A stretch of DNA of 64,000 bases from Colwellia sp. (lineage in GTDB: Bacteria > Pseudomonadota > Gammaproteobacteria > Enterobacterales > Alteromonadaceae): assembly GCA_029938115.1 (NCBI GenBank), contig JAPYOP010000005.1, positions 4,623 through 68,622 of the forward strand. Reading direction: 5' to 3'. The translations under genes and the position numbers were made by a program. Shown one piece after another: positions 1-64,000 of this stretch (the stretch's first letter is position 1; the number at the start of each line of letters is the position of its first letter). Below the pieces are notes generated by a model. The model did not search any database, was not told the DNA's origin, and saw only the letters and a program-made list of their open reading frames with translations.

Positions 1-82
1 TAGTTTAACTAAGTGATGATAATCACAGGTGATTCCGCTATTTCAGGGTAAGCGAGGGTTTAAATCCCTTTAGCCACCCCAT
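1..82 (+). repeat. tRNA-like degenerate repeat, copy 1 (truncated by window edge)
   Basis: Near-identical to 97-178 at 96-bp spacing; ends in a T-arm-like gaggg-tttaaat-ccctt and tagccac-cCCA similar to the tRNA-His 3' half; no good anticodon arm found by eye. Confidence 0.55.
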
Positions 83-96
83 ATTTAGATTTAGCG

Positions 97-178
97 TAGT
101 TTAACTAAGTGATGATAATCACAGGTGATTCCGCTATTTCAGGGTAAGCGAAGGTTCAAATCCCTTTAGCTACCCCAT
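97..178 (+). repeat. tRNA-like degenerate repeat, copy 2
   Basis: Same sequence as copy 1 with about 3 differences; gtagttt (96-102) can pair with tagctac before CCCA; T-loop-like ttcaaat. Confidence 0.55.
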
Positions 179-222
179 CTTTTACTTTGTTGTAAGTAAT
201 TACAACAAAGAATCTAGAAAAT

Positions 223-299
223 CGGTGATTAGCGCAGCTTGGTAGCGCACTTGGTTTGGGTCCAAGGGGTCGCAAGTTCGAATCTTGCATCACCGACCA
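223..299 (+). tRNA. tRNA-Pro (anticodon TGG)
   Basis: cggtgat...atcaccg acceptor stem, cttgg-tttgggt-ccaag anticodon arm, gcaag-ttcgaat-cttgc T-arm, encoded ACCA; 77 nt. Confidence 0.97.
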
Positions 300-443
300 C
301 TTTCTTTTTATTTCTAAAATATCGAAGAAAATTCTCAAAAATTCAATTGAACTCAATAGCTTGCGAAGCATTCGATAAAACCTTCGGTAACTATTTTGAA
401 CGTACGCAGTGCGGCCCGAAGGGGTAGTACAGGGTGTACGAAG

Positions 444-463
444 TAATCTTGCATCAGCAACCA
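444..463 (+). repeat. tRNA-Pro 3'-end relic
   Basis: taatcttgcatcagcaacca resembles gaatcttgcatcaccgacca of the tRNA-Pro 3' end. Confidence 0.5.
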
Positions 464-719
464 TATCTACCTTATTTTTCTATACCTTTCGCACTAAAAT
501 CACCTTTCATTATCGTGTGTTCAGGATTGTCTGTAAATCACAATTGAAGTGGTTTAACTTTATCCTTGCAACTTATATTATGCCTCGCTATAATTCCGCG
601 TCATAAATTTTAACCGTTCGTATGAGCAAGGCACTTTTTTACTACTTTTTGTAAATTTAGTAAGTAAAAATTCTGTGCATTATAAGAAAGCGTAACACGC
701 TAAGTTTTGAGGTATATAA

Positions 720-2027
720 ATGCAAGTTTCAGTTGAGACTACACAAGGTTTGGAACGTCGTTTGACTATTTCTGTTCCAGCCGAAACAGTAGATGTTGAA
801 GTTAAGAGTCGTCTTCGTCAAGTAAGTAAAACCCAACGTATTAACGGTTTCCGTCCGGGTAAAGTGCCACCGTCTGTTATTCAAAAACGTTACGGTAAAT
901 CTGTACGTCAAGAAGTTGCTGGTGAAATTATGCAACGCAGCTTTGTTGACGCAATCGTTGCAGAAAAAATTAACCCTGCAGGTCGTCCATCATTTGTTGC
1001 TAAAAGCAATGAAGATGGTAAAGCATTAGAATTTGAAGCAACTTTTGAAATTTATCCTGAAGTTGAATTAAAAGACTTAGAGAAAATTACTGTAGAACGT
1101 CCAGACGTTGAAGTAACAGATAGAGATTTAGAAGAAATGTTTGAAACGTTGCAAAAGCAGCATCAAACATGGAAAGAAAATAAGCGTAAAACGAAGAAAG
1201 GTGACAAGTTAACACTTGATTTCACTGGCCGTGTTGACGGTGAAGAGTTTGAAGGTGGCAAAGCTGAAGCTTTTGAACTTGAGCTTGGTGCTGGCCGCAT
1301 GATCCCAGGTTTTGAAAAAGAAATCACAGGCATGAAATCTGGTGAAGAAAAAACGATTCAAGTAACTTTTCCTGATGATTACCATGCTGAAAACTTAAAA
1401 GGTAAAGAAGCAGAGTTTGATGTTGTTATTCACAAAACTGAAGGACCTGTTTTACCTAAAGTAGATGAAGAATTTGCAAAACTTTTCGGTGTTGAAGAAG
1501 GTGGTGTTGACGCTTTACGTAAAGAAGTTAGCAAAAATATGACTCGTGAATTAACGCAAGCTGTTAAAGGAAAAGTTAAAGAGCAAGTACTTGAAGGTTT
1601 ATTAGCTGGGCATGAAGTTGGTTTACCATCTGCTTTAGTTGCACAAGAAGTTGATGTTTTACGTCAGCAGGCTATGCAACGCTTCCAAGGTCAAATGGAT
1701 CCTAAAAACTTACCTGAATTACCAAGTGAGATGTTTAAAGAGCAAGCTGAACGTCGCGTTAAAATCGGTTTGTTATTAGGTGAAGTAATTAAAATCAACG
1801 AATTAAAAGTTGATAATGCTAAAGTTGATGAGTTAATTGCAACGGCTGCTTCTGCTTACGAAGATCCAAAAGAAGTTATTGAATACTACGCTAACAACAA
1901 AGAGTTAATGCAGCAAATGCAAAATGTAGCTTTAGAAGAGCAAGCTGTTGAACTTTTAGTTGAAAAAGCGAATGTAAAAAATAAAAAAGCCAACTTTAAA
2001 GATATTATGAACCCAGAAGGTAAGTAA
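720..2027 (+). CDS. tig: Trigger factor (peptidyl-prolyl isomerase chaperone)
   Basis: 435 aa, N-terminus [28 protein letters not shown] motif, upstream of clpPX. Confidence 0.98.
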
Positions 2028-2071
2028 TAACGTTTTTTTATTGACAAAAAGCTAAGCAATCGCTTAAATTT

Positions 2072-2109
2072 AATGGCTTGTATGAATAAATTCATGCAAG
2101 CCATTTTTA
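2072..2109 (+). terminator. Rho-independent terminator after tig
   Basis: aatggcttg...caagccatttttattt hairpin. Confidence 0.8.
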
Positions 2110-2164
2110 TTTGATTAATTATTGTACATAATATGTATTTTTATATTTAAGGGACGGAACACAC

Positions 2165-2812
2165 TTGTTTAATTCTCAATTCAATTCACAGACAAATCCG
2201 CAAAATTCAGCTACTAGCCCAGAAAGTGCTTTAGTGCCTATGGTGGTAGAACAAACAGCTAAAGGTGAACGTTCTTACGATATTTACTCAAGGTTACTTA
2301 AAGAGCGTGTAATATTTTTATGTGGTCAAGTTGAAGATCACATGGCGAATTTAATTATTGCTCAGTTATTGTTTTTAGAGTCTGAAAGCCCAGACAAAGA
2401 TATTTTTCTTTATATCAACTCTCCTGGTGGCTCAGTAACTGCGGGTATGGCGATATACGATACAATGAAATTCATCAAGCCTGATATATCTACTGTATGT
2501 ATTGGACAAGCCGCGAGTATGGGAGCCTTTTTGCTTTCAGGTGGCGAAAAAGGTAAGCGCTATTGTTTACCTAATGCTCGTGTGATGATTCATCAACCAT
2601 TGGGTGGCTTCCAAGGTCAAGCATCTGACTTTGAAATTCATGCTAAAGAGATTTTATATATTAAAGATAAGTTAAACCGCTTGATGGCTGAGCATACAGG
2701 CCAACCGCTTGAGAAAGTTTCTCAAGATACCGATCGCGATAATTTCTTAAGTGCAGAAAGTGCGGTTGAATATGGTTTAGTTGACTCCATATTAGAACAA
2801 AGAAACAGTTAG
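2165..2812 (+). CDS. clpP: ATP-dependent Clp protease proteolytic subunit
   Basis: TTG start; [14 protein letters not shown] (Ser) and [15 protein letters not shown] (His) motifs. Confidence 0.98.
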
Positions 2813-2899
2813 TTTTATTTTAGCAAAAGCTAAAGAACGATTATATTACTACTATGCTATAATTTGACTATAGAAATTGTACTGTCAGAAATAGTAGTA

Positions 2900-2973
2900 A
2901 TACCAATGCCAGTAAGTTAGTGAACAGATATTTAGTCCATTTAGAGTGAACAGGTATTTATTTGTATTGGTAT
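2900..2973. repeat. 74-bp MITE-like repeat with ATACCAAT/ATTGGTAT termini
   Basis: Terminal inverted repeats; internal direct repeat agtgaacagRtattta x2. Confidence 0.6.
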
Positions 2974-3005
2974 AATTAACGGAATTAAAGATTTAGAGGT
3001 AGGGC

Positions 3006-4283
3006 ATGACCGATATTAAAAGTGGTGACGGTGACAATGGTAAATTACTTTACTGCTCATTTTGTGGCAAAAGCCAACATGAAGTGCGTAAATTAATTGC
3101 TGGCCCATCAGTGTTTGTATGTGATGAATGTGTTGAGCTATGTAATGACATTATTCGAGAAGAAATAAAAGAAATATCTCCAAAAGAAGAAAAAGAAGCA
3201 CTGCCTTCGCCAATTGAAATACGTGAAAGTTTAGATGATTATGTTATTGGTCAAGATCACGCCAAGAAAGTACTCGCGGTAGCTGTTTATAATCATTATA
3301 AACGTTTGCGTAACGGTGATTCGCACAATGGTGTTGAATTAGGTAAAAGTAATATCTTACTTATTGGCCCAACAGGCTCAGGTAAAACACTACTTGCTCA
3401 AACTTTAGCTAGATTGTTAGATGTGCCATTTACTATGGCTGATGCAACGACATTAACTGAAGCCGGTTATGTTGGTGAAGATGTTGAAAATATCATTCAA
3501 AAGCTTTTACAAAAATGTGATTATGATGTTGAAAAGGCTCAGCGTGGTATTGTTTATATTGATGAGATAGATAAGATTTCAAGAAAATCTGATAATCCGT
3601 CAATTACGCGTGATGTTTCTGGTGAAGGTGTTCAGCAAGCATTATTAAAGCTTATTGAAGGTACCATTGCCTCAGTACCTCCTCAAGGTGGTCGTAAACA
3701 TCCTCAACAAGAGTTTTTGCAAGTAGACACATCTAAAATTTTATTTATTTGTGGTGGTGCTTTTGCTGGCCTTGATAAAGTAATTGAGCAACGTTGTCAA
3801 ACTGGCACCGGCATAGGTTTTGGCGCAGAAATTCGTGGTAAAGACCAAGAAATTACTTTAACAGAGCGTTTGGAAGAAGTTGAACCAGAAGATTTAGTTA
3901 AGTACGGTTTAATACCTGAGTTTATTGGTCGTTTACCTGTTGTTGCAACATTACGTGAATTAGATGAAGCGGCGTTAATTCAAATTCTTCAAGAACCTAA
4001 AAATGCATTAACTAAACAGTTTATCGCATTGTTTGATATGGAAAATGTTGAACTAGAATTTAGAGAAGATGCGCTCAATGCTATTGCTAAGAAAGCGATG
4101 AACAGAAAAACTGGCGCGCGTGGTTTACGCTCAATTGTCGAAGCTGTATTACTTGATACTATGTATGAGTTACCTTCAATGGCTAATGTTAGTAAAATTG
4201 TTGTTGATGAAACAGCCATTAAAGGTGAGTCTAAACCTTTAGTTATCTATGATAGTCAACAAGAACAAGCCGCTTCAGAGTAG
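3006..4283 (+). CDS. clpX: ATP-dependent Clp protease ATP-binding subunit ClpX
   Basis: N-terminal Cys4 zinc finger, GPTGSGKT Walker A. Confidence 0.98.
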
Positions 4284-4316
4284 AAACTGCCTCTTAAGAG
4301 CTGTTAACATTATATA

Positions 4317-4342
4317 AAAGAGCCTCATGGCTCTTTTTTTTT
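4317..4342 (+). terminator. Rho-independent terminator after clpX
   Basis: agagcctcatggctct plus T8. Confidence 0.85.
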
Positions 4343-4422
4343 GCTTTCGACATTGAAAGTGTTGGTCGTATCCCCATATAGTTTCTAATCAGCAATTTAT
4401 AATAATTTCCAAAGAGACACAC

Positions 4423-6768
4423 ATGACTGAAGAATTATCTAGTGTAGTTGAAATACCCGTGCTTGCCCTAAGAGATGTTGTCGTTTATCCACAAATGGTT
4501 ATCCCTTTGTTTGTCGGTAGAGAAAAATCTATCCGTTGTTTAGATCTCGCCATGGAAAATGACAAACAAGTGTTTTTAGTCGCACAAAAAGATGCGGCTG
4601 TTGATGATCCTCAAGCTGACGATGTTTATGAAGTAGGCACCGTCGCCACTATTTTACAAATGTTAAAACTTCCTGATGGTACTGTAAAAGTATTGGTTGA
4701 AGGCGTGCAACGTGCTCGTGTGACAGGCTTTATAGAAACAGAAGCATATTTTAGCGCTAATATCGAATACTTAGCCATTGAAAATAATGTAACAGATGAT
4801 ATTGAAGTATTGATTCGTTCTGCTATTTCTCAGTTTGAAGGTTACGTAAAGTTAAATAAAAAAATCCCGCCAGAAGTGCTCACCTCTGTTTCGGGAATTG
4901 ATGATGCCGAACAGCTTGCCGATACTATGGCTGCTCATATGCCATTAAAGTTAGCGGACAAACAAAAGGTTTTAGAAATAATTGATGTTGTTAAGCGGCT
5001 AGAGCACTTGATGGCATTAATGGAAGGCGAAATTGATTTACTCCAAATAGAGAAAAAAATTCGTACTCGCGTTAAAAAGCAAATGGAAAAAAGTCAACGT
5101 GAGTATTATTTGAATGAGCAAATGAAAGCGATTCAAAAAGAGCTTAATGATGGTGATGAAACACCAGATGAACTTGAGCAAATGACTAAGCGCATTAATG
5201 AAGCACAAATGCCTGCCGAGGCAAAAGATAAAACCTTAGCTGAATTGCAAAAGCTTAAAATGATGTCGCCAATGTCGGCAGAGGCAACCGTAGTACGCAG
5301 TTATATTGAATGCATGATAAACGTGCCATGGAAAAAACGCAGTAAACTGAAGCGTAATTTAACCTTGGCACAAGAAGTACTAGACAAAGACCACTATGGT
5401 TTAGATAAAGTTAAAGAGCGCATTTTAGAGTATCTAGCCGTTCAACAGCGGGTTAGTCAGCTTAAAGGTCCAATTCTTTGCTTAGTAGGACCTCCTGGGG
5501 TTGGTAAAACCTCATTAGGGCAGTCTATAGCCAGATCAACAGGTCGAAAATATATTCGTATGGCGTTAGGCGGCGTACGTGATGAAGCTGAAATTCGTGG
5601 TCATCGACGTACTTACATTGGTTCGCTTCCGGGTAAGTTGATTCAGAAAATGTCTAAAGTTGGTGTTAAAAATCCGCTGTTTTTATTAGACGAAATAGAC
5701 AAAATGGCTTCAGATATGCGAGGTGATCCTGCCTCAGCATTATTGGAAGTCTTAGATCCAGAACAAAACTCAAACTTTAATGATCATTACTTAGAAGTTG
5801 ATTATGACTTGTCTGATGTAATGTTTGTTGCGACATCAAATAGTATGGATATTCCAGGACCGCTACTTGATCGTATGGAAGTTATTCGCTTATCCGGTTA
5901 TACCGAAGATGAAAAACTAAATATTGCGCGCAGTCATTTACTTGATAAACAAATTAAGCGTAACGGTCTTAAAGCAAAAGAAATTTCAATCGATGATAGT
6001 GCCATTGTTGGCATTATTCGTTATTACACTCGTGAAGCGGGTGTTCGAAATTTAGAGCGTGAAATATCTAAATTATGCCGTAAAGCAGTAAAGGCTATTT
6101 TACTCGATAAAAGTTTGAAAAAAGTAACCATTAACCAAGCTAATTTAGATGATTTTCTAGGTGTACAGCGTTTTGATTATGGCAAAGCTGATGATAAAAA
6201 TCGCGTTGGCTTAGTTACCGGCTTAGCGTGGACACAAGTTGGTGGTGAATTACTGACAATAGAAACAGCTTCAGTGCCAGGTAAAGGTAAATTGACTTAT
6301 ACCGGCTCTTTAGGTGATGTAATGCAAGAGTCTATTCAAGCTGCCATGACTGTGGTTCGTAGCAGAACAGAAAAATTACGTATTAACGAAAATTTCTATG
6401 AAAAGCGTGACATTCATGTGCACGTGCCAGAAGGTGCTACACCAAAAGATGGCCCAAGTGCAGGTATTGGAATGTGCACCGCACTTGTTTCAAGCTTAAC
6501 TGGTAATCCAGTTAAAGCCGATGTTGCCATGACCGGTGAAATAACTTTACGTGGCGAAGTTTTAGCCATTGGTGGATTAAAAGAAAAGTTATTAGCAGCA
6601 CATCGCGGTGGTATTAAAACAGTTATTATTCCTCACGAGAATGAACGTGATTTGAAAGAAATACCTAAGAACGTTAAAGCAGATTTAACTATTCATCCAG
6701 TAAAGTGGATTGATGAAGTACTTGCTATCGCGCTTGAACACCCAGTAGAACAGTGGAAGGCAGAGTGA
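4423..6768 (+). CDS. lon: Lon protease
   Basis: [11 protein letters not shown] Walker A; PKDGPSAG catalytic Ser; 781 aa. Confidence 0.98.
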
Positions 6769-6805
6769 TTTTCATTCGAAAAAAGGTGTTTTTTTGATAG
6801 AAATC

Positions 6806-6846
6806 AGTAAAAAAAGTAAAAAAAGCAAAAAAAAGTGTAAAAAAAT
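6806..6846. repeat. Phased A-tract array upstream of hupB
   Basis: A-tracts of about 7-8 nt introduced by agt/agt/agc/agtgt at 6806, 6815, 6824, 6834. Confidence 0.6.
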
Positions 6847-7086
6847 GAAATAAAGGCTTTTCAAACGCTGAAACTATGGTAAGTTAACTACGCTTATGTC
6901 GCTAGACCCCGTATTAGTTGGGTCTAAGTCATAATAGTATTTTTCTAAACTCGACGCTTGATGTTCAAAAGAAACAAAATTACATAATGTAAATACAGTT
7001 TCTGTAGGACGAACTTTTACAAACACTCTTATATAAAGAGCAGTAAAAATAGCGTTGTAATAATAACAATTGAAGGGGTATACACT

Positions 7087-7362
7087 GTGAATAAATCTCA
7101 ACTTATAGAGAAAATTTCTGAAGGCGCTGACATTTCAAAAGCTGCAGCGGGTCGTGCATTAGATTCATTTATTGGCGCTGTAACTGAAGAATTACAAAAT
7201 GGTGAGCAAGTAGCTTTAGTTGGTTTTGGTACTTTTTCTGTACGTGATCGTGCAGCACGCACTGGCCGTAACCCACAAACTGGCGCTACTATCCAAATCG
7301 CAGCGGCTAAAATACCAGCTTTTAAAGCCGGTAAAGCATTAAAAGATGCTTGTAATGGCTAA
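7087..7362 (+). CDS. hupB: DNA-binding protein HU-beta
   Basis: GTG start; [39 protein letters not shown]. Confidence 0.96.
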
Positions 7363-7399
7363 TATTTAATTTATTGCTTTAGCAATACATTAACTATTT

Positions 7400-7424
7400 A
7401 AAGACCACCTAAAGGTGGTCTTTT
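7400..7424 (+). terminator. Terminator after hupB
   Basis: aagaccacctaaaggtggtctttt hairpin. Confidence 0.8.
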
Positions 7425-7608
7425 GCATTTTAAATATAACTTAAGTTAAATTAATTCATATTTAGTCAATCTTGCACTTCAAGCGATGGTCTGCATCTGC
7501 TAAAATCGCGAGCAACAAAAACTATAGCCTAAACTATCGATATTATTTATCGATTAATAGAAACGGGCTTTATCAGTTATAGCTATACCTTAAATAAATG
7601 AGATAAAG

Positions 7609-9525
7609 ATGTTAGAAGATATTAGAGAAAGCTCGCAAGGTTTGACCGCCAAAATTATCCTTGGCCTTATTATATTGACCTTCGCTGTTGCAGGCATTGG
7701 TAGTTACACTAATTCGGTGGATACGTCTGTTGCGACTGTCAATGGCGAAAAAATTAGCCAACAAGAGTTCAACAAGGCTTACCAAGCGAGACGCAATCAA
7801 ATGGCGCAGCAGTTTGGTGAAATGTTTGATACCTTATCAAATGACAGTAATTACATGGCTAACTTCCGTCAAGGTGTTTTGGAAAACTTAATTAATGAAA
7901 AGTTAATAGATCAAAGTGCTCAAAACCTTGCAATTCGAGTATCAGATGAGCGTATTAAGGAAACCATTAGAAGTATGCCAGAGTTTCAGGTCGATGGCGC
8001 TTTTGATAACAATCGTTATTTAGCTATTATCAACCAAGCTGGTTTTTTTCAGTCATCAGGCTTTCGTGATTATTTACGGGTAGAAATGTCTCGTCGTCAG
8101 TTATCACAAGCATTAGTTGCAACAGAATTTAGCTTACCTTATCAAGAAGCATTGCAGCAAAAATTGCAGAGTCAAACTCGTAATATCCGCTTTGCAACAG
8201 TATCATCGAAAAAATTTGAAGCCGATGTTGACGTTAGTGAAGATGAAGTTAAAACGTACTACCTAGCTAATCAAGTTCGTTTTGAAAATAAAGAAAAAGT
8301 GAAAGTGAACTTTATTCGTTTGAGTGTTGATGATATTGCCAAAGACATTATTGTTTCTGATGACGATATCGCAACATATTATCAAAATAATATTGCCAGC
8401 TATACCCAGACTGAGCAGCGCCGAGTTTCTCATGTTTTAATTGAATTTAGTGAAGGTGATAGCGATAGTGAATCGTCAGCAAAAACTCAAGCTGAGTCTG
8501 TATTAGCTCGTCTTTCTCAAGGCGAAGATTTTGCTGCACTTGCTAAAGAGTTATCTAATGATACTTTTAGTGGTGAAAATGGTGGTGATTTAGACTATTT
8601 AGAGCTAGGTGTTATGGAAGAAAGCTTTGATGAAGCCGCTTTTGCATTAACTACTGTTGGAGATACGACAGGCCTAGTTAAAACTAGTTTTGGTTATCAT
8701 GTGATTAAATTGACTGAGCTTAAAGCTGAAATTGTACAAAGTTTAGCTGACGTGAAAGAAGAGTTACGCACAAAGGTGAGTAGTGAAAAAGCTCAGGATA
8801 AGTTTTATGAGCAAACTCAAGAAATGGCACGTGTAAGCTTTGAGTTTCCTGATAGCTTAGACGATGCTGCAAATGAAGTTAATGGCAAAGTAGAAATGTC
8901 TTCATGGTTATCTCGTGTTGGCAATGCAGCGCCTTTTGATAATGTTAAAGTTATTGATGCGGCTTTTTCTGCTTTAGTTTTACAAGATAATATGAATTCA
9001 GATGTTATTGAAGTAAGCGATACGGTTGCTTTAGTCTTGCGTTTGAATACATACCAAGAAGCTAACGTAAAGCCAATAGCTGAAGTAGAAGCGCAAATAA
9101 AAACTATTTTAGTGGCGCAAAAAGCAACTGAAAAAGCAAAAGTAACTATTGACGAATTGTTAGCGCAGTTTAAAGCGGGTAATGATATTACCGAACAATT
9201 AACTCAGAATTACGCTAGCTTTACTGTAAAAGAAAATGTAGCGCGATATAGTGCAGACTTAGATCAAAGTATTACGCGAGAAGCTTTTGTATTACCTCAC
9301 CCGGTTGAAGGTGTTGTTTCAGCTTCAACGGTTGCATTAAGTAATGGTGATTTGGCTATTGTCGAAGTTCAGGCGGTTAATGAAAGTGAGGCTGAGGTTG
9401 ATCCACAGCTTGCTCAACAGCAAACATCTCAACTAGCTCAGTCAGCATATAAAAGTTATGTTGATTCATTAAAAGCTGATGCGAAAATTACCAGTAAGGC
9501 AATAGCTGCACCAACAAACTATTAA
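7609..9525 (+). CDS. ppiD: Peptidyl-prolyl cis-trans isomerase / periplasmic chaperone PpiD
   Basis: SurA_N-like N-terminus with single TM, parvulin domain (RRVSHVLIEF...GGDLDYLELG); downstream of hupB. Confidence 0.95.
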   Translation: MLEDIRESSQGLTAKIILGLIILTFAVAGIGSYTNSVDTSVATVNGEKISQQEFNKAYQARRNQMAQQFGEMFDTLSNDSNYMANFRQGVLENLINEKLIDQSAQNLAIRVSDERIKETIRSMPEFQVDGAFDNNRYLAIINQAGFFQSSGFRDYLRVEMSRRQLSQALVATEFSLPYQEALQQKLQSQTRNIRFATVSSKKFEADVDVSEDEVKTYYLANQVRFENKEKVKVNFIRLSVDDIAKDIIVSDDDIATYYQNNIASYTQTEQRRVSHVLIEFSEGDSDSESSAKTQAESVLARLSQGEDFAALAKELSNDTFSGENGGDLDYLELGVMEESFDEAAFALTTVGDTTGLVKTSFGYHVIKLTELKAEIVQSLADVKEELRTKVSSEKAQDKFYEQTQEMARVSFEFPDSLDDAANEVNGKVEMSSWLSRVGNAAPFDNVKVIDAAFSALVLQDNMNSDVIEVSDTVALVLRLNTYQEANVKPIAEVEAQIKTILVAQKATEKAKVTIDELLAQFKAGNDITEQLTQNYASFTVKENVARYSADLDQSITREAFVLPHPVEGVVSASTVALSNGDLAIVEVQAVNESEAEVDPQLAQQQTSQLAQSAYKSYVDSLKADAKITSKAIAAPTNY

Positions 9526-9558
9526 TAACGAATAACGAATAACGAATAACGAATAACG
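9524..9558. repeat. Heptameric tandem repeat (AATAACG)x5
   Basis: Five perfect 7-bp units overlapping the ppiD stop codon. Confidence 0.95.
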
Positions 9559-9613
9559 AGTTGCGTATATTGAGTTTTTAAACTCCTTATTCGTAACTCA
9601 TTTGCCTTTCTTT

Positions 9614-10402
9614 TTATATATTTTTAGGTTTTAATTGAAAATTTTGATTCATTAATAATTTTTGCGTCACTTTATGTTGAGGATTACTCATCACTTCTAA
9701 CGTCTTTCCTGCTTCAACTACCTTTCCCTGCGATAGCACCATAATATCATCACTAAAATGGCGAATAATCCCTAAGTTGTGAGAGATTAGAATATAAGCC
9801 AAGCCCATTTGTTGCTGTAGATCTAATAATAAATTAATCATTTGCGATCGCAGGGAAGGATCTAAGGCCGCTAAAGCTTCATCTAATATTATAACTTGTG
9901 GCTGCAATATTATGGCTCTAGCAAGAGATATACGTTGTTTTTGACCACCAGAGAACATATGAGGATAAAAATTCATATGATCGCCTAACAAGCCGACTTT
10001 TTGCAGTGTAGTGCGAATAAGCGCTTTACGTTTCTTTTCATTAAAAGGGGTATTAAGTTTTAACGGCTCATCTAATAACTGTAAAATAGTCAAACTAGGG
10101 TTGAGCGTAGTACCCGAGTCCTGAAATATCATGCGAATATGCTGACATCGCTGTTTGTAGCTTCCTTCTTGCAATGCTTGCCCATTCAAGTAAATAGTTC
10201 CGCTGCTAGTTGATTCAGCGCCAACCAAAAGTTTTGCAAGTGTTGATTTTCCTGAGCCAGCTTCACCGATAATGGCTAGGGTTTTATGGGCTTCAATACT
10301 AAAGGAAATAGGCTCTAAAACGGTAGTTGACTTTTTTTTCAATCCAAAGCCTTTTTGTTGATATGACTTACTTAGCTCTTTAACTTTAAGCAATGCTGTC
10401 AT
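9614..10402 (-). CDS. sapF: Peptide ABC transporter ATP-binding protein, SapF-like
   Basis: GEAGSGKSTLAKLL Walker A, SGGQKQRISLARA signature; last gene of sap block. Confidence 0.88.
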   Translation of the reverse strand: MTALLKVKELSKSYQQKGFGLKKKSTTVLEPISFSIEAHKTLAIIGEAGSGKSTLAKLLVGAESTSSGTIYLNGQALQEGSYKQRCQHIRMIFQDSGTTLNPSLTILQLLDEPLKLNTPFNEKKRKALIRTTLQKVGLLGDHMNFYPHMFSGGQKQRISLARAIILQPQVIILDEALAALDPSLRSQMINLLLDLQQQMGLAYILISHNLGIIRHFSDDIMVLSQGKVVEAGKTLEVMSNPQHKVTQKLLMNQNFQLKPKNI

Positions 10403-10403
10403 G

Positions 10404-11438
10404 CTAACAAACTCCCTTTACTGTTTTCTGGTTAGTGGCTTTACGTGGAGTTTTAATCGGAATTAAAGGAAAATGGCAACTTACCTTATGGCCATGAAAA
10501 TTAGTAACTGAAGGCGCTTTTACACAAGCTTGCTGTGCTCTTGGACAACGAGGCCCTAATCGGCAACCTATGGGCAAATGCTGCAAAATAGGAATACTAC
10601 CCGGTAATGTCATTAACCTTGATTTTGCGGGTAAGTGAAAGTTTGCACTTGGGCTACTATCAACTAAGGCTCGGGTATAAGGGTGCAATGGTTTATTGAA
10701 TATTTGTGTTGTCGTTCCTGCCTCAACAAACTGTCCGCTATACATAACTGTGATGGTATTGGTCCAATGGGTTATGTTTTCTAAGTCATGACTGATTAAT
10801 AGAATCGACATGTTTTTTAACTGATTCAAACTAGCCAAGAGTCTAAATATTTGACCTTGATTAGTGTTTTCCATAGCCGCTGTCGGCTCATCGGCAATTA
10901 ACAAAATGGGTCTTCTAGCTAAGGCTATAGCTATCATAACACGTTGGCATATTGCTTCTGTTAATTGGTGGGGATAACTACTAAGGCAGGCACTGTGATT
11001 TTTTATACCAACTTTGTGTAATAGTTTAATTGCACCGGAATGACGTTGTTTTTGCTTTTGCCAAAAAAAACCAGAGAGTGAATCGGTATCAATTGCTTCT
11101 GCTATTTGTTCACCAATAGTGGTTGTAGGATCTAAGCAAGCCATAGGCTCTTGAAATATCATTGCAATATCGCGTGAAATTAGCGCTTTACGTTCTTCAA
11201 TGGATAAGCGTAGTAAATCAATGCCTCGCCAATGAAACCTGTCTGCATGCACATGCCACTTATCATCTAACACACCAACAATCGCCTGAGCTAACAATGA
11301 TTTCCCTGAGCCAGACTCACCAACTAACCCTCTTACTTCACCTTCTTTCATTGATAAACTTACTTTATCAACGGCTAAGATATTTTTATCACCATTGATC
11401 AATTCAATGGATAAATTTCTAATGTCGAGTAAGTTCAT
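10404..11438 (-). CDS. sapD: Peptide ABC transporter ATP-binding protein, SapD-like
   Basis: GESGSGKSLLAQ; oligopeptide transporter C-terminal CRLGPRCPRA. Confidence 0.9.
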   Translation of the reverse strand: MNLLDIRNLSIELINGDKNILAVDKVSLSMKEGEVRGLVGESGSGKSLLAQAIVGVLDDKWHVHADRFHWRGIDLLRLSIEERKALISRDIAMIFQEPMACLDPTTTIGEQIAEAIDTDSLSGFFWQKQKQRHSGAIKLLHKVGIKNHSACLSSYPHQLTEAICQRVMIAIALARRPILLIADEPTAAMENTNQGQIFRLLASLNQLKNMSILLISHDLENITHWTNTITVMYSGQFVEAGTTTQIFNKPLHPYTRALVDSSPSANFHLPAKSRLMTLPGSIPILQHLPIGCRLGPRCPRAQQACVKAPSVTNFHGHKVSCHFPLIPIKTPRKATNQKTVKGVC

Positions 11439-12331
11439 TACCTTTCCTTACGCAGCTTAAGCGCATGACGAATACCTTCACCAACAAGATTTGTAGCAAC
11501 AACAGCGAATAAAATAGCTAAGCCGGGTAAGTAGACTGTCCATGGTGCTATGTAGAATAAATCTAAACCGTTAGCAAGTATTGCACCCCATTCAGGCAGT
11601 GGAATTTGAGCGCCTAAGCCTAAAAATCCTAAAGTAGCTATATCTAGAATAGCAGCAGATTGCGCTAAAGTTGCCTGACTCATAATTCTATCGACAATGT
11701 TAGGAAAAATAGAGTAGTACAAAATTCTAAATGGATTTGCCCCATCAAGTTTAGAAGCAAGTACATAGTCCTTTTTAGACTCTTCTTTTACAGCATAACG
11801 AGTAATATGTATGAACTGTGGAATAAGTACCATTACAACAGCCCATACGGTATTGCTAATGCCGGGGCCTAAAATTGCAACAATGATGATAGCAAGTAAC
11901 AGCGAAGGGATAGATAAAATTACATCAAGAAAATGGTTAAGAAAGCTGGATTTTATTCCTGAAGTCAACGCTGATAATGAGCCAATAACTACACCAATAA
12001 CAAGCGATATGACCACAACAATAAAGCTCAGACCAAAAGTTAATGAGGTACCGTACATCAAACGAGAAAGCATATCTCGACCTAACTCATCTGTGCCAAG
12101 TAAATAGCTTACATTACCGTCAACATGCCAAGCTGGGGGCAATAGCAGCATATCTAATTGCCCTTCAATTGGTGAGTGTGGAGCTAGTATCGGGCCAAAA
12201 ACAGCAAGAATAATTAAGAATATAAAACAGCTAAAACCGACCATAGCAACAGGCGTTTTACGAAAGATTTGCCATAATTGCATAAAAGGTGAAGGAAAAA
12301 CTTCCTCTAAATATATTTTATCACGAGCCAT
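11438..12331 (-). CDS. sapC: Peptide ABC transporter permease, SapC-like
   Basis: DppC-type permease with LLGTDELGRDMLSR and EAA-loop region. Confidence 0.88.
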   Translation of the reverse strand: MARDKIYLEEVFPSPFMQLWQIFRKTPVAMVGFSCFIFLIILAVFGPILAPHSPIEGQLDMLLLPPAWHVDGNVSYLLGTDELGRDMLSRLMYGTSLTFGLSFIVVVISLVIGVVIGSLSALTSGIKSSFLNHFLDVILSIPSLLLAIIIVAILGPGISNTVWAVVMVLIPQFIHITRYAVKEESKKDYVLASKLDGANPFRILYYSIFPNIVDRIMSQATLAQSAAILDIATLGFLGLGAQIPLPEWGAILANGLDLFYIAPWTVYLPGLAILFAVVATNLVGEGIRHALKLRKER

Positions 12332-13349
12332 ACTTATTACCTCTAGCTAGTGGGTTTAGCGCCGCATAAATAAAATCAGTTAAAATATGCACAACAAAAA
12401 TAAAGCATGACAAAACTAATAAACCACTTTGTATGGCAGTATAATCTCGTTGATAAATACTCTCTATCAGCCAACGTCCTATACCTGGCCAACTGAAAAT
12501 CACTTCAGTCACCATAGCTATAGTCACCAAGTTAGCAAACTGTAAGCCGACATGGCGGATGATTTTTATTAAGGCATTTCTAATAGCATGACGAAAAATA
12601 ATTTGTTGAAAGGTTAAACCTTTTGCACTCGCCGCCCGAATATAACTTGTTTCTAAAACCTCAATCATTGATGTTCTGGCTAAGCGAATAAAAATTGTTG
12701 CAGGAGCTACCGCAATAACCGATGCGGGCAATATTACATGGGCAGAGGCATCTGCAAAGGCTTGCCATTTGTATGGACTATCGCTTATAAGAATATCAAT
12801 AAATTGAATACCTGTTACTAGCTCTATTTCAAAGAGTAAACTAATTTGTCCTGCAGAAGGAAACCAACCTAAGCTGATGGAAAAAGTTAAAATTGCTAAT
12901 AATCCAAGCCAAAAAACGGGAATAGAATAACCCAACATTGAAATGGATAAAATGACATTATCTGCTGTTTTGTTATGCTTTATCGCGGCGATAAAGCCAA
13001 GTGGAATACCAATAAACATGGCAATAAATAATGCTACTAAGCTGAGCTCTATGGTAGCAGGGAGTAAGTTTAATACTTCGGTACTAATTTTTGATTGGCT
13101 TGCCATTGATAAACCAAGATCGCCATTCGCTATATGGCTAAGGTAAGCGATATATTGCCAAAAAATATTACTGTCAGTTTTATAAGCATTTTGTATTTCA
13201 ATAAGTTGGCTTGGTGTGGCATTTATCGCGCCTGAAATATTGATAATGGCATCACCAGGAAACAAAAAACTCAAACTAAATGACAGTAGCGTTAAAAGTA
13301 ACATAGTAAAAATAAATAAATTTAAGCGACGAAAAGTAAAAATTAGCAT
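12321..13349 (-). CDS. sapB: Peptide ABC transporter permease, SapB-like
   Basis: DppB-type permease, operon position. Confidence 0.88.
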   Translation of the reverse strand: MLIFTFRRLNLFIFTMLLLTLLSFSLSFLFPGDAIINISGAINATPSQLIEIQNAYKTDSNIFWQYIAYLSHIANGDLGLSMASQSKISTEVLNLLPATIELSLVALFIAMFIGIPLGFIAAIKHNKTADNVILSISMLGYSIPVFWLGLLAILTFSISLGWFPSAGQISLLFEIELVTGIQFIDILISDSPYKWQAFADASAHVILPASVIAVAPATIFIRLARTSMIEVLETSYIRAASAKGLTFQQIIFRHAIRNALIKIIRHVGLQFANLVTIAMVTEVIFSWPGIGRWLIESIYQRDYTAIQSGLLVLSCFIFVVHILTDFIYAALNPLARGNKYGS

Positions 13350-13351
13350 GA

Positions 13352-15004
13352 TTAATTTTCACCATCATTTTGTGTTTTATTATTCGCATTTAACGAATTG
13401 TTTTTTGCTACTTGATAAAAGCTAATGCCGCCAAATGGTGCTAATACATCGCCGGTTACATTGTTACCACGTGCTTGGTAACGTTTGGAGTGCGCAATAG
13501 GAATTAATGGAACTTCTTTAGATATTATGTTCATAGCTTGGCTGTAGTATTTTTTTCTCAGACCAATATTGGTTGTTTGCAATGCTTGTTGAATAATATC
13601 ATCATACTCTTGATTGCACCAAAAGGTTGTATTACTCCCCGTATGTGTTGCAGAACAACTTAACATCGGTGAAAAAAAGTTATCAGGATCAGGATGGTCG
13701 GCTGACCAACCTAATAAAAAGCTTTGATGCTCGCCCAGTTTTAAACGGTGTAAAAAGGTATTCCACTCATAGCTTACAATTTTAACCTTGATCCCAATAT
13801 TTTTTAAATCAGTTTGAATAAGCTTAGCCATGGTTATTGCATTAGGGTTGTATGGCCTTTGCACTGGCATTGCCCATAAATCCATAGTGAAACCTTGAGG
13901 AAATCCCGCAACTTCTAACAAACTTTTTGCCAATACAGGGTTAAACTCCTGTTCTGGGATACTCTTATCAAATGCCCAAGAAGTATTAGGCAATAAAGAA
14001 TTAGCAAGTTCGGCTTTTCCTTGATAAACCGCCTCAAGTAACACTTTCTTATTAATAGCATAGCTGATTGCTTGTCTAACCAATTTATTATCAAAAGGTG
14101 GTTTGTTGACATTAAAGCCAAAATAACCAACATTTAATGCTGTAACAGCTTCTAAGGTTAAGTCATTGTGCTGAATTATTTTTTCATGGGCTATAGGGTA
14201 GGCTGTTATATCACATTCTTTTGCTAATAACTTAGTTAGCCTTCCTGTATTACTTGGTGTTATATCAAAAACTAGCTGTTCAATTTTAGTCGGCTCTTGC
14301 CAGTACTCGTCATTACGGTAAAAGCGAATTAGTGAGCCAACACGGTATTCCTTTAATTTGAACGGGCCGGTTCCTACTGGATGAGTATCTATACTTGCCT
14401 TCATTTTTTGTTGAGTAAGTTGCTGTGCATATTCAGCAGATAAAATAATGGCAAAATCAGTCGCTAAATTTGCAAGAAAAGAACTGTCAGAATGAGTTAA
14501 ATGAAAGCGAATGGTGTAATCGTTTATCTTTTCAACTTCTTCAACCAATAGATGTAAAGCTATGTCTTGAAAGAATGGATAGTTACCACCAGAGACTAAA
14601 TGAAATGGATGTTCAGGTTTTAACATTCGATTAAAACTAAAAATCACATCATCAGCATTTAATAACCGAGTAGGTGTGAAATAATCTGTTTGATGAAAAG
14701 GAACATCCTTACGTAAATAAAAAGTAACCTTTCTGCCATCCCGCGTTACATGCCATGACTTTGCCAGCGCTGGAGTTAAGGTGTTGTCTTTTCCTTGATA
14801 AGTAATCAATCTATTGTATAGTTGATTTGACGTTGCATCAATTGTTGTTCCTGAGGTTACTAATTGAGGATTAAAAGTTTCAGGAGAGCCTTCAGCACAA
14901 TAAATAACACTGCGCTCACTTAATGAAGTAATACTTTCGTTATTACAACCCCATAATGACCACACACTTAGGGATAATATGAAAAAACATTTAAACTTAT
15001 TCAT
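13352..15004 (-). CDS. sapA: Peptide ABC transporter substrate-binding lipoprotein, SapA-like
   Basis: SBP family 5; lipobox LWGC; likely ATG at 15004, overlapping pspF by 8 bp. Confidence 0.88.
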   Translation of the reverse strand: MNKFKCFFILSLSVWSLWGCNNESITSLSERSVIYCAEGSPETFNPQLVTSGTTIDATSNQLYNRLITYQGKDNTLTPALAKSWHVTRDGRKVTFYLRKDVPFHQTDYFTPTRLLNADDVIFSFNRMLKPEHPFHLVSGGNYPFFQDIALHLLVEEVEKINDYTIRFHLTHSDSSFLANLATDFAIILSAEYAQQLTQQKMKASIDTHPVGTGPFKLKEYRVGSLIRFYRNDEYWQEPTKIEQLVFDITPSNTGRLTKLLAKECDITAYPIAHEKIIQHNDLTLEAVTALNVGYFGFNVNKPPFDNKLVRQAISYAINKKVLLEAVYQGKAELANSLLPNTSWAFDKSIPEQEFNPVLAKSLLEVAGFPQGFTMDLWAMPVQRPYNPNAITMAKLIQTDLKNIGIKVKIVSYEWNTFLHRLKLGEHQSFLLGWSADHPDPDNFFSPMLSCSATHTGSNTTFWCNQEYDDIIQQALQTTNIGLRKKYYSQAMNIISKEVPLIPIAHSKRYQARGNNVTGDVLAPFGGISFYQVAKNNSLNANNKTQNDGEN

Positions 15005-16124
15005 CAGTGTCGTTACCATCAAGTAAATTGTACTTCTTTAGATATCCCCTCAATTGATGGTAAGTTAACTCAAGTGCGATTGCGGTTTTCTTCTGATTAA
15101 ATTGGCAGTGTGCAAGAGCCGATTTTATGAGATCAATTTCATAATTTTGAGATAAAGATTTTAATGACTGAGGAAAATCAGTGTTGGCTAATGTTGCTGA
15201 AACTGAAGTAGTTGAAAACGCTGTGTCAACAGTATCAATTTTTGAAGTATTGCTATTGATGATATCTTCAGGTTGCTCTATTTTAGCGTTATGTTGTGAA
15301 ACATGCACTCTATCATGGGTTTTAATGCTCTGATTTGGTCTAAACGGAGAGTCAAAAGGGTCAATAATTAAATCATGTACTGGTAGGTGAGGGTTGTTAC
15401 AACGGTACACACTGCGCTCAACAACATTTTTTAATTCACGAATATTACCAGGCCAAGAATATTCAAGCATGGCGCGTTTAGCTTTCTCAGTAAAACCACT
15501 AAAAAGTTCAAATTCTAATTCTCGGGCCATATTTATTGCAAAATGCTCTGACAACATTAATATATCATCAAGACGCTCTCGCAGTGGCGGTAGCGTTATA
15601 ACATCAAATGCTAAACGGTCGAGCAAATCAGCTCTAAATTGCCCCGATGCGGCTAAAGTAGGCAAGTCTTCATTAGTTGCCGCTACAAGGCGAACATCGG
15701 TTGTGATAGTGCGAGAGCCACCCACACGTTCAAATTCTCCGTATTCAACAACACGTAAAAGCTTTTCTTGTATTAAACCAGAGGTATTAGCAATTTCATC
15801 TAAAAATAATGTACCATTATCGGCACGTTCAAAACGACCTTCATGACGTTTAGTTGCTCCAGTAAAAGCGCCAGAGTCATAACCAAATAACTCAGTTTCA
15901 AGTAAATTTTCATTTAAGGCCGCGCAGTTAAGCTTTAAATAGCTTTGATCCCAACGCTTTGATAAATAATGTAAACGAGCAGCAACTAGTTCTTTACCTG
16001 TGCCACGTTCACCAATAATTAGAACAGGCTTACTTAGTGGTGCAATTTGAGATATTTGCTCTAATACTTCTAAAAAACTGTTTGATTGTCCAAGAAGGTT
16101 GTCTTGTTTACTAAAGCGCGCCAT
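14997..16124 (-). CDS. pspF: Sigma-54-dependent activator of the psp operon
   Basis: MARFSKQDNLLGQSNSFLEVL; GERGTGKE, GAFTGA; no N-terminal receiver; divergent from pspA. The track's longer start (16253) runs into a repeat. Confidence 0.93.
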   Translation of the reverse strand: MARFSKQDNLLGQSNSFLEVLEQISQIAPLSKPVLIIGERGTGKELVAARLHYLSKRWDQSYLKLNCAALNENLLETELFGYDSGAFTGATKRHEGRFERADNGTLFLDEIANTSGLIQEKLLRVVEYGEFERVGGSRTITTDVRLVAATNEDLPTLAASGQFRADLLDRLAFDVITLPPLRERLDDILMLSEHFAINMARELEFELFSGFTEKAKRAMLEYSWPGNIRELKNVVERSVYRCNNPHLPVHDLIIDPFDSPFRPNQSIKTHDRVHVSQHNAKIEQPEDIINSNTSKIDTVDTAFSTTSVSATLANTDFPQSLKSLSQNYEIDLIKSALAHCQFNQKKTAIALELTYHQLRGYLKKYNLLDGNDTDE

Positions 16125-16141
16125 GGTTTGACCTAATATTG

Positions 16142-16318
16142 ATACCAATTCTATTAAGTTTACTCCCAACTCAGACAAGTCCCTGAAGGGCGAGTTTAAA
16201 AGGCCTACATGCTTCGTTATTGATTTTGACAAGGGAATAACCATTCTTTTCAATCAATGCCTTGCCTTTAAGCATTTTAATTCTCGCTGAGTAGGAAATA
16301 ACCTAATAGACTTGGTAT
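16142..16318. mobile_element. 177-bp MITE-like palindromic repeat, copy A
   Basis: Terminal ataccaa...ttggtat inverted repeats of about 30 bp; highly similar to 32356-32532, same length. Confidence 0.8.
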
Positions 16319-16557
16319 TAGTTAATTTCACTAACAAATAGTGTATTTTATTAAACGATGAGTTAAAAGTGTTTTTTTGTTTTTTAATAAACTCTTTTAA
16401 AACAAAGGATTATATGTGGTTGGCATTTTGGCGTGAAACATGAATAGTAGAAAGTATAAATTTAAATCCAAATTTATAGCCGATTTCATTAAACGTGAAC
16501 AAAAGCATAATGTTTAAGTGATAAAATAAGGCGTTAATTAAAGAAGAGGAAGTTGTT

Positions 16558-17223
16558 ATGGGTATTTTTTCAAGGTTTACTGATATTGTTAACTCTAATA
16601 TCAATAATTTATTAGATAAAGCCGAAGATCCTGCCAAGATGGTAAGATTAATTATTCAAGAAATGGAAGATACCTTAGTAGAGGTTCGTTCTAGCTCAGC
16701 TAAAACCTTAGCTGATAAAAAAGAACTAAGCCGTCAAGTAACGCGATTTGAAAGTGAATCACAGCAATGGCAAGAAAAAGCCGAATTGGCATTGAGTAAA
16801 GGTCGTGATGATTTAGCTCGTTCTGCTTTAATAGAAAAGAAAAAGAGTACTGAAAACTCTCAAGCTTTAGTCGAAGAGTTGGCGAATGTTGAAGAGCATA
16901 TTAGCAAGCTTCAAAGTGAAATTTCACAGCTGCAAGATAAATTAGCGGATGCAAAATCTCGTCAAAAAGCTATTGTTATGCGAGAGAAAACGGTTAGTTC
17001 ACGTTTAAAGGTGAAACAGAATATCGATAGTAATAAAGTAAATGATGCACTGAGTCGCTTTGATCGCTACGAACGTAAAATTGATGATATTGAAGCGCAA
17101 GTTGAATCGTACGATTTGGGTGGTAAATCTTTAGCAGATGAAATTGCTGATCTTGAGTCAGATGAGAAAGTTGATGACGAATTAGCTTCATTAAAAGCTA
17201 AAATGAAAAAGAAAAATAAATAG
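16558..17223 (+). CDS. pspA: Phage shock protein A
   Basis: MGIFSRFTDIVNSNINNLLDKAEDPAKMVRLIIQEMEDTL. Confidence 0.97.
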   Translation: MGIFSRFTDIVNSNINNLLDKAEDPAKMVRLIIQEMEDTLVEVRSSSAKTLADKKELSRQVTRFESESQQWQEKAELALSKGRDDLARSALIEKKKSTENSQALVEELANVEEHISKLQSEISQLQDKLADAKSRQKAIVMREKTVSSRLKVKQNIDSNKVNDALSRFDRYERKIDDIEAQVESYDLGGKSLADEIADLESDEKVDDELASLKAKMKKKNK

Positions 17224-17314
17224 TCTTGAGTTAATTGTCATAAACTAAGTGTGACGAGATTTTACATCTGTAGGTTAGGTTATTATCTAACAGAATGAGT
17301 TAAGGAGAAGTACC

Positions 17315-17542
17315 GTGGAAGAGATCATTGTAGCACCTGTAATTATTTTTATGATTATCGTAGCACCAATATGGCTGGTATTACATTACCGAAGTAAAAG
17401 ACAAGTTAGCCAAGGTTTGAGTGAAGAAGAGTATATTCAGTTATCTGATTTATCAGAAATGGCAGACAAAATGGCAGATCGCATAAAAACTCTTGAAGCT
17501 ATTTTAGATGCTGAAACCCCTGATTGGAGAAGCAAATTATGA
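17315..17542 (+). CDS. pspB: Phage shock protein B
   Basis: 75 aa, N-terminal TM, RIKTLEAILDAETPDWR. Confidence 0.93.
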   Translation: MEEIIVAPVIIFMIIVAPIWLVLHYRSKRQVSQGLSEEEYIQLSDLSEMADKMADRIKTLEAILDAETPDWRSKL

Positions 17543-18012
17543 AAACCAGACGAGGCGAGCTATACCGAAACCCAGCGCAAGGAAAAATAGCAGGTGTTTG
17601 TGCTGGTATTGCAGACTACTTTGGTTGGGAAACTTGGCTAGTAAGAATTTTAGTTGTCTCGGGTGTACTATTTGGCATGCCATTTTTAATCTTAGGCTAT
17701 ATTGCCGCATGGTTTATTCTAGATAAAAACCCTAAGATTCCAAGTAAAAAAGCACATGCTAAGTACCACAGAGCTGAGACATCAAGTCACTATCAAAGTA
17801 ATAGAACTCAAGAAGAGCGAGATTATCAATATGTTCAAGCTAATGAGTCGATTAAAGTAAAAGCGAGGGTATGGCAATCAGGGGAGCCACCTAAGCAAGC
17901 TTTTCATGATATTCGCAGAAAGTTTGGTTCGTTAGAAAGACAATTACAAGGAATTGAGCAATATGTAACTTCTTCTGAATTTACTGTTGCTAGAGAGATT
18001 AACAAGCTCTAA
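17539..18012 (+). CDS. pspC: Phage shock protein C
   Basis: RNPAQGKIAGVCAGIADYFGWETWLVRI PspC domain; ATGA overlap with pspB. Confidence 0.94.
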   Translation: MKTRRGELYRNPAQGKIAGVCAGIADYFGWETWLVRILVVSGVLFGMPFLILGYIAAWFILDKNPKIPSKKAHAKYHRAETSSHYQSNRTQEERDYQYVQANESIKVKARVWQSGEPPKQAFHDIRRKFGSLERQLQGIEQYVTSSEFTVAREINKL

Positions 18013-18101
18013 TTAATATGCTCAAATTCACCGTTAATGGTGGTTTGAGCATATGAGCTTATTAATCAGGAAATGAATTATGGATTATAATTAAGTATGT
18101 A

Positions 18102-21100
18102 TTAACCTTGCTCATTTAATTCAAAAGCACAACGTTTACTAAACCAAGAAAAAGCAGCAGGTACGAATAAGAAAGACAATAACGTTGTTAATACTGTGCC
18201 GCCAGCTATCGCAATAGCAAAAGGCGGCCAAAATCCCCCGCCAGCCAAAATCAACGGTAGAAAACCACCAACAGTTGTGATTGTTGTTGACGTAATATGC
18301 CGAGTACAACTCTGTACTCCTTTAATTATCGCACTGGAATCCCCTTGAACTGCTAGCGCATCACTTTTTAACTCTGCAATAATAACGATAGCGGCATTTA
18401 TAGCTAACCCCATTAAACCAAGTAAAGCGATGATGACGGTAAAACCAAAGGGGTAACCAAAAATATATACCGTTAATAAACCTAAACCTACTGATTGAAA
18501 AGCGCTGAAGAAAATAATGCCGCCTAGTCTAAAAGAATTAAACGACAACACCACGACCGTTATTAATAAAGTAAATATAACACCAACGCTTGCTAAAAGT
18601 TGTCCTACAGCATCATCTCGCTTAGAAGATTCACCGCCAATTTCTAAGTAATAACCTGAAGGTAGCTGATAGTTTTCAGCAGTAATATTAGCTTTAACAC
18701 TAGTTAACACTTCACTGGGTAAAACACCTGAACGAATATAACCTTCAACTATATTAATCCTCGAACCATTGCGGTGTGGGATAGCACCTCTACTTGGCTT
18801 TAATGAAAAATCAGCGATGGCAGTTAACGGAATTGGTTGAGCTGCACCGGTTGCATTATTGGCTTGATTACGACTGAGTAAATTAATACTGGCCAAATCA
18901 TCTATATTAGTTCGAGCTTCATTCGCAATGCGCACTCGAACGGGAATTGATTCTGTTGCCTCAATAATAGAGCCGCTCACTTGACCACTTAAGCTGCCTT
19001 GCAATTGCTTAGCAATATCGACTAACGATAAACCAAGTAAAGCAGCAGCTTCTTCATCAGCTTTAATCCATACTTTTGGCGTGCCCGGTTGTAGTGATAC
19101 GCGGGTATGAATGATATCAGTGGTTTGGGTCATAATCTTTCTAAGATCATCGCCAATCACTTTTAAAGTGTCTAAGTTAGGGCCGAACACACGTAGTTCT
19201 ACAGGTGCATTAAAAGGAGGACCTTGCTCCAATTTTCGTACTAAAATTTGTGCTTCAGGTATTAGCTTATCTAATGCTATTTGTAGTTGAGGAATTAAGG
19301 TGTTTGCAGCTTCAAAGTCCGAAGCTGTAATCATCGCCTGTCCATAGTTTTGGAAACCATCTTTGTTTGGCATTAAGTTATAGTAAAAAGAGGGGGCATT
19401 TTTACCAATAAACCAATGGACCTTCTCTATTCCCTGCTGTTGATAAAGGTAGTCGCTTACTTGTTGGCTGATTTTCTGTGTATTGATAATACTGCTATGT
19501 GCTGGCATGAATAGTTCAATTTGAAACATGTCACGATCAGACGGTGGAAAAAATTGCTCGCTTAGTTGCTTCGCTAATACAAAGCCAAGTAAAGGTAGGC
19601 AGAATACTGCAATTACTGTCGTTTTTTTGTAAGTTAGTGCCCAGTGTAGTGTTCTTTCAAATAAACTATTGAGCTTAGGTAAGTGAATGCCAACTTGATA
19701 CCATCGGTTATTCGACTTCTCTTTAGACGTAGAACTTCTAAGCGTTTCACTTTTAGGTACTACACCTTTAGGAAGGAAGCGTCCAGCTAAGCCCGCAACA
19801 ATAGTATGAGAAATAATATAAGATCCAATTAAGGAAAATATCACGCTATAGGCAATACCGCCAACAAACTCACCGGCTGCCCCAGGCATTAAAATAAGCG
19901 GCATAAAAGCTAAAATAGTAGTGATGGTTGAGCCAAGTAACGGTAACCATAAATGCTTAACGGCATAGCCAACACTATCAAGACGTCTCATGCCTTCTTG
20001 GCGTTTAGTTTGGATAGTATCGGTCATGACAATGGCATTATCGACCATAATTCCTAATGCAACAACTAACCCAGTTACTGACATTTGATGAATTGGAATA
20101 CCGTAAATATTCATCACTGAAAGAGTGAACAGTACAGTTAAGGGTAAAGATGCAGCAACAATAGCAGCACTACGCCAGCCAAGTGTTATTAACAATACAA
20201 CGGAAATTAGAACAAAGCCTAATGCGATGTTTTCCATTAAATCGCCAAGGCGTTTTTCAGTGTAAATGTTTTGATCAAATAGTATTTCGAGTTTAATATT
20301 TTGTGGCAGTTGTTTAGCATAGGCCGCTAACTCTGTTTTTATATTGGCACTCCATTTATCAATACGTAAGTTCGGTAACATGCGAGCTGCAACCACTAAA
20401 GCGGGCTTATCATTAACAATAGTTATTTCTCGCGCAGGCCAAGCCAAACTTTTACTGACTTTTGCTATATCACCTAAGCGAAGTATAGTGCCTGAGTTGC
20501 TTTCTCTAATAGGGATGTTCTCAATGCGAGTTATGCTATCAAAAGCGCCAATTAGTTCTACTTGCATTTGGTTTTGCTGGTTCACTAATTGTCCGGCAGA
20601 AACCTTTGCATCTGATTGCTGTATTTTCTGTGCTATTAATTTGCTCGAAAGATTTAGCTTGCTGCTAAGGCCTTGATCAATCTCCACAAGAACTTCTTCC
20701 TGTCCTTGACCGAAAATAGTCACCAGATCAGTACCGTTAACAATACGTAAACGGTTTTGAAGATCATTCGCATAACGGCCTAAACTAGCAATATCACTCG
20801 GACCATCACCTTGCCAATTTAAAGCAATAAGTTGCGTGAACGCATAACTTCTATCATCTTCTAATGTTGGCGCTAAGGTATTGGCAGGGAACTGTGGAGC
20901 AACGTCATTGATTAAATCTCTCACTCTAGACCAAATAGGTAAAGAGTCAGTCACTTCATCAATCAATTCAATCTTTACTGCTGAAATACCAGGACGTGAA
21001 ACGGAGGTGATATTTTTAATTTCAGAAATTTTACGCAGTTTTTGTTCTATTTTTTCAGTAATAAGCACTTCAATTCGTTCGGCACTAGCGCCGGGTAAAC

Positions 21101-21242
21101 GTGTTAATACACTGGCATGTCGGTTTTGCATGCGAGGATCTTCCATTCTAGGCATGGTTGATAATGCGCCAAGACCAGAAACAATCAATAGAATAATGGC
21201 CAGAGACATTAGTCGACCATTTTTAACAAATGAGCGGATCAT
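18102..21242 (-). CDS. RND-family efflux transporter permease (AcrB-like)
   Basis: 1046 aa; duplicated RND TM architecture; paired with membrane fusion protein. Confidence 0.93.
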   Translation of the reverse strand: MIRSFVKNGRLMSLAIILLIVSGLGALSTMPRMEDPRMQNRHASVLTRLPGASAERIEVLITEKIEQKLRKISEIKNITSVSRPGISAVKIELIDEVTDSLPIWSRVRDLINDVAPQFPANTLAPTLEDDRSYAFTQLIALNWQGDGPSDIASLGRYANDLQNRLRIVNGTDLVTIFGQGQEEVLVEIDQGLSSKLNLSSKLIAQKIQQSDAKVSAGQLVNQQNQMQVELIGAFDSITRIENIPIRESNSGTILRLGDIAKVSKSLAWPAREITIVNDKPALVVAARMLPNLRIDKWSANIKTELAAYAKQLPQNIKLEILFDQNIYTEKRLGDLMENIALGFVLISVVLLITLGWRSAAIVAASLPLTVLFTLSVMNIYGIPIHQMSVTGLVVALGIMVDNAIVMTDTIQTKRQEGMRRLDSVGYAVKHLWLPLLGSTITTILAFMPLILMPGAAGEFVGGIAYSVIFSLIGSYIISHTIVAGLAGRFLPKGVVPKSETLRSSTSKEKSNNRWYQVGIHLPKLNSLFERTLHWALTYKKTTVIAVFCLPLLGFVLAKQLSEQFFPPSDRDMFQIELFMPAHSSIINTQKISQQVSDYLYQQQGIEKVHWFIGKNAPSFYYNLMPNKDGFQNYGQAMITASDFEAANTLIPQLQIALDKLIPEAQILVRKLEQGPPFNAPVELRVFGPNLDTLKVIGDDLRKIMTQTTDIIHTRVSLQPGTPKVWIKADEEAAALLGLSLVDIAKQLQGSLSGQVSGSIIEATESIPVRVRIANEARTNIDDLASINLLSRNQANNATGAAQPIPLTAIADFSLKPSRGAIPHRNGSRINIVEGYIRSGVLPSEVLTSVKANITAENYQLPSGYYLEIGGESSKRDDAVGQLLASVGVIFTLLITVVVLSFNSFRLGGIIFFSAFQSVGLGLLTVYIFGYPFGFTVIIALLGLMGLAINAAIVIIAELKSDALAVQGDSSAIIKGVQSCTRHITSTTITTVGGFLPLILAGGGFWPPFAIAIAGGTVLTTLLSFLFVPAAFSWFSKRCAFELNEQG

Positions 21243-22399
21243 TAGTGACTACCCTCGGTACTAGCGAGTGCTTGCGATGAGGAAAGCACTACTTGACCCG
21301 CAACATAACGATGAACACCTTGTGCAACAATTTTGTACTGTTTTATTGCTATACCATTAACGTAAACAGAGTGTTCATTGGCATGTAGTATGTTCACAGT
21401 AGCAGCTTGCAATTGAAAGCTGCTTTTTGCATCTAACGAAGGAGAGGCGATGAAAACCTGCCATTGACCCCTAACTCCGTCGGTTATAGCATTTATTGGT
21501 AACCAAAAGCCTGCTTTGTTAATTTTTTGCTCTATCGTTATCCTCACGAGTTGGCCATTAAAGCTTTTGTTTTTATCTATCTGCTCAAGCATTTTCAATC
21601 TTAGCTGCACGGTTCTATTGATTGCATCAATTTGATGACCTATAGCGATAAGTTTTGCTTGTTTGTTTTGATTGTTTATTTTTATTTGTATTAGTTGCCC
21701 TAATGACAATGTACTGGCAACTTTACTTGGAATACCAACACTAATTTCGTTGTTAGCACTTTCTATAATGCGAAAGCTTGTTTTGCTTGGAATGATTACT
21801 TCGCCATTTGATATTAGGCGATGAGTGATCACACCATCAAAAGGAGCGGTTAATGCTGATTTTTCTTCTTGGTATTCCAAGGTTTGAATACGCGCATTTA
21901 ACCCATTAATTTGTGCTTTAAGAATTTTATTTTCGGTATTCAATTCGTCAAGGCGTTGTTTAGAGCTGTACCCATCGGCAATGAGTGTTTTTATGCGAGT
22001 TAAATTGGTTTTATTTAATGCTATTTGTGCTTGTAATTGAGTTATTTGTGCTTGCAATTCAGATCTTTTATAGCTAAGTAGTTGGGTGTCTTGTTGTGCT
22101 AAAAGTTGCCCTTTTTTTACTATATCGCCATTATCTACTAATATTTCACTGATTCGGCCAGAGTACTCAAAGCTCAAATTAGTTTGCTGTTTTGCTGTAA
22201 CTTGGCCTAGGTAATCTCTTGCAATACTATAACTTTTTTTAGGAGAAATGTTCATAAGAGCAGCACTTTGATAGTATTTTTCAGCGTTTTTACTTTCATC
22301 TACATGTTTAGAGCAAGCAGAAAGAATCGCAAAAGTTAGAAATAAAAAAGTAACTTTCTTAATGTTGATAGTTTTTACTAAAGAAGATAAGTGATTCAT
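21242..22399 (-). CDS. RND efflux periplasmic adaptor (membrane fusion lipoprotein)
   Basis: Lipobox LSAC; coiled-coil hairpin between biotinyl-lipoyl-like halves; start uncertain (track start 22444). Confidence 0.88.
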   Translation of the reverse strand: MNHLSSLVKTINIKKVTFLFLTFAILSACSKHVDESKNAEKYYQSAALMNISPKKSYSIARDYLGQVTAKQQTNLSFEYSGRISEILVDNGDIVKKGQLLAQQDTQLLSYKRSELQAQITQLQAQIALNKTNLTRIKTLIADGYSSKQRLDELNTENKILKAQINGLNARIQTLEYQEEKSALTAPFDGVITHRLISNGEVIIPSKTSFRIIESANNEISVGIPSKVASTLSLGQLIQIKINNQNKQAKLIAIGHQIDAINRTVQLRLKMLEQIDKNKSFNGQLVRITIEQKINKAGFWLPINAITDGVRGQWQVFIASPSLDAKSSFQLQAATVNILHANEHSVYVNGIAIKQYKIVAQGVHRYVAGQVVLSSSQALASTEGSH

Positions 22400-22470
22400 A
22401 AATGAGAGCATTTTTACTGTGCCTATTAGAGAGATTAATAACAAAATTAAACAAACTCATACATATCAAG

Positions 22471-22529
22471 ACTAGACTGTACAGTCCATTTAAGTGTAGT
22501 CTAAATAGATTAGACTGGACTGTCTAGTT
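22471..22529. promoter_or_regulatory. Putative TetR operators between RND genes and tetR
   Basis: actagactgtacagtcca and tagactggactgtctagtt are near inverted copies in the divergent intergenic region. Confidence 0.65.
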
Positions 22530-22577
22530 TATTTTGTTAAAATGGAAAATGAAGCACAGTTGAAGTGAAGAGAGCCA

Positions 22578-23204
22578 ATGGTCAAGAAACGCAGTAAAAA
22601 TGAAGCTAAACGCCAGCAGATATTAGATGCCGCAATCAACCTGTTTATGGAACAAGGTTATGCTGCGACGAGTATGGATCTGATTGCTAAAAATGCCGAT
22701 GTTTCAAAGCAAACTGTTTATAGTCACTTTGGCAATAAAGATGATTTATTCTCTGCCTCAATAGAACAAAAATGTGAATCATTGCATATTTTAGATTTAT
22801 CTATGCATGATTTATCTGATCCGCAAACGATATTATTACAGTTAGCACAACGTTTAATCGATGTTATTGCCTCAAAGCAAGCTTGTGCAGTCCATAAAAT
22901 ATGTGCTTTTGAGTCGAATGCTTACCCGCAAGTATCGGATATTTTCTACCAAGCCGGCCCTCTTAGAGTCACTAATGAAATTACTCAGTTGATGGAAAAG
23001 CTACATCAACAAAAAGTGCTTTATATTGAAAATCCAAGGCATGCTGCTTTGCAATTTTTAAATATGATTAAGGGAGAGTTGTGGGTGCAAATAGAGTTCA
23101 ATACTAAAGAGCGTGTATCACCAACAGAAGTGGATGAATACTTACTTGATAGCGTGGCATTTTTTATTCGCGGCTATGCTAATAAAGTAGCGAGTAGCGA
23201 GTAG
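22578..23204 (+). CDS. TetR/AcrR-family transcriptional regulator
   Basis: N-terminal HTH ILDAAINLFMEQGYAATSMDLIAKNADVSKQTVYSHFGNKDDLF. Confidence 0.93.
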   Translation: MVKKRSKNEAKRQQILDAAINLFMEQGYAATSMDLIAKNADVSKQTVYSHFGNKDDLFSASIEQKCESLHILDLSMHDLSDPQTILLQLAQRLIDVIASKQACAVHKICAFESNAYPQVSDIFYQAGPLRVTNEITQLMEKLHQQKVLYIENPRHAALQFLNMIKGELWVQIEFNTKERVSPTEVDEYLLDSVAFFIRGYANKVASSE

Positions 23205-23249
23205 CGAGCATTGTGTACTTCGTCACTCATTACTTTTTTTGTTAGTAAC

Positions 23250-24278
23250 TTAAGCCTGTTGCCCTGTTGAATCTCTCACAACTAATTGTGGCACATACTG
23301 GCTTATTTCGTTGTTGCCTTTTTGCTTACGAATTTGGCTGATTAATAAGCTAGTAGCATCATTTGCTATTTGTTTATTAGGTTGGTTAGCTGTGGTTAAT
23401 TTAGGCCATGTTTGACGTGAGAATGGACTGTTTTCGAAACCGGCAATAGATAATTGCTCAGGTATTTTTATATTCATTAAACGCGCGGCAAATAATGCCC
23501 CCGCGGCAATTTCATCATTACATGAGAATATGGCTGTAGGTCGCTCTTCATAAGTTAGCTCTTGGGCTAATAATTGCTTAGCGCCATTTACGCCTGATTC
23601 AAAAGAATACTCACCTTCAATAACCCAGCTTTTATTAAACTCAATGTCGTTTGCTTTTAATGCACGTCTATATCCTTTATAACGTTCAATTGTTGACATA
23701 TGCTCAGCACCACCGGCAATAAAACTAATTTTCTTATGTCCTAAATCAATTAAATGCTGCGTTATCGTTTGTGCTGCATTTCTATCATTTACCATAACGC
23801 ATGGGCTTAATTCGTCAGGAGCAACATCTCCAGACATAATGCGAACTACTTTGATATCAAGCTCAAGAATACGTTTTACAAATTCAGGACGCTCTGAAAA
23901 CGGTGGAGTTAAAACCAAACCTGCTACACGAGCATGTTTAATGGTGTTTATTATTTCTTCGGTAATGTTTTCTTGTTGTGAATCACAAGGGTTGATCAAT
24001 AATTCAAAACCTTGTTGACGACAAGCTGATAAAATACCTTCTTGCATGTCAATTATATAATAGGCGTTTGGGTTATCGTATACATAGGCAATAGTAAAAG
24101 ACTTTGTACCCGCTAAATTTCGAGCGGCAAGGTTTGGCTGATAGTTAAGCTCTTTTACTGCAGCTTGTACTTTTTCACGGGTAAGTTGGCGAACCGACGG
24201 TTCATTATTCATCACGCGTGAAACGGTTTTAATTGATACGCCTGAGAGTTTGGCGACATCATTAATTGTTGCTTTCAT
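23250..24278 (-). CDS. LacI-family transcriptional regulator
   Basis: MKATINDVAKLSGVSIKTVSRVMNNEPSV HTH plus sugar-binding domain. Confidence 0.94.
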   Translation of the reverse strand: MKATINDVAKLSGVSIKTVSRVMNNEPSVRQLTREKVQAAVKELNYQPNLAARNLAGTKSFTIAYVYDNPNAYYIIDMQEGILSACRQQGFELLINPCDSQQENITEEIINTIKHARVAGLVLTPPFSERPEFVKRILELDIKVVRIMSGDVAPDELSPCVMVNDRNAAQTITQHLIDLGHKKISFIAGGAEHMSTIERYKGYRRALKANDIEFNKSWVIEGEYSFESGVNGAKQLLAQELTYEERPTAIFSCNDEIAAGALFAARLMNIKIPEQLSIAGFENSPFSRQTWPKLTTANQPNKQIANDATSLLISQIRKQKGNNEISQYVPQLVVRDSTGQQA

Positions 24279-24418
24279 TAATTTACTTAACCTTTTAGTT
24301 CTTTTTATTAAGTCTAATCACCGCTAGAGTAGAGCTTCTTTTGCTTTGCAGCAATAACTAATACTATTTTTATCTAATTAATCGAGCAGTAATCACGCAT
24401 AAGTCAACAATTAACGAT

Positions 24419-24432
24419 TGACAGCGCTGTCA
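24419..24432. promoter_or_regulatory. LacI-type operator palindrome TGACAGCGCTGTCA
   Basis: Perfect 14-bp palindrome with central CG between lacI-family gene and pgi. Confidence 0.65.
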
Positions 24433-24543
24433 TTTTTTAATAGGGTAACATAAATAAATTAGAAATCATAATAGTGTCATAGCTTGAATGTATCCTTTAG
24501 CGGATTGACACTATACTCATCAGTTAGGTATACAGGAATCACT

Positions 24544-26184
24544 ATGTCAGATCGTCAAACGTTAGCTAGTTGGAGAAAATTGCAACAATTAGCGCTAGAT
24601 AAAAAATCTCAGCACATGAATACTTTGTTTGCCAATGATAGTGAACGCTTTGAAAAGTTTTCTATTGAGCTACCAAACTTACTACTTGATTACTCAAAAA
24701 ACTTAATTGATTGTGAAACCTTAGACAGTTTATTAGATTTAGCTGAAGAAACAGAAGTTTGTCAATGGCGCACTAAAATGTTTACTGGTGCGAAGATAAA
24801 TAAAACAGAAGACCGCGCTGTATTGCATACGGCGTTGAGACGTCAAAGTGATGAGCCGCTTATATTAGATGGTGAGAATGTGACTGATCACGTACAAAGC
24901 CAATTGGAAAAAATGGAAGGTTTTGTAAATAAAGTGCGTCAAGGTCACTGGTTAGGATATTCAGGTAAGCGTATTACCGACATTGTAAACATTGGCGTCG
25001 GTGGCTCAAACCTTGGTCCGCAAATGGTTACTGAGGCACTGAAGCATTATAGTGACGGTGGTGTTAATGTTCATTATGTTTCTAATGTTGATGGCGCTCA
25101 AATTGTTGAAGTACTGCGCCCATTAGATCCTCAAAAAGTATTGTTTATAGTTTCTAGTAAAACCTTTACAACAACAGAAACAATGACAAACGCTAAAACA
25201 GCAATGAAATGGCTAACAAGCTCCTCGTTTGATGAAAAATCAGTGGCCAAACACTTTGTTGCTGTAACGGCTAATAAAGAAAACGCCATGAGCCTTGGCA
25301 TTGAAGAAGAAAATATATTTGATATGTGGGATTGGGTCGGTGGACGCTTTTCTTTATGGTCAGCAATCGGCTTAGCTATCGCTCTGGATTTAGGTTTCGA
25401 TAAATTTAAAGAGTTACTTGATGGCGCGCATGCAATGGATCAACATTTTATTAATGCCCCGTTGAGAGATAATATGCCTGCAATAATGGCGCTTATTAGT
25501 GTCTGGAATACCACCTTTTTAGGTGCACGTTCACAAGCTATTTTACCTTATGATCAAACTTTGCACATGCTCTCAGCTTATTTACAACAAGCAGAAATGG
25601 AAAGTAATGGTAAATCGGTCACTTGGGATGGTGATGAAGTTGATTATGCTACCGTACCATCAATTTGGGGTGAGCTAGGTATTAATGGGCAACATGCTTT
25701 TTATCAATATTTGCATCAAAGTAATAATGTAGTACCGGCTGACTTTATTGGCTCAGTAGAAAGTGTTACCCCTGTAAAAGGGCACCATGAAACACTCATG
25801 GCAAACTTTTTTGCTCAAACCCAAGCGTTAATGGCAGGTGTTAATGAAGAGCAGGTTAGGGCAGATCTTAAAGCGAAAGGGCGCACTCCTGATTATATTG
25901 ATAAAGTTGCACCACATAAAGTACATAAAGGTAATAGACCAACCAATACTATTTTGCTAAAGCGTATCGATCCTAAAACATTGGGTAGCTTGATTGCCGC
26001 TTATGAGCACAAAATATTTGTTCAAGGTATTATTCTACAAATATGTTCTTTTGATCAATGGGGCGTAGAGCTTGGTAAAGGCTTAGCCGCTGAGATTCAA
26101 GAGGAGCTAGAAAATAATAGTATTTCTGAACAGCATGATTGTTCAACGGCAAGTTTGATGAGATTTTATCAAGAAGCTAAGTAG
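24544..26184 (+). CDS. pgi: Glucose-6-phosphate isomerase
   Basis: DIVNIGVGGSNLGPQMV; GRFSLWSAIGL; ATG 24544 preferred over the upstream TTG. Confidence 0.97.
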   Translation: MSDRQTLASWRKLQQLALDKKSQHMNTLFANDSERFEKFSIELPNLLLDYSKNLIDCETLDSLLDLAEETEVCQWRTKMFTGAKINKTEDRAVLHTALRRQSDEPLILDGENVTDHVQSQLEKMEGFVNKVRQGHWLGYSGKRITDIVNIGVGGSNLGPQMVTEALKHYSDGGVNVHYVSNVDGAQIVEVLRPLDPQKVLFIVSSKTFTTTETMTNAKTAMKWLTSSSFDEKSVAKHFVAVTANKENAMSLGIEEENIFDMWDWVGGRFSLWSAIGLAIALDLGFDKFKELLDGAHAMDQHFINAPLRDNMPAIMALISVWNTTFLGARSQAILPYDQTLHMLSAYLQQAEMESNGKSVTWDGDEVDYATVPSIWGELGINGQHAFYQYLHQSNNVVPADFIGSVESVTPVKGHHETLMANFFAQTQALMAGVNEEQVRADLKAKGRTPDYIDKVAPHKVHKGNRPTNTILLKRIDPKTLGSLIAAYEHKIFVQGIILQICSFDQWGVELGKGLAAEIQEELENNSISEQHDCSTASLMRFYQEAK

Positions 26185-26211
26185 TTTATTTTCAAATAAA
26201 TAACTTCTAAT

Positions 26212-26247
26212 AAAAAAGCAGTCACTAACATTAGTGACTGCTTTTTT
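26212..26247. terminator. Bidirectional terminator between pgi and epd
   Basis: aaaaaagcagtcactaacattagtgactgctttttt. Confidence 0.9.
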
Positions 26248-26289
26248 AGTTTTTATTTTTAAATAAAACAATAGTTATAATAAATACAG

Positions 26290-27336
26290 CTAAGCCATAT
26301 GTTGTGCAGTATCTAACATTCTATTGGCAAAACCCCATTCATTGTCACTCCAAACTAACATTTTTACTAAGCGCTTATGGCTAACACGGGTTTGATTTCC
26401 GTCAACAATACATGAATGCGCATCATGGTTAAAATCAGCTGAAACTAATGGCTCCTCAGTGTAAGCCAATATGCCTTCTAAGCCGTTATCTGTTAACTGT
26501 TTTGATTGGGCATCCTTAATGATTTGATTAATGTCATCAATAGTCACATCTTCATTAACGGTTATGCTTAAATCCATTGCGGTCACATTTAGTGTAGGCA
26601 CACGAACAGCAATAGCTTCGAAGCGACCTTTAAATTTAGGCAAAATTCTTTCTATGCCAATAGCAAGTTTTGTGTCAACTGGAATAATAGACTGACTTGC
26701 TGCCCGAGCACGACGAAGATCAGGATGATAAGCATCAATAACTTGTTGATCATGCATTGAGGAGTGAATAGTGGTTATAGTACCGCTTTCAATACCAAAG
26801 GCATCATCTAACACTTTAATTACAGGCACAATACAATTAGTAGTACATGAACCATTAGAGACGACCTTATCATCGGCATTAAGCTCTAGGTGATTTATGC
26901 CGTAGATAATCGTCGCATCAATATCGTGGGTGCAAGGATGGGAGAACAGAACTTTTTTAGCGCCTTGTTTAATATGAGCCAAACCATCAGCTTGGCTACC
27001 AAACATGCCAGTACAGTCAAGCACAATGTCTACGTTATGTGTTTGCCAAGGCAGTTGTTCTATAGTTTCATAATGATACAAAGCTATTTCATCTTGACCT
27101 GCACAGTTATTTTTAGAGTTATTATCTGAAATGAATAATTTTTCATCTTCTTGCTCAACGTTGAAAGCAAAACGCCCATGGGTGGTATCGTATTTTAATA
27201 GGTGGGCAATACCTGTTGCAGGCGCGAGATCGTTAATCGCTACAATGTTAAAAAGCTCTGTTTTACCGCTTTCATAAAGTGCTCTTACAATGCTGCGACC
27301 GATACGGCCAAAACCATTTATAGCAATGTTTATCAT
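26290..27336 (-). CDS. epd: Erythrose-4-phosphate dehydrogenase
   Basis: NGSCTTNC active site; [37 protein letters not shown] as in Epd; next to tkt. Confidence 0.9.
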
Positions 27337-27421
27337 ATGTCTGTATGTGCGAATTACTCGCGAAGTTTAGGTGAGTAAGGTGGGCATCTTAATTAGCCCA
27401 CCATTTTATAGTTATGTACGC

Positions 27422-29410
27422 TTAAAGTGCATTAACTGTTTTGATAACATTATCAGCAGTAAAACCAAAATGCTCAAGTAATACGTTACCTGGTGCTGAT
27501 TCACCAAAAGTTGTCATACCGACAACAGCTCCGTTTAAACCAACATATTTAGCCCAAAAATCAACATGCGCAGCTTCAATAGCTACACGGTTGGTAACAC
27601 TGGCAGGTAATACAGATTCTTTATAGTCACTTGTTTGTGCATCAAAAATATTAGTTGATGGCATGGAAACAACGCGAATTTTTTTACCTTGTTCAGTTAA
27701 TGCTTTGGCTGAATCCATTGCTAAACCAACTTCAGAGCCTGTAGCAATTAATATTACTTCTGGAGTACCATCGCAATCTTGTAAAATGTAACCACCCTTG
27801 GCAATATCAGATACTTGTGCTTGGCTACGTGACATTGCGGGTAAACCTTGACGCGAGAAAATCAACGCAGAAGGTGCTTTTTGGTTTTGTACTGCCGCTT
27901 TCCAAGCGACGGCTGATTCAGTTGCATCACATGGGCGCCAAGTTGTTAAGTTTGGTGTGGTGCGTAAACTCGTTAGTTGCTCTATTGGCTGATGAGTTGG
28001 ACCATCTTCACCCTGACCAATTGAGTCATGGGTGTATACAAAAATATTTTGAATACCCATCAATGCAGACATTCGTACGGCATTACGCGCATATTCCATG
28101 AACATCATAAACGTTGCACCATAATTGATGAAACCGCCATGAAGTGATACACCATTCATGATACCGCTCATACCAAATTCTCGTACACCGTAAAAAATGT
28201 AGTTACCAGCCGCATCGGTTTGAATGCCTTTTGAGCCTGACCAAAGTGTTAAGTTTGAGCCTGCTAAATCGGCAGAGCCACCTAACATTTCAGGTAATAC
28301 TGGACCAAAAGCTTCAATGGCATTTTGTGATGCTTTACGAGAGGCTATGTTATCGCCTTTTTCATGACATTCTTGGATAAAAGCATTGGCTGTAGCTTCG
28401 AAGTCGCTTGGTAAGTCACCTTTAATAACACGACGTTCATATTCACTAGCAAGCGCTGGATGTGCGGCTTGGTATGCGCTAAATTTTTCATTCCAGCTAA
28501 CTTGGTTCGCAGCGCCTTTTTCGTTTTGATCCCATTGTCCATAAACATCAGCAGGAATTTCAAAAGCAGGATGTTCCCAGTTTAACGCTTTACGGGTTGC
28601 TGCTATTTCGTCATCACCTAATGGTGCGCCATGGCAGTTATGCGTACCTTGTTTGTTTGGTGAACCGAAACCTATGATTGTTTTACAACAAATCATTGAT
28701 GGTTTGTCGGTAACTGACTTAGCTTCAACAATAGCTGCAGCAATTGCAGCGCTATCATGTCCGTCAACACTAATTACATGCCAGCCATAAGCTTCAAAAC
28801 GGGCAGGGGTATTATCGGTAAACCAGCCTTCAACATGACCGTCGATAGAAATGCCATTATCATCCCAAAAAGAAATTAATTTCCCCAAACCTAACGTGCC
28901 GGCAAGCGAGCTAACTTCGTGAGAAATACCTTCCATTAAACAACCATCGCCTAAGAAACAGTATGTGTAATGATCCACAATGTCATGGCCTTCACGGTTA
29001 AACTGTGCAGCTAAGGTTTTTTCAGCAATAGCCATACCGACCGCATTTGAAAGACCAGCGCCTAATGGGCCTGTTGTTGTTTCAACACCGGGTGTATAAC
29101 CATATTCAGGATGGCCTGGCGTTTTAGAGTGTAATTGACGGAAGTTTTTTAAGTCATCAATAGACAAATCATAACCAGTTAAATGCAATAGCGAGTAAAT
29201 TAGCATTGAGCCATGGCCGTTAGAAAGTATAAATCGATCACGATCAGCCCAATTAGGATCACTTGGGTTGTGTTTTAAGAAATCACGCCATAAAACTTCG
29301 GCGATATCCGCCATACCCATAGGGGCACCAGGGTGTCCTGATTTTGCTTTTTGAACGGCATCCATGCTTAACACACGAATGGCATTGGCTAGTTCTTGAC
29401 GCGACGACAT
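27422..29410 (-). CDS. tktA: Transketolase
   Basis: [35 protein letters not shown]; 662 aa. Confidence 0.97.
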
Positions 29411-29669
29411 ATTGGCTCCAGATCTACTTTAAATTAAAAGATATTTGTACTTAAATAAATTGCGCGTATTTTCCACTACCACAACGCATAGCGCAAATTA
29501 AATCGCACTATTTTTTATATTTTTTATTAGAGATATGCCAAGAAGTTGAATATCACTATGAAAACAAACTATTGATAGCCCAACTACTGGGATAAGTTTG
29601 AGTAAGAACAAAAAATAGTGCTATATTCACTACAGTAAAATCACTAATTAATTGATTAATTATAAAATA

Positions 29670-31973
29670 ATGCAAAATACTCCTCAGCGCTTTTTCTTAG
29701 CAATTTTTATTTATCTCAGTGTGTGTGCATACACATTTTTTTTCATCGCACCATATTCTTTTACCAGCTTTGTTGGACCTGCGGCAGGTATAACAACTGC
29801 TTTGGTGATCTTTTTAGGTGTTAACATATTATTAGCCACTGCTGTAGCAACCGTGCTCTTTTGTTTGTTCTTATATTTCTGGTTAGAATTACCAATCGAA
29901 TTATCTATGATTATTATCACTTTGTTGGCGCTTACACTGCAGGGTTTTTGGGCTAAACAGCTAATTCTTTCTGAAGTTAATAAGCAGAATTGGCTTAAAT
30001 CTAGAAGGGATTTATTTTCCTTTTTATTGAAAATAGGCCCTTTAATTAGTCTTGTTTCAGCTTTTACAGTTGTTATTCTTACGGTGATAGATAATCAGTC
30101 ACTGGGTGAAAATTTACTTTTTACTTTTGCTAACTGTTGGTCGAATAGTATTTTGTTTTCTATATTCTTTACTCCTATTTTTTTACTTTATCAAGGTAGG
30201 CACCAACTAAGTTCATCTAAACGGTTTTTTATTACCCTAGCATCATTATTAGCGATTGTTACTATTGGTTTATTGTTTAACATTTCTCAAAATGTTCAAC
30301 AACACCAACGACAAGACACATTCAATAACGTTCAGCGAGAAGTATTACAGAGTATTAAGCAAGAAATAGCTTTAACTATAGAACAAGTAAATAGTTTATC
30401 TGCATTTTTCAAAGCGAGTGAACAAGTAAATAAAAATGAGTTTGACTTGTTTTTGCAGCATGTTTTTCAAAATAAATCGAGTGTAAGAGTATTCGAATGG
30501 GCTCCTGTCGTTAATCATGAAAATAGAATTGAGTTTGAAAGATATTTCGGCAATATTAATGAGAAAACTTTAGAGGGTAAATTGAAAAATGCGACAAAAA
30601 GAAGTCGTTATGCTCCGATTCAGTATATTTATCCGTCGTTAAATAATGGCCAAGTTTTAGGTTTTAATGTGTTTAATAACACTAAAACGACTATTGATAT
30701 GGATAAAGTCATTAGCCATGGTGATGTTGTTGCAAGTGCTCCAGTTAGTTTGATTCAAGATGAACATGCTAATTTGGCAATACTCTTTGTCTCAGCTGTT
30801 TTTTCTGAAAAGGATGTTCAAGAACAAAACAGGCAAGATCATTTATTAGGTTTTGTTATTGCTGTAGTTCAGTTTGAACGTTTTTTTAAGAAAATTTCAC
30901 CTTTAAAATCGGATGAGATCACTTTATTTATTGAAGACATAACCATGCAAGAGCCTTATATATTATTTGGTAAGCAACTAAATGAAAGTTATCGTCATGT
31001 TGAAATGACGGATATAAATGTGGGCTCAAGAATATGGCGTATTAGCTTAGGTGAAAATACTCCTTGGCAAATGCAAGAGAAAAACTGGCAAGTTTGGGGA
31101 ATGTTATTTGGGGCAACATTAGGTGGCATTTTATTTCAAGTTCTTATATTAATGATGGCGGTGTATTCGAATGAGTTAAGTGATCAAGTTACTCAAAAAA
31201 CTAGAGAATTAATTTTAGCCAAGGAGAAATCAGAGCACGAAAACACCGCTAAAACAGGTTTTTTACATACCCTTACGAATGAGTTAAAAACACCACTAGA
31301 AGCTCTAATTCACTTTACTGCTCAGTTAAATAAAATTGAACCACATGAACAAAAAAGTATTGTTCAAAACATGGAGTTAACACAGGATAATATGCAAAAG
31401 CTACTTAATATGGTTGAAGATTTATCTAAACTTGAGTTAGGAGAGTTAACCGTAAATAGTGAGACACTGGATTTTTATGGATTTATAGAGCGAGTAGACG
31501 CTATGTTAAAAGCAAGTGAATCAAATACTGATAAAAATATAGCCTTCTTAATTGCCCCTAATGTGCCGCATTTTATAAACAGTGATGAACTTAAAATCCA
31601 ACAGCTTTTGATCGCTTTTTGTGGTGGTGTTCATCAATTATTTGCTGTAAATAATATGAAGTTATCAATAAAAGCTCACCATCATCAAAATAGTATCGCC
31701 ACACTATTATTTGTTTTCACTAGCCATGATATTGAAACGAGTGATTTGACTGAAAAGTTTCAACATTTTATTGCAAAAGATGTGGCATCATATAGTACAG
31801 AAATGGCTATAGCTAAAGAGGTTTGTCAATTAATGGGAGGCGATGCTAATTTGGCTATTTCAGCTTCAGGGGAAAGAATATTGACTGTTTCTCTAAAAGT
31901 GAGCGTCACTTCAAGTAAACAACAGCAAACCTATCAAGCAGAAATGTTTGATGAAAACTTAAATAAAAGTTAA
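29670..31973 (+). CDS. MASE1/CHASE-domain sensor with degenerate histidine-kinase module
   Basis: Multi-TM N-terminus, CHASE-like periplasmic domain, TM, then FLHTLTNELKTPLEAL dimerisation region. Confidence 0.75.
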   Translation: MQNTPQRFFLAIFIYLSVCAYTFFFIAPYSFTSFVGPAAGITTALVIFLGVNILLATAVATVLFCLFLYFWLELPIELSMIIITLLALTLQGFWAKQLILSEVNKQNWLKSRRDLFSFLLKIGPLISLVSAFTVVILTVIDNQSLGENLLFTFANCWSNSILFSIFFTPIFLLYQGRHQLSSSKRFFITLASLLAIVTIGLLFNISQNVQQHQRQDTFNNVQREVLQSIKQEIALTIEQVNSLSAFFKASEQVNKNEFDLFLQHVFQNKSSVRVFEWAPVVNHENRIEFERYFGNINEKTLEGKLKNATKRSRYAPIQYIYPSLNNGQVLGFNVFNNTKTTIDMDKVISHGDVVASAPVSLIQDEHANLAILFVSAVFSEKDVQEQNRQDHLLGFVIAVVQFERFFKKISPLKSDEITLFIEDITMQEPYILFGKQLNESYRHVEMTDINVGSRIWRISLGENTPWQMQEKNWQVWGMLFGATLGGILFQVLILMMAVYSNELSDQVTQKTRELILAKEKSEHENTAKTGFLHTLTNELKTPLEALIHFTAQLNKIEPHEQKSIVQNMELTQDNMQKLLNMVEDLSKLELGELTVNSETLDFYGFIERVDAMLKASESNTDKNIAFLIAPNVPHFINSDELKIQQLLIAFCGGVHQLFAVNNMKLSIKAHHHQNSIATLLFVFTSHDIETSDLTEKFQHFIAKDVASYSTEMAIAKEVCQLMGGDANLAISASGERILTVSLKVSVTSSKQQQTYQAEMFDENLNKS

Positions 31974-32110
31974 GTAGTTAATTTTTATCTTGAATTATTG
32001 AACCAAATAGTTTACTTTTTAATCAGGTTGCCTAAAGTCAGGTATTATTTTGTAATTAAATAATATTTATGAAAATAAAAATGCAATCAAATAAAAATTA
32101 GGTAGATAAA

Positions 32111-32245
32111 ATGCGTAGGTCATCCCCCAGAGGATTGAAGCTGACTACGGTTATTTTTGCAGTATTTGTTATGACCGTTTCAGCAATATTGAGTAATACC
32201 TCAGTAGCTGATGACATGGAAGTAGAAACAGTACAATCAGAATAA
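32111..32245 (+). CDS. Small predicted membrane/secreted protein, 44 aa
   Basis: Own translation: MRRSSPRGLKLTTVIFAVFVMTVSAILSNTSVADDMEVETVQSE; RBS-like aggtag; followed by a terminator; absent from supplied track. Confidence 0.55.
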   Translation: MRRSSPRGLKLTTVIFAVFVMTVSAILSNTSVADDMEVETVQSE

Positions 32246-32293
32246 TAATTGATTAGGGCTAAGTTTTAGTCTTATTATCAATAATGGAAATTT

Positions 32294-32328
32294 AAGCCCT
32301 GTGCTCATAAGAGTTATAGGGCTTTTTT
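32294..32328 (+). terminator. Terminator after small ORF
   Basis: aagccct...agggctttttt. Confidence 0.65.
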
Positions 32329-32355
32329 CTTTGTATAACGTGGTGTACATATATT

Positions 32356-32532
32356 ATACCCATTTGATTAAATTTCTTCCCAACTCGAGCAAGCTCCCGA
32401 AGGGCGAGTTTAAAAGGCTTATATGCTGCGTTATTGATTTTGATAAGGGAATAACCATTATCTTCAATCAATGCCTTGCCTCTAAGCCTTTTAATTCTCG
32501 CTGAGTGGGAAAGAACTTAATTAAATTGGTAT
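32356..32532. mobile_element. 177-bp MITE-like palindromic repeat, copy B
   Basis: Same length, termini and internal sequence as 16142-16318. Confidence 0.8.
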
Positions 32533-32595
32533 TATTGCTAAGGAGAAAACTTGGCATTACAATGTATTAATAATTTACCTTTTCAGATTGTTATT

Positions 32596-32955
32596 ATGTC
32601 TTCAGATTTCAGCTCAGCAAATAAAATGGGTTCAAGTGCCAACTATAAACAAAAAGAGCAGGGATATCGTGATCGTGCGTTAAAGTTATTCCCGTGGGTT
32701 TGTGGTCGCTGTGCCCGTGAATTTGTTTATTCAAATATTAAAGAATTGACAGTTCACCATATGGATCATGATCATACAAATAATCCTAATGATGGCAGTA
32801 ACTGGGAGTTACTCTGTATTTATTGTCATGATAACGAACACGCTAAATATACTGATCATGCGAACTATCAAACAGAAGTAAAAGCCGGTGATACCAATCA
32901 AGATAGCGCAACTTATAATCCTTTTGCCGATCTCAAGTCACTGTTGAAAAAGTAA
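32596..32955 (+). CDS. yajD: HNH endonuclease family protein, YajD-like
   Basis: CGRCAREF...LTVHHMDHDHTNNPNDGSNWELLCIYCHDNEH. Confidence 0.85.
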   Translation: MSSDFSSANKMGSSANYKQKEQGYRDRALKLFPWVCGRCAREFVYSNIKELTVHHMDHDHTNNPNDGSNWELLCIYCHDNEHAKYTDHANYQTEVKAGDTNQDSATYNPFADLKSLLKK

Positions 32956-33013
32956 CTGTTTGTATAAAAAGCGAATCAATCAAAGTTATCAAATGTTAAG
33001 GGGGACTCTCTAT

Positions 33014-34147
33014 ATGAAAAAAGCACTACTGCTAACTATTTTCATTATGTTTTCAGCAAAGTCATATGCACTTAATGTTATTTATCTAAGCCAAACAATT
33101 AATGTAACACCCTACTGGCACAAGGTTTATTCTATAACAGAAATGGCAGCTAAAAGCTTAGGTATAAATTTAACAATAACCGAGGGACTGGGCCATAGAA
33201 TTTATCAAATGGACCTTATCATTGATCTTAGTAAAATGGAAAAAAAGCCGGATTTAATCATTTTTCATGCATATCCGTTAACTTCCCTAAGAACTTTTAC
33301 TGTATTAGAAGACGCCAAAATTCCTTTTGTAACTATTTCAGATTTTGAAAATAACACGACACTCCCTATTGATAGGCAAGTTGATAAGCCCCAAGTAAAA
33401 TTTAAATTCTGGCTGGCTGAGCATGCTATTGATGATAACCATGGCGCTTATTTGTTAGCTAAAAACCTTATTAGACAAGCAGAAGAAAAGCTCATTGATC
33501 AAAATAATTTAGTTAATAAACCTAAACTTAAAATGTTAGCACTAAGTGGAGACTTTATTCATGAGTCAGTTGAACGCAGTAAAGGTGTTTTAAAAAGTGC
33601 GAAACAAAATGATAACGTAATTTTAGTGCAAGATATTAATGCTAATTGGGCGTTTGAGAATGCTAAGAATAAGTTTAAGGCTTTGTATTATAGGCATGAA
33701 GGTATTGATGTAGTATGGGCTAGCTCAGATCTTATGGCTTTAGGTGTATTAAAGGGAGCTACAGAGTTAGGTTTAACTCCAAACAAAGATATATTTATCG
33801 GTGGTTTTGACTGGGATAAAGAGGCCATAAAAAATATAGAACAGCAAAAGCTTAGTGCTTCAGCAGGAGGACAGTTTTATAATATTGCTTGGTTACTAGT
33901 AAGGGTATACGATCATTTTAATAACCAGTCTTCATTTTCTAAAAGTGCAGCTAAAGTTGCTACGGATTATACGATAATCGATCAAAATAACTTAGCTAAG
34001 TATGAAAAATTAATCGATGTAGATAAATTAGCTGAAATTGATTTTAGCTGTTTTAGCAAAGCTTATACCAAAGAATCCTCTTATGATTTCTCATTAGATA
34101 AATTGTTGAAGCAGGTAGAACAACCGAATCAGAAAAAGTGCATATAG
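33014..34147 (+). CDS. Periplasmic sugar-binding-protein-like protein, no neighbouring ABC transporter
   Basis: Signal peptide MKKALLLTIFIMFSAKSYA; periplasmic-binding fold pattern (VVWASSDLMALGVLKGATELGL...IFIGGFDWD). Confidence 0.75.
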   Translation: MKKALLLTIFIMFSAKSYALNVIYLSQTINVTPYWHKVYSITEMAAKSLGINLTITEGLGHRIYQMDLIIDLSKMEKKPDLIIFHAYPLTSLRTFTVLEDAKIPFVTISDFENNTTLPIDRQVDKPQVKFKFWLAEHAIDDNHGAYLLAKNLIRQAEEKLIDQNNLVNKPKLKMLALSGDFIHESVERSKGVLKSAKQNDNVILVQDINANWAFENAKNKFKALYYRHEGIDVVWASSDLMALGVLKGATELGLTPNKDIFIGGFDWDKEAIKNIEQQKLSASAGGQFYNIAWLLVRVYDHFNNQSSFSKSAAKVATDYTIIDQNNLAKYEKLIDVDKLAEIDFSCFSKAYTKESSYDFSLDKLLKQVEQPNQKKCI

Positions 34148-34154
34148 TGCTTAG

Positions 34155-34355
34155 TTATATAGCCGCTGATAAATAAGTCTGATAGTCATTAATACCAAAG
34201 AACCTAACTGATTTTTTTAGCGTGATTTTTTTGGCAATTAATAGCTCATCACAATATATTTTAACTATCTGCTTTTCACCATTAGAATCAGTGTTGTAGC
34301 AGTGGTTGTTATTGTTTCTGAGGTTGTCAAACTCAGACTTCATAATGAGCTTCAT
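34155..34355 (-). CDS. Hypothetical small protein
   Basis: 66-aa ORF, no recognised domain, weak RBS. Confidence 0.3.
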   Translation of the reverse strand: MKLIMKSEFDNLRNNNNHCYNTDSNGEKQIVKIYCDELLIAKKITLKKSVRFFGINDYQTYLSAAI

Positions 34356-34367
34356 TTAGTTACCGCA

Positions 34368-34604
34368 CTATAGGTTGCTAATATCTTTTTGAACCTGATA
34401 GCCTTCGTCAGTCACTATTTTTTCAAGCACTTGAACTCGTTCGTTTAATTTTTCAACTTGCAGCTTTAACTGTTCAGTTTGTTGATCTGATGTTTGATTG
34501 TGGTTTAAGGTTTTTGCCTTGAATTCCAAATGTCTTTTATACATTTCGTACATGATGCCAAAAACAACACAGACGATGACAACAACCATAGTAGTACCGC
34601 TCAT
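34368..34604 (-). CDS. PspB-like small membrane protein
   Basis: N-terminal TM then coiled coil LQVEKLNERVQVLEKIVTDEGYQVQKDI. Confidence 0.65.
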   Translation of the reverse strand: MSGTTMVVVIVCVVFGIMYEMYKRHLEFKAKTLNHNQTSDQQTEQLKLQVEKLNERVQVLEKIVTDEGYQVQKDISNL

Positions 34605-34628
34605 TACTTTACTCCTGTTAAAGTTATA

Positions 34629-35885
34629 TTAATTATTTTGCACTTGCTGTTTATTTTCATAGCGAAAGTATATTACATTTATAATGAACAAGGCGACTAT
34701 AAATGGAATACTGGTCAGCACTACCCAGTTCCATCCGCCGTTAAAGAGTATCCAGCCAGCCATTAAAGAAGCAAAGGCTTGGAAGCCAAATAAAACAAAG
34801 TCATTAGTGGCTTGTACTTTATGTCGTTCGCAAGCTTTATAGCTTCGGGGTAATAGTGATGTACCTGTTAAAAATAAAAAGTTCCAACCAATGCCCAACA
34901 AAATTAAAGCCCACCAATAATGCATTACCTCTTGTCCAGAAAAAGCGATTAAAGCTACGGCAATATAAATAATGCTGCCAAGTATTAACAAACCTTTTAG
35001 TGCTATTTTTTTCACTAACCAAGGGGTTAATAATGAAGGAATGTACATAGCAGCAATATGGCTCTGTATCACCCATTTAGTTTCAACTAAACTATGACCT
35101 TGCATATGATGCATGCTAAGTGGGGTTGCTGTCATTAAATAACTCATTAAAGCAAAACCTATAGTTGCTGTGCTAATAGCGATAATAAAAATAGGTTGTT
35201 TTACTATTGTCGATAGTGGTCTTGCGTCACCCTCGCTCGATAATACTCTGATTTCGGGCTCTTCAAAAAACACCATAATAACTGCAGCTAAGCCAATGAA
35301 AAAGGCTAATAAAATAAATGATCCAGCATAACCATGGGGTGAATAGAGCCAGTCTTTAGCTACTACGGCAATTTCAGGCCCTAAGAAGGCCGCGAATACA
35401 CCACTTAACATTAAAATAGCTAAAGTTTTAGGGATGTCATCTTCATTATTTGTACTTTCTATGGCGGCAAATCTAAGTTGTTGTATGAAAGCACCGCCTA
35501 GTCCAAATAAAAAACTTGCGAAAGTAAATAGCTCAAATGATGATAGTTGAATGGCTACAACAGCTAGTAGTGCTGCAACTAATAAGATAGTAAAACCTGC
35601 AAATACCGCAAACTTTCTACCCTTAGACTTTGCAATAATTGCCGCAGGTATAGAGCCCGCAGCCACGCCTAAAATCATCAAGCTAATAGGTAAGGTAGCT
35701 AGGGATGCGTTAGTGGCTAATTCACTGGCTAACAAACCGCCAATAAAAACAATAATAGGTGCCGAGCACATAACTAAAGGTTGTGCCATAAACAGCAGAC
35801 TAATGTTTCGTGGCAAACTAAATTTTTTTGTTAGAAAAATTGTTGAAAGTACAATGAGTCCCATGATGATTAAAATAATGGTCAT
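34629..35885 (-). CDS. MFS transporter
   Basis: About 12 hydrophobic segments; PAAIIAKSKGRKFAVF MFS loop-like motif. Confidence 0.85.
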   Translation of the reverse strand: MTIILIIMGLIVLSTIFLTKKFSLPRNISLLFMAQPLVMCSAPIIVFIGGLLASELATNASLATLPISLMILGVAAGSIPAAIIAKSKGRKFAVFAGFTILLVAALLAVVAIQLSSFELFTFASFLFGLGGAFIQQLRFAAIESTNNEDDIPKTLAILMLSGVFAAFLGPEIAVVAKDWLYSPHGYAGSFILLAFFIGLAAVIMVFFEEPEIRVLSSEGDARPLSTIVKQPIFIIAISTATIGFALMSYLMTATPLSMHHMQGHSLVETKWVIQSHIAAMYIPSLLTPWLVKKIALKGLLILGSIIYIAVALIAFSGQEVMHYWWALILLGIGWNFLFLTGTSLLPRSYKACERHKVQATNDFVLFGFQAFASLMAGWILFNGGWNWVVLTSIPFIVALFIINVIYFRYENKQQVQNN

Positions 35886-35887
35886 AA

Positions 35888-36670
35888 TTATCCCGACGCC
35901 ATTGCCAAAATAGCTTTAATATCAAGCTCTCCCTGATACTTAACTAACGCTACTTGTTGTTGCATTCTTGCTAATACTGCCATGCGATCCGATAACTCAT
36001 TACCTTCAATATTTGCGTGACCTTTTACATGGCTGATCACTAACTGCTTTTTAATTTCTTGATAAAGAGTAAAGCACTCTTTGATCAAGTTTAAGTTTTT
36101 TATTTCTTCACCTTTACCGCGTGTCCAACCTTTTGCTTGCCATCCTTTTGCCCATTTTGTAATGCAATCTATTGAATATTTTGAATCAGATAGAATTTGA
36201 ACTTGTTCAACTTTAGGTAAGTATTGTTTAGCAAGTTTGAATGCATACAATAAGCCATTCAACTCAGCAGTATTGTTGGTTCCGTTGGATTGATATAAAC
36301 CATAATACAGTGAAGTGATTTTACCTTGGTGATAAAGCGCTAAGCCCGTACCTGATTTACCTGGGTTTGGCGAGCAAGCACCATCACAATATATTTGAAT
36401 TTCAGCGGTGACTTTATGGGGAGTTTTGCTTTCGCTACTTTTTGGTGATTTTTTAGTGGCAGCAGTAGTAGAACTGCCGGTATTTGATAAAGAGCGCTTC
36501 ATCAAAGCTTTGGTATAAGTTGATGCAAAAGCGGCTTCAGCCTCTGCTTTTGAAGGGAAGCCCATAAATTGGGCATCAGAGCGACCATGAGTATTGCATT
36601 GAACTTCGGCCCAAGTCGAAAATACGCCCGTTTTAGCGCCTTTCCAAACCACGTAGAATTTTTTACTCAT
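35888..36670 (-). CDS. Ribonuclease HI with N-terminal viroplasmin/hybrid-binding domain
   Basis: FYVVWKGAKTGVFSTWAEVQ...GFPSKAEAEAAF followed by RNase H IYCDGACSPNPG, NNTAEL, SDSKY. Confidence 0.92.
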   Translation of the reverse strand: MSKKFYVVWKGAKTGVFSTWAEVQCNTHGRSDAQFMGFPSKAEAEAAFASTYTKALMKRSLSNTGSSTTAATKKSPKSSESKTPHKVTAEIQIYCDGACSPNPGKSGTGLALYHQGKITSLYYGLYQSNGTNNTAELNGLLYAFKLAKQYLPKVEQVQILSDSKYSIDCITKWAKGWQAKGWTRGKGEEIKNLNLIKECFTLYQEIKKQLVISHVKGHANIEGNELSDRMAVLARMQQQVALVKYQGELDIKAILAMASG

Positions 36671-36741
36671 ATATATAATTTTCTTTATTTTTATTGGTAG
36701 TAATGATTACTATTATCAATAAAAAATTCTGTTTTAGCCAG

Positions 36742-36773
36742 AAAAAAAGAGCTATTACAGTAGCTCTTTTTTT
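36742..36773. terminator. Bidirectional terminator-like hairpin
   Basis: aaaaaaagagctattacagtagctcttttttt. Confidence 0.75.
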
Positions 36774-36899
36774 GATTGAAACTTATTTTTTTAGATTTAA
36801 GCTATTTGAAGTAAGATCGAGGTAAAAAACGGAACATATAAGCATACTTGAGTATTTTTTAACAATGACCTTGCAATAAATAGCGACAAGCTGAATAAA

Positions 36900-38420
36900 T
36901 TAGAAGAATCCTAATGGATTAACATCATAACTGACTAATAAGTTTTTGGTTTGTTGATAATGTTCTAACGCCATTTTATGAGTTTCACGGCCAACGCCTG
37001 ATTTCTTATAACCGCCAAATGCAGCATGAGCAGGGTACATGTGATAGCAATTTGTCCATACTCGACCCGCTTGGATTTTTCGACCCATTCTATAAGCAAG
37101 ATTTGTATCTCGTGTCCATACACCAGCACCTAAACCAAATTCAGAGTCATTAGCAATGGCAAGCGCTTCCGCTTCGTCTTTAAAGGTCGTTAATGATATT
37201 ACCGGACCAAAAATTTCTTCTTGGAAGATACGCATATCATTAGTGCCTTTTAACAATGTAGGTTGGATATAATAGCCCTCGCTAATATCACCAGACACTT
37301 GCTCAACTCCGCCGCCCATTAATACTTCAGCGCCTTCTTTTTTGCCTATATCAATGTAGGATAAAATTTTGTCGTATTGTTCTTGAGATGCCTGTGCGCC
37401 GACCATAGTTTCAGTATCTAGCGGATCACCTCGTTTAATCGCTTTTGTGCGCTCTATCACCATTTCTATAAATTTAGGGTAGGCATTTTCTTGCACTAAT
37501 AACCTTGAAGGACAAGTACAGACCTCTCCTTGGTTGAAATAAGCTAACACCGCACCTTCTATACATTTACTTAAATAGGCATCTTCGTGATCAATGACAT
37601 CATTAAAGAAAATATTTGGTGATTTTCCCCCTAACTCGACAGTTGATGGAATAATATTTACAGCCGCACATTTGAGGATCTGCGAGCCGACAGGGGTTGA
37701 ACCAGTAAAGGCAATTTTGGCAATACGTTTGCTGCTTGCTAATGCTTGACCCGCTTCCTTACCATAGCCATTAACAATATTTAGAACACCGACCGGTAAC
37801 AAGTCTTCAATTAATTCCATCAATACTAAAATTGAGGCAGGCGTTTGTTCAGCAGGTTTTAAAATAACACAATTACCTGCGGCTAATGCTGGCGCTAATT
37901 TCCAAGCGGCCATTAGAATAGGAAAATTCCATGGAATGATTTGTCCCACCACGCCAAGTGGTTCATGAAAGTGATAAGACACTGTGTTGTCGTCTATTTC
38001 ACCAATAGAGCCTTCTTGGGCACGTAAACAACCAGCGAAGTAACGGAAATGATCAACGGCTAATGGAATATCTGCGGCTAAAGTTTCACGTACGGCTTTA
38101 CCATTATCCCATGTTTCAGCAATGGCGAGCATTTCAATATTTTGTTCAATTTTGTCGGCAATTTTTAATAACGTATTTGAGCGATCAGTGACTGACGTTG
38201 TACCCCAAGCATCTTTTGCCTTGTGCGCCGCATCAAGGGCTAGCTCTATATCAGCAGAATCTGAGCGGGGTATTTGGCAAAATACTTTGCCATTTACGGG
38301 GCTAATATTGTCGAAGTAGTTACCATTTGTAGGCTCAACCCATTGGCCACCAATAAAGTTTTGATAGCGAGGTTTAAAGCTCATAACCGAATTTTCTGTG
38401 CCTGGCGCTGCATAAATCAT
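36900..38420 (-). CDS. NAD-dependent aldehyde dehydrogenase
   Basis: [24 protein letters not shown] catalytic Cys; 506 aa. Confidence 0.94.
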
Positions 38421-38618
38421 AATAATTCCTTCTCTTAAAAAATATTTTAGTTGTTTTATTTATCTACTAGATTTACTTTAGTTATTAAGGTGTAGTTTAA
38501 CTATGCTAAAAATTCAAAAAACTTATCTGACAGTTCATATATCTAATTAAAAGTGATAAAAAATGCTTAGAAAAATGAATTGTCGAAAACATATTGAGAA
38601 AAATAATAACCTGTAGCT

Positions 38619-39530
38619 ATGATTTCACAGCACATAGACAATAAAAGAAGCTCACCTAAGGTGCTTGTTGAAAACAAGGTTACTTTTACGGGGCCTGATT
38701 CTGAGCTTAGTATTTATGATACCTATGAGCAGGCAGAGCGGGTGCAGCTAAAATCTGATCAACTATTGTTTTGCGCTATGGTTACAGGTAAAAAAGTGAT
38801 GCATAGCAATGACGATCATTTTAATAGTGAGTTTTTACCGCATGAATCCTTCGTTATGGCGCCAAATAGTGTGGTAGAAATTGATTTTCCAACAGCACAG
38901 TTAGTAAAACCAACAACTTGTTTGGCAATCGAAATTTCAACGGACAGGATTAATCAAGTCGCGGCAAGTTTGAATGAAAACTCCCCGATAGATCAAACCT
39001 TTGGACATTGGCACTACAATAGTCAATTAGTTCATACCCATCATAATAGCCAAACTCAGGGCTTGTTAAATAGAATAGTACAAATGTATGGCGAAAATCA
39101 TCAAGACAGAAGTGCGATGATATCTTTAGCTGTTTCCGAATTAACTATTCGGTTATTACGCCACCAAACTCGCGACTTTATGTTGTCATTTTGTCAGGAA
39201 CAACCTGATAATAATGGTTTAACTGCTGCTGTGACTTATATTGAAGAGAATTTAGCTGACAGCTTGGATATTGATAGCTTAGCGCGTATTGCCTGTATGG
39301 GAAGAACTAAGTTTTTTAATGAGTTTCGTATTAATTTTGGCTGTAGTCCTGTTGCGTTTCAACAGCAATTACGCTTAAAGAAAGCGGCATTATTGATAGC
39401 TCAGGGTCAACAAATCACTTTGACTTGTTTTGATTTAGGATTTAATAATGCCAGTCATTTTAGTCGATGCTTTAAGCAATTCTATGGCTTAACACCCCGG
39501 CAATATAAGTTAAGGCATTTAGTTAACTAA
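38619..39530 (+). CDS. AraC-family transcriptional regulator
   Basis: C-terminal AraC HTH: LARIACMGRTKFFNEFRINFGCSPVAFQQQLRLKKAALLI...GFNNASHFSRCFKQFYGLTPRQYK. Confidence 0.92.
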   Translation: MISQHIDNKRSSPKVLVENKVTFTGPDSELSIYDTYEQAERVQLKSDQLLFCAMVTGKKVMHSNDDHFNSEFLPHESFVMAPNSVVEIDFPTAQLVKPTTCLAIEISTDRINQVAASLNENSPIDQTFGHWHYNSQLVHTHHNSQTQGLLNRIVQMYGENHQDRSAMISLAVSELTIRLLRHQTRDFMLSFCQEQPDNNGLTAAVTYIEENLADSLDIDSLARIACMGRTKFFNEFRINFGCSPVAFQQQLRLKKAALLIAQGQQITLTCFDLGFNNASHFSRCFKQFYGLTPRQYKLRHLVN

Positions 39531-39817
39531 ATTTTTAAGGATAATTCCGCTTGGTAGCGACGGTTTTTTTTCAGGCGAGATTCAATATAGCGTCCACGTT
39601 CCTGTTGACTTAAACGACGATCACTACCGTCTCGACGATCATCTTCTTCATTTGTTGTGTTAAAAGTGTCTCGCAATTCTTCAGATACTAGATCTGAATT
39701 TTGGTCACTATCCAACAACATTGTTTGTCGGTATTTGTTTTTTTGGTTTTTATCTTTAGCCAAATGCTTTGCTTGTGCGATATGAGTGGCATAGGATAAT
39801 TCATTTATATACTTCAT
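39527..39817 (-). CDS. Conserved-looking hypothetical protein, charged
   Basis: MKYINELSYATH...DDRRDGSDRRLSQQERGRYIESRLKKNRR. Confidence 0.5.
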   Translation of the reverse strand: MKYINELSYATHIAQAKHLAKDKNQKNKYRQTMLLDSDQNSDLVSEELRDTFNTTNEEDDRRDGSDRRLSQQERGRYIESRLKKNRRYQAELSLKI

Positions 39818-40044
39818 GGATTTACATAAATACACAAGTCAGTAATACCACATTAGGCATAACGTTATAAGCTTGGGTATATTTTTCCTTATTTTTTTTA
39901 TAGTTGGTTAATTAATCGGCACAGAGTTCGAAAAGTTTAATTTTTATACAAAATAGTTGGTTTTAGTTTGTTAATACCCTTTTTACCCAAGATAAAGCTT
40001 GCTAAAATTCACCTCTCAATTTTGTTAACCCCCTAGGACTTTTC

Positions 40045-40977
40045 ATGGCAATTAACTGGTTTCCCGGTCATATGCACAAAGCACAAAAAGAAATAAAAGA
40101 AATTTTGCCACAAATTGATGTGGTAATAGAAGTGTGTGACGCCCGTTTACCATTTAGTAGTGAGAACCCGATGATCACCGAAATAAGAGGTGACAAACCG
40201 CTTATTAAAATTTTGAATAAAAGTGATTTAGCTGATGCGAGTAAAACGAAAGTGTGGCTCGATTATTTAGAGTCACAGCACAACGTAAAAGCCATCGCCT
40301 TAACCACAGAAAATTCAGCAACGGCGAAAACACTTCCTGCTTTGATTAAAAAACTAGTGCCCAATAAAGATGAAGAGGGTAAACAAATTAATGCCATGAT
40401 CATGGGGATCCCCAATGTAGGGAAGTCAACATTGATAAATACCTTAGTGGGGAAAGCTAAAGCTAAAGTAGGTAACGAGCCTGCGGTAACTAAAGGTCAG
40501 CAGAGAATTCGTCTAGAAGAGGGGGTGTACCTTTTTGATACGCCGGGCATGTTATGGCCAAAAATAGCTAATCAAAATAGTGGTTATCGCTTAGCTGTTT
40601 CGGGAGCCGTAAAAGATACCGCATTTGACCATGATGACATTGCTTATTTTGCTGCTGAATACTTACTTAAAAATTATCCAGAGCGAGTCGTTGAACGTTA
40701 CAAACTAGACGAAATACCTGCACATGAAGAAGACTTAATTGAAGCGATAGGCCGAAAACGTAGTTGTGTCCGAAGTGGTGGCCGCATTGATATGCATAAA
40801 GCTTCGGTAATATTAATTAATGAGATCAGAGATAAAACTTTAGGCGCTATCACTTTTGAAATGCCTGATATCATTGATGAAGAGAATGCTTATTTCGTCG
40901 AAGAAGAAGCGAAGAAAGTCGCCGCTCGTGAAGCTAAGAAGTTAGCGCGTGGCCGTGGCAGAAAGAATAAAAGATAA
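40045..40977 (+). CDS. Ribosome biogenesis GTPase, YlqF/RbgA-type
   Basis: WFPGHMHKAQKEI; circularly permuted NKSD then GIPNVGKST then DTPG. Confidence 0.93.
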   Translation: MAINWFPGHMHKAQKEIKEILPQIDVVIEVCDARLPFSSENPMITEIRGDKPLIKILNKSDLADASKTKVWLDYLESQHNVKAIALTTENSATAKTLPALIKKLVPNKDEEGKQINAMIMGIPNVGKSTLINTLVGKAKAKVGNEPAVTKGQQRIRLEEGVYLFDTPGMLWPKIANQNSGYRLAVSGAVKDTAFDHDDIAYFAAEYLLKNYPERVVERYKLDEIPAHEEDLIEAIGRKRSCVRSGGRIDMHKASVILINEIRDKTLGAITFEMPDIIDEENAYFVEEEAKKVAAREAKKLARGRGRKNKR

Positions 40978-40989
40978 TAGGGAAGTCTC

Positions 40990-41436
40990 ATGTCTGACAA
41001 AATAACTATATCAGCGCAATTTAGTTTGCACCCACAACTAGCCAATGACTGTTTTGAGTTAGCTGAATTACCTTTGTGCAAATTATTACTATGCAACGAC
41101 ACGGCTTATCCGTGGTTTATTCTCGTGCCTAAAGTAAATGATATTGCCGAGATATACCAATTAGACTGGCAACAACAGCAACAATTACAAAATGAATCAA
41201 GCTTGTTAAGTGAATTGCTTATGCAAATATTCGAGGGTGATAAAATGAATGTAGCGGCTCTGGGTAATGTGGTCGAACAATTACATGTGCACCATGTTGT
41301 GCGCTATAAAAGTGATGTTTGTTGGCCTAAGCCTATTTGGGGGCAACAACCGTTAACCCCATACTCTGATGATGAATTAGTGAATTTAAAAGAAAAATTA
41401 TTGCCGAAACTCTCAACTATTTTAACCTCTCTATAA
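40990..41436 (+). CDS. HIT-domain protein
   Basis: VEQLHVHHVVRYKSD histidine-triad motif. Confidence 0.9.
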   Translation: MSDKITISAQFSLHPQLANDCFELAELPLCKLLLCNDTAYPWFILVPKVNDIAEIYQLDWQQQQQLQNESSLLSELLMQIFEGDKMNVAALGNVVEQLHVHHVVRYKSDVCWPKPIWGQQPLTPYSDDELVNLKEKLLPKLSTILTSL

Positions 41437-41465
41437 ATTCACTTTATTATCATTATCGCTAATGT

Positions 41466-42704
41466 TTAGGCGGCACTAGCGGTATTTTTTACTTCATGTA
41501 TTGATATTTTTGCAAGCGCTTGACGTAAATCGGCAATAATATCATCAACATTTTCCAAACCTACCGATATCCTGATTAGTGAATCAGTAATGCCTGCTTC
41601 TGCTCGCTCTTCTGGCTCATAAGGAGAATGTGTCATTGATGCAGGATGCTGAATTAATGACTCAGCATCGCCTAAGCTCACAGCAATAGAAAATAATTGC
41701 ATATTATTAATAAAATCAGCGCCGCCTGCTAAATCAGTGTTTAATTCAAATGCGATCACACCACCAGCAGCTTTCATTTGTTTACCGATAAACTTGTTAC
41801 CAGGATGAGATTTTAAACCGGGATAATAAACTTGGCCAACGGCCTGGTGTTGCTCTAAAAATTCAGCAACGCTTTGTGCATTATTACAATGGCGTTCCAT
41901 TCTAATTGGCAGTGTTTTTATACCGCGCATAATTAACCAAGCATCGTGTGGACTCATGGTTGCGCCAATATCTTTTAAGGTAGTTAGCTTAATGTCAGTT
42001 ATCATTTCATTAGTGCCGCAAACGATGCCAGCAACAACATCACCATGACCATTTAAGTATTTAGTCGCACTATGAATGACAATGTCAGCGCCAAATTTTG
42101 CAGGTTGTTGTAAAACAGGCGTCAAGAAAGTGTTATCAACAATAGACAGTAATTGATGCTTTTTAGCTATCGCACAAATTTTTTCTAGATCAAGTACAAC
42201 TAAGTTCGGATTGATTGGTGTTTCTAAAAAAACCAGCTTGGTGTTTTCTTGAACGGCAGCGTTAATATTCTCAGGCTCTGTCATATCAACAAAAGTTACG
42301 TCGATGCCAAATTTTTTCAGCATATGATTCATTAAAGCAAATGAACAACCATAAACAGCCTTAGAAGATATCATGTGATCGCCAGCTTGCAAATTAGTTA
42401 ATAAAGCGGCTGAAACAGCAGCCATACCAGTAGCGGTTGCCGCAGCATCTTCCATGCCTTCCATTGCCGCAACCCGCATTTCTAGTTGGCGAGTGGTTGG
42501 ATTACCTAAACGTGTATAAATAAAGCCTTCACTTTCACCCGAAAAACGCTCAGCACCCTGTTGAGCACTGTCGAAAATGAATGTTGATGTTTGATAAAGT
42601 GGTGTTGCTAACGAGCCAAACTGCTCATCGTTAATACGTCCTGCATGAATGGCTTGTGTTTCTATCGACTGGCTATTGAAGTGGCTTTTGTTATTTTTGG
42701 TCAT
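41466..42704 (-). CDS. PLP-dependent trans-sulfuration enzyme, likely methionine gamma-lyase
   Basis: SATKYLNGHGDVVAG PLP lysine; TRLGNPT; overall MGL-like. Confidence 0.8.
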   Translation of the reverse strand: MTKNNKSHFNSQSIETQAIHAGRINDEQFGSLATPLYQTSTFIFDSAQQGAERFSGESEGFIYTRLGNPTTRQLEMRVAAMEGMEDAAATATGMAAVSAALLTNLQAGDHMISSKAVYGCSFALMNHMLKKFGIDVTFVDMTEPENINAAVQENTKLVFLETPINPNLVVLDLEKICAIAKKHQLLSIVDNTFLTPVLQQPAKFGADIVIHSATKYLNGHGDVVAGIVCGTNEMITDIKLTTLKDIGATMSPHDAWLIMRGIKTLPIRMERHCNNAQSVAEFLEQHQAVGQVYYPGLKSHPGNKFIGKQMKAAGGVIAFELNTDLAGGADFINNMQLFSIAVSLGDAESLIQHPASMTHSPYEPEERAEAGITDSLIRISVGLENVDDIIADLRQALAKISIHEVKNTASAA

Positions 42705-42830
42705 ACTTCTCTCAAGTGACTTAATGAATTTACATGAACTTAATATTCTTTATAGCAATTTAGTTGCCATTGTTTTATTTTCCTTTTATATCAATAATTT
42801 AGGCTGTTGTTGGTACGTCGCTATAATTGT

Positions 42831-42850
42831 TTGTAATTTTTTTATTACAA
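42831..42850. promoter_or_regulatory. TyrR-box-like palindrome 1
   Basis: TTGTAAT-TTTTTT-ATTACAA, spacing as in TGTAAA-N6-TTTACA. Confidence 0.55.
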
Positions 42851-42933
42851 ATAAAGGGAGAGACTGTGCTGATTTCAAACTTTATCAGCCATGAAAAGCT
42901 TATTTGTCGTGTTATAAGGCTACTTTATGTTAA

Positions 42934-42951
42934 TGTAATAGTATTATTACG
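42934..42951. promoter_or_regulatory. TyrR-box-like palindrome 2
   Basis: TGTAAT-AGTATT-ATTACG just upstream of the tyrR GTG. Confidence 0.5.
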
Positions 42952-42986
42952 TGTACTATATTTATTACACTTGTAGAGAGGGAAAT

Positions 42987-44564
42987 GTGCGAGTTAAAAT
43001 TCAGTCAACAGATAGAATCGGTATTAGTCAGGAAATACTGGCAGCTTTTGCTCTGCAAGCATGGAATTTAAAAGCGGTAGAAGTGAGTACTGAGTTTACT
43101 TTTGTGCACATTGAGCATTCACCTTTGTCTCTAGATGATATCAATCATTGCCTAGTAAAAGTAAAGGGAGTCATCAGTATTAAAGAAGTTGCTTTATTAC
43201 CAATTGAGCAGCGAGAAAATCATTTACAGACGTTATTAGACAGAATGCCCGACCCTATTATTGATATTGACAATAAGGGCATTATTTTAGCGGTAAATTC
43301 TGCTACACATAAGCTAACCCGAAAAGATAGCAAGGCAAAAGCCATCATTGGCTTGTCGATAGAGCATTTTATTGAACAAAAATATCAAAATCTATTAACA
43401 GATAAAGCAAACACGCTTTCTTTAGCTTTTAATGGCAAAACCTATTTAGCCGAAATAACCCCTGTGGTTAGTACGTATGCAAGTGGACTGGATCAAATTA
43501 CCGGTGCAATGATCACTTTGAGATCGATGACGGCAATTGGCAGGCAGCTTGCTTTAATGCAAACACATCATGAACAAAGTTTTGATAATATTATAGGCAA
43601 GTCAGCAAGTGTTTTGTTGATAAAAGAGCAAAGTGAACGTTTTGCAAAATTAGATTTACCTGTTCTAATTGGTGGCGAAACCGGTACAGGTAAAGAATTA
43701 ATTGCTCGGGCACTACATCAAAGCAGTAACCGGTCTAAAGCCCCTTTTTTAGCTATTAACTGTGCCGCTTTACCTGAACAATTGTTAGAGAGTGAGCTTT
43801 TTGGCTACAGTGCGGGCGCTTTTACGGGGGCTAAAAAGTCAGGTAAACCCGGGCTAATAGAATTAGCAGAGGGGGGAAGTATTTTTCTTGATGAAATTGC
43901 AGAAATGACCACCTATTTACAAGCTAAGTTATTGCGATTTTTACAAGACTTTTCCTATCGCCGTGTTGGAGGTACCAAAGAATTACACGCGAATGTTAGA
44001 ATTATCAGTGCTAGTCATCAAAACTTGGCCAAATTAATATCTCAGAAGCTGTTCAGAGAAGATCTTTATTATCGCTTAAACGTACTTAGTTTAGATTTAT
44101 CACCGCTAAGAGAGCGAACGGACGATATTCTTTTATTGGCAACACACTTTATTAAGAATGCAGCAAAGCAAGTAATGCAAGCTGAGCAGGGAGGGGAGAC
44201 ACCTAAATTAAGTGAGCAAGCTTTACGATTACTGCAAGCTTATCACTGGCCGGGAAATATCAGGCAGTTACAAAATATTTTATTTTCAGTAGTTGCCCTT
44301 AATACTACGCCAGTTATTGAGGCTAAAGCTGTTGAGCAAGCGTTAACCAAATTCTCTCATCATCCACGGGATGAAACTTCTATTGATGTAAACGCGCCAC
44401 AGGCGGTTATCGATTGGTCAAGCGCTCAAGAAGAATTCGAAGAAAAGTTACTGTCTCAGCTTTATCCTTTATTTCCAACAACGCGTAAATTGGCTGAGCG
44501 CTTGCAAGTCTCTCATAACAAAGTTGCCATGAAATTACGCAAGTATGGTATTAAGCTACCATAA
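42987..44564 (+). CDS. tyrR: TyrR-family sigma-54-type regulator (ACT-PAS-AAA-HTH)
   Basis: MRVKIQSTDRIGISQEILAAFALQAWNLKAVEV; AAA+ GETGTGKE and GAFTGA; GTG start proposed. Confidence 0.88.
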   Translation: MRVKIQSTDRIGISQEILAAFALQAWNLKAVEVSTEFTFVHIEHSPLSLDDINHCLVKVKGVISIKEVALLPIEQRENHLQTLLDRMPDPIIDIDNKGIILAVNSATHKLTRKDSKAKAIIGLSIEHFIEQKYQNLLTDKANTLSLAFNGKTYLAEITPVVSTYASGLDQITGAMITLRSMTAIGRQLALMQTHHEQSFDNIIGKSASVLLIKEQSERFAKLDLPVLIGGETGTGKELIARALHQSSNRSKAPFLAINCAALPEQLLESELFGYSAGAFTGAKKSGKPGLIELAEGGSIFLDEIAEMTTYLQAKLLRFLQDFSYRRVGGTKELHANVRIISASHQNLAKLISQKLFREDLYYRLNVLSLDLSPLRERTDDILLLATHFIKNAAKQVMQAEQGGETPKLSEQALRLLQAYHWPGNIRQLQNILFSVVALNTTPVIEAKAVEQALTKFSHHPRDETSIDVNAPQAVIDWSSAQEEFEEKLLSQLYPLFPTTRKLAERLQVSHNKVAMKLRKYGIKLP

Positions 44565-44686
44565 TGATTGCTTATGTTTTAAATCTATTTTGGGTAAACA
44601 TTTTGTTACTGTTGCTTTTAACGCTAATTTATTAGGTGTGATATAAAAGTTTTGGACATTGATAAAACAAAGATAAAGGAAGGTAA

Positions 44687-45424
44687 ATGAAAGCAATAAA
44701 ATTAGTATTGTTAAGCGCTGTATTAACGCTTAGTGCCACAACAAGCTCAGCTGAAAATAAATATAACTTTGAGAAAGGGCAAAGAGCCCAGCAAGATATT
44801 TTGCGAGATGCCAAAAGTAAAGGCCCTGAAATAGTTAACCTTGTTGGCGTTAAAGCAAACATGAAAATTTTAGATGTTTTTGGTGGTGGTGGTTATTATT
44901 CAGAAATTATAAGTGAGGCGGTAGGTCAGGGCGGTAAAGTTTACTTGCACAATAACCAGGCTTATATGCCTTATGTTGAAAAAGAGTTAACCGCTCGCCT
45001 TAGCGGTGAACGTTTGGAAAATGTGATTCGTTGGGACAAAGAAGCTGACAATTTATCACTTCAAAAACAAAGCTTTGACGCTATATTTTTTGTGTTAGGT
45101 TATCACGACATGTATCACACCGCTGAGGGGTGGAGTATTAACAAGGATAATTTTCTTAAACAACTTGATGAGTCGTTAAAAGTTGGCGGTAAACTATTAA
45201 TTGTTGACCACAGTGCCATTGCGGGCTCAGGTACTAAACACTCGCAAAAATTACATCGTATTGATGTAGATTATGTAAAAAAAGAACTTGCAAGCAAAGG
45301 CTTTAAACTCGTTAAAGAAAGCAATATTTTAGCGAACCCAAATGATGATCGTATGGGTTCACCTTTTAGCAAAGAAATGCGCCGTAAAACAGAGCGTTTT
45401 GTCTTGTTATTTGAGAAAAAATAA
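44687..45424 (+). CDS. Exported SAM-dependent methyltransferase-like protein
   Basis: Signal peptide; MKILDVFGGGGYYSEI; GGKLLIVDH. Confidence 0.8.
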   Translation: MKAIKLVLLSAVLTLSATTSSAENKYNFEKGQRAQQDILRDAKSKGPEIVNLVGVKANMKILDVFGGGGYYSEIISEAVGQGGKVYLHNNQAYMPYVEKELTARLSGERLENVIRWDKEADNLSLQKQSFDAIFFVLGYHDMYHTAEGWSINKDNFLKQLDESLKVGGKLLIVDHSAIAGSGTKHSQKLHRIDVDYVKKELASKGFKLVKESNILANPNDDRMGSPFSKEMRRKTERFVLLFEKK

Positions 45425-45494
45425 TCTTTAGTACTTATTAAAGATACTTTATTAACAAGAGGGCGGAGCATTCTTGCTCTGTCCTTTATCATTC

Positions 45495-46187
45495 TTATTT
45501 AATTGCATACTCAACTGCTTTTTGAGCATGAATAGAGGTTGTATCTAAAAGCATTACTTTAGTATCGGCTTGAGTGACTAGCATGCCTATTTCAGTACAG
45601 CCAAGAATTACCGCTTCAGCTCCTTGGCTAGCTAAAGACTCTATAATTCTTATATATTCAAGTTTTGATTCGCTCAAAACCTTCCCCAAGCAAAGCTCTT
45701 GATAGATAACATTGTGAACAATTGCTCTATCGGCTTTATCAGGAACTAGAACGGTTAAACCATAGCTTTCGCTTAATCGCCCTTTATAAAAATCTTGCTC
45801 CATAGTAAAAGCTGTGCCTAATAAACCCACGGTTTTTACGCCTTTTTTCACAAGAACTTCTGCTGTGGCATCTGCTATATGGAGTATAGGGATATCAATA
45901 GCCGCTTCAATTTGAGGCGCTACTTTATGCATCGTATTGGTACAAATAAGTAAAAAATCAGCTCCGGCTGCCTGCACATTTTTAGCTGCATCGATAAGTA
46001 TTTCTGCTGTACCGTTCCAATCGCCGTTATGCTGTAACTTTTCAATTGGATCGAAATCAACACTATATATAGCAATTTTCGCTGAGTGTAAACCTCCCAG
46101 AGAACTCTTGATGCCATAATTAATAGCTTGATAATAACCAACAGTACTTTGCCAACTCATGCCACCTAAAAGACCAATCGTCTTCAT
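45495..46187 (-). CDS. Aspartate/glutamate racemase family protein
   Basis: MKTIGLLGGMSWQSTVGYYQAIN; ICTNTMH; LGCTEIG. Confidence 0.92.
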   Translation of the reverse strand: MKTIGLLGGMSWQSTVGYYQAINYGIKSSLGGLHSAKIAIYSVDFDPIEKLQHNGDWNGTAEILIDAAKNVQAAGADFLLICTNTMHKVAPQIEAAIDIPILHIADATAEVLVKKGVKTVGLLGTAFTMEQDFYKGRLSESYGLTVLVPDKADRAIVHNVIYQELCLGKVLSESKLEYIRIIESLASQGAEAVILGCTEIGMLVTQADTKVMLLDTTSIHAQKAVEYAIK

Positions 46188-46200
46188 CTCATCACTCCTA

Positions 46201-46473
46201 TTATTTTTTAAATTTTTTAAATGCAAAAATCACGGCGAAATAGAATAAATATTGACCAAGCAAGAATATTCCCAATTTAGGCCAAAATGGTGTTTCTTCA
46301 CTAAAAGGCATTATAGCTAACATTGCCGGCCCAGCTAAAACCTCATAGAAAGGTATGCTTACAGGATGCAAATTATAGTTAAACACAAAGGCAAATAAAG
46401 CTAAAAACAAACCTGTTAATGCCCATAGTAATGAAAATTTCAAATCTGACATTAAAGTTCCTATTAATGACAT
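46201..46473 (-). CDS. Small integral membrane protein
   Basis: 90 aa, about 3 hydrophobic segments. Confidence 0.55.
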   Translation of the reverse strand: MSLIGTLMSDLKFSLLWALTGLFLALFAFVFNYNLHPVSIPFYEVLAGPAMLAIMPFSEETPFWPKLGIFLLGQYLFYFAVIFAFKKFKK

Positions 46474-46481
46474 GCTAAATT

Positions 46482-46515
46482 AAAAAGCCCTAATATTATT
46501 GATATTAGGGCTTTA
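46482..46515. terminator. Terminator-like hairpin
   Basis: aaaaagccctaatattattgatattagggcttta. Confidence 0.7.
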
Positions 46516-46552
46516 TTATATTTTTAAACTAAAAATTTAATTTGACAGCTTT

Positions 46553-48409
46553 TTAGAAACCACATTGCTTACCTTGGTTTTTATCTTTTAACCATGTATG
46601 CAACGGAGCAAAGTAATCTAAAATAGCGGTAGCGTCCATTTGCTCATTACCTGTTAGTACTTTGTAAGCTTGTTGCCAAGGTTGGCTAGAGCCCATTTCT
46701 AACATAGTATTAAGCGCTTTACCGGCATCTTTGTTGTTGTAAATAGAACAACGGTGAATAGGGTCAGTATTACCTGAAATTTCACATAAAGCGCGATGGA
46801 ATTCAAATTGCTGAATGTGTGCTAAGAAATAACGGCTATACGGAACGCCACCAGGTACGTGGTACTTTGCACCGGGATCAAATGCGTCAGCATCGCGATC
46901 AATTGGTGCGGCAACACCTTGGTATTTCTCACGTAATTCCCACCAAGCGGTGTTGTAGTTTTCATGAGTTACTTCGCCTGAGTAAACTTTCCAACGCCAT
47001 TGATCAACTAATAAACCAAATGGAATAAAGGCTACCTTATCTAATGCCATTTTCATTAATAAACCAATGTCTTTTGATTCATCAGGAATCGTGTCAATTA
47101 AGCCAATCTCTTTTAAGTATTTTGGCGTAACAGAAAGGGCGATAGTGTCACCAATGGCTTCATGAAAACCATCGTTAGCACTATTTTGAAAGTAAACTGG
47201 TTGCTCTTTATAAGCACGTTGGTAGAAGTTATGCCCTAACTCGTGATGAATAACTGAGAATTCCTCGCCCGTTTTTTGAATACACATTTTAATGCGTATA
47301 TCATCTTTATCATCTAAATCCCATGCCGATGCGTGACAAACCACGTCTCTATCTGCAGGTTTCGTAAATAATGAGCGTGTCCAAAATGTTTCGGGTAAGG
47401 CATCAAAACCAAGAGAAGTGAAAAACTTCTCAGCGCCTTTAACCATTTTTATTTCATCATAATCATGAGCAGCCAACTGCTTAGTAACATCATAACCAGG
47501 ATCAGCATTATCTGGTGCAACAACATCATAGATATTGCCCCAAGATTGTGCCCACATATTACCTAAAAGATGTGCCGGAATTGGTTTGTCTTGTGGTACT
47601 TTATCTTCACCGTATTTTTTACCAAGCTCACTACGAACATAACAATGCAAATCGTCATATAAAGGTTTTACTTGTCCCCACAATCGGTCTAATTCTTTAG
47701 CAAAGTCATCAGCAGGCATGTCGTAGTTTGAACGCCACATAGCGCCTAAATCTTTATAACCTAAACCATTAGCGCCTTCATTTGCTAACTCAGCTTGGCG
47801 AATATATAAAGGCTTCATCGATGGGCTAATTTCGCGCCAACCTGACCACATCTCTAATAGCTCGTCGTAATCACGAGAAGTGGCCATCGTTGAGGTCATA
47901 TCACCAAGACTTAGTTTTTTACCTTCTTTGGTGGTGTAACTACCTTTACTATATATACTGCCTAATTCAGCACCAATTTGGGCCAATTCAGCAGATTTAG
48001 CTGGATCTTGTGGTGCTGGCAATACTAAAGATTGCTTCAATATGTTTAATTGTCGACGCTGAGTAGAATTTACGTCTACCTTGTCAAATTTAGCTGCGTG
48101 CATTGCAAATCGAACACCCGCTTCAGTAAATTTTTGACTGGCCTCTGCATATAACGAAGCGGTATCTTCGGTAATGAAGTTATTATAAATCCACTCAGCG
48201 CGATTACTATCTAAGCTAAGTTGTACTTTTTCTGTGGCAACTTCATCTAGAAATATTTGTGCATTTTTGCTTGTTAACGTTTTTGGTGCAATTTGTTTAG
48301 CTTGGGTTGCTTCATCTGAATTTTTTTTATCTTGAGTGCAGCCAACTAATGCAGTAGCAACAACTATAGCTATAGCTGTGAACTTAAATGTTTTTGTTAT
48401 ATTTTTCAT
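46553..48409 (-). CDS. Peptidase M2 (angiotensin-converting-enzyme family) lipoprotein
   Basis: Lipobox ALVGC; VIHHELGHNFYQ zinc motif; ACE-like EAIGDTIALSV. Confidence 0.92.
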   Translation of the reverse strand: MKNITKTFKFTAIAIVVATALVGCTQDKKNSDEATQAKQIAPKTLTSKNAQIFLDEVATEKVQLSLDSNRAEWIYNNFITEDTASLYAEASQKFTEAGVRFAMHAAKFDKVDVNSTQRRQLNILKQSLVLPAPQDPAKSAELAQIGAELGSIYSKGSYTTKEGKKLSLGDMTSTMATSRDYDELLEMWSGWREISPSMKPLYIRQAELANEGANGLGYKDLGAMWRSNYDMPADDFAKELDRLWGQVKPLYDDLHCYVRSELGKKYGEDKVPQDKPIPAHLLGNMWAQSWGNIYDVVAPDNADPGYDVTKQLAAHDYDEIKMVKGAEKFFTSLGFDALPETFWTRSLFTKPADRDVVCHASAWDLDDKDDIRIKMCIQKTGEEFSVIHHELGHNFYQRAYKEQPVYFQNSANDGFHEAIGDTIALSVTPKYLKEIGLIDTIPDESKDIGLLMKMALDKVAFIPFGLLVDQWRWKVYSGEVTHENYNTAWWELREKYQGVAAPIDRDADAFDPGAKYHVPGGVPYSRYFLAHIQQFEFHRALCEISGNTDPIHRCSIYNNKDAGKALNTMLEMGSSQPWQQAYKVLTGNEQMDATAILDYFAPLHTWLKDKNQGKQCGF

Positions 48410-48502
48410 TATAAATTAAGTGTGCTTTATTATTTATTAGGTGAATTCAGTATATTGAAAGCTGACTGTAATGCAAAGGATCTGATAAATGAAAATGAAA
48501 GA

Positions 48503-48535
48503 CAAAAAAAAGGCTCATTCAGTGAAGAGTGAGCC
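48503..48535 (-). terminator. Minus-strand intrinsic terminator in ORF-free gap (candidate sRNA end)
   Basis: Reverse complement ggctcactcttcactgaatgagcc plus U-tract. Confidence 0.65.
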
Positions 48536-48732
48536 AAAACTACAACATAAAAACATATAAACAACGGAGTAAAAATCACTATGCAGGCTTGATTGCTAGG
48601 AGCTATTAAGCTTTGAAAGTGAAGATATCTTATCTCGCCTAAGTGTTTTTTACTGTATAGAATGCGTAACAGTTTGTAATTTACTTTGGCGTATTCAAGA
48701 GAATGGAGTGCTTTGATTTAGGAAAGTAATAC

Positions 48733-48776
48733 AAAAAAAAGACTCAGAGCAGATTGACAGATCAGGCCACTGAGTC
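48733..48776 (-). terminator. Second minus-strand intrinsic terminator in ORF-free gap
   Basis: Reverse complement gactcag...ctgagtc plus T8. Confidence 0.65.
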
Positions 48777-48908
48777 AGGAAGTAAAAATGTATATTCATA
48801 AGTTTGAAAGCTACTATTGATAATAGTTTATTTTTTCTACAATAAATTAATTCAATTGGTATTAACTATTTATAGCACTTGACCTTATAGCAACAAATGG
48901 GCTATTTT

Positions 48909-48920
48909 AAACGCCTGTTT
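48909..48920. promoter_or_regulatory. PsrA-box-like palindrome AAAC-GCCT-GTTT
   Basis: Matches GAAAC-N4-GTTTC type, just upstream of the TetR gene. Confidence 0.45.
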
Positions 48921-48958
48921 GAATTTACACTTTGTAAGCGTTATTGGTAATAGAAAGT

Positions 48959-49585
48959 ATGAGTACAAAAAACAAAATTTTAGATGCCGCAGAAGTTCTT
49001 TTTGCTGATAAAGGCTTTAATGGTACATCGTTAAGAGAAATAACTAGTCAAGCAGAAGTGAACTTAGCTGCGGTAAATTATCATTTTGGCTCTAAAAAAG
49101 AGCTCATTAAAGCGGTGATGTCACGATATATGAATGAGCTTGGACCTCGTTTAGAGTCAGCTTTAGGGGCGCTTTGTAGTGAAGAAATTAAGCCAAACCT
49201 AGTTGATGTTTTTTCTGCTTTTATTGATCCTTTACTTCATTTAAATAATTTTAAAGAAAATGGAACAAGTATTTTTTTACAGTTATTAGGTCGAGGTTAT
49301 ACTGATAGCCAAGGCTTTTTACGTTGGTTTTTAACCACTCAATATCCAGAGGTTATTGCTAACTTCACTGACGCTGTTCATAAAGCTTATCCTGAATTAA
49401 GCGCAGAAGAAATGTTTTGGCGGTTGCATTTTACTATGGGGACAATCGTTTTTACTATGTCATCAAGTGAAGCGTTAATAGATATTGCTTTGAGTGACTT
49501 CGACCGTAAAGTCGATATAGCAGGAGTGATTAAACAAGTAATCCCTTATGTTGCAGCAGGTGTTGCTGCGCCTATCATTAGATAA
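48959..49585 (+). CDS. TetR-family regulator, PsrA-like
   Basis: ILDAAEVLFADKGFNGTSLREITSQAEVNLAAVNYHFGSKKELI. Confidence 0.85.
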   Translation: MSTKNKILDAAEVLFADKGFNGTSLREITSQAEVNLAAVNYHFGSKKELIKAVMSRYMNELGPRLESALGALCSEEIKPNLVDVFSAFIDPLLHLNNFKENGTSIFLQLLGRGYTDSQGFLRWFLTTQYPEVIANFTDAVHKAYPELSAEEMFWRLHFTMGTIVFTMSSSEALIDIALSDFDRKVDIAGVIKQVIPYVAAGVAAPIIR

Positions 49586-49625
49586 ACGCGGCCCTATTGA
49601 CTAAGAAGCTTTAAAGGTTGTTAAT

Positions 49626-50144
49626 TTAAAGTTTTTTAGCGTGTATTAATCTGCTTGCTATAATTACAACAAATGCTGCCGTATAAAGTCCATAAACTAC
49701 AACCATCCACTGTGGCATGCTATAACCTAAAAAGTCCCAGTTTATATCGCCACAATCGCCTGTTGCTTCAAATAAGAATGGGATCCATTCATGCAGTGGC
49801 GCCCATGTTGGGAAGTTAGGGAAAAAATCACAACTAAAAAACAAAGAGCCTGAGTTTTCTTGTATTTCAACGTGCTCTAAAGCAATAAAAAAGCCCCATA
49901 TAGCCCCCGTAGCCCATAACCCATGAGCTAACATTCGTGCTATTAAATGTCGATACCCAAGACAGCCAGTTAAGCCAGCTAAAAAAATAGCAGCAATGGC
50001 CACGCGTTGATAGACACACATAATGCAGGGCGCTAGGTCCATTGCATATTGAAAGAATAATGCAGATAACTCTATAGCCAAGGCTGATAATGCTAACAAT
50101 ACCCACGGCTTCGAGTTAGTCGTTAAATCACTTAAAATTTTCAT
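49626..50144 (-). CDS. dsbB: Disulfide bond formation protein B
   Basis: [11 protein letters not shown] CxxC, second periplasmic Cys pair, 4 TM; start at MKILSD. Confidence 0.9.
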
Positions 50145-50179
50145 TTTTTTCCTAATAATTACATTTATTAAGCACATAT

Positions 50180-50215
50180 AAAAAAAGCTTCTAAAGAGCA
50201 TTTAGAAGCTTTTTA
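50180..50215. terminator. Terminator between nhaD and dsbB
   Basis: aaaaaagcttctaaagagcatttagaagctttt. Confidence 0.8.
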
Positions 50216-50263
50216 TAATAACAAATTAATTATAAATTATGTTACCTGAAATTGTTACAATTT

Positions 50264-51667
50264 CTAGCCGTTTATTAAAAGGTGGACATAAATACTGGCA
50301 GCATAACCTAAAGCGATTACCGGCATCCATTTCAAGTGACTAAAGAAAGTATAATAACCACGAGCTTGCCCCATTAAAGCAACACCTGCAGCTGAACCGA
50401 TAGATAATAAACTACCACCAACACCAGCCGTTAATGTTACTAACAACCATTGCGTGTGAGACATATCTGGATTCATGGTTAACACAGCAAACATGACCGG
50501 GATGTTATCAACAATAGCTGAAAGAATACCCACTAAAATATTTGCGTTTGTAGCACCTAACTCGCCATACATAAACTCAGAAGTCATACCTAAATAACCG
50601 ATAAATCCTAAACCACCTACCGCTAAAATAACACCATAGAAGAAGAATAAAGTATCCCACTCGGCTTTAGCTATTTTATCAAAAATATCAAACCCTTCAT
50701 CTTCTATTGCATGGGCATTTGGCATATCAGATTTGTCAATTTCACCTTGACCTGATTTGCGAATGTAGTAACCAAAGAACTTAAGATAAGCTAAACCTAA
50801 CATCATGCCAAATACAGGTGGTAAGTGTAAGAAGTTATGGAAAGATACCGCTGTAATAATAGTTAAAATAAATAACACTACAATGACTAGACCGCCATGT
50901 TTAATTGGGGTCATTTCACTTGACTGCGCTGTTGGATTTCCTTTTGGAATAGCAAACTGCATGATGGCTGCAGGTATAACAAAGTTAACGACAGATGGGA
51001 TAAATAGAACAAAAAACTCTTGGAATTGAATAATTCCTTTTTGCCAAACCATTAACGTTGTAATATCACCAAATGGGCTAAATGCACCGCCAGCGTTTGC
51101 GCCTACAACAATATTAATACAACTTATAGCGATAAATTTTGGCTCATCTTTACCTACCGCTAACACAACCGCACACATAATTAATGCCGTGGTTAAGTTA
51201 TCTGCAATAGGTGAAATAAAGAACGCTAGAATACCTGTTAACCAAAACAGTGCTTTATAACTAAAACCTTTCATGACTAACCAGTCACGTAACGCATCAA
51301 ATACATCACGCTCTAACATGGCATTTATATATGTCATGGCTACAAGTAAGAAGAAGAACAGCTCAGTGTATTCTAAGAAGTTATGACGAATAGCGACTTC
51401 TGCGGCATGTGGCATGCCATGTGCGCCATAATACCAAGCAATAAGTATCCAAATTAATCCTGCTGCGAGTAATACAGGTTTAGATTTTCTTAAGTGCAAC
51501 TGCTCTTCTAAAATAACCAGTGTATAGGCTAAGACAAAAATAACAATGGCAGCATAACCAACCCAATGGCTAGTTAAATCGATAGTTTGATGCGCAGCAT
51601 CTGATGCAAACGCAATACTGGGTACCAGCATTGCCAGTAAAATGAATAAAAGTTGTTTCATGTCCAT
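50264..51667 (-). CDS. nhaD: Na+/H+ antiporter NhaD
   Basis: NhaD/ArsB ion-transporter fold; ISPIADNLTTALIM; GANAGGAFSPFGDITTLMVW. Confidence 0.92.
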   Translation of the reverse strand: MDMKQLLFILLAMLVPSIAFASDAAHQTIDLTSHWVGYAAIVIFVLAYTLVILEEQLHLRKSKPVLLAAGLIWILIAWYYGAHGMPHAAEVAIRHNFLEYTELFFFLLVAMTYINAMLERDVFDALRDWLVMKGFSYKALFWLTGILAFFISPIADNLTTALIMCAVVLAVGKDEPKFIAISCINIVVGANAGGAFSPFGDITTLMVWQKGIIQFQEFFVLFIPSVVNFVIPAAIMQFAIPKGNPTAQSSEMTPIKHGGLVIVVLFILTIITAVSFHNFLHLPPVFGMMLGLAYLKFFGYYIRKSGQGEIDKSDMPNAHAIEDEGFDIFDKIAKAEWDTLFFFYGVILAVGGLGFIGYLGMTSEFMYGELGATNANILVGILSAIVDNIPVMFAVLTMNPDMSHTQWLLVTLTAGVGGSLLSIGSAAGVALMGQARGYYTFFSHLKWMPVIALGYAASIYVHLLING

Positions 51668-51750
51668 TCCAAGTTGTGATTGAAGAGGTTATATTTTTGA
51701 TTTCACAAGATTTTAGCAAACCCTAGAAAAAATGATATAGCTAAATTCCA

Positions 51751-51780
51751 AGAAAGGTTATTAATTTTATTAACCTTTCT
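51751..51780. promoter_or_regulatory. Palindrome AGAAAGGTTA-N10-TAACCTTTCT upstream of nhaD
   Basis: Perfect 10-bp arms, about 85 bp upstream of the nhaD start, no T-run. Confidence 0.6.
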
Positions 51781-52086
51781 GATATTAGTTATGGATTTCC
51801 GTTATAGCAAGCAGGGAATGTTTATGTCTATGCTTTCAGTATTTGCTATTTAATCCCATCTTGTTTGTTGCACCATTGTTGTGCGTTAAATATTGTTGCT
51901 CACCAATACAGTGCAATTCAAAGCGCTATTTTGTACGTATTCTTTTTATCTATTTGTTAAATATAATAAATTATCAGTGGCTTGTTTTGTGCATTAGAGT
52001 GCAAGGACAAATATAATGAATTTTTGATATGAATTGGTTGCACTAATTTGTATCAAATGAACGATAAAACAATATTGGAACTCAAG

Positions 52087-53388
52087 ATGTTAAGAACACT
52101 TTCGCTTACGCTATCTTTTATACTTTTATCAATGCCTACATTTGCTTTTGCAGATAATGGAGAACTTAATGGTGCTAATACGGCATGGATTTTAACTTCT
52201 ACCGCATTGGTACTGTTAATGACTTTACCGGGATTAGCCCTTTTTTACGGCGGGTTGGTTCGTAAAAAAAATGTGCTTTCTATTTTAATGCAGTGTTTTT
52301 CCATCGGCTCTATTGTTTCTATTTTGTGGCTTGTGGTTGGCTATAGTCTTGCTTTTAGTGAGGGTAATGCCTTTATTGGTGACTTTTCTAAAGTGATGAT
52401 GCATGGCATAGGTAAAGATGTATTATCAGGAGATATTCCTGAAAGTTTATTTATGTTATTTCAAATGACCTTCGCGATTATTACTCCTGCACTCATTATT
52501 GGTGGCTTTGCTGAGCGAATGAAGTTCTCTGCAGTATTGTTATTTAGTGGTTTATGGTTACTTGTAGTTTATGCGCCAGTTACTCATTGGGTATGGGGCG
52601 GTGGTTGGTTAAGTCAAATGGGGGTTTATGATTTTGCCGGTGGTATTGTTGTTCATATTACCGCAGGTACAGCAGCACTTGTTGCTGCAATGGTCGTGGG
52701 ACCAAGACGTGGTTTTCCAAGAACGCCTATGCTGCCACATAATTTAACTATGTCGGTTACTGGTGCAGGCATGTTATGGGTTGGTTGGTTTGGCTTTAAC
52801 GGTGGCAGTGCATTAGCCGCTAATGGCGATGCCTCTATGGCTATGCTCGTTACTCATATTTCAGCAGCTGCAGGTACGTTAACTTGGGCTGCAATTGAAT
52901 GGAGAAAATTTGGTAAAGCCAGTGTCTTAGGTGCAGTTACTGGTATGGTAGCAGGTTTAGGCACAATAACGCCGGCTTCTGGTTTTGTTGGTCCAGGTGG
53001 GGCATTAATTATTGGTATTAGTGCCGGCTTTGTTTGTTTTTACGCGACTGTATATATAAAACAAAAATTAAAAATTGATGATTCATTAGATGTATTCCCA
53101 GTGCATGGTGTAGGTGGTATTTTAGGAACCTTATTAGCCGGCGTATTCTCGGCAACTACCCTAGGTGTATTTAGCGGTTTTGGTTTTGCCGAGGGTATTG
53201 CAACCATGTCAGAGCAAGTCAGTGTTCAGCTTATTGGTATCGTTTCAACTTTTGCTTATACCGCTGTTATGACTTATATAATATTAAAACTTGTCTCTTT
53301 GATGACTAAAGGACTTCGTGTTGATGAAGAGCAAGAAGTTAATGGTCTTGATCAAGTTGAGCATGAAGAGTCAGGTTATAATTTATAA
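52087..53388 (+). CDS. amtB: Ammonium transporter
   Basis: Signal peptide; LMTLPGLALFYGGLVRKKNVLS; DVFPVHGVGG. Confidence 0.95.
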   Translation: MLRTLSLTLSFILLSMPTFAFADNGELNGANTAWILTSTALVLLMTLPGLALFYGGLVRKKNVLSILMQCFSIGSIVSILWLVVGYSLAFSEGNAFIGDFSKVMMHGIGKDVLSGDIPESLFMLFQMTFAIITPALIIGGFAERMKFSAVLLFSGLWLLVVYAPVTHWVWGGGWLSQMGVYDFAGGIVVHITAGTAALVAAMVVGPRRGFPRTPMLPHNLTMSVTGAGMLWVGWFGFNGGSALAANGDASMAMLVTHISAAAGTLTWAAIEWRKFGKASVLGAVTGMVAGLGTITPASGFVGPGGALIIGISAGFVCFYATVYIKQKLKIDDSLDVFPVHGVGGILGTLLAGVFSATTLGVFSGFGFAEGIATMSEQVSVQLIGIVSTFAYTAVMTYIILKLVSLMTKGLRVDEEQEVNGLDQVEHEESGYNL

Positions 53389-53420
53389 AACTTCTTTATT
53401 CACTCCTTTAATTTTTATTA

Positions 53421-53444
53421 AAAGCGCCTAAGGGCGCTTTTTTT
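53421..53444 (+). terminator. Terminator after amtB
   Basis: aaagcgcctaagggcgcttttttt. Confidence 0.85.
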
Positions 53445-53501
53445 ATGTCAAAAATTAATACTAAAAATAGCGGATATTCAGTCATTTTATAGAACAGCAA
53501 A

Positions 53502-53515
53502 TGACAGCGTTGTCA
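53502..53515. promoter_or_regulatory. Second LacI-type palindrome TGACAGCGTTGTCA
   Basis: One mismatch to the 24419 palindrome; upstream of acs. Confidence 0.5.
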
Positions 53516-53765
53516 ATTGTCTTTTTCAGTGCTATGGTTGCTTAATAAATAAAGCTGCTATAGCTTATAAACATTCATTACTGGTTGTTAGTAGAAAAAT
53601 GATTATTATAGCCCTACGATTTAACAACCTTATTTATACTTAAGACTAAAGGCGTATATAAATATTCACGTAGAAAAATTAGTATTACCTTAATCTTACT
53701 TTGTTTAAATAAAGCCAAAAATAAAATTATTACATTGGGTATGAACACCCCTGAAGGAAACTCTC

Positions 53766-55712
53766 ATGAATGAATTGAAACTTTGTTATCCAGTATCAGA
53801 TAAAGCCAAGGCGCATACTCATATTGATGCTGCTACTTATGATGCTATGTATAAGCAATCAATTGAACAGCCGGATGTATTTTGGGGTGAACAAGCGAAA
53901 GAGTTTATTGATTGGTACCAACCTTGGGATAGTGTTAGTAAAGTAGACTTAAAAAATTCTGAAATAAATTGGTTTTCAGGCGCCAAATTAAACGTTAGTT
54001 ACAATTGTATTGACCGTCATTTAGCCACTAAAGCAAATGACACCGCTATTATTTTTGAAGGTGATGATCCGCTCGATGATTTAAAAGTTACTTATCAAGA
54101 GTTGCATGATCATGTTTGTCGTTTTGCCAACTTACTAAAAGAGCGTGGCGTTAAAAAAGGCGATCGTGTTTGTATTTATATGCCGATGATCCCTGAGGTA
54201 GGTTACGCTATGTTAGCCTGTGCTCGCATTGGTGCAATTCACTCGGTGGTGTTTGGTGGTTTTTCTACAGAGTCAATTAAAGCGCGTGTTCTTGATGCTG
54301 ATTGTCAGGTAATAATCACCGCTGATGAATCGGTACGTGGCGGCAAACGAATCCCACTAAAAGCAAATGTTGATGCTGCTGTTGCAGATTGTCCGAATGT
54401 CCATTCTGTTATTGTTGTTGCTCGTACTGGTGGTGATGTTGCTTGGAATGAGAAAGTAGATATTAATTATGCTGATGCCGTAGCAAATTTACCTAGCGTT
54501 TGTGAGCCAGAAATCATGGATGCTGAAGATCCATTATTTATTTTATATACTTCGGGTTCAACTGGAACACCAAAAGGTGTGGTTCATACGTGTGGTGGTT
54601 ATATTTTATATGCGGCAATGACGCATAAATACGTGTTCGATTATAAAGAAGGCGAAATTTACTGGTGTACTGCTGATGCTGGTTGGATCACGGGTCACTC
54701 TTATATTTTCTATGGGCCGTTAGCTAATGGCGCAACAACTTTAGTATTTGAAGGTGTGCCAACTTATCCTGATGCGGGACGTTTCTGGCAAGTATGCGAA
54801 AAACATAAAGTTAATGTGTTCTACACAGCTCCAACAGCCATTCGCGCTTTAATGAGTATTGGTGATGAGCTTGTTAATAAAGCTGATCTTTCGTCAATTC
54901 GTTTATTAGGCACAGTAGGCGAGCCAATTAATCCAGAAGCATGGCATTGGTATTATGAAGTTGTTGGCAAGAGTAACTGTCCCGTTGTTGATACATGGTG
55001 GCAAACGGAAACAGGTGGCATCATGATCACTTCATTACCGGGCGCAGTTGATATGAAACCGGGCTGTGCTGGCAAACCTTTCTTTGGTGTACAACCGGCA
55101 TTATTTGATAAAGATGGTAATAATTTAGAAGGTGAAAACCAAGGTTTACTCGTTATGACTGCTAGTTGGCCTGGGCAACTTCGTACCGTTTATGGCGATC
55201 ATAACCGTTTTTATCAAACTTATTTAGGTCAGTACCCGGGCAACTACTTTACCGGTGATGGTGCTAAACGTGACGAAGATGGTTTTTACTGGATCACTGG
55301 CCGTGTTGATGACGTATTAAATGTTTCTGGTCATCGTCTTGGTACCGCTGAAATTGAAAGTGCTTTAGTACTTCATCCTGCCGTTGCAGAAGCTGCAGTG
55401 GTTGGTTATCCGCATGAAATTAAAGGTCAAGGCGTATACTGTTATGTAACCTTGATGGCTAATGCAGAAGAGTCTGATGAGCTTAATAAAGAGTTGAAAG
55501 AGTTTGTTGCTAAAGAGTTAGGGCGTTTTGCTAAGCCTGACTATTTACAGTGGGCTCCAGGTTTACCAAAAACTCGTTCAGGTAAAATTATGCGTCGTAT
55601 TTTACGTAAAATTGCTGAAAATGATGTAGACAGTTTGGGTGATACCTCCACATTAGCTGATCCGAGTGTAGTTGAAGATTTAATAGCCAAGCGCATTGTT
55701 CATGGTAGTTAA
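53766..55712 (+). CDS. acs: Acetyl-CoA synthetase
   Basis: [46 protein letters not shown]. Confidence 0.97.
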
Positions 55713-55745
55713 TCATTAAAAACTAACAAGTATATTATTGAATTT

Positions 55746-55769
55746 AAAAGCGCCGAAAGGCGCTTTTTT
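55746..55769 (+). terminator. Terminator after acs
   Basis: aaaagcgccgaaaggcgctttttt. Confidence 0.85.
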
Positions 55770-55844
55770 GCTTTTATTTATTGGTAATTGTGAGAAACTT
55801 TGTATAGGAGCTTTGTTACATCTAATTCATAAAAGGAAATAAGT

Positions 55845-56384
55845 TTGAGCTTGATACGTAGTTTTCAAATGATGGCTAAATACAATGAACGCATCAATGA
55901 ACAGTTGATTTCTTGCTGTAAGTCACTATCTACCGACGACTTGACTAAGCAAACACATTCATTTTTTCCAAGTGTTATCTCTTATTGGAATCATATTTTA
56001 TTTGGCGATTTAATCTTATTAGGCCGTTTAGCTGCAAAGAATATATCTTCACTTACTTTAACTGATTTCACCGATTTGCCCACCGCTAAATCACCACTCG
56101 ATATTTACCACGAAGACCTCGATCAAATCACTGCAATAAGGAAGCAAGTAGATATCTTGATTAGTCAATTCTGTTGTGATTTAACCGATGCGCAATGCGA
56201 TCAATTTATCACTTATCAAACGACTGAAGATGAAATGATCACTAAAAAAGTTGCTGATGTTGTCCAACATATGTTTAATCACCAAACGCATCATAGAGGA
56301 CAATTAACCTGCATATTGAGTCAGTTAGATGTTGATTATGGTTGTATGGATTTACCTGTTATCGTGGCAGAAGGTAGCTGCTAG
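55845..56384 (+). CDS. DinB-family protein
   Basis: MMAKYNERINEQLI...HMFNHQTHHRGQLTCIL His motifs; TTG start. Confidence 0.85.
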   Translation: MSLIRSFQMMAKYNERINEQLISCCKSLSTDDLTKQTHSFFPSVISYWNHILFGDLILLGRLAAKNISSLTLTDFTDLPTAKSPLDIYHEDLDQITAIRKQVDILISQFCCDLTDAQCDQFITYQTTEDEMITKKVADVVQHMFNHQTHHRGQLTCILSQLDVDYGCMDLPVIVAEGSC

Positions 56385-56403
56385 TCATTATTAAAGGAGT
56401 ATT

Positions 56404-57135
56404 ATGAATAAGGTCGTTATTGTCACAGGAGGAGGTCGAGGTATTGGCGCGGCAACTTCGCTATTGCTTGGGGAAAAAGGTTACGCTGTTTGTGTTAATT
56501 ACCGCAACCGTAAAGACGATGCCGAACAAGTTGTAGCGAAAATACAATCTAACGGCGGACAAGCATTTGCTTTTGCCGCAGATGTTTCTATTGAAACTGA
56601 AGTGATAGAGTTATTTGCAGCGACAGAGCAAAAGTTTGGCCCCATTACCCATTTAGTAAATAATGCCGGTATTTTATTTCACCAGTCGCGTTTAGCCGAC
56701 ATCAGTTTAGAGCGCTTTAATAAAGTTATAACCACTAATATCAGTAGTTGTTTTTTATGTTGTCGAGAAGCGATTAAACGTATGAAAAATGGCGACGCTA
56801 TTGTTAATGTTTCATCGGGTGCAGCAAGAACGGGCTCTCCTAATGAGTACATTGATTATGCTGCATCTAAAGGAGCTATTGATACGCTAACGAAAGGCCT
56901 TTCACTTGAAGTCGCTAAGCAAGGTATTCGCGTTAACTGTGTTCGACCGGGTTTGATTTATACTGAAATGCATGCCGATGGTGGTGAGCCAAACCGAGTA
57001 GACAGGTTAAGTGGTAATGTTCCATTGCAGCGTGGCGGTACAGCGTTAGAAGTTGCTAACTCAATTGCTTGGTTATTATCAGATGAAGCTTCGTTTGTAA
57101 CAGGAACCTTTATTGATGTTACTGGCGGTAATTAG
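56404..57135 (+). CDS. SDR-family oxidoreductase
   Basis: VTGGGRGIGAAT; NNAGI; YAASKGA. Confidence 0.94.
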   Translation: MNKVVIVTGGGRGIGAATSLLLGEKGYAVCVNYRNRKDDAEQVVAKIQSNGGQAFAFAADVSIETEVIELFAATEQKFGPITHLVNNAGILFHQSRLADISLERFNKVITTNISSCFLCCREAIKRMKNGDAIVNVSSGAARTGSPNEYIDYAASKGAIDTLTKGLSLEVAKQGIRVNCVRPGLIYTEMHADGGEPNRVDRLSGNVPLQRGGTALEVANSIAWLLSDEASFVTGTFIDVTGGN

Positions 57136-57213
57136 TTAGTGGCTAAAACTCAAAAACTAACAAAACCTTAATTATTTACCACATTTGTTTTTTGTAAAAC
57201 GGAAGAGAAAATA

Positions 57214-58353
57214 ATGCCTGAAGCATTTAAAAATTTATATAACCAAGCATTTTATGAAGTTCTAGCTCAGCACCTTAAAACTTGCCTACCTGATTTTAAG
57301 GAACAAAAATTCATGACGTTGATGCTTTGTGAAAACTTTGAGCAGTTAGAGTTAAAAGAGCGCATGAGTCACACCAAAGAAGTATTGCATCAATTCATGC
57401 CTGTTGATTTTGAACAAGCGGCAGATATTTTGCTTAAGTTAGTTGTTAGTTTGCAGGCTGAAAATATTAAAGAGGGCAGTGTTGAGTATATGTTCTTGCC
57501 TGAATATATCTCAACTTATGGCATAAATCACTTTCACATAGCGATTGCTACCATGGAGCAAGTTACTCAATTTACGAGTGGTGAATTTGCTGTTCGGCCT
57601 TTCCTGATAAAATATGGCGAACGCATGCTCAAGCAGATGATTTTGTGGAGTCAGCATCCTCATTATTTAGTTAGGCGCTTAGCCAGTGAAGGTAGTCGAC
57701 CTCGCTTGCCTTGGGCAATGGCGCTTAGTGATTATAAAAAAGATCCCAAGCCATTACTGCCGATACTGCACCGTTTACTTGAGGATGAAACTGAAATTGT
57801 TCGTCGCAGTGTTGCTAATAATTTAAATGATGTAGCTAAAGACAATCCTAATATTGTGAATGAATTCGCCAAGCAATATTTAGGTAAAAACAGTACCAAG
57901 CACGAACCCAAAAATGAAAGCACAGAGCTTTACCGCACTATTAAACATGCTTGTCGAACCTTGTTAAAGCAGGCTTGCCCTGAAACCTTAGCTCTGCTTG
58001 GTTATGATAGTACTGATATTGCGCTTACACAGTTCGATATTTTGAATACCACAGTTAATATAGACTCAGCTGTTGAATTCAACTTTGTTTTAAAAAACAA
58101 ATCGACAAAGAACAAAAAAGTACGTTTAGAATATGGCCTTTATTACTTAAAGAAAAATGGTCAATTGTCTAAGAAAGTTTTTAAGATAAGTGAGCGTACA
58201 CTCGCAGCTAATGAAATACTTCAAGTGCAGAGAAAGCAAAGTTTTAAAATTATCAGTACACGTGTTTTTCATTTAGGCATGCATCAAGTGTCGATAATTC
58301 TTAATGGTAAAGAATTCATCGCTAAAGATTTTGAGTTAGTAGCAGCACAATAG
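57214..58353 (+). CDS. DNA alkylation repair-like (AlkD-type HEAT) protein
   Basis: WSQHPHYLVRRLASEGSRPRLPWA; HEAT-like DETEIVRRSVANNLNDVAKDNP. Confidence 0.85.
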   Translation: MPEAFKNLYNQAFYEVLAQHLKTCLPDFKEQKFMTLMLCENFEQLELKERMSHTKEVLHQFMPVDFEQAADILLKLVVSLQAENIKEGSVEYMFLPEYISTYGINHFHIAIATMEQVTQFTSGEFAVRPFLIKYGERMLKQMILWSQHPHYLVRRLASEGSRPRLPWAMALSDYKKDPKPLLPILHRLLEDETEIVRRSVANNLNDVAKDNPNIVNEFAKQYLGKNSTKHEPKNESTELYRTIKHACRTLLKQACPETLALLGYDSTDIALTQFDILNTTVNIDSAVEFNFVLKNKSTKNKKVRLEYGLYYLKKNGQLSKKVFKISERTLAANEILQVQRKQSFKIISTRVFHLGMHQVSIILNGKEFIAKDFELVAAQ

Positions 58354-58366
58354 GTTTTATATTGTT

Positions 58367-59083
58367 ATGAAACAAAAAATATACCTCATTCCAGGCACTA
58401 TGTGCAATGAACAGTTATGGTCGGCTTTATTACCTCTTTTAATGAAAACTGTAGGTGATAGCTTTGAATTTATTCATGTAAAAATACCTAAAGATATGTG
58501 TTTCTCAGAGTTGTCGGTATTTTTGAATGATTTTTTTAAAGAAAAAAAAGTTACTCTTATTGGGTTTTCTTTAGGTGGTTATATTACGGCTCATTTTGCT
58601 GCCCACTTCCCCGAACGCGTGGAAAAATCTTTCATCATTGCAAATAGTCCGTGCGCGCTGTATCCAGCAGAAGAAAAACAACGACAAGAAATCGTTGAGT
58701 TTGTTAACCAATATGGATACAAAGGTATGAGTAAGACTCGCGCTGCCCAATTATTTGATAGCTCCATTTGGAGTAAAAATCAGCTAGAACAACTGATAAG
58801 TATAATGATTAGCATGGATGCAGAACTAGGAGAGGCTGACTTTAAAAGCCAAATGCGTTGTACCTCTAAGCGAGAGGATCTTTTTGAACTGCTTACAAAT
58901 AGCCAAATACCGCTATGTTTTTATTACAGTGAGCATGATTCTTTAGTTAATACGGTATGGTTGGATAAGTTACAACAAGCGAACTCTAATTGCATGATGA
59001 TTTGCAGCTCAGGATCTAGTCACATGTTACCGCTTGAAAAACCAAGCGAGTTGGCTGAGTATGTTCATAGGTGGTTTAGCTAA
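58367..59083 (+). CDS. Alpha/beta-fold hydrolase
   Basis: LIGFSLGGYITAHFA nucleophile elbow; C-terminal GSSHMLPLEKP. Confidence 0.88.
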   Translation: MKQKIYLIPGTMCNEQLWSALLPLLMKTVGDSFEFIHVKIPKDMCFSELSVFLNDFFKEKKVTLIGFSLGGYITAHFAAHFPERVEKSFIIANSPCALYPAEEKQRQEIVEFVNQYGYKGMSKTRAAQLFDSSIWSKNQLEQLISIMISMDAELGEADFKSQMRCTSKREDLFELLTNSQIPLCFYYSEHDSLVNTVWLDKLQQANSNCMMICSSGSSHMLPLEKPSELAEYVHRWFS

Positions 59084-59111
59084 GGTCACTTTTAAATTTG
59101 AGAGGTAAGAA

Positions 59112-59489
59112 ATGAAAATGGATAAATCAGTCAATGTTTTTGGAGAGGCGCTTGAAATTTGTGGCTCAAACCCAGTCACAGGTTTTTATCGTGATGGCAA
59201 ATGTAATACCTGTGAGCAAGATACGGGTTCTCATACTGTATGTATTGAAGCCTCAGAACAATTTTTAGAGTATTCTCGATTTAAAGGTAATGATCTGTCA
59301 ACACCTGTGCCTGAATTTGGCTTTAAGGGAATTAAAGTTGGTGATACTTGGTGTTTATGTGCTGCTAGATGGATGGAAGCATTGGTCGATGATAGAGCGC
59401 CAAGGGTTCATTTAAAAAGAACACATATCAAAGCACTCGATATTGTGCCCATGGAATTATTAAAGCCCTACGCACTTGATTTAAATTAG
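59112..59489 (+). CDS. DUF2237 family protein
   Basis: VNVFGEALEICGSNPVTGFYRDGKCNTCEQDTGSHTVC...GDTWCLCAARW. Confidence 0.88.
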   Translation: MKMDKSVNVFGEALEICGSNPVTGFYRDGKCNTCEQDTGSHTVCIEASEQFLEYSRFKGNDLSTPVPEFGFKGIKVGDTWCLCAARWMEALVDDRAPRVHLKRTHIKALDIVPMELLKPYALDLN

Positions 59490-59544
59490 TGTGCAGAGAT
59501 AACATTTTCAATATAAAAAACAATTTTTAGAGTGAACGATCTCC

Positions 59545-59589
59545 TCTTAATTTTCGCAGAGTGGGAAAGAACTTAACCAACGGGGTATA
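59545..59589. repeat. 3'-end fragment of the 177-bp MITE-like repeat
   Basis: tcttaattttcgcagagtgggaaagaacttaacc resembles 3' part of copy B. Confidence 0.6.
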
Positions 59590-59691
59590 GATCAGCCCCT
59601 ATTTGGTTAAATGTTTTTTCTAAGCTATTCTTAACCCTTCTGCGTAAGTTAAAGCAAGACGTAGTCACATAATCATAACTAGGTTCACAAC

Positions 59692-61779
59692 ATGCGATAC
59701 AGTCATATAGTCTTAATTATTTTATCCTCACTCCTTATAATAACGAGCAGTTTAGCGGCTGAAAAAAGCCCCCCGTCAAAACGTTTTACTGCGATGCGGG
59801 TTTTTGATATGGAATATGCAACTGATCCACAGATCTCGCCCAATGGCAAACAAATTGCTTATGTGCGTCATTCTATGGACCGAATGAACGACAAAGATAA
59901 AGGGCAAGTCTGGTTGATTAATATTGATGATGGCATACACCTACCGCTAATTGATGGCGGATCTTCTTCTCATTCACCTCGATGGTCACCAGATGGAAAA
60001 AGTTTACTCTTCGTGACTGAAACTGATGGAAAGCCTGAATTAAGGCTGTTTTATTTTCAATCAGACCGAAGTATCGGATTAGCCCAATTTATCAGCGCTC
60101 CGTCACGCGCTGTTTGGTCTCCTGATGGTAAGCACATTGCCTTTAATATGTTTATAAAAGGTAAAAACCCTAGCTTTGCAATACCCGTTGACAAGCCAGA
60201 CGGTGCAAAGTGGAATGATGCCATGAAAGTATTTGACGATCTCACCTTTCGATTTGATGGCGCAGGTTATTTACCTAAAGGTACCACTCAAGTCTTTACA
60301 CTACCAATTGAAGGGGGCTCTCCTCGCCAGTTAACCCACGGCGATGTCGATATGAATGCATCGACTTGGTTAGATAATGATGCGATTTTAGTCACGGGCA
60401 ATACCGCAAAAGACCGCGATATGGATTTTATTGAAAGCGAAATATATGCGATTGAGATGAATGACTTGTCGATGACGGCATTAACCAGTCGTGATGGTCC
60501 AGATGGAGGCGCTACGGTTTCGCCTAATGGTAAATATATCGCCTACATAGGTTATGATGACAAGGTGTTGTCCTATCAACAAAGCAATTTGTACATAATG
60601 AATGCCGATGGCTCTAAGCAACGAGAACTAGCCGCTGATTTTTCAGGCAGTATTGGCCAAATTAAATGGCAGTCTAATAGTAAATCAATTATATTTTCGT
60701 CTGAAGACCATGGTTTTATTAGCTTGTATCGAACTGATCTTAAAGGCAGAGTGTCTGAAATATTCACCGGAATAGGGGGGGGGTCCATAGGTCGTCCCTA
60801 TGCGGATGGCAGTTTTTCTATCAGTAATCATTCGAAGCCCAAAATTGCCTATATGGCCGGGTTCTCCAATCGTCCAGCCGAAGTTGGGCTAACTGATTAT
60901 AAAGGTAAAAAACAACGAATATTAACCAAGTTGAACGATGATTTACTACCTTATCTAGACATGGCAAAAGTTGAGGAGATCAAAATTAAATCCAGTCATG
61001 ATGGGCGAGAAATTGAAGCTTGGGTCGCTTTCCCCCCTGATTTTAAAGCCGACGGTAGTTTTCCTATGATACTAGAGATACATGGCGGACCATACGCGAT
61101 GTACGGTCCTTATTTTGCTAGTGAGATGCAACGTTACGCTGCTGAAGGTTATGTCACTGTTTGGTCTAACCCACGTGGTTCTACAGGTTATGGTGAAGAC
61201 TTTGCACTGGAAATAGACAGGGAGTACCCTGGTAATGACTATCACGATTTAATGAGTGTGGTCGATGAAATGGTTGCGCGTAAATATGTAGACGATAAGC
61301 GTTTATTTGTCACGGGCGGCTCTGGTGGCGGAATTTTAACAGCTTGGATTGTTACCAAAACTAATCGATTTGCAGCTGCGGCCTCTATAAAACCAGTGAT
61401 AAACTGGATGACAATGGCACTAATTGGCGATATAGCACCTTTCGTAAGACGCCACTGGATACGTGAAGACCCTTGGTCAAACCCTGAAGCCTTTTTAAAG
61501 TACTCGCCCATACGTTATGTGGATAAGGTCAAAACTCCAACCTTGATGATGGTGGGAGAAGAAGATTATCGAACGCCTGCATGGGAAGCTGAACAGTTCT
61601 ATACTGCGCTTAAAATGTTAGGGGTGGATACTGCACTTATTCGAGTGCCAAGTGCACCACATTATATTGCTTCACGTCCAAGTCGTTTAATTGCTAAAAC
61701 AGATAATATTATGGGGTGGTTTGCTAAATATGATCCGGTGAAGAAAAAGCTAGATAATAAAGAAGTTAAACAACACTAA
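59692..61779 (+). CDS. S9-family prolyl oligopeptidase-like peptidase
   Basis: N-terminal beta-propeller; GGSGGGILTAWIV nucleophile; VPSAPHYIASRPS. Confidence 0.93.
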   Translation: MRYSHIVLIILSSLLIITSSLAAEKSPPSKRFTAMRVFDMEYATDPQISPNGKQIAYVRHSMDRMNDKDKGQVWLINIDDGIHLPLIDGGSSSHSPRWSPDGKSLLFVTETDGKPELRLFYFQSDRSIGLAQFISAPSRAVWSPDGKHIAFNMFIKGKNPSFAIPVDKPDGAKWNDAMKVFDDLTFRFDGAGYLPKGTTQVFTLPIEGGSPRQLTHGDVDMNASTWLDNDAILVTGNTAKDRDMDFIESEIYAIEMNDLSMTALTSRDGPDGGATVSPNGKYIAYIGYDDKVLSYQQSNLYIMNADGSKQRELAADFSGSIGQIKWQSNSKSIIFSSEDHGFISLYRTDLKGRVSEIFTGIGGGSIGRPYADGSFSISNHSKPKIAYMAGFSNRPAEVGLTDYKGKKQRILTKLNDDLLPYLDMAKVEEIKIKSSHDGREIEAWVAFPPDFKADGSFPMILEIHGGPYAMYGPYFASEMQRYAAEGYVTVWSNPRGSTGYGEDFALEIDREYPGNDYHDLMSVVDEMVARKYVDDKRLFVTGGSGGGILTAWIVTKTNRFAAAASIKPVINWMTMALIGDIAPFVRRHWIREDPWSNPEAFLKYSPIRYVDKVKTPTLMMVGEEDYRTPAWEAEQFYTALKMLGVDTALIRVPSAPHYIASRPSRLIAKTDNIMGWFAKYDPVKKKLDNKEVKQH

Positions 61780-61813
61780 TAATAATTATTTATTTAATTT
61801 TGAGTATAAAATA

Positions 61814-62353
61814 TTGCTAACACTTATCGATATCATTAAAGCTATTCTTTTTGTAGGTATACCTGTAGGTGCTTTTAGTTTTTTAATGACTTATTTCTCT
61901 TATCAAAAAGGTTATTTGTCAACAGACTTTGAAATTCAGGAAGTTTTTAAAAAGAAAAACAATATTGAGACAACGCTTTCAAAAAAGAATAAAAAAGAAT
62001 TAGTATTTTTTCACTCTAAATGGATCACTTTTGGTGGTGGCTTTTACGGTTTAATAGCCTTATTAACATTTATAATTATTGAATTGTTACAATTGCTTAA
62101 TTTTTGGTTAAATATAACGGGTTGGCAAGATATTGTCGCACTATTTACTGTCGATACCGTTATCGCTATGATCATTGACTCTATTCTTAACATGATCAAA
62201 GCAGCAATATGGTTCACTTATTGGCCAGATAAGCTCAATACAGATAATTACCTCGCTTGGATATTAATTGCCTACATTGGTTATAGATTGGCGGGGAAAT
62301 ATGCAAAGGCTTATTCAATCGCTCAAAAATCCAAGAGTGAACAAAGCGTATAA
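61814..62353 (+). CDS. Integral membrane protein of unknown function
   Basis: 179 aa, several TM segments, TTG start. Confidence 0.65.
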   Translation: MLTLIDIIKAILFVGIPVGAFSFLMTYFSYQKGYLSTDFEIQEVFKKKNNIETTLSKKNKKELVFFHSKWITFGGGFYGLIALLTFIIIELLQLLNFWLNITGWQDIVALFTVDTVIAMIIDSILNMIKAAIWFTYWPDKLNTDNYLAWILIAYIGYRLAGKYAKAYSIAQKSKSEQSV

Positions 62354-62387
62354 ATTAGCTTATTTTAGTCATATTTAATCAAGGGTG

Positions 62388-62528
62388 TTATTGGTTTTCT
62401 AATATCTCACGTTGCTCAGCTACTTCAATTCGTATATCAAAGTCACGCGGCCAATCAGTATTGTCATAATCAAACTCAGTGAATGTTACCGACTGCTTTT
62501 CTTTTAAAGTTACGCTTTTATCTTCCAT
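62388..62528 (-). CDS. Small acidic protein, 46 aa
   Basis: Own translation: MEDKSVTLKEKQSVTFTEFDYDNTDWPRDFDIRIEVAEQREILENQ; RBS-like AAAGAG upstream; absent from supplied track. Confidence 0.55.
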   Translation of the reverse strand: MEDKSVTLKEKQSVTFTEFDYDNTDWPRDFDIRIEVAEQREILENQ

Positions 62529-62557
62529 TTTATTCTCTTTAGGCTAATTAACAATAA

Positions 62558-62643
62558 CTACAATGTAGTATTATTACGTTGTTTTTGTCGGTTGTGCAAG
62601 TACAATTCAATTTTGAATACTATTTTGTAGTTTTATTACTACG
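62558..62643. promoter_or_regulatory. Two ACTAC/GTAGT palindromes upstream of nitrilase-family gene
   Basis: actac-aat-gtagt at 62558 and tgtagt-tttatt-actacg at 62626-62643. Confidence 0.45.
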
Positions 62644-62829
62644 ACTTATTGTTTGTGACGAAATATTTATCAGGTTACTTTGGTTAAAGCACACTTGCGT
62701 TTTGTCGGCAAATTAGCATTAAAGTGTATAAAAAATAATATCTACAATGAAGCCTCTATGAGGATTGTTTGCCATAGGTATTAGTAATATGATGCGAGTA
62801 ATTCATTAGTATCAGGAAAAGTATAAATT

Positions 62830-64000
62830 ATGCGAGTAGCCGTTGCGCAGTTTGCCACCTCTTTAAATGTTCAAGAAAACCTAGCAAGCTGTATTCGTAT
62901 GATAAAAGAGGCCGCAGTATGCGAGCCGTCCCTCATTGTGCTTCCCGAGTATTGTAATAGCCAGTTTTGCAATGCCCATTCTTCCTACATTGATCATAAT
63001 CAAGCATGGAATGAAGCCCTATCTATTGATGGGGGTTTTTTACAACGCATAGCAGAGCAAGCGATAAAGCATAATTGCTATATTGTGATCAATGTAACTT
63101 TACGGCGAGAGCTTTCGGGTGCTTTTCAGAATAATAAACAAGCGGGGGTCATTGAGCCAAAAATGAAATCATCTGCCAAATCAAATATTAGTGTTACTTC
63201 ATGTTTATTTTCACCGCTTGGGATACTCATTCACCAAGAAGATAAAAAAACATTAGTGGGATATGAAAATGACTTCTTTATTAGCGCCGATAACTTAACC
63301 GACAACATAAGTGAGAACTTAACTGAAAACTTAGATGTAAATAATGCAGAGGTGACAACTACGCCTGTTGGGAAACTTGGACTTTTAGCCGGTAGCGATG
63401 ATATGACCTATAAGGCATCTCGTGATTTAGCCACTGGTGGCGCGCAATTACTGTGTCATTCAATGAGCTCATTCTCACTTGATCAAAGTAACTTACATGG
63501 CCCCGCACGAGCGAGCGAAAACAAAGTTTTTTTAGCATCGGCAAATAAAGTTGGTTCACTTTTACAACAAGGAAAATCACAAGGGCTCCTTTCACAAGAG
63601 AATCCTTCACAAGAGCTGCTTGTTGGTATTGGTCGAAGCCAAATAATCTCCCCTGATGGCAAAATATTAGCAAAAATGATGGACGATGAAGCAGGTTTTG
63701 TTTTTGCTGATCTTGATTTAGCCGACTTGGCACGGTGCAGCATTAAAAATAAATCCCGCCCTGATGGCACCGAACTCATTAAGCAGCTTCGTCCTGAACT
63801 TTATCAAGAGCTGACGCTACCGAGGAATAAAATACTTCAGCATAACGTTGCTGATAGTGAAGGAAGAACTAAGGTTCCTGTTACGGCCAATGTCGCGATA
63901 TTTGCAACCTATAAATCTAACGAGCAAGCTATTGAAGATGTTTGTCATTACATTGAAAACAACCTTAGCGATATTATTCAATTACCCGAGTTGTTCTTTG
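62830..64000 (+). CDS. Carbon-nitrogen hydrolase (nitrilase) family protein, apparently tandem-domain, partial at window edge
   Basis: Own translation: MRVAVAQFATSLNVQENLASCIRMIKEAAVCEPSLIVLPEYCNSQ...; a second domain seems to start at VPVTANVAIFATY...IIQLPELFF; no stop before 64000. Confidence 0.8.
   Translation, partial: MRVAVAQFATSLNVQENLASCIRMIKEAAVCEPSLIVLPEYCNSQFCNAHSSYIDHNQAWNEALSIDGGFLQRIAEQAIKHNCYIVINVTLRRELSGAFQNNKQAGVIEPKMKSSAKSNISVTSCLFSPLGILIHQEDKKTLVGYENDFFISADNLTDNISENLTENLDVNNAEVTTTPVGKLGLLAGSDDMTYKASRDLATGGAQLLCHSMSSFSLDQSNLHGPARASENKVFLASANKVGSLLQQGKSQGLLSQENPSQELLVGIGRSQIISPDGKILAKMMDDEAGFVFADLDLADLARCSIKNKSRPDGTELIKQLRPELYQELTLPRNKILQHNVADSEGRTKVPVTANVAIFATYKSNEQAIEDVCHYIENNLSDIIQLPELFF

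Follow-up and report, generated by a model that had tools for sequence, protein, structure and literature searches.

A CHASE-domain receptor with a pseudo-histidine kinase core, kept beside tktA in Colwellia and related genera

Pseudo-histidine kinases are a known kind of protein. DivL binds DivK~P though it is without kinase or phosphatase activity, and it has a mostly fixed tyrosine at the acceptor position and retains its N, G1, F, and G2 motifs (PMC4211667); RetS inhibits GacS through heterodimerization (PMC12189002); and in Corynebacterium a dead ChrS variant changes signaling via another kinase (PMC9491836).

Here we describe a gene within a 64,000-nucleotide stretch of Colwellia sp. DNA (the window), on contig 186 of a 5.2-Mb genome of 278 contigs. 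We read its product as a long-conserved, catalytically dead sensor kinase of hybrid-kinase origin, in which a signal perceived by a CHASE domain is passed to a contact-based output of the dimerization (DHp) and catalytic (CA) domains, and we put the probability of this reading at roughly 0.7.

Gene, protein layout, and locus

The gene and the domains of its product are arranged as follows.

29670-31973, forward strand: pseudo-histidine kinase gene, 767 amino acids from the ATG at 29670
29673-30296, forward strand: membrane region, MASE1-like, with seven or eight predicted helices (residues 8-215; AlphaFold2 model)
30423-30956, forward strand: CHASE sensor domain (residues 258-435; Pfam PF03924, 102 bits; AHK4-like model)
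31251-31439, forward strand: DHp (HisKA) domain (residues 534-596; Pfam PF00512; two long helices in the model)
31461-31907, forward strand: degenerate CA (GHKL-type) domain, fold kept and ATP-binding motifs lost (residues 604-752; model and alignment; no HATPase_c match)

An alternative upstream start, the TTG at 29652, gives an open reading frame of 773 amino acids (29652-31973, forward strand), and all residue numbers used here are counted from it. The N-termini of the orthologues, which begin at the ATG, suggest that 29670 is the start used. An initial annotation, made by a model from the letters of the window, had called the protein a CHASE sensor kinase, and the Pfam CHASE score agrees with the first part of that name; Pfam, the structural model, and the match to AHK4 place the CHASE domain between membrane helices, as in CHASE-domain receptors, and it is probably extracytoplasmic, in the periplasm. 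The Pfam MASE1 family is matched by four of 24 orthologues (best 1.4e-5), the window protein itself having no match. The profile searches that the annotation had proposed gave a HisKA score over the cut-off (29.4 against 26.9 bits), a family that each of the 24 aligned members matches, and no match to HATPase_c, either in the window protein or among the families matched by those 24.

The full-length AlphaFold2 model, for which 33 sequences were the input, has a mean pLDDT of 79 and contains the membrane helices, the CHASE domain, a DHp pair of long helices, and a sandwich-type CA domain; the DHp-CA piece modeled alone reached a pLDDT of 85. Foldseek aligned the CHASE model with AHK4 (3t4k) at a TM score of 0.77 by target length and matched the kinase core of the full model to RetS and GacS. 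The two-domain piece alone matched HK853, GacS, RetS, and DivL, with TM scores mostly of 0.5-0.7, at 15-20% identity and an rmsd of about 5-8 Å. Taken from predicted models, these matches show that the kinase-core fold class is kept; they do not establish function.

Upstream of the gene lie two neighbors and the region that separates them from it.

26290-27336, reverse strand: epd/GAPDH-like gene, second in the conserved neighboring block
27422-29410, reverse strand: tktA (transketolase), the divergent neighbor kept across the family
29411-29669, no strand: divergent intergenic region of 259 bp between tktA and the pseudokinase gene

At a threshold of E <= 1e-30, orthologues were found in 32 of the 39 genomes of the genus, the one in G035 being an incomplete copy at the end of its contig. 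When an alignment was used as query across the family (a single-protein scan of contigs had given no matches), 27 of 299 genomes, from 10 of the 52 genera sampled, had matches, and in two of the 27 these were only canonical kinases (L097 and L098); the named records with matches are Colwellia, Litorilituus, Pseudocolwellia, and an uncultured Alteromonadaceae bacterium. With few exceptions the copies are complete and their reading frame is open. In one MAG, Colwellia sp. 39_35_sub15_T18 (L017/L046), the frame is interrupted between the DHp and CA domains, which is either a sequencing error or real decay.

At nearly every locus with a visible neighbor the gene is divergent from tktA, which is followed by epd and mostly by pgk and fba; at L064 and L089 tktA is missing and epd adjoins the pseudokinase gene. 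In the window (24484-29410) and its nearest relatives (L039-L043 and L046), compared with L045-L072, tktA and epd are followed by other genes in place of the usual pgk-fba continuation, so the block has been split within the window's sub-lineage. On the other side of the gene, the window encodes HNH-endonuclease-like and periplasmic sugar-binding-like (Peripla_BP_4) proteins (32551-34147), which are not kept beside orthologues. A scan for promoters and terminators gave a site count not above that of shuffled sequences. In 40 regions upstream of tktA, from genomes of the family that lack the pseudokinase, there was no intact kinase at the same place; these genomes hold unrelated genes or contig ends there, a few of the regions being cut by contig ends and one (L102) being too short to judge. 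Among close relatives lacking the gene, four regions beside tktA contain no gene remnants and a fifth is cut by a contig end; absent there with no trace, the pseudokinase is dispensable in some relatives.

The acceptor position and the nucleotide-binding motifs

Three short elements within the DHp and CA domains distinguish the protein.

31278-31280, forward strand: codon 543, asparagine at the phospho-acceptor histidine position, in the H-box FLHTLTNELKTPL that starts at residue 537
31584-31643, forward strand: former N-box DELKIQQLLIAFCGGVHQLF, residues 645-664, with both asparagines lost (42-sequence alignment)
31671-31685, forward strand: K-x-H-x-H motif specific to the family (K674, H676, H678), on the strand that follows the N-box helix (conservation among 17 distinct sequences)

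A functional HisKA kinase carries a phospho-acceptor histidine in its H-box and an ATP-binding CA domain with N-box, DxGxG, and GTGLG motifs; the window protein has Asn543 and none of the three motifs. The replacement of the histidine by asparagine had been noticed in the initial annotation, which asked whether it is conserved, and comparison of 42 distinct orthologous sequences divides the answer: a residue other than histidine is present in 41, and asparagine specifically in only five. The residues found are Lys (15), Asn (5), Asp (4), Thr (4), Ser (3), Arg, Gln, Leu, and Val (two each), and Glu, Gly, and His (one each), and with these 12 types position 543 has the highest entropy of the 70 DHp columns. 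Its neighbors are held, Glu544 in 41 and Pro548 in all 42, and the active CHASE hybrid kinase paralogues of the same bacterial family have histidine in this column without exception (11/11). Judged from the alignment, asparagine itself is not the selected substitute, position 543 is free to vary, and the non-histidine state is old and shared across the family.

Two observations had been named that would speak against a pseudokinase, another acceptor histidine nearby and orthologues with an intact H-box, and neither was found. His539, the histidine of the FLH sequence, was considered as an alternative acceptor and rejected, the residue being histidine in only 5/42 and usually glutamine. At position 543 the single histidine belongs to L093 (G040:C7), the sole family member with an acceptor histidine, which is itself without N-box and glycine motifs and branches early in the tree with weak branch support; its histidine may have been retained from an ancestor or regained by chance, and the protein may record the sequence in which motifs were lost.

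The N-box had also been described as lacking its usual asparagines, and indeed both are absent from residues 645-664; across the family the first is retained in 1/42 and the second in 10/42. The DxGxG and GTGLG motifs, which the annotation had not listed, are likewise absent from the window protein, and of their residues the family retains the aspartate in two sequences of 42, the first glycine in two, and the GTGLG glycines in none to three. The lid stretch of the window protein is 27 residues long, against 35 in active paralogues. The reported C-terminal resemblance to the end of a HATPase is real (GGD...SG...V), with Gly730 present in 42/42.

The CA domain also has residues that are specific to the family. 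In the reduced distinct set H676 is present in 17/17, and H678 and K674 in 16/17 each; both histidines are absent from the two canonical kinases aligned with this set, and the motif is invariant or nearly so in alignments A2 and A4. L093 has tyrosine for the second histidine. Two other family-specific residues, D607 and G740, occur in all and in nearly all of the 17 distinct sequences, respectively. In the model K674, H676, and H678 occupy alternate positions of one strand and therefore probably share one face, and the motif may hint at a role for the CA domain other than as a scaffold.

Selection, descent, and alternative readings

Ratios of dN/dS (Nei-Gojobori) were tabulated for 14 pairs, and over the 10 pairs with an overall dS of at least 0.5 they range from 0.004 to 0.09 for DHp, 0.06 to 0.18 for CA, 0.11 to 0.17 for CHASE, and 0.09 to 0.14 for the whole protein, the pairs not being independent and the short domains being noisy. 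With values this far below 1, the coding sequences indicate that DHp and CA are both under purifying selection. A tree built by a quick method separates 22 family members from nine active MASE1-CHASE kinases with an SH-aLRT of 100. Several early-branching members have a worn C-terminal receiver, which in L058 and L065 scores 24 bits against a Response_reg cut-off of 30.2, and further early-branching C-termini align with this region; the window's own branch is without a receiver domain. The tree split together with the worn receivers points to an ancestor that was probably a CHASE hybrid kinase, the receiver later having been lost too in the main Colwellia lineage. Receiver-like C-termini with varied wear occur in L058, L063, L064, L065, L067, L091, L094, L095, and L096; that of L058 still has the acidic pair, the phospho-Asp position, and the K-P near its end, some of which are lost in others.

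The protein thus has what a pseudo-histidine kinase should have, a core fold that is kept, an acceptor replaced across orthologues, and a gene under selection, and with the non-histidine state old and shared, the suggestion of the initial annotation that it is a pseudokinase receptor signaling by protein interaction is also our best reading. Its domains suggest that the membrane region and periplasmic CHASE domain sense a signal, which would pass via a transmembrane helix into the two-helix DHp bundle. The bundle should still fold and probably dimerizes, and from its motifs it would be unable to accept phosphate; the CA domain appears to keep its fold and, by its motifs, would be unable to bind ATP in the usual way. 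Because neither usual ATP binding nor phosphate acceptance is expected from the motifs, output by contact is most likely, presumably a DHp/CA conformational change that alters another signaling protein, which could be an active kinase (as RetS acts on GacS) or a response regulator (as DivL with DivK). Against this reading we count the dispensability of the gene in some relatives, the one early-branching member with a histidine, and the K-x-H-x-H motif.

The window's genome encodes a BarA/GacS orthologue scoring over the curated cut-off, and BarA is the best curated-model match of the pseudokinase's kinase region, far below the BarA cut-off; on these matches BarA/GacS is the first candidate for a partner, and only a candidate. 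Partners were also sought among the CHASE proteins of the same genome and rejected, there being just one other, the CHASE-GGDEF protein L139 (G000:C255:5368-5931); the 278-contig assembly yielded no intact CHASE kinase. At the Pseudocolwellia-type loci L063 (8898-13301) and L067 (8956-13403), the pseudokinase gene is followed on the opposite strand by genes for a PAS hybrid kinase that is intact, for an Hpt protein, and for a response regulator with a C-terminal receiver, and L064 shows relatives of the Hpt and response-regulator pair. This set is a possible lineage-specific partner in Pseudocolwellia. As a general partner it was rejected, since at the threshold applied the window's genome has no counterpart of the regulator, and within the genus its matches are weak and confined to part of the genomes.

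Several other readings of these observations have been weighed. Simple decay, either to a pseudogene or as a kinase under relaxed selection, would be consistent with the missing catalytic motifs, the frame break in one MAG, and the several close relatives without the gene; set against nearly all copies being open and full length, DHp and CA dN/dS values far below 1, a loss common to several genera at one locus, and the conservation of the new residues, it is highly improbable. The near-invariance of H676 and H678 raises the thought that one of them takes phosphate from a receiver without ATP, as ChpT and Spo0B do. Known phosphotransferases, however, carry the acceptor histidine on a DHp helix, whereas the model has these two on a CA strand, and the DHp helix has no conserved histidine to offer (position 543 in 1/42, in L093 alone, and position 539 in 5/42), which leaves such a role very unlikely. 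In HisKA phosphatases an E-x-x-T/N motif has a role, and kinases with a substituted histidine can have phosphatase activity. The window protein has the E-x-x-T form (Glu544 and Thr547), and its closest relatives keep it as ELKT or ELQT, in line with a receptor that only dephosphorylates a response regulator and has no kinase activity; Thr547, though, is found in just 13/42, with Val, Leu, or Met in most of the remaining members, and the nucleotide-binding motifs that usually support phosphatase activity are gone, so that we hold this unlikely.

The remaining alternatives give the CA domain a function of its own. It could be an input module that binds a ligand or metal through K-x-H-x-H and integrates an internal signal with that from CHASE, perhaps tied to the adjacent pentose-phosphate and glycolysis genes. 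The family-specific motif at alternate positions of one strand and the tktA-epd(-pgk-fba) linkage at nearly every locus with a visible neighbor would fit, but linkage to housekeeping genes can last without a functional tie and L093 has tyrosine for the second histidine, and we think this version rather doubtful. A broader form, in which the CA domain has been rebuilt as a module that lost ATP binding and gained, in K-x-H-x-H, a conserved site to bind a ligand, a metal, or a partner, with DHp relaying this and the CHASE signal without phosphate, is conceivable but less likely than not. The dead sensor kinase with a contact-based output remains the reading we prefer.

Comparison with known systems

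DivL (Caulobacter; PDB 4q20) shares with the Colwellia family the DHp-CA fold (4q20_B, TM score of 0.66 by target length), a non-histidine acceptor across orthologues, and, as predicted here, a contact output. It differs in having PAS sensors and kept motifs, whereas the Colwellia family has a CHASE sensor, a hypervariable acceptor position, and lost ATP motifs, and the window protein does not have the Tyr or Ala acceptor, PAS sensors, and intact motifs of the DivL orthologue group. RetS (P. aeruginosa; PDB 6dk7, 6dk8, and 7n0e) is, with GacS, the closest solved DHp-CA relative in sequence, and its fold match is one of the best. It is a kinase-like regulator of another kinase, and for the Colwellia family a GacS-like interaction is suggested by analogy only; the sensor region of RetS also differs from that of the CHASE family. 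The plant receptor AHK4 of Arabidopsis, a cytokinin-receptor hybrid kinase, has the same fold in its CHASE part (3t4k, 3t4j, and 3t4s), from which ligand specificity is not transferable. The nearest intact relatives within the genus, at about 21-25% identity, are active Colwellia MASE1-CHASE hybrid kinases (L141, L142, L144, L146, L147, L151, and L152), which have the same N-terminal sensor architecture but keep the histidine, the N-box, DxGxG, GTGLG, and a receiver domain. No published description of this Colwellia-type pseudokinase family was found in the literature searched, most subscription journals being outside its scope.

Most catalytic motifs are still present in DivL, the best-studied pseudo-histidine kinase of bacteria. 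The family described here offers a natural series, with over forty distinct sequences at one locus, active paralogues within the genus, and early branches with a worn receiver, in which to examine what sensor kinases keep and what they newly build once phosphate chemistry is abandoned. Its members come from marine environmental bacteria, and the cytoplasmic part is small enough for ordinary tests to suffice. What is distinctive relative to the known systems is the combination of a CHASE sensor with a complete loss of nucleotide motifs, a freely varying acceptor position, and a gained K-x-H-x-H.
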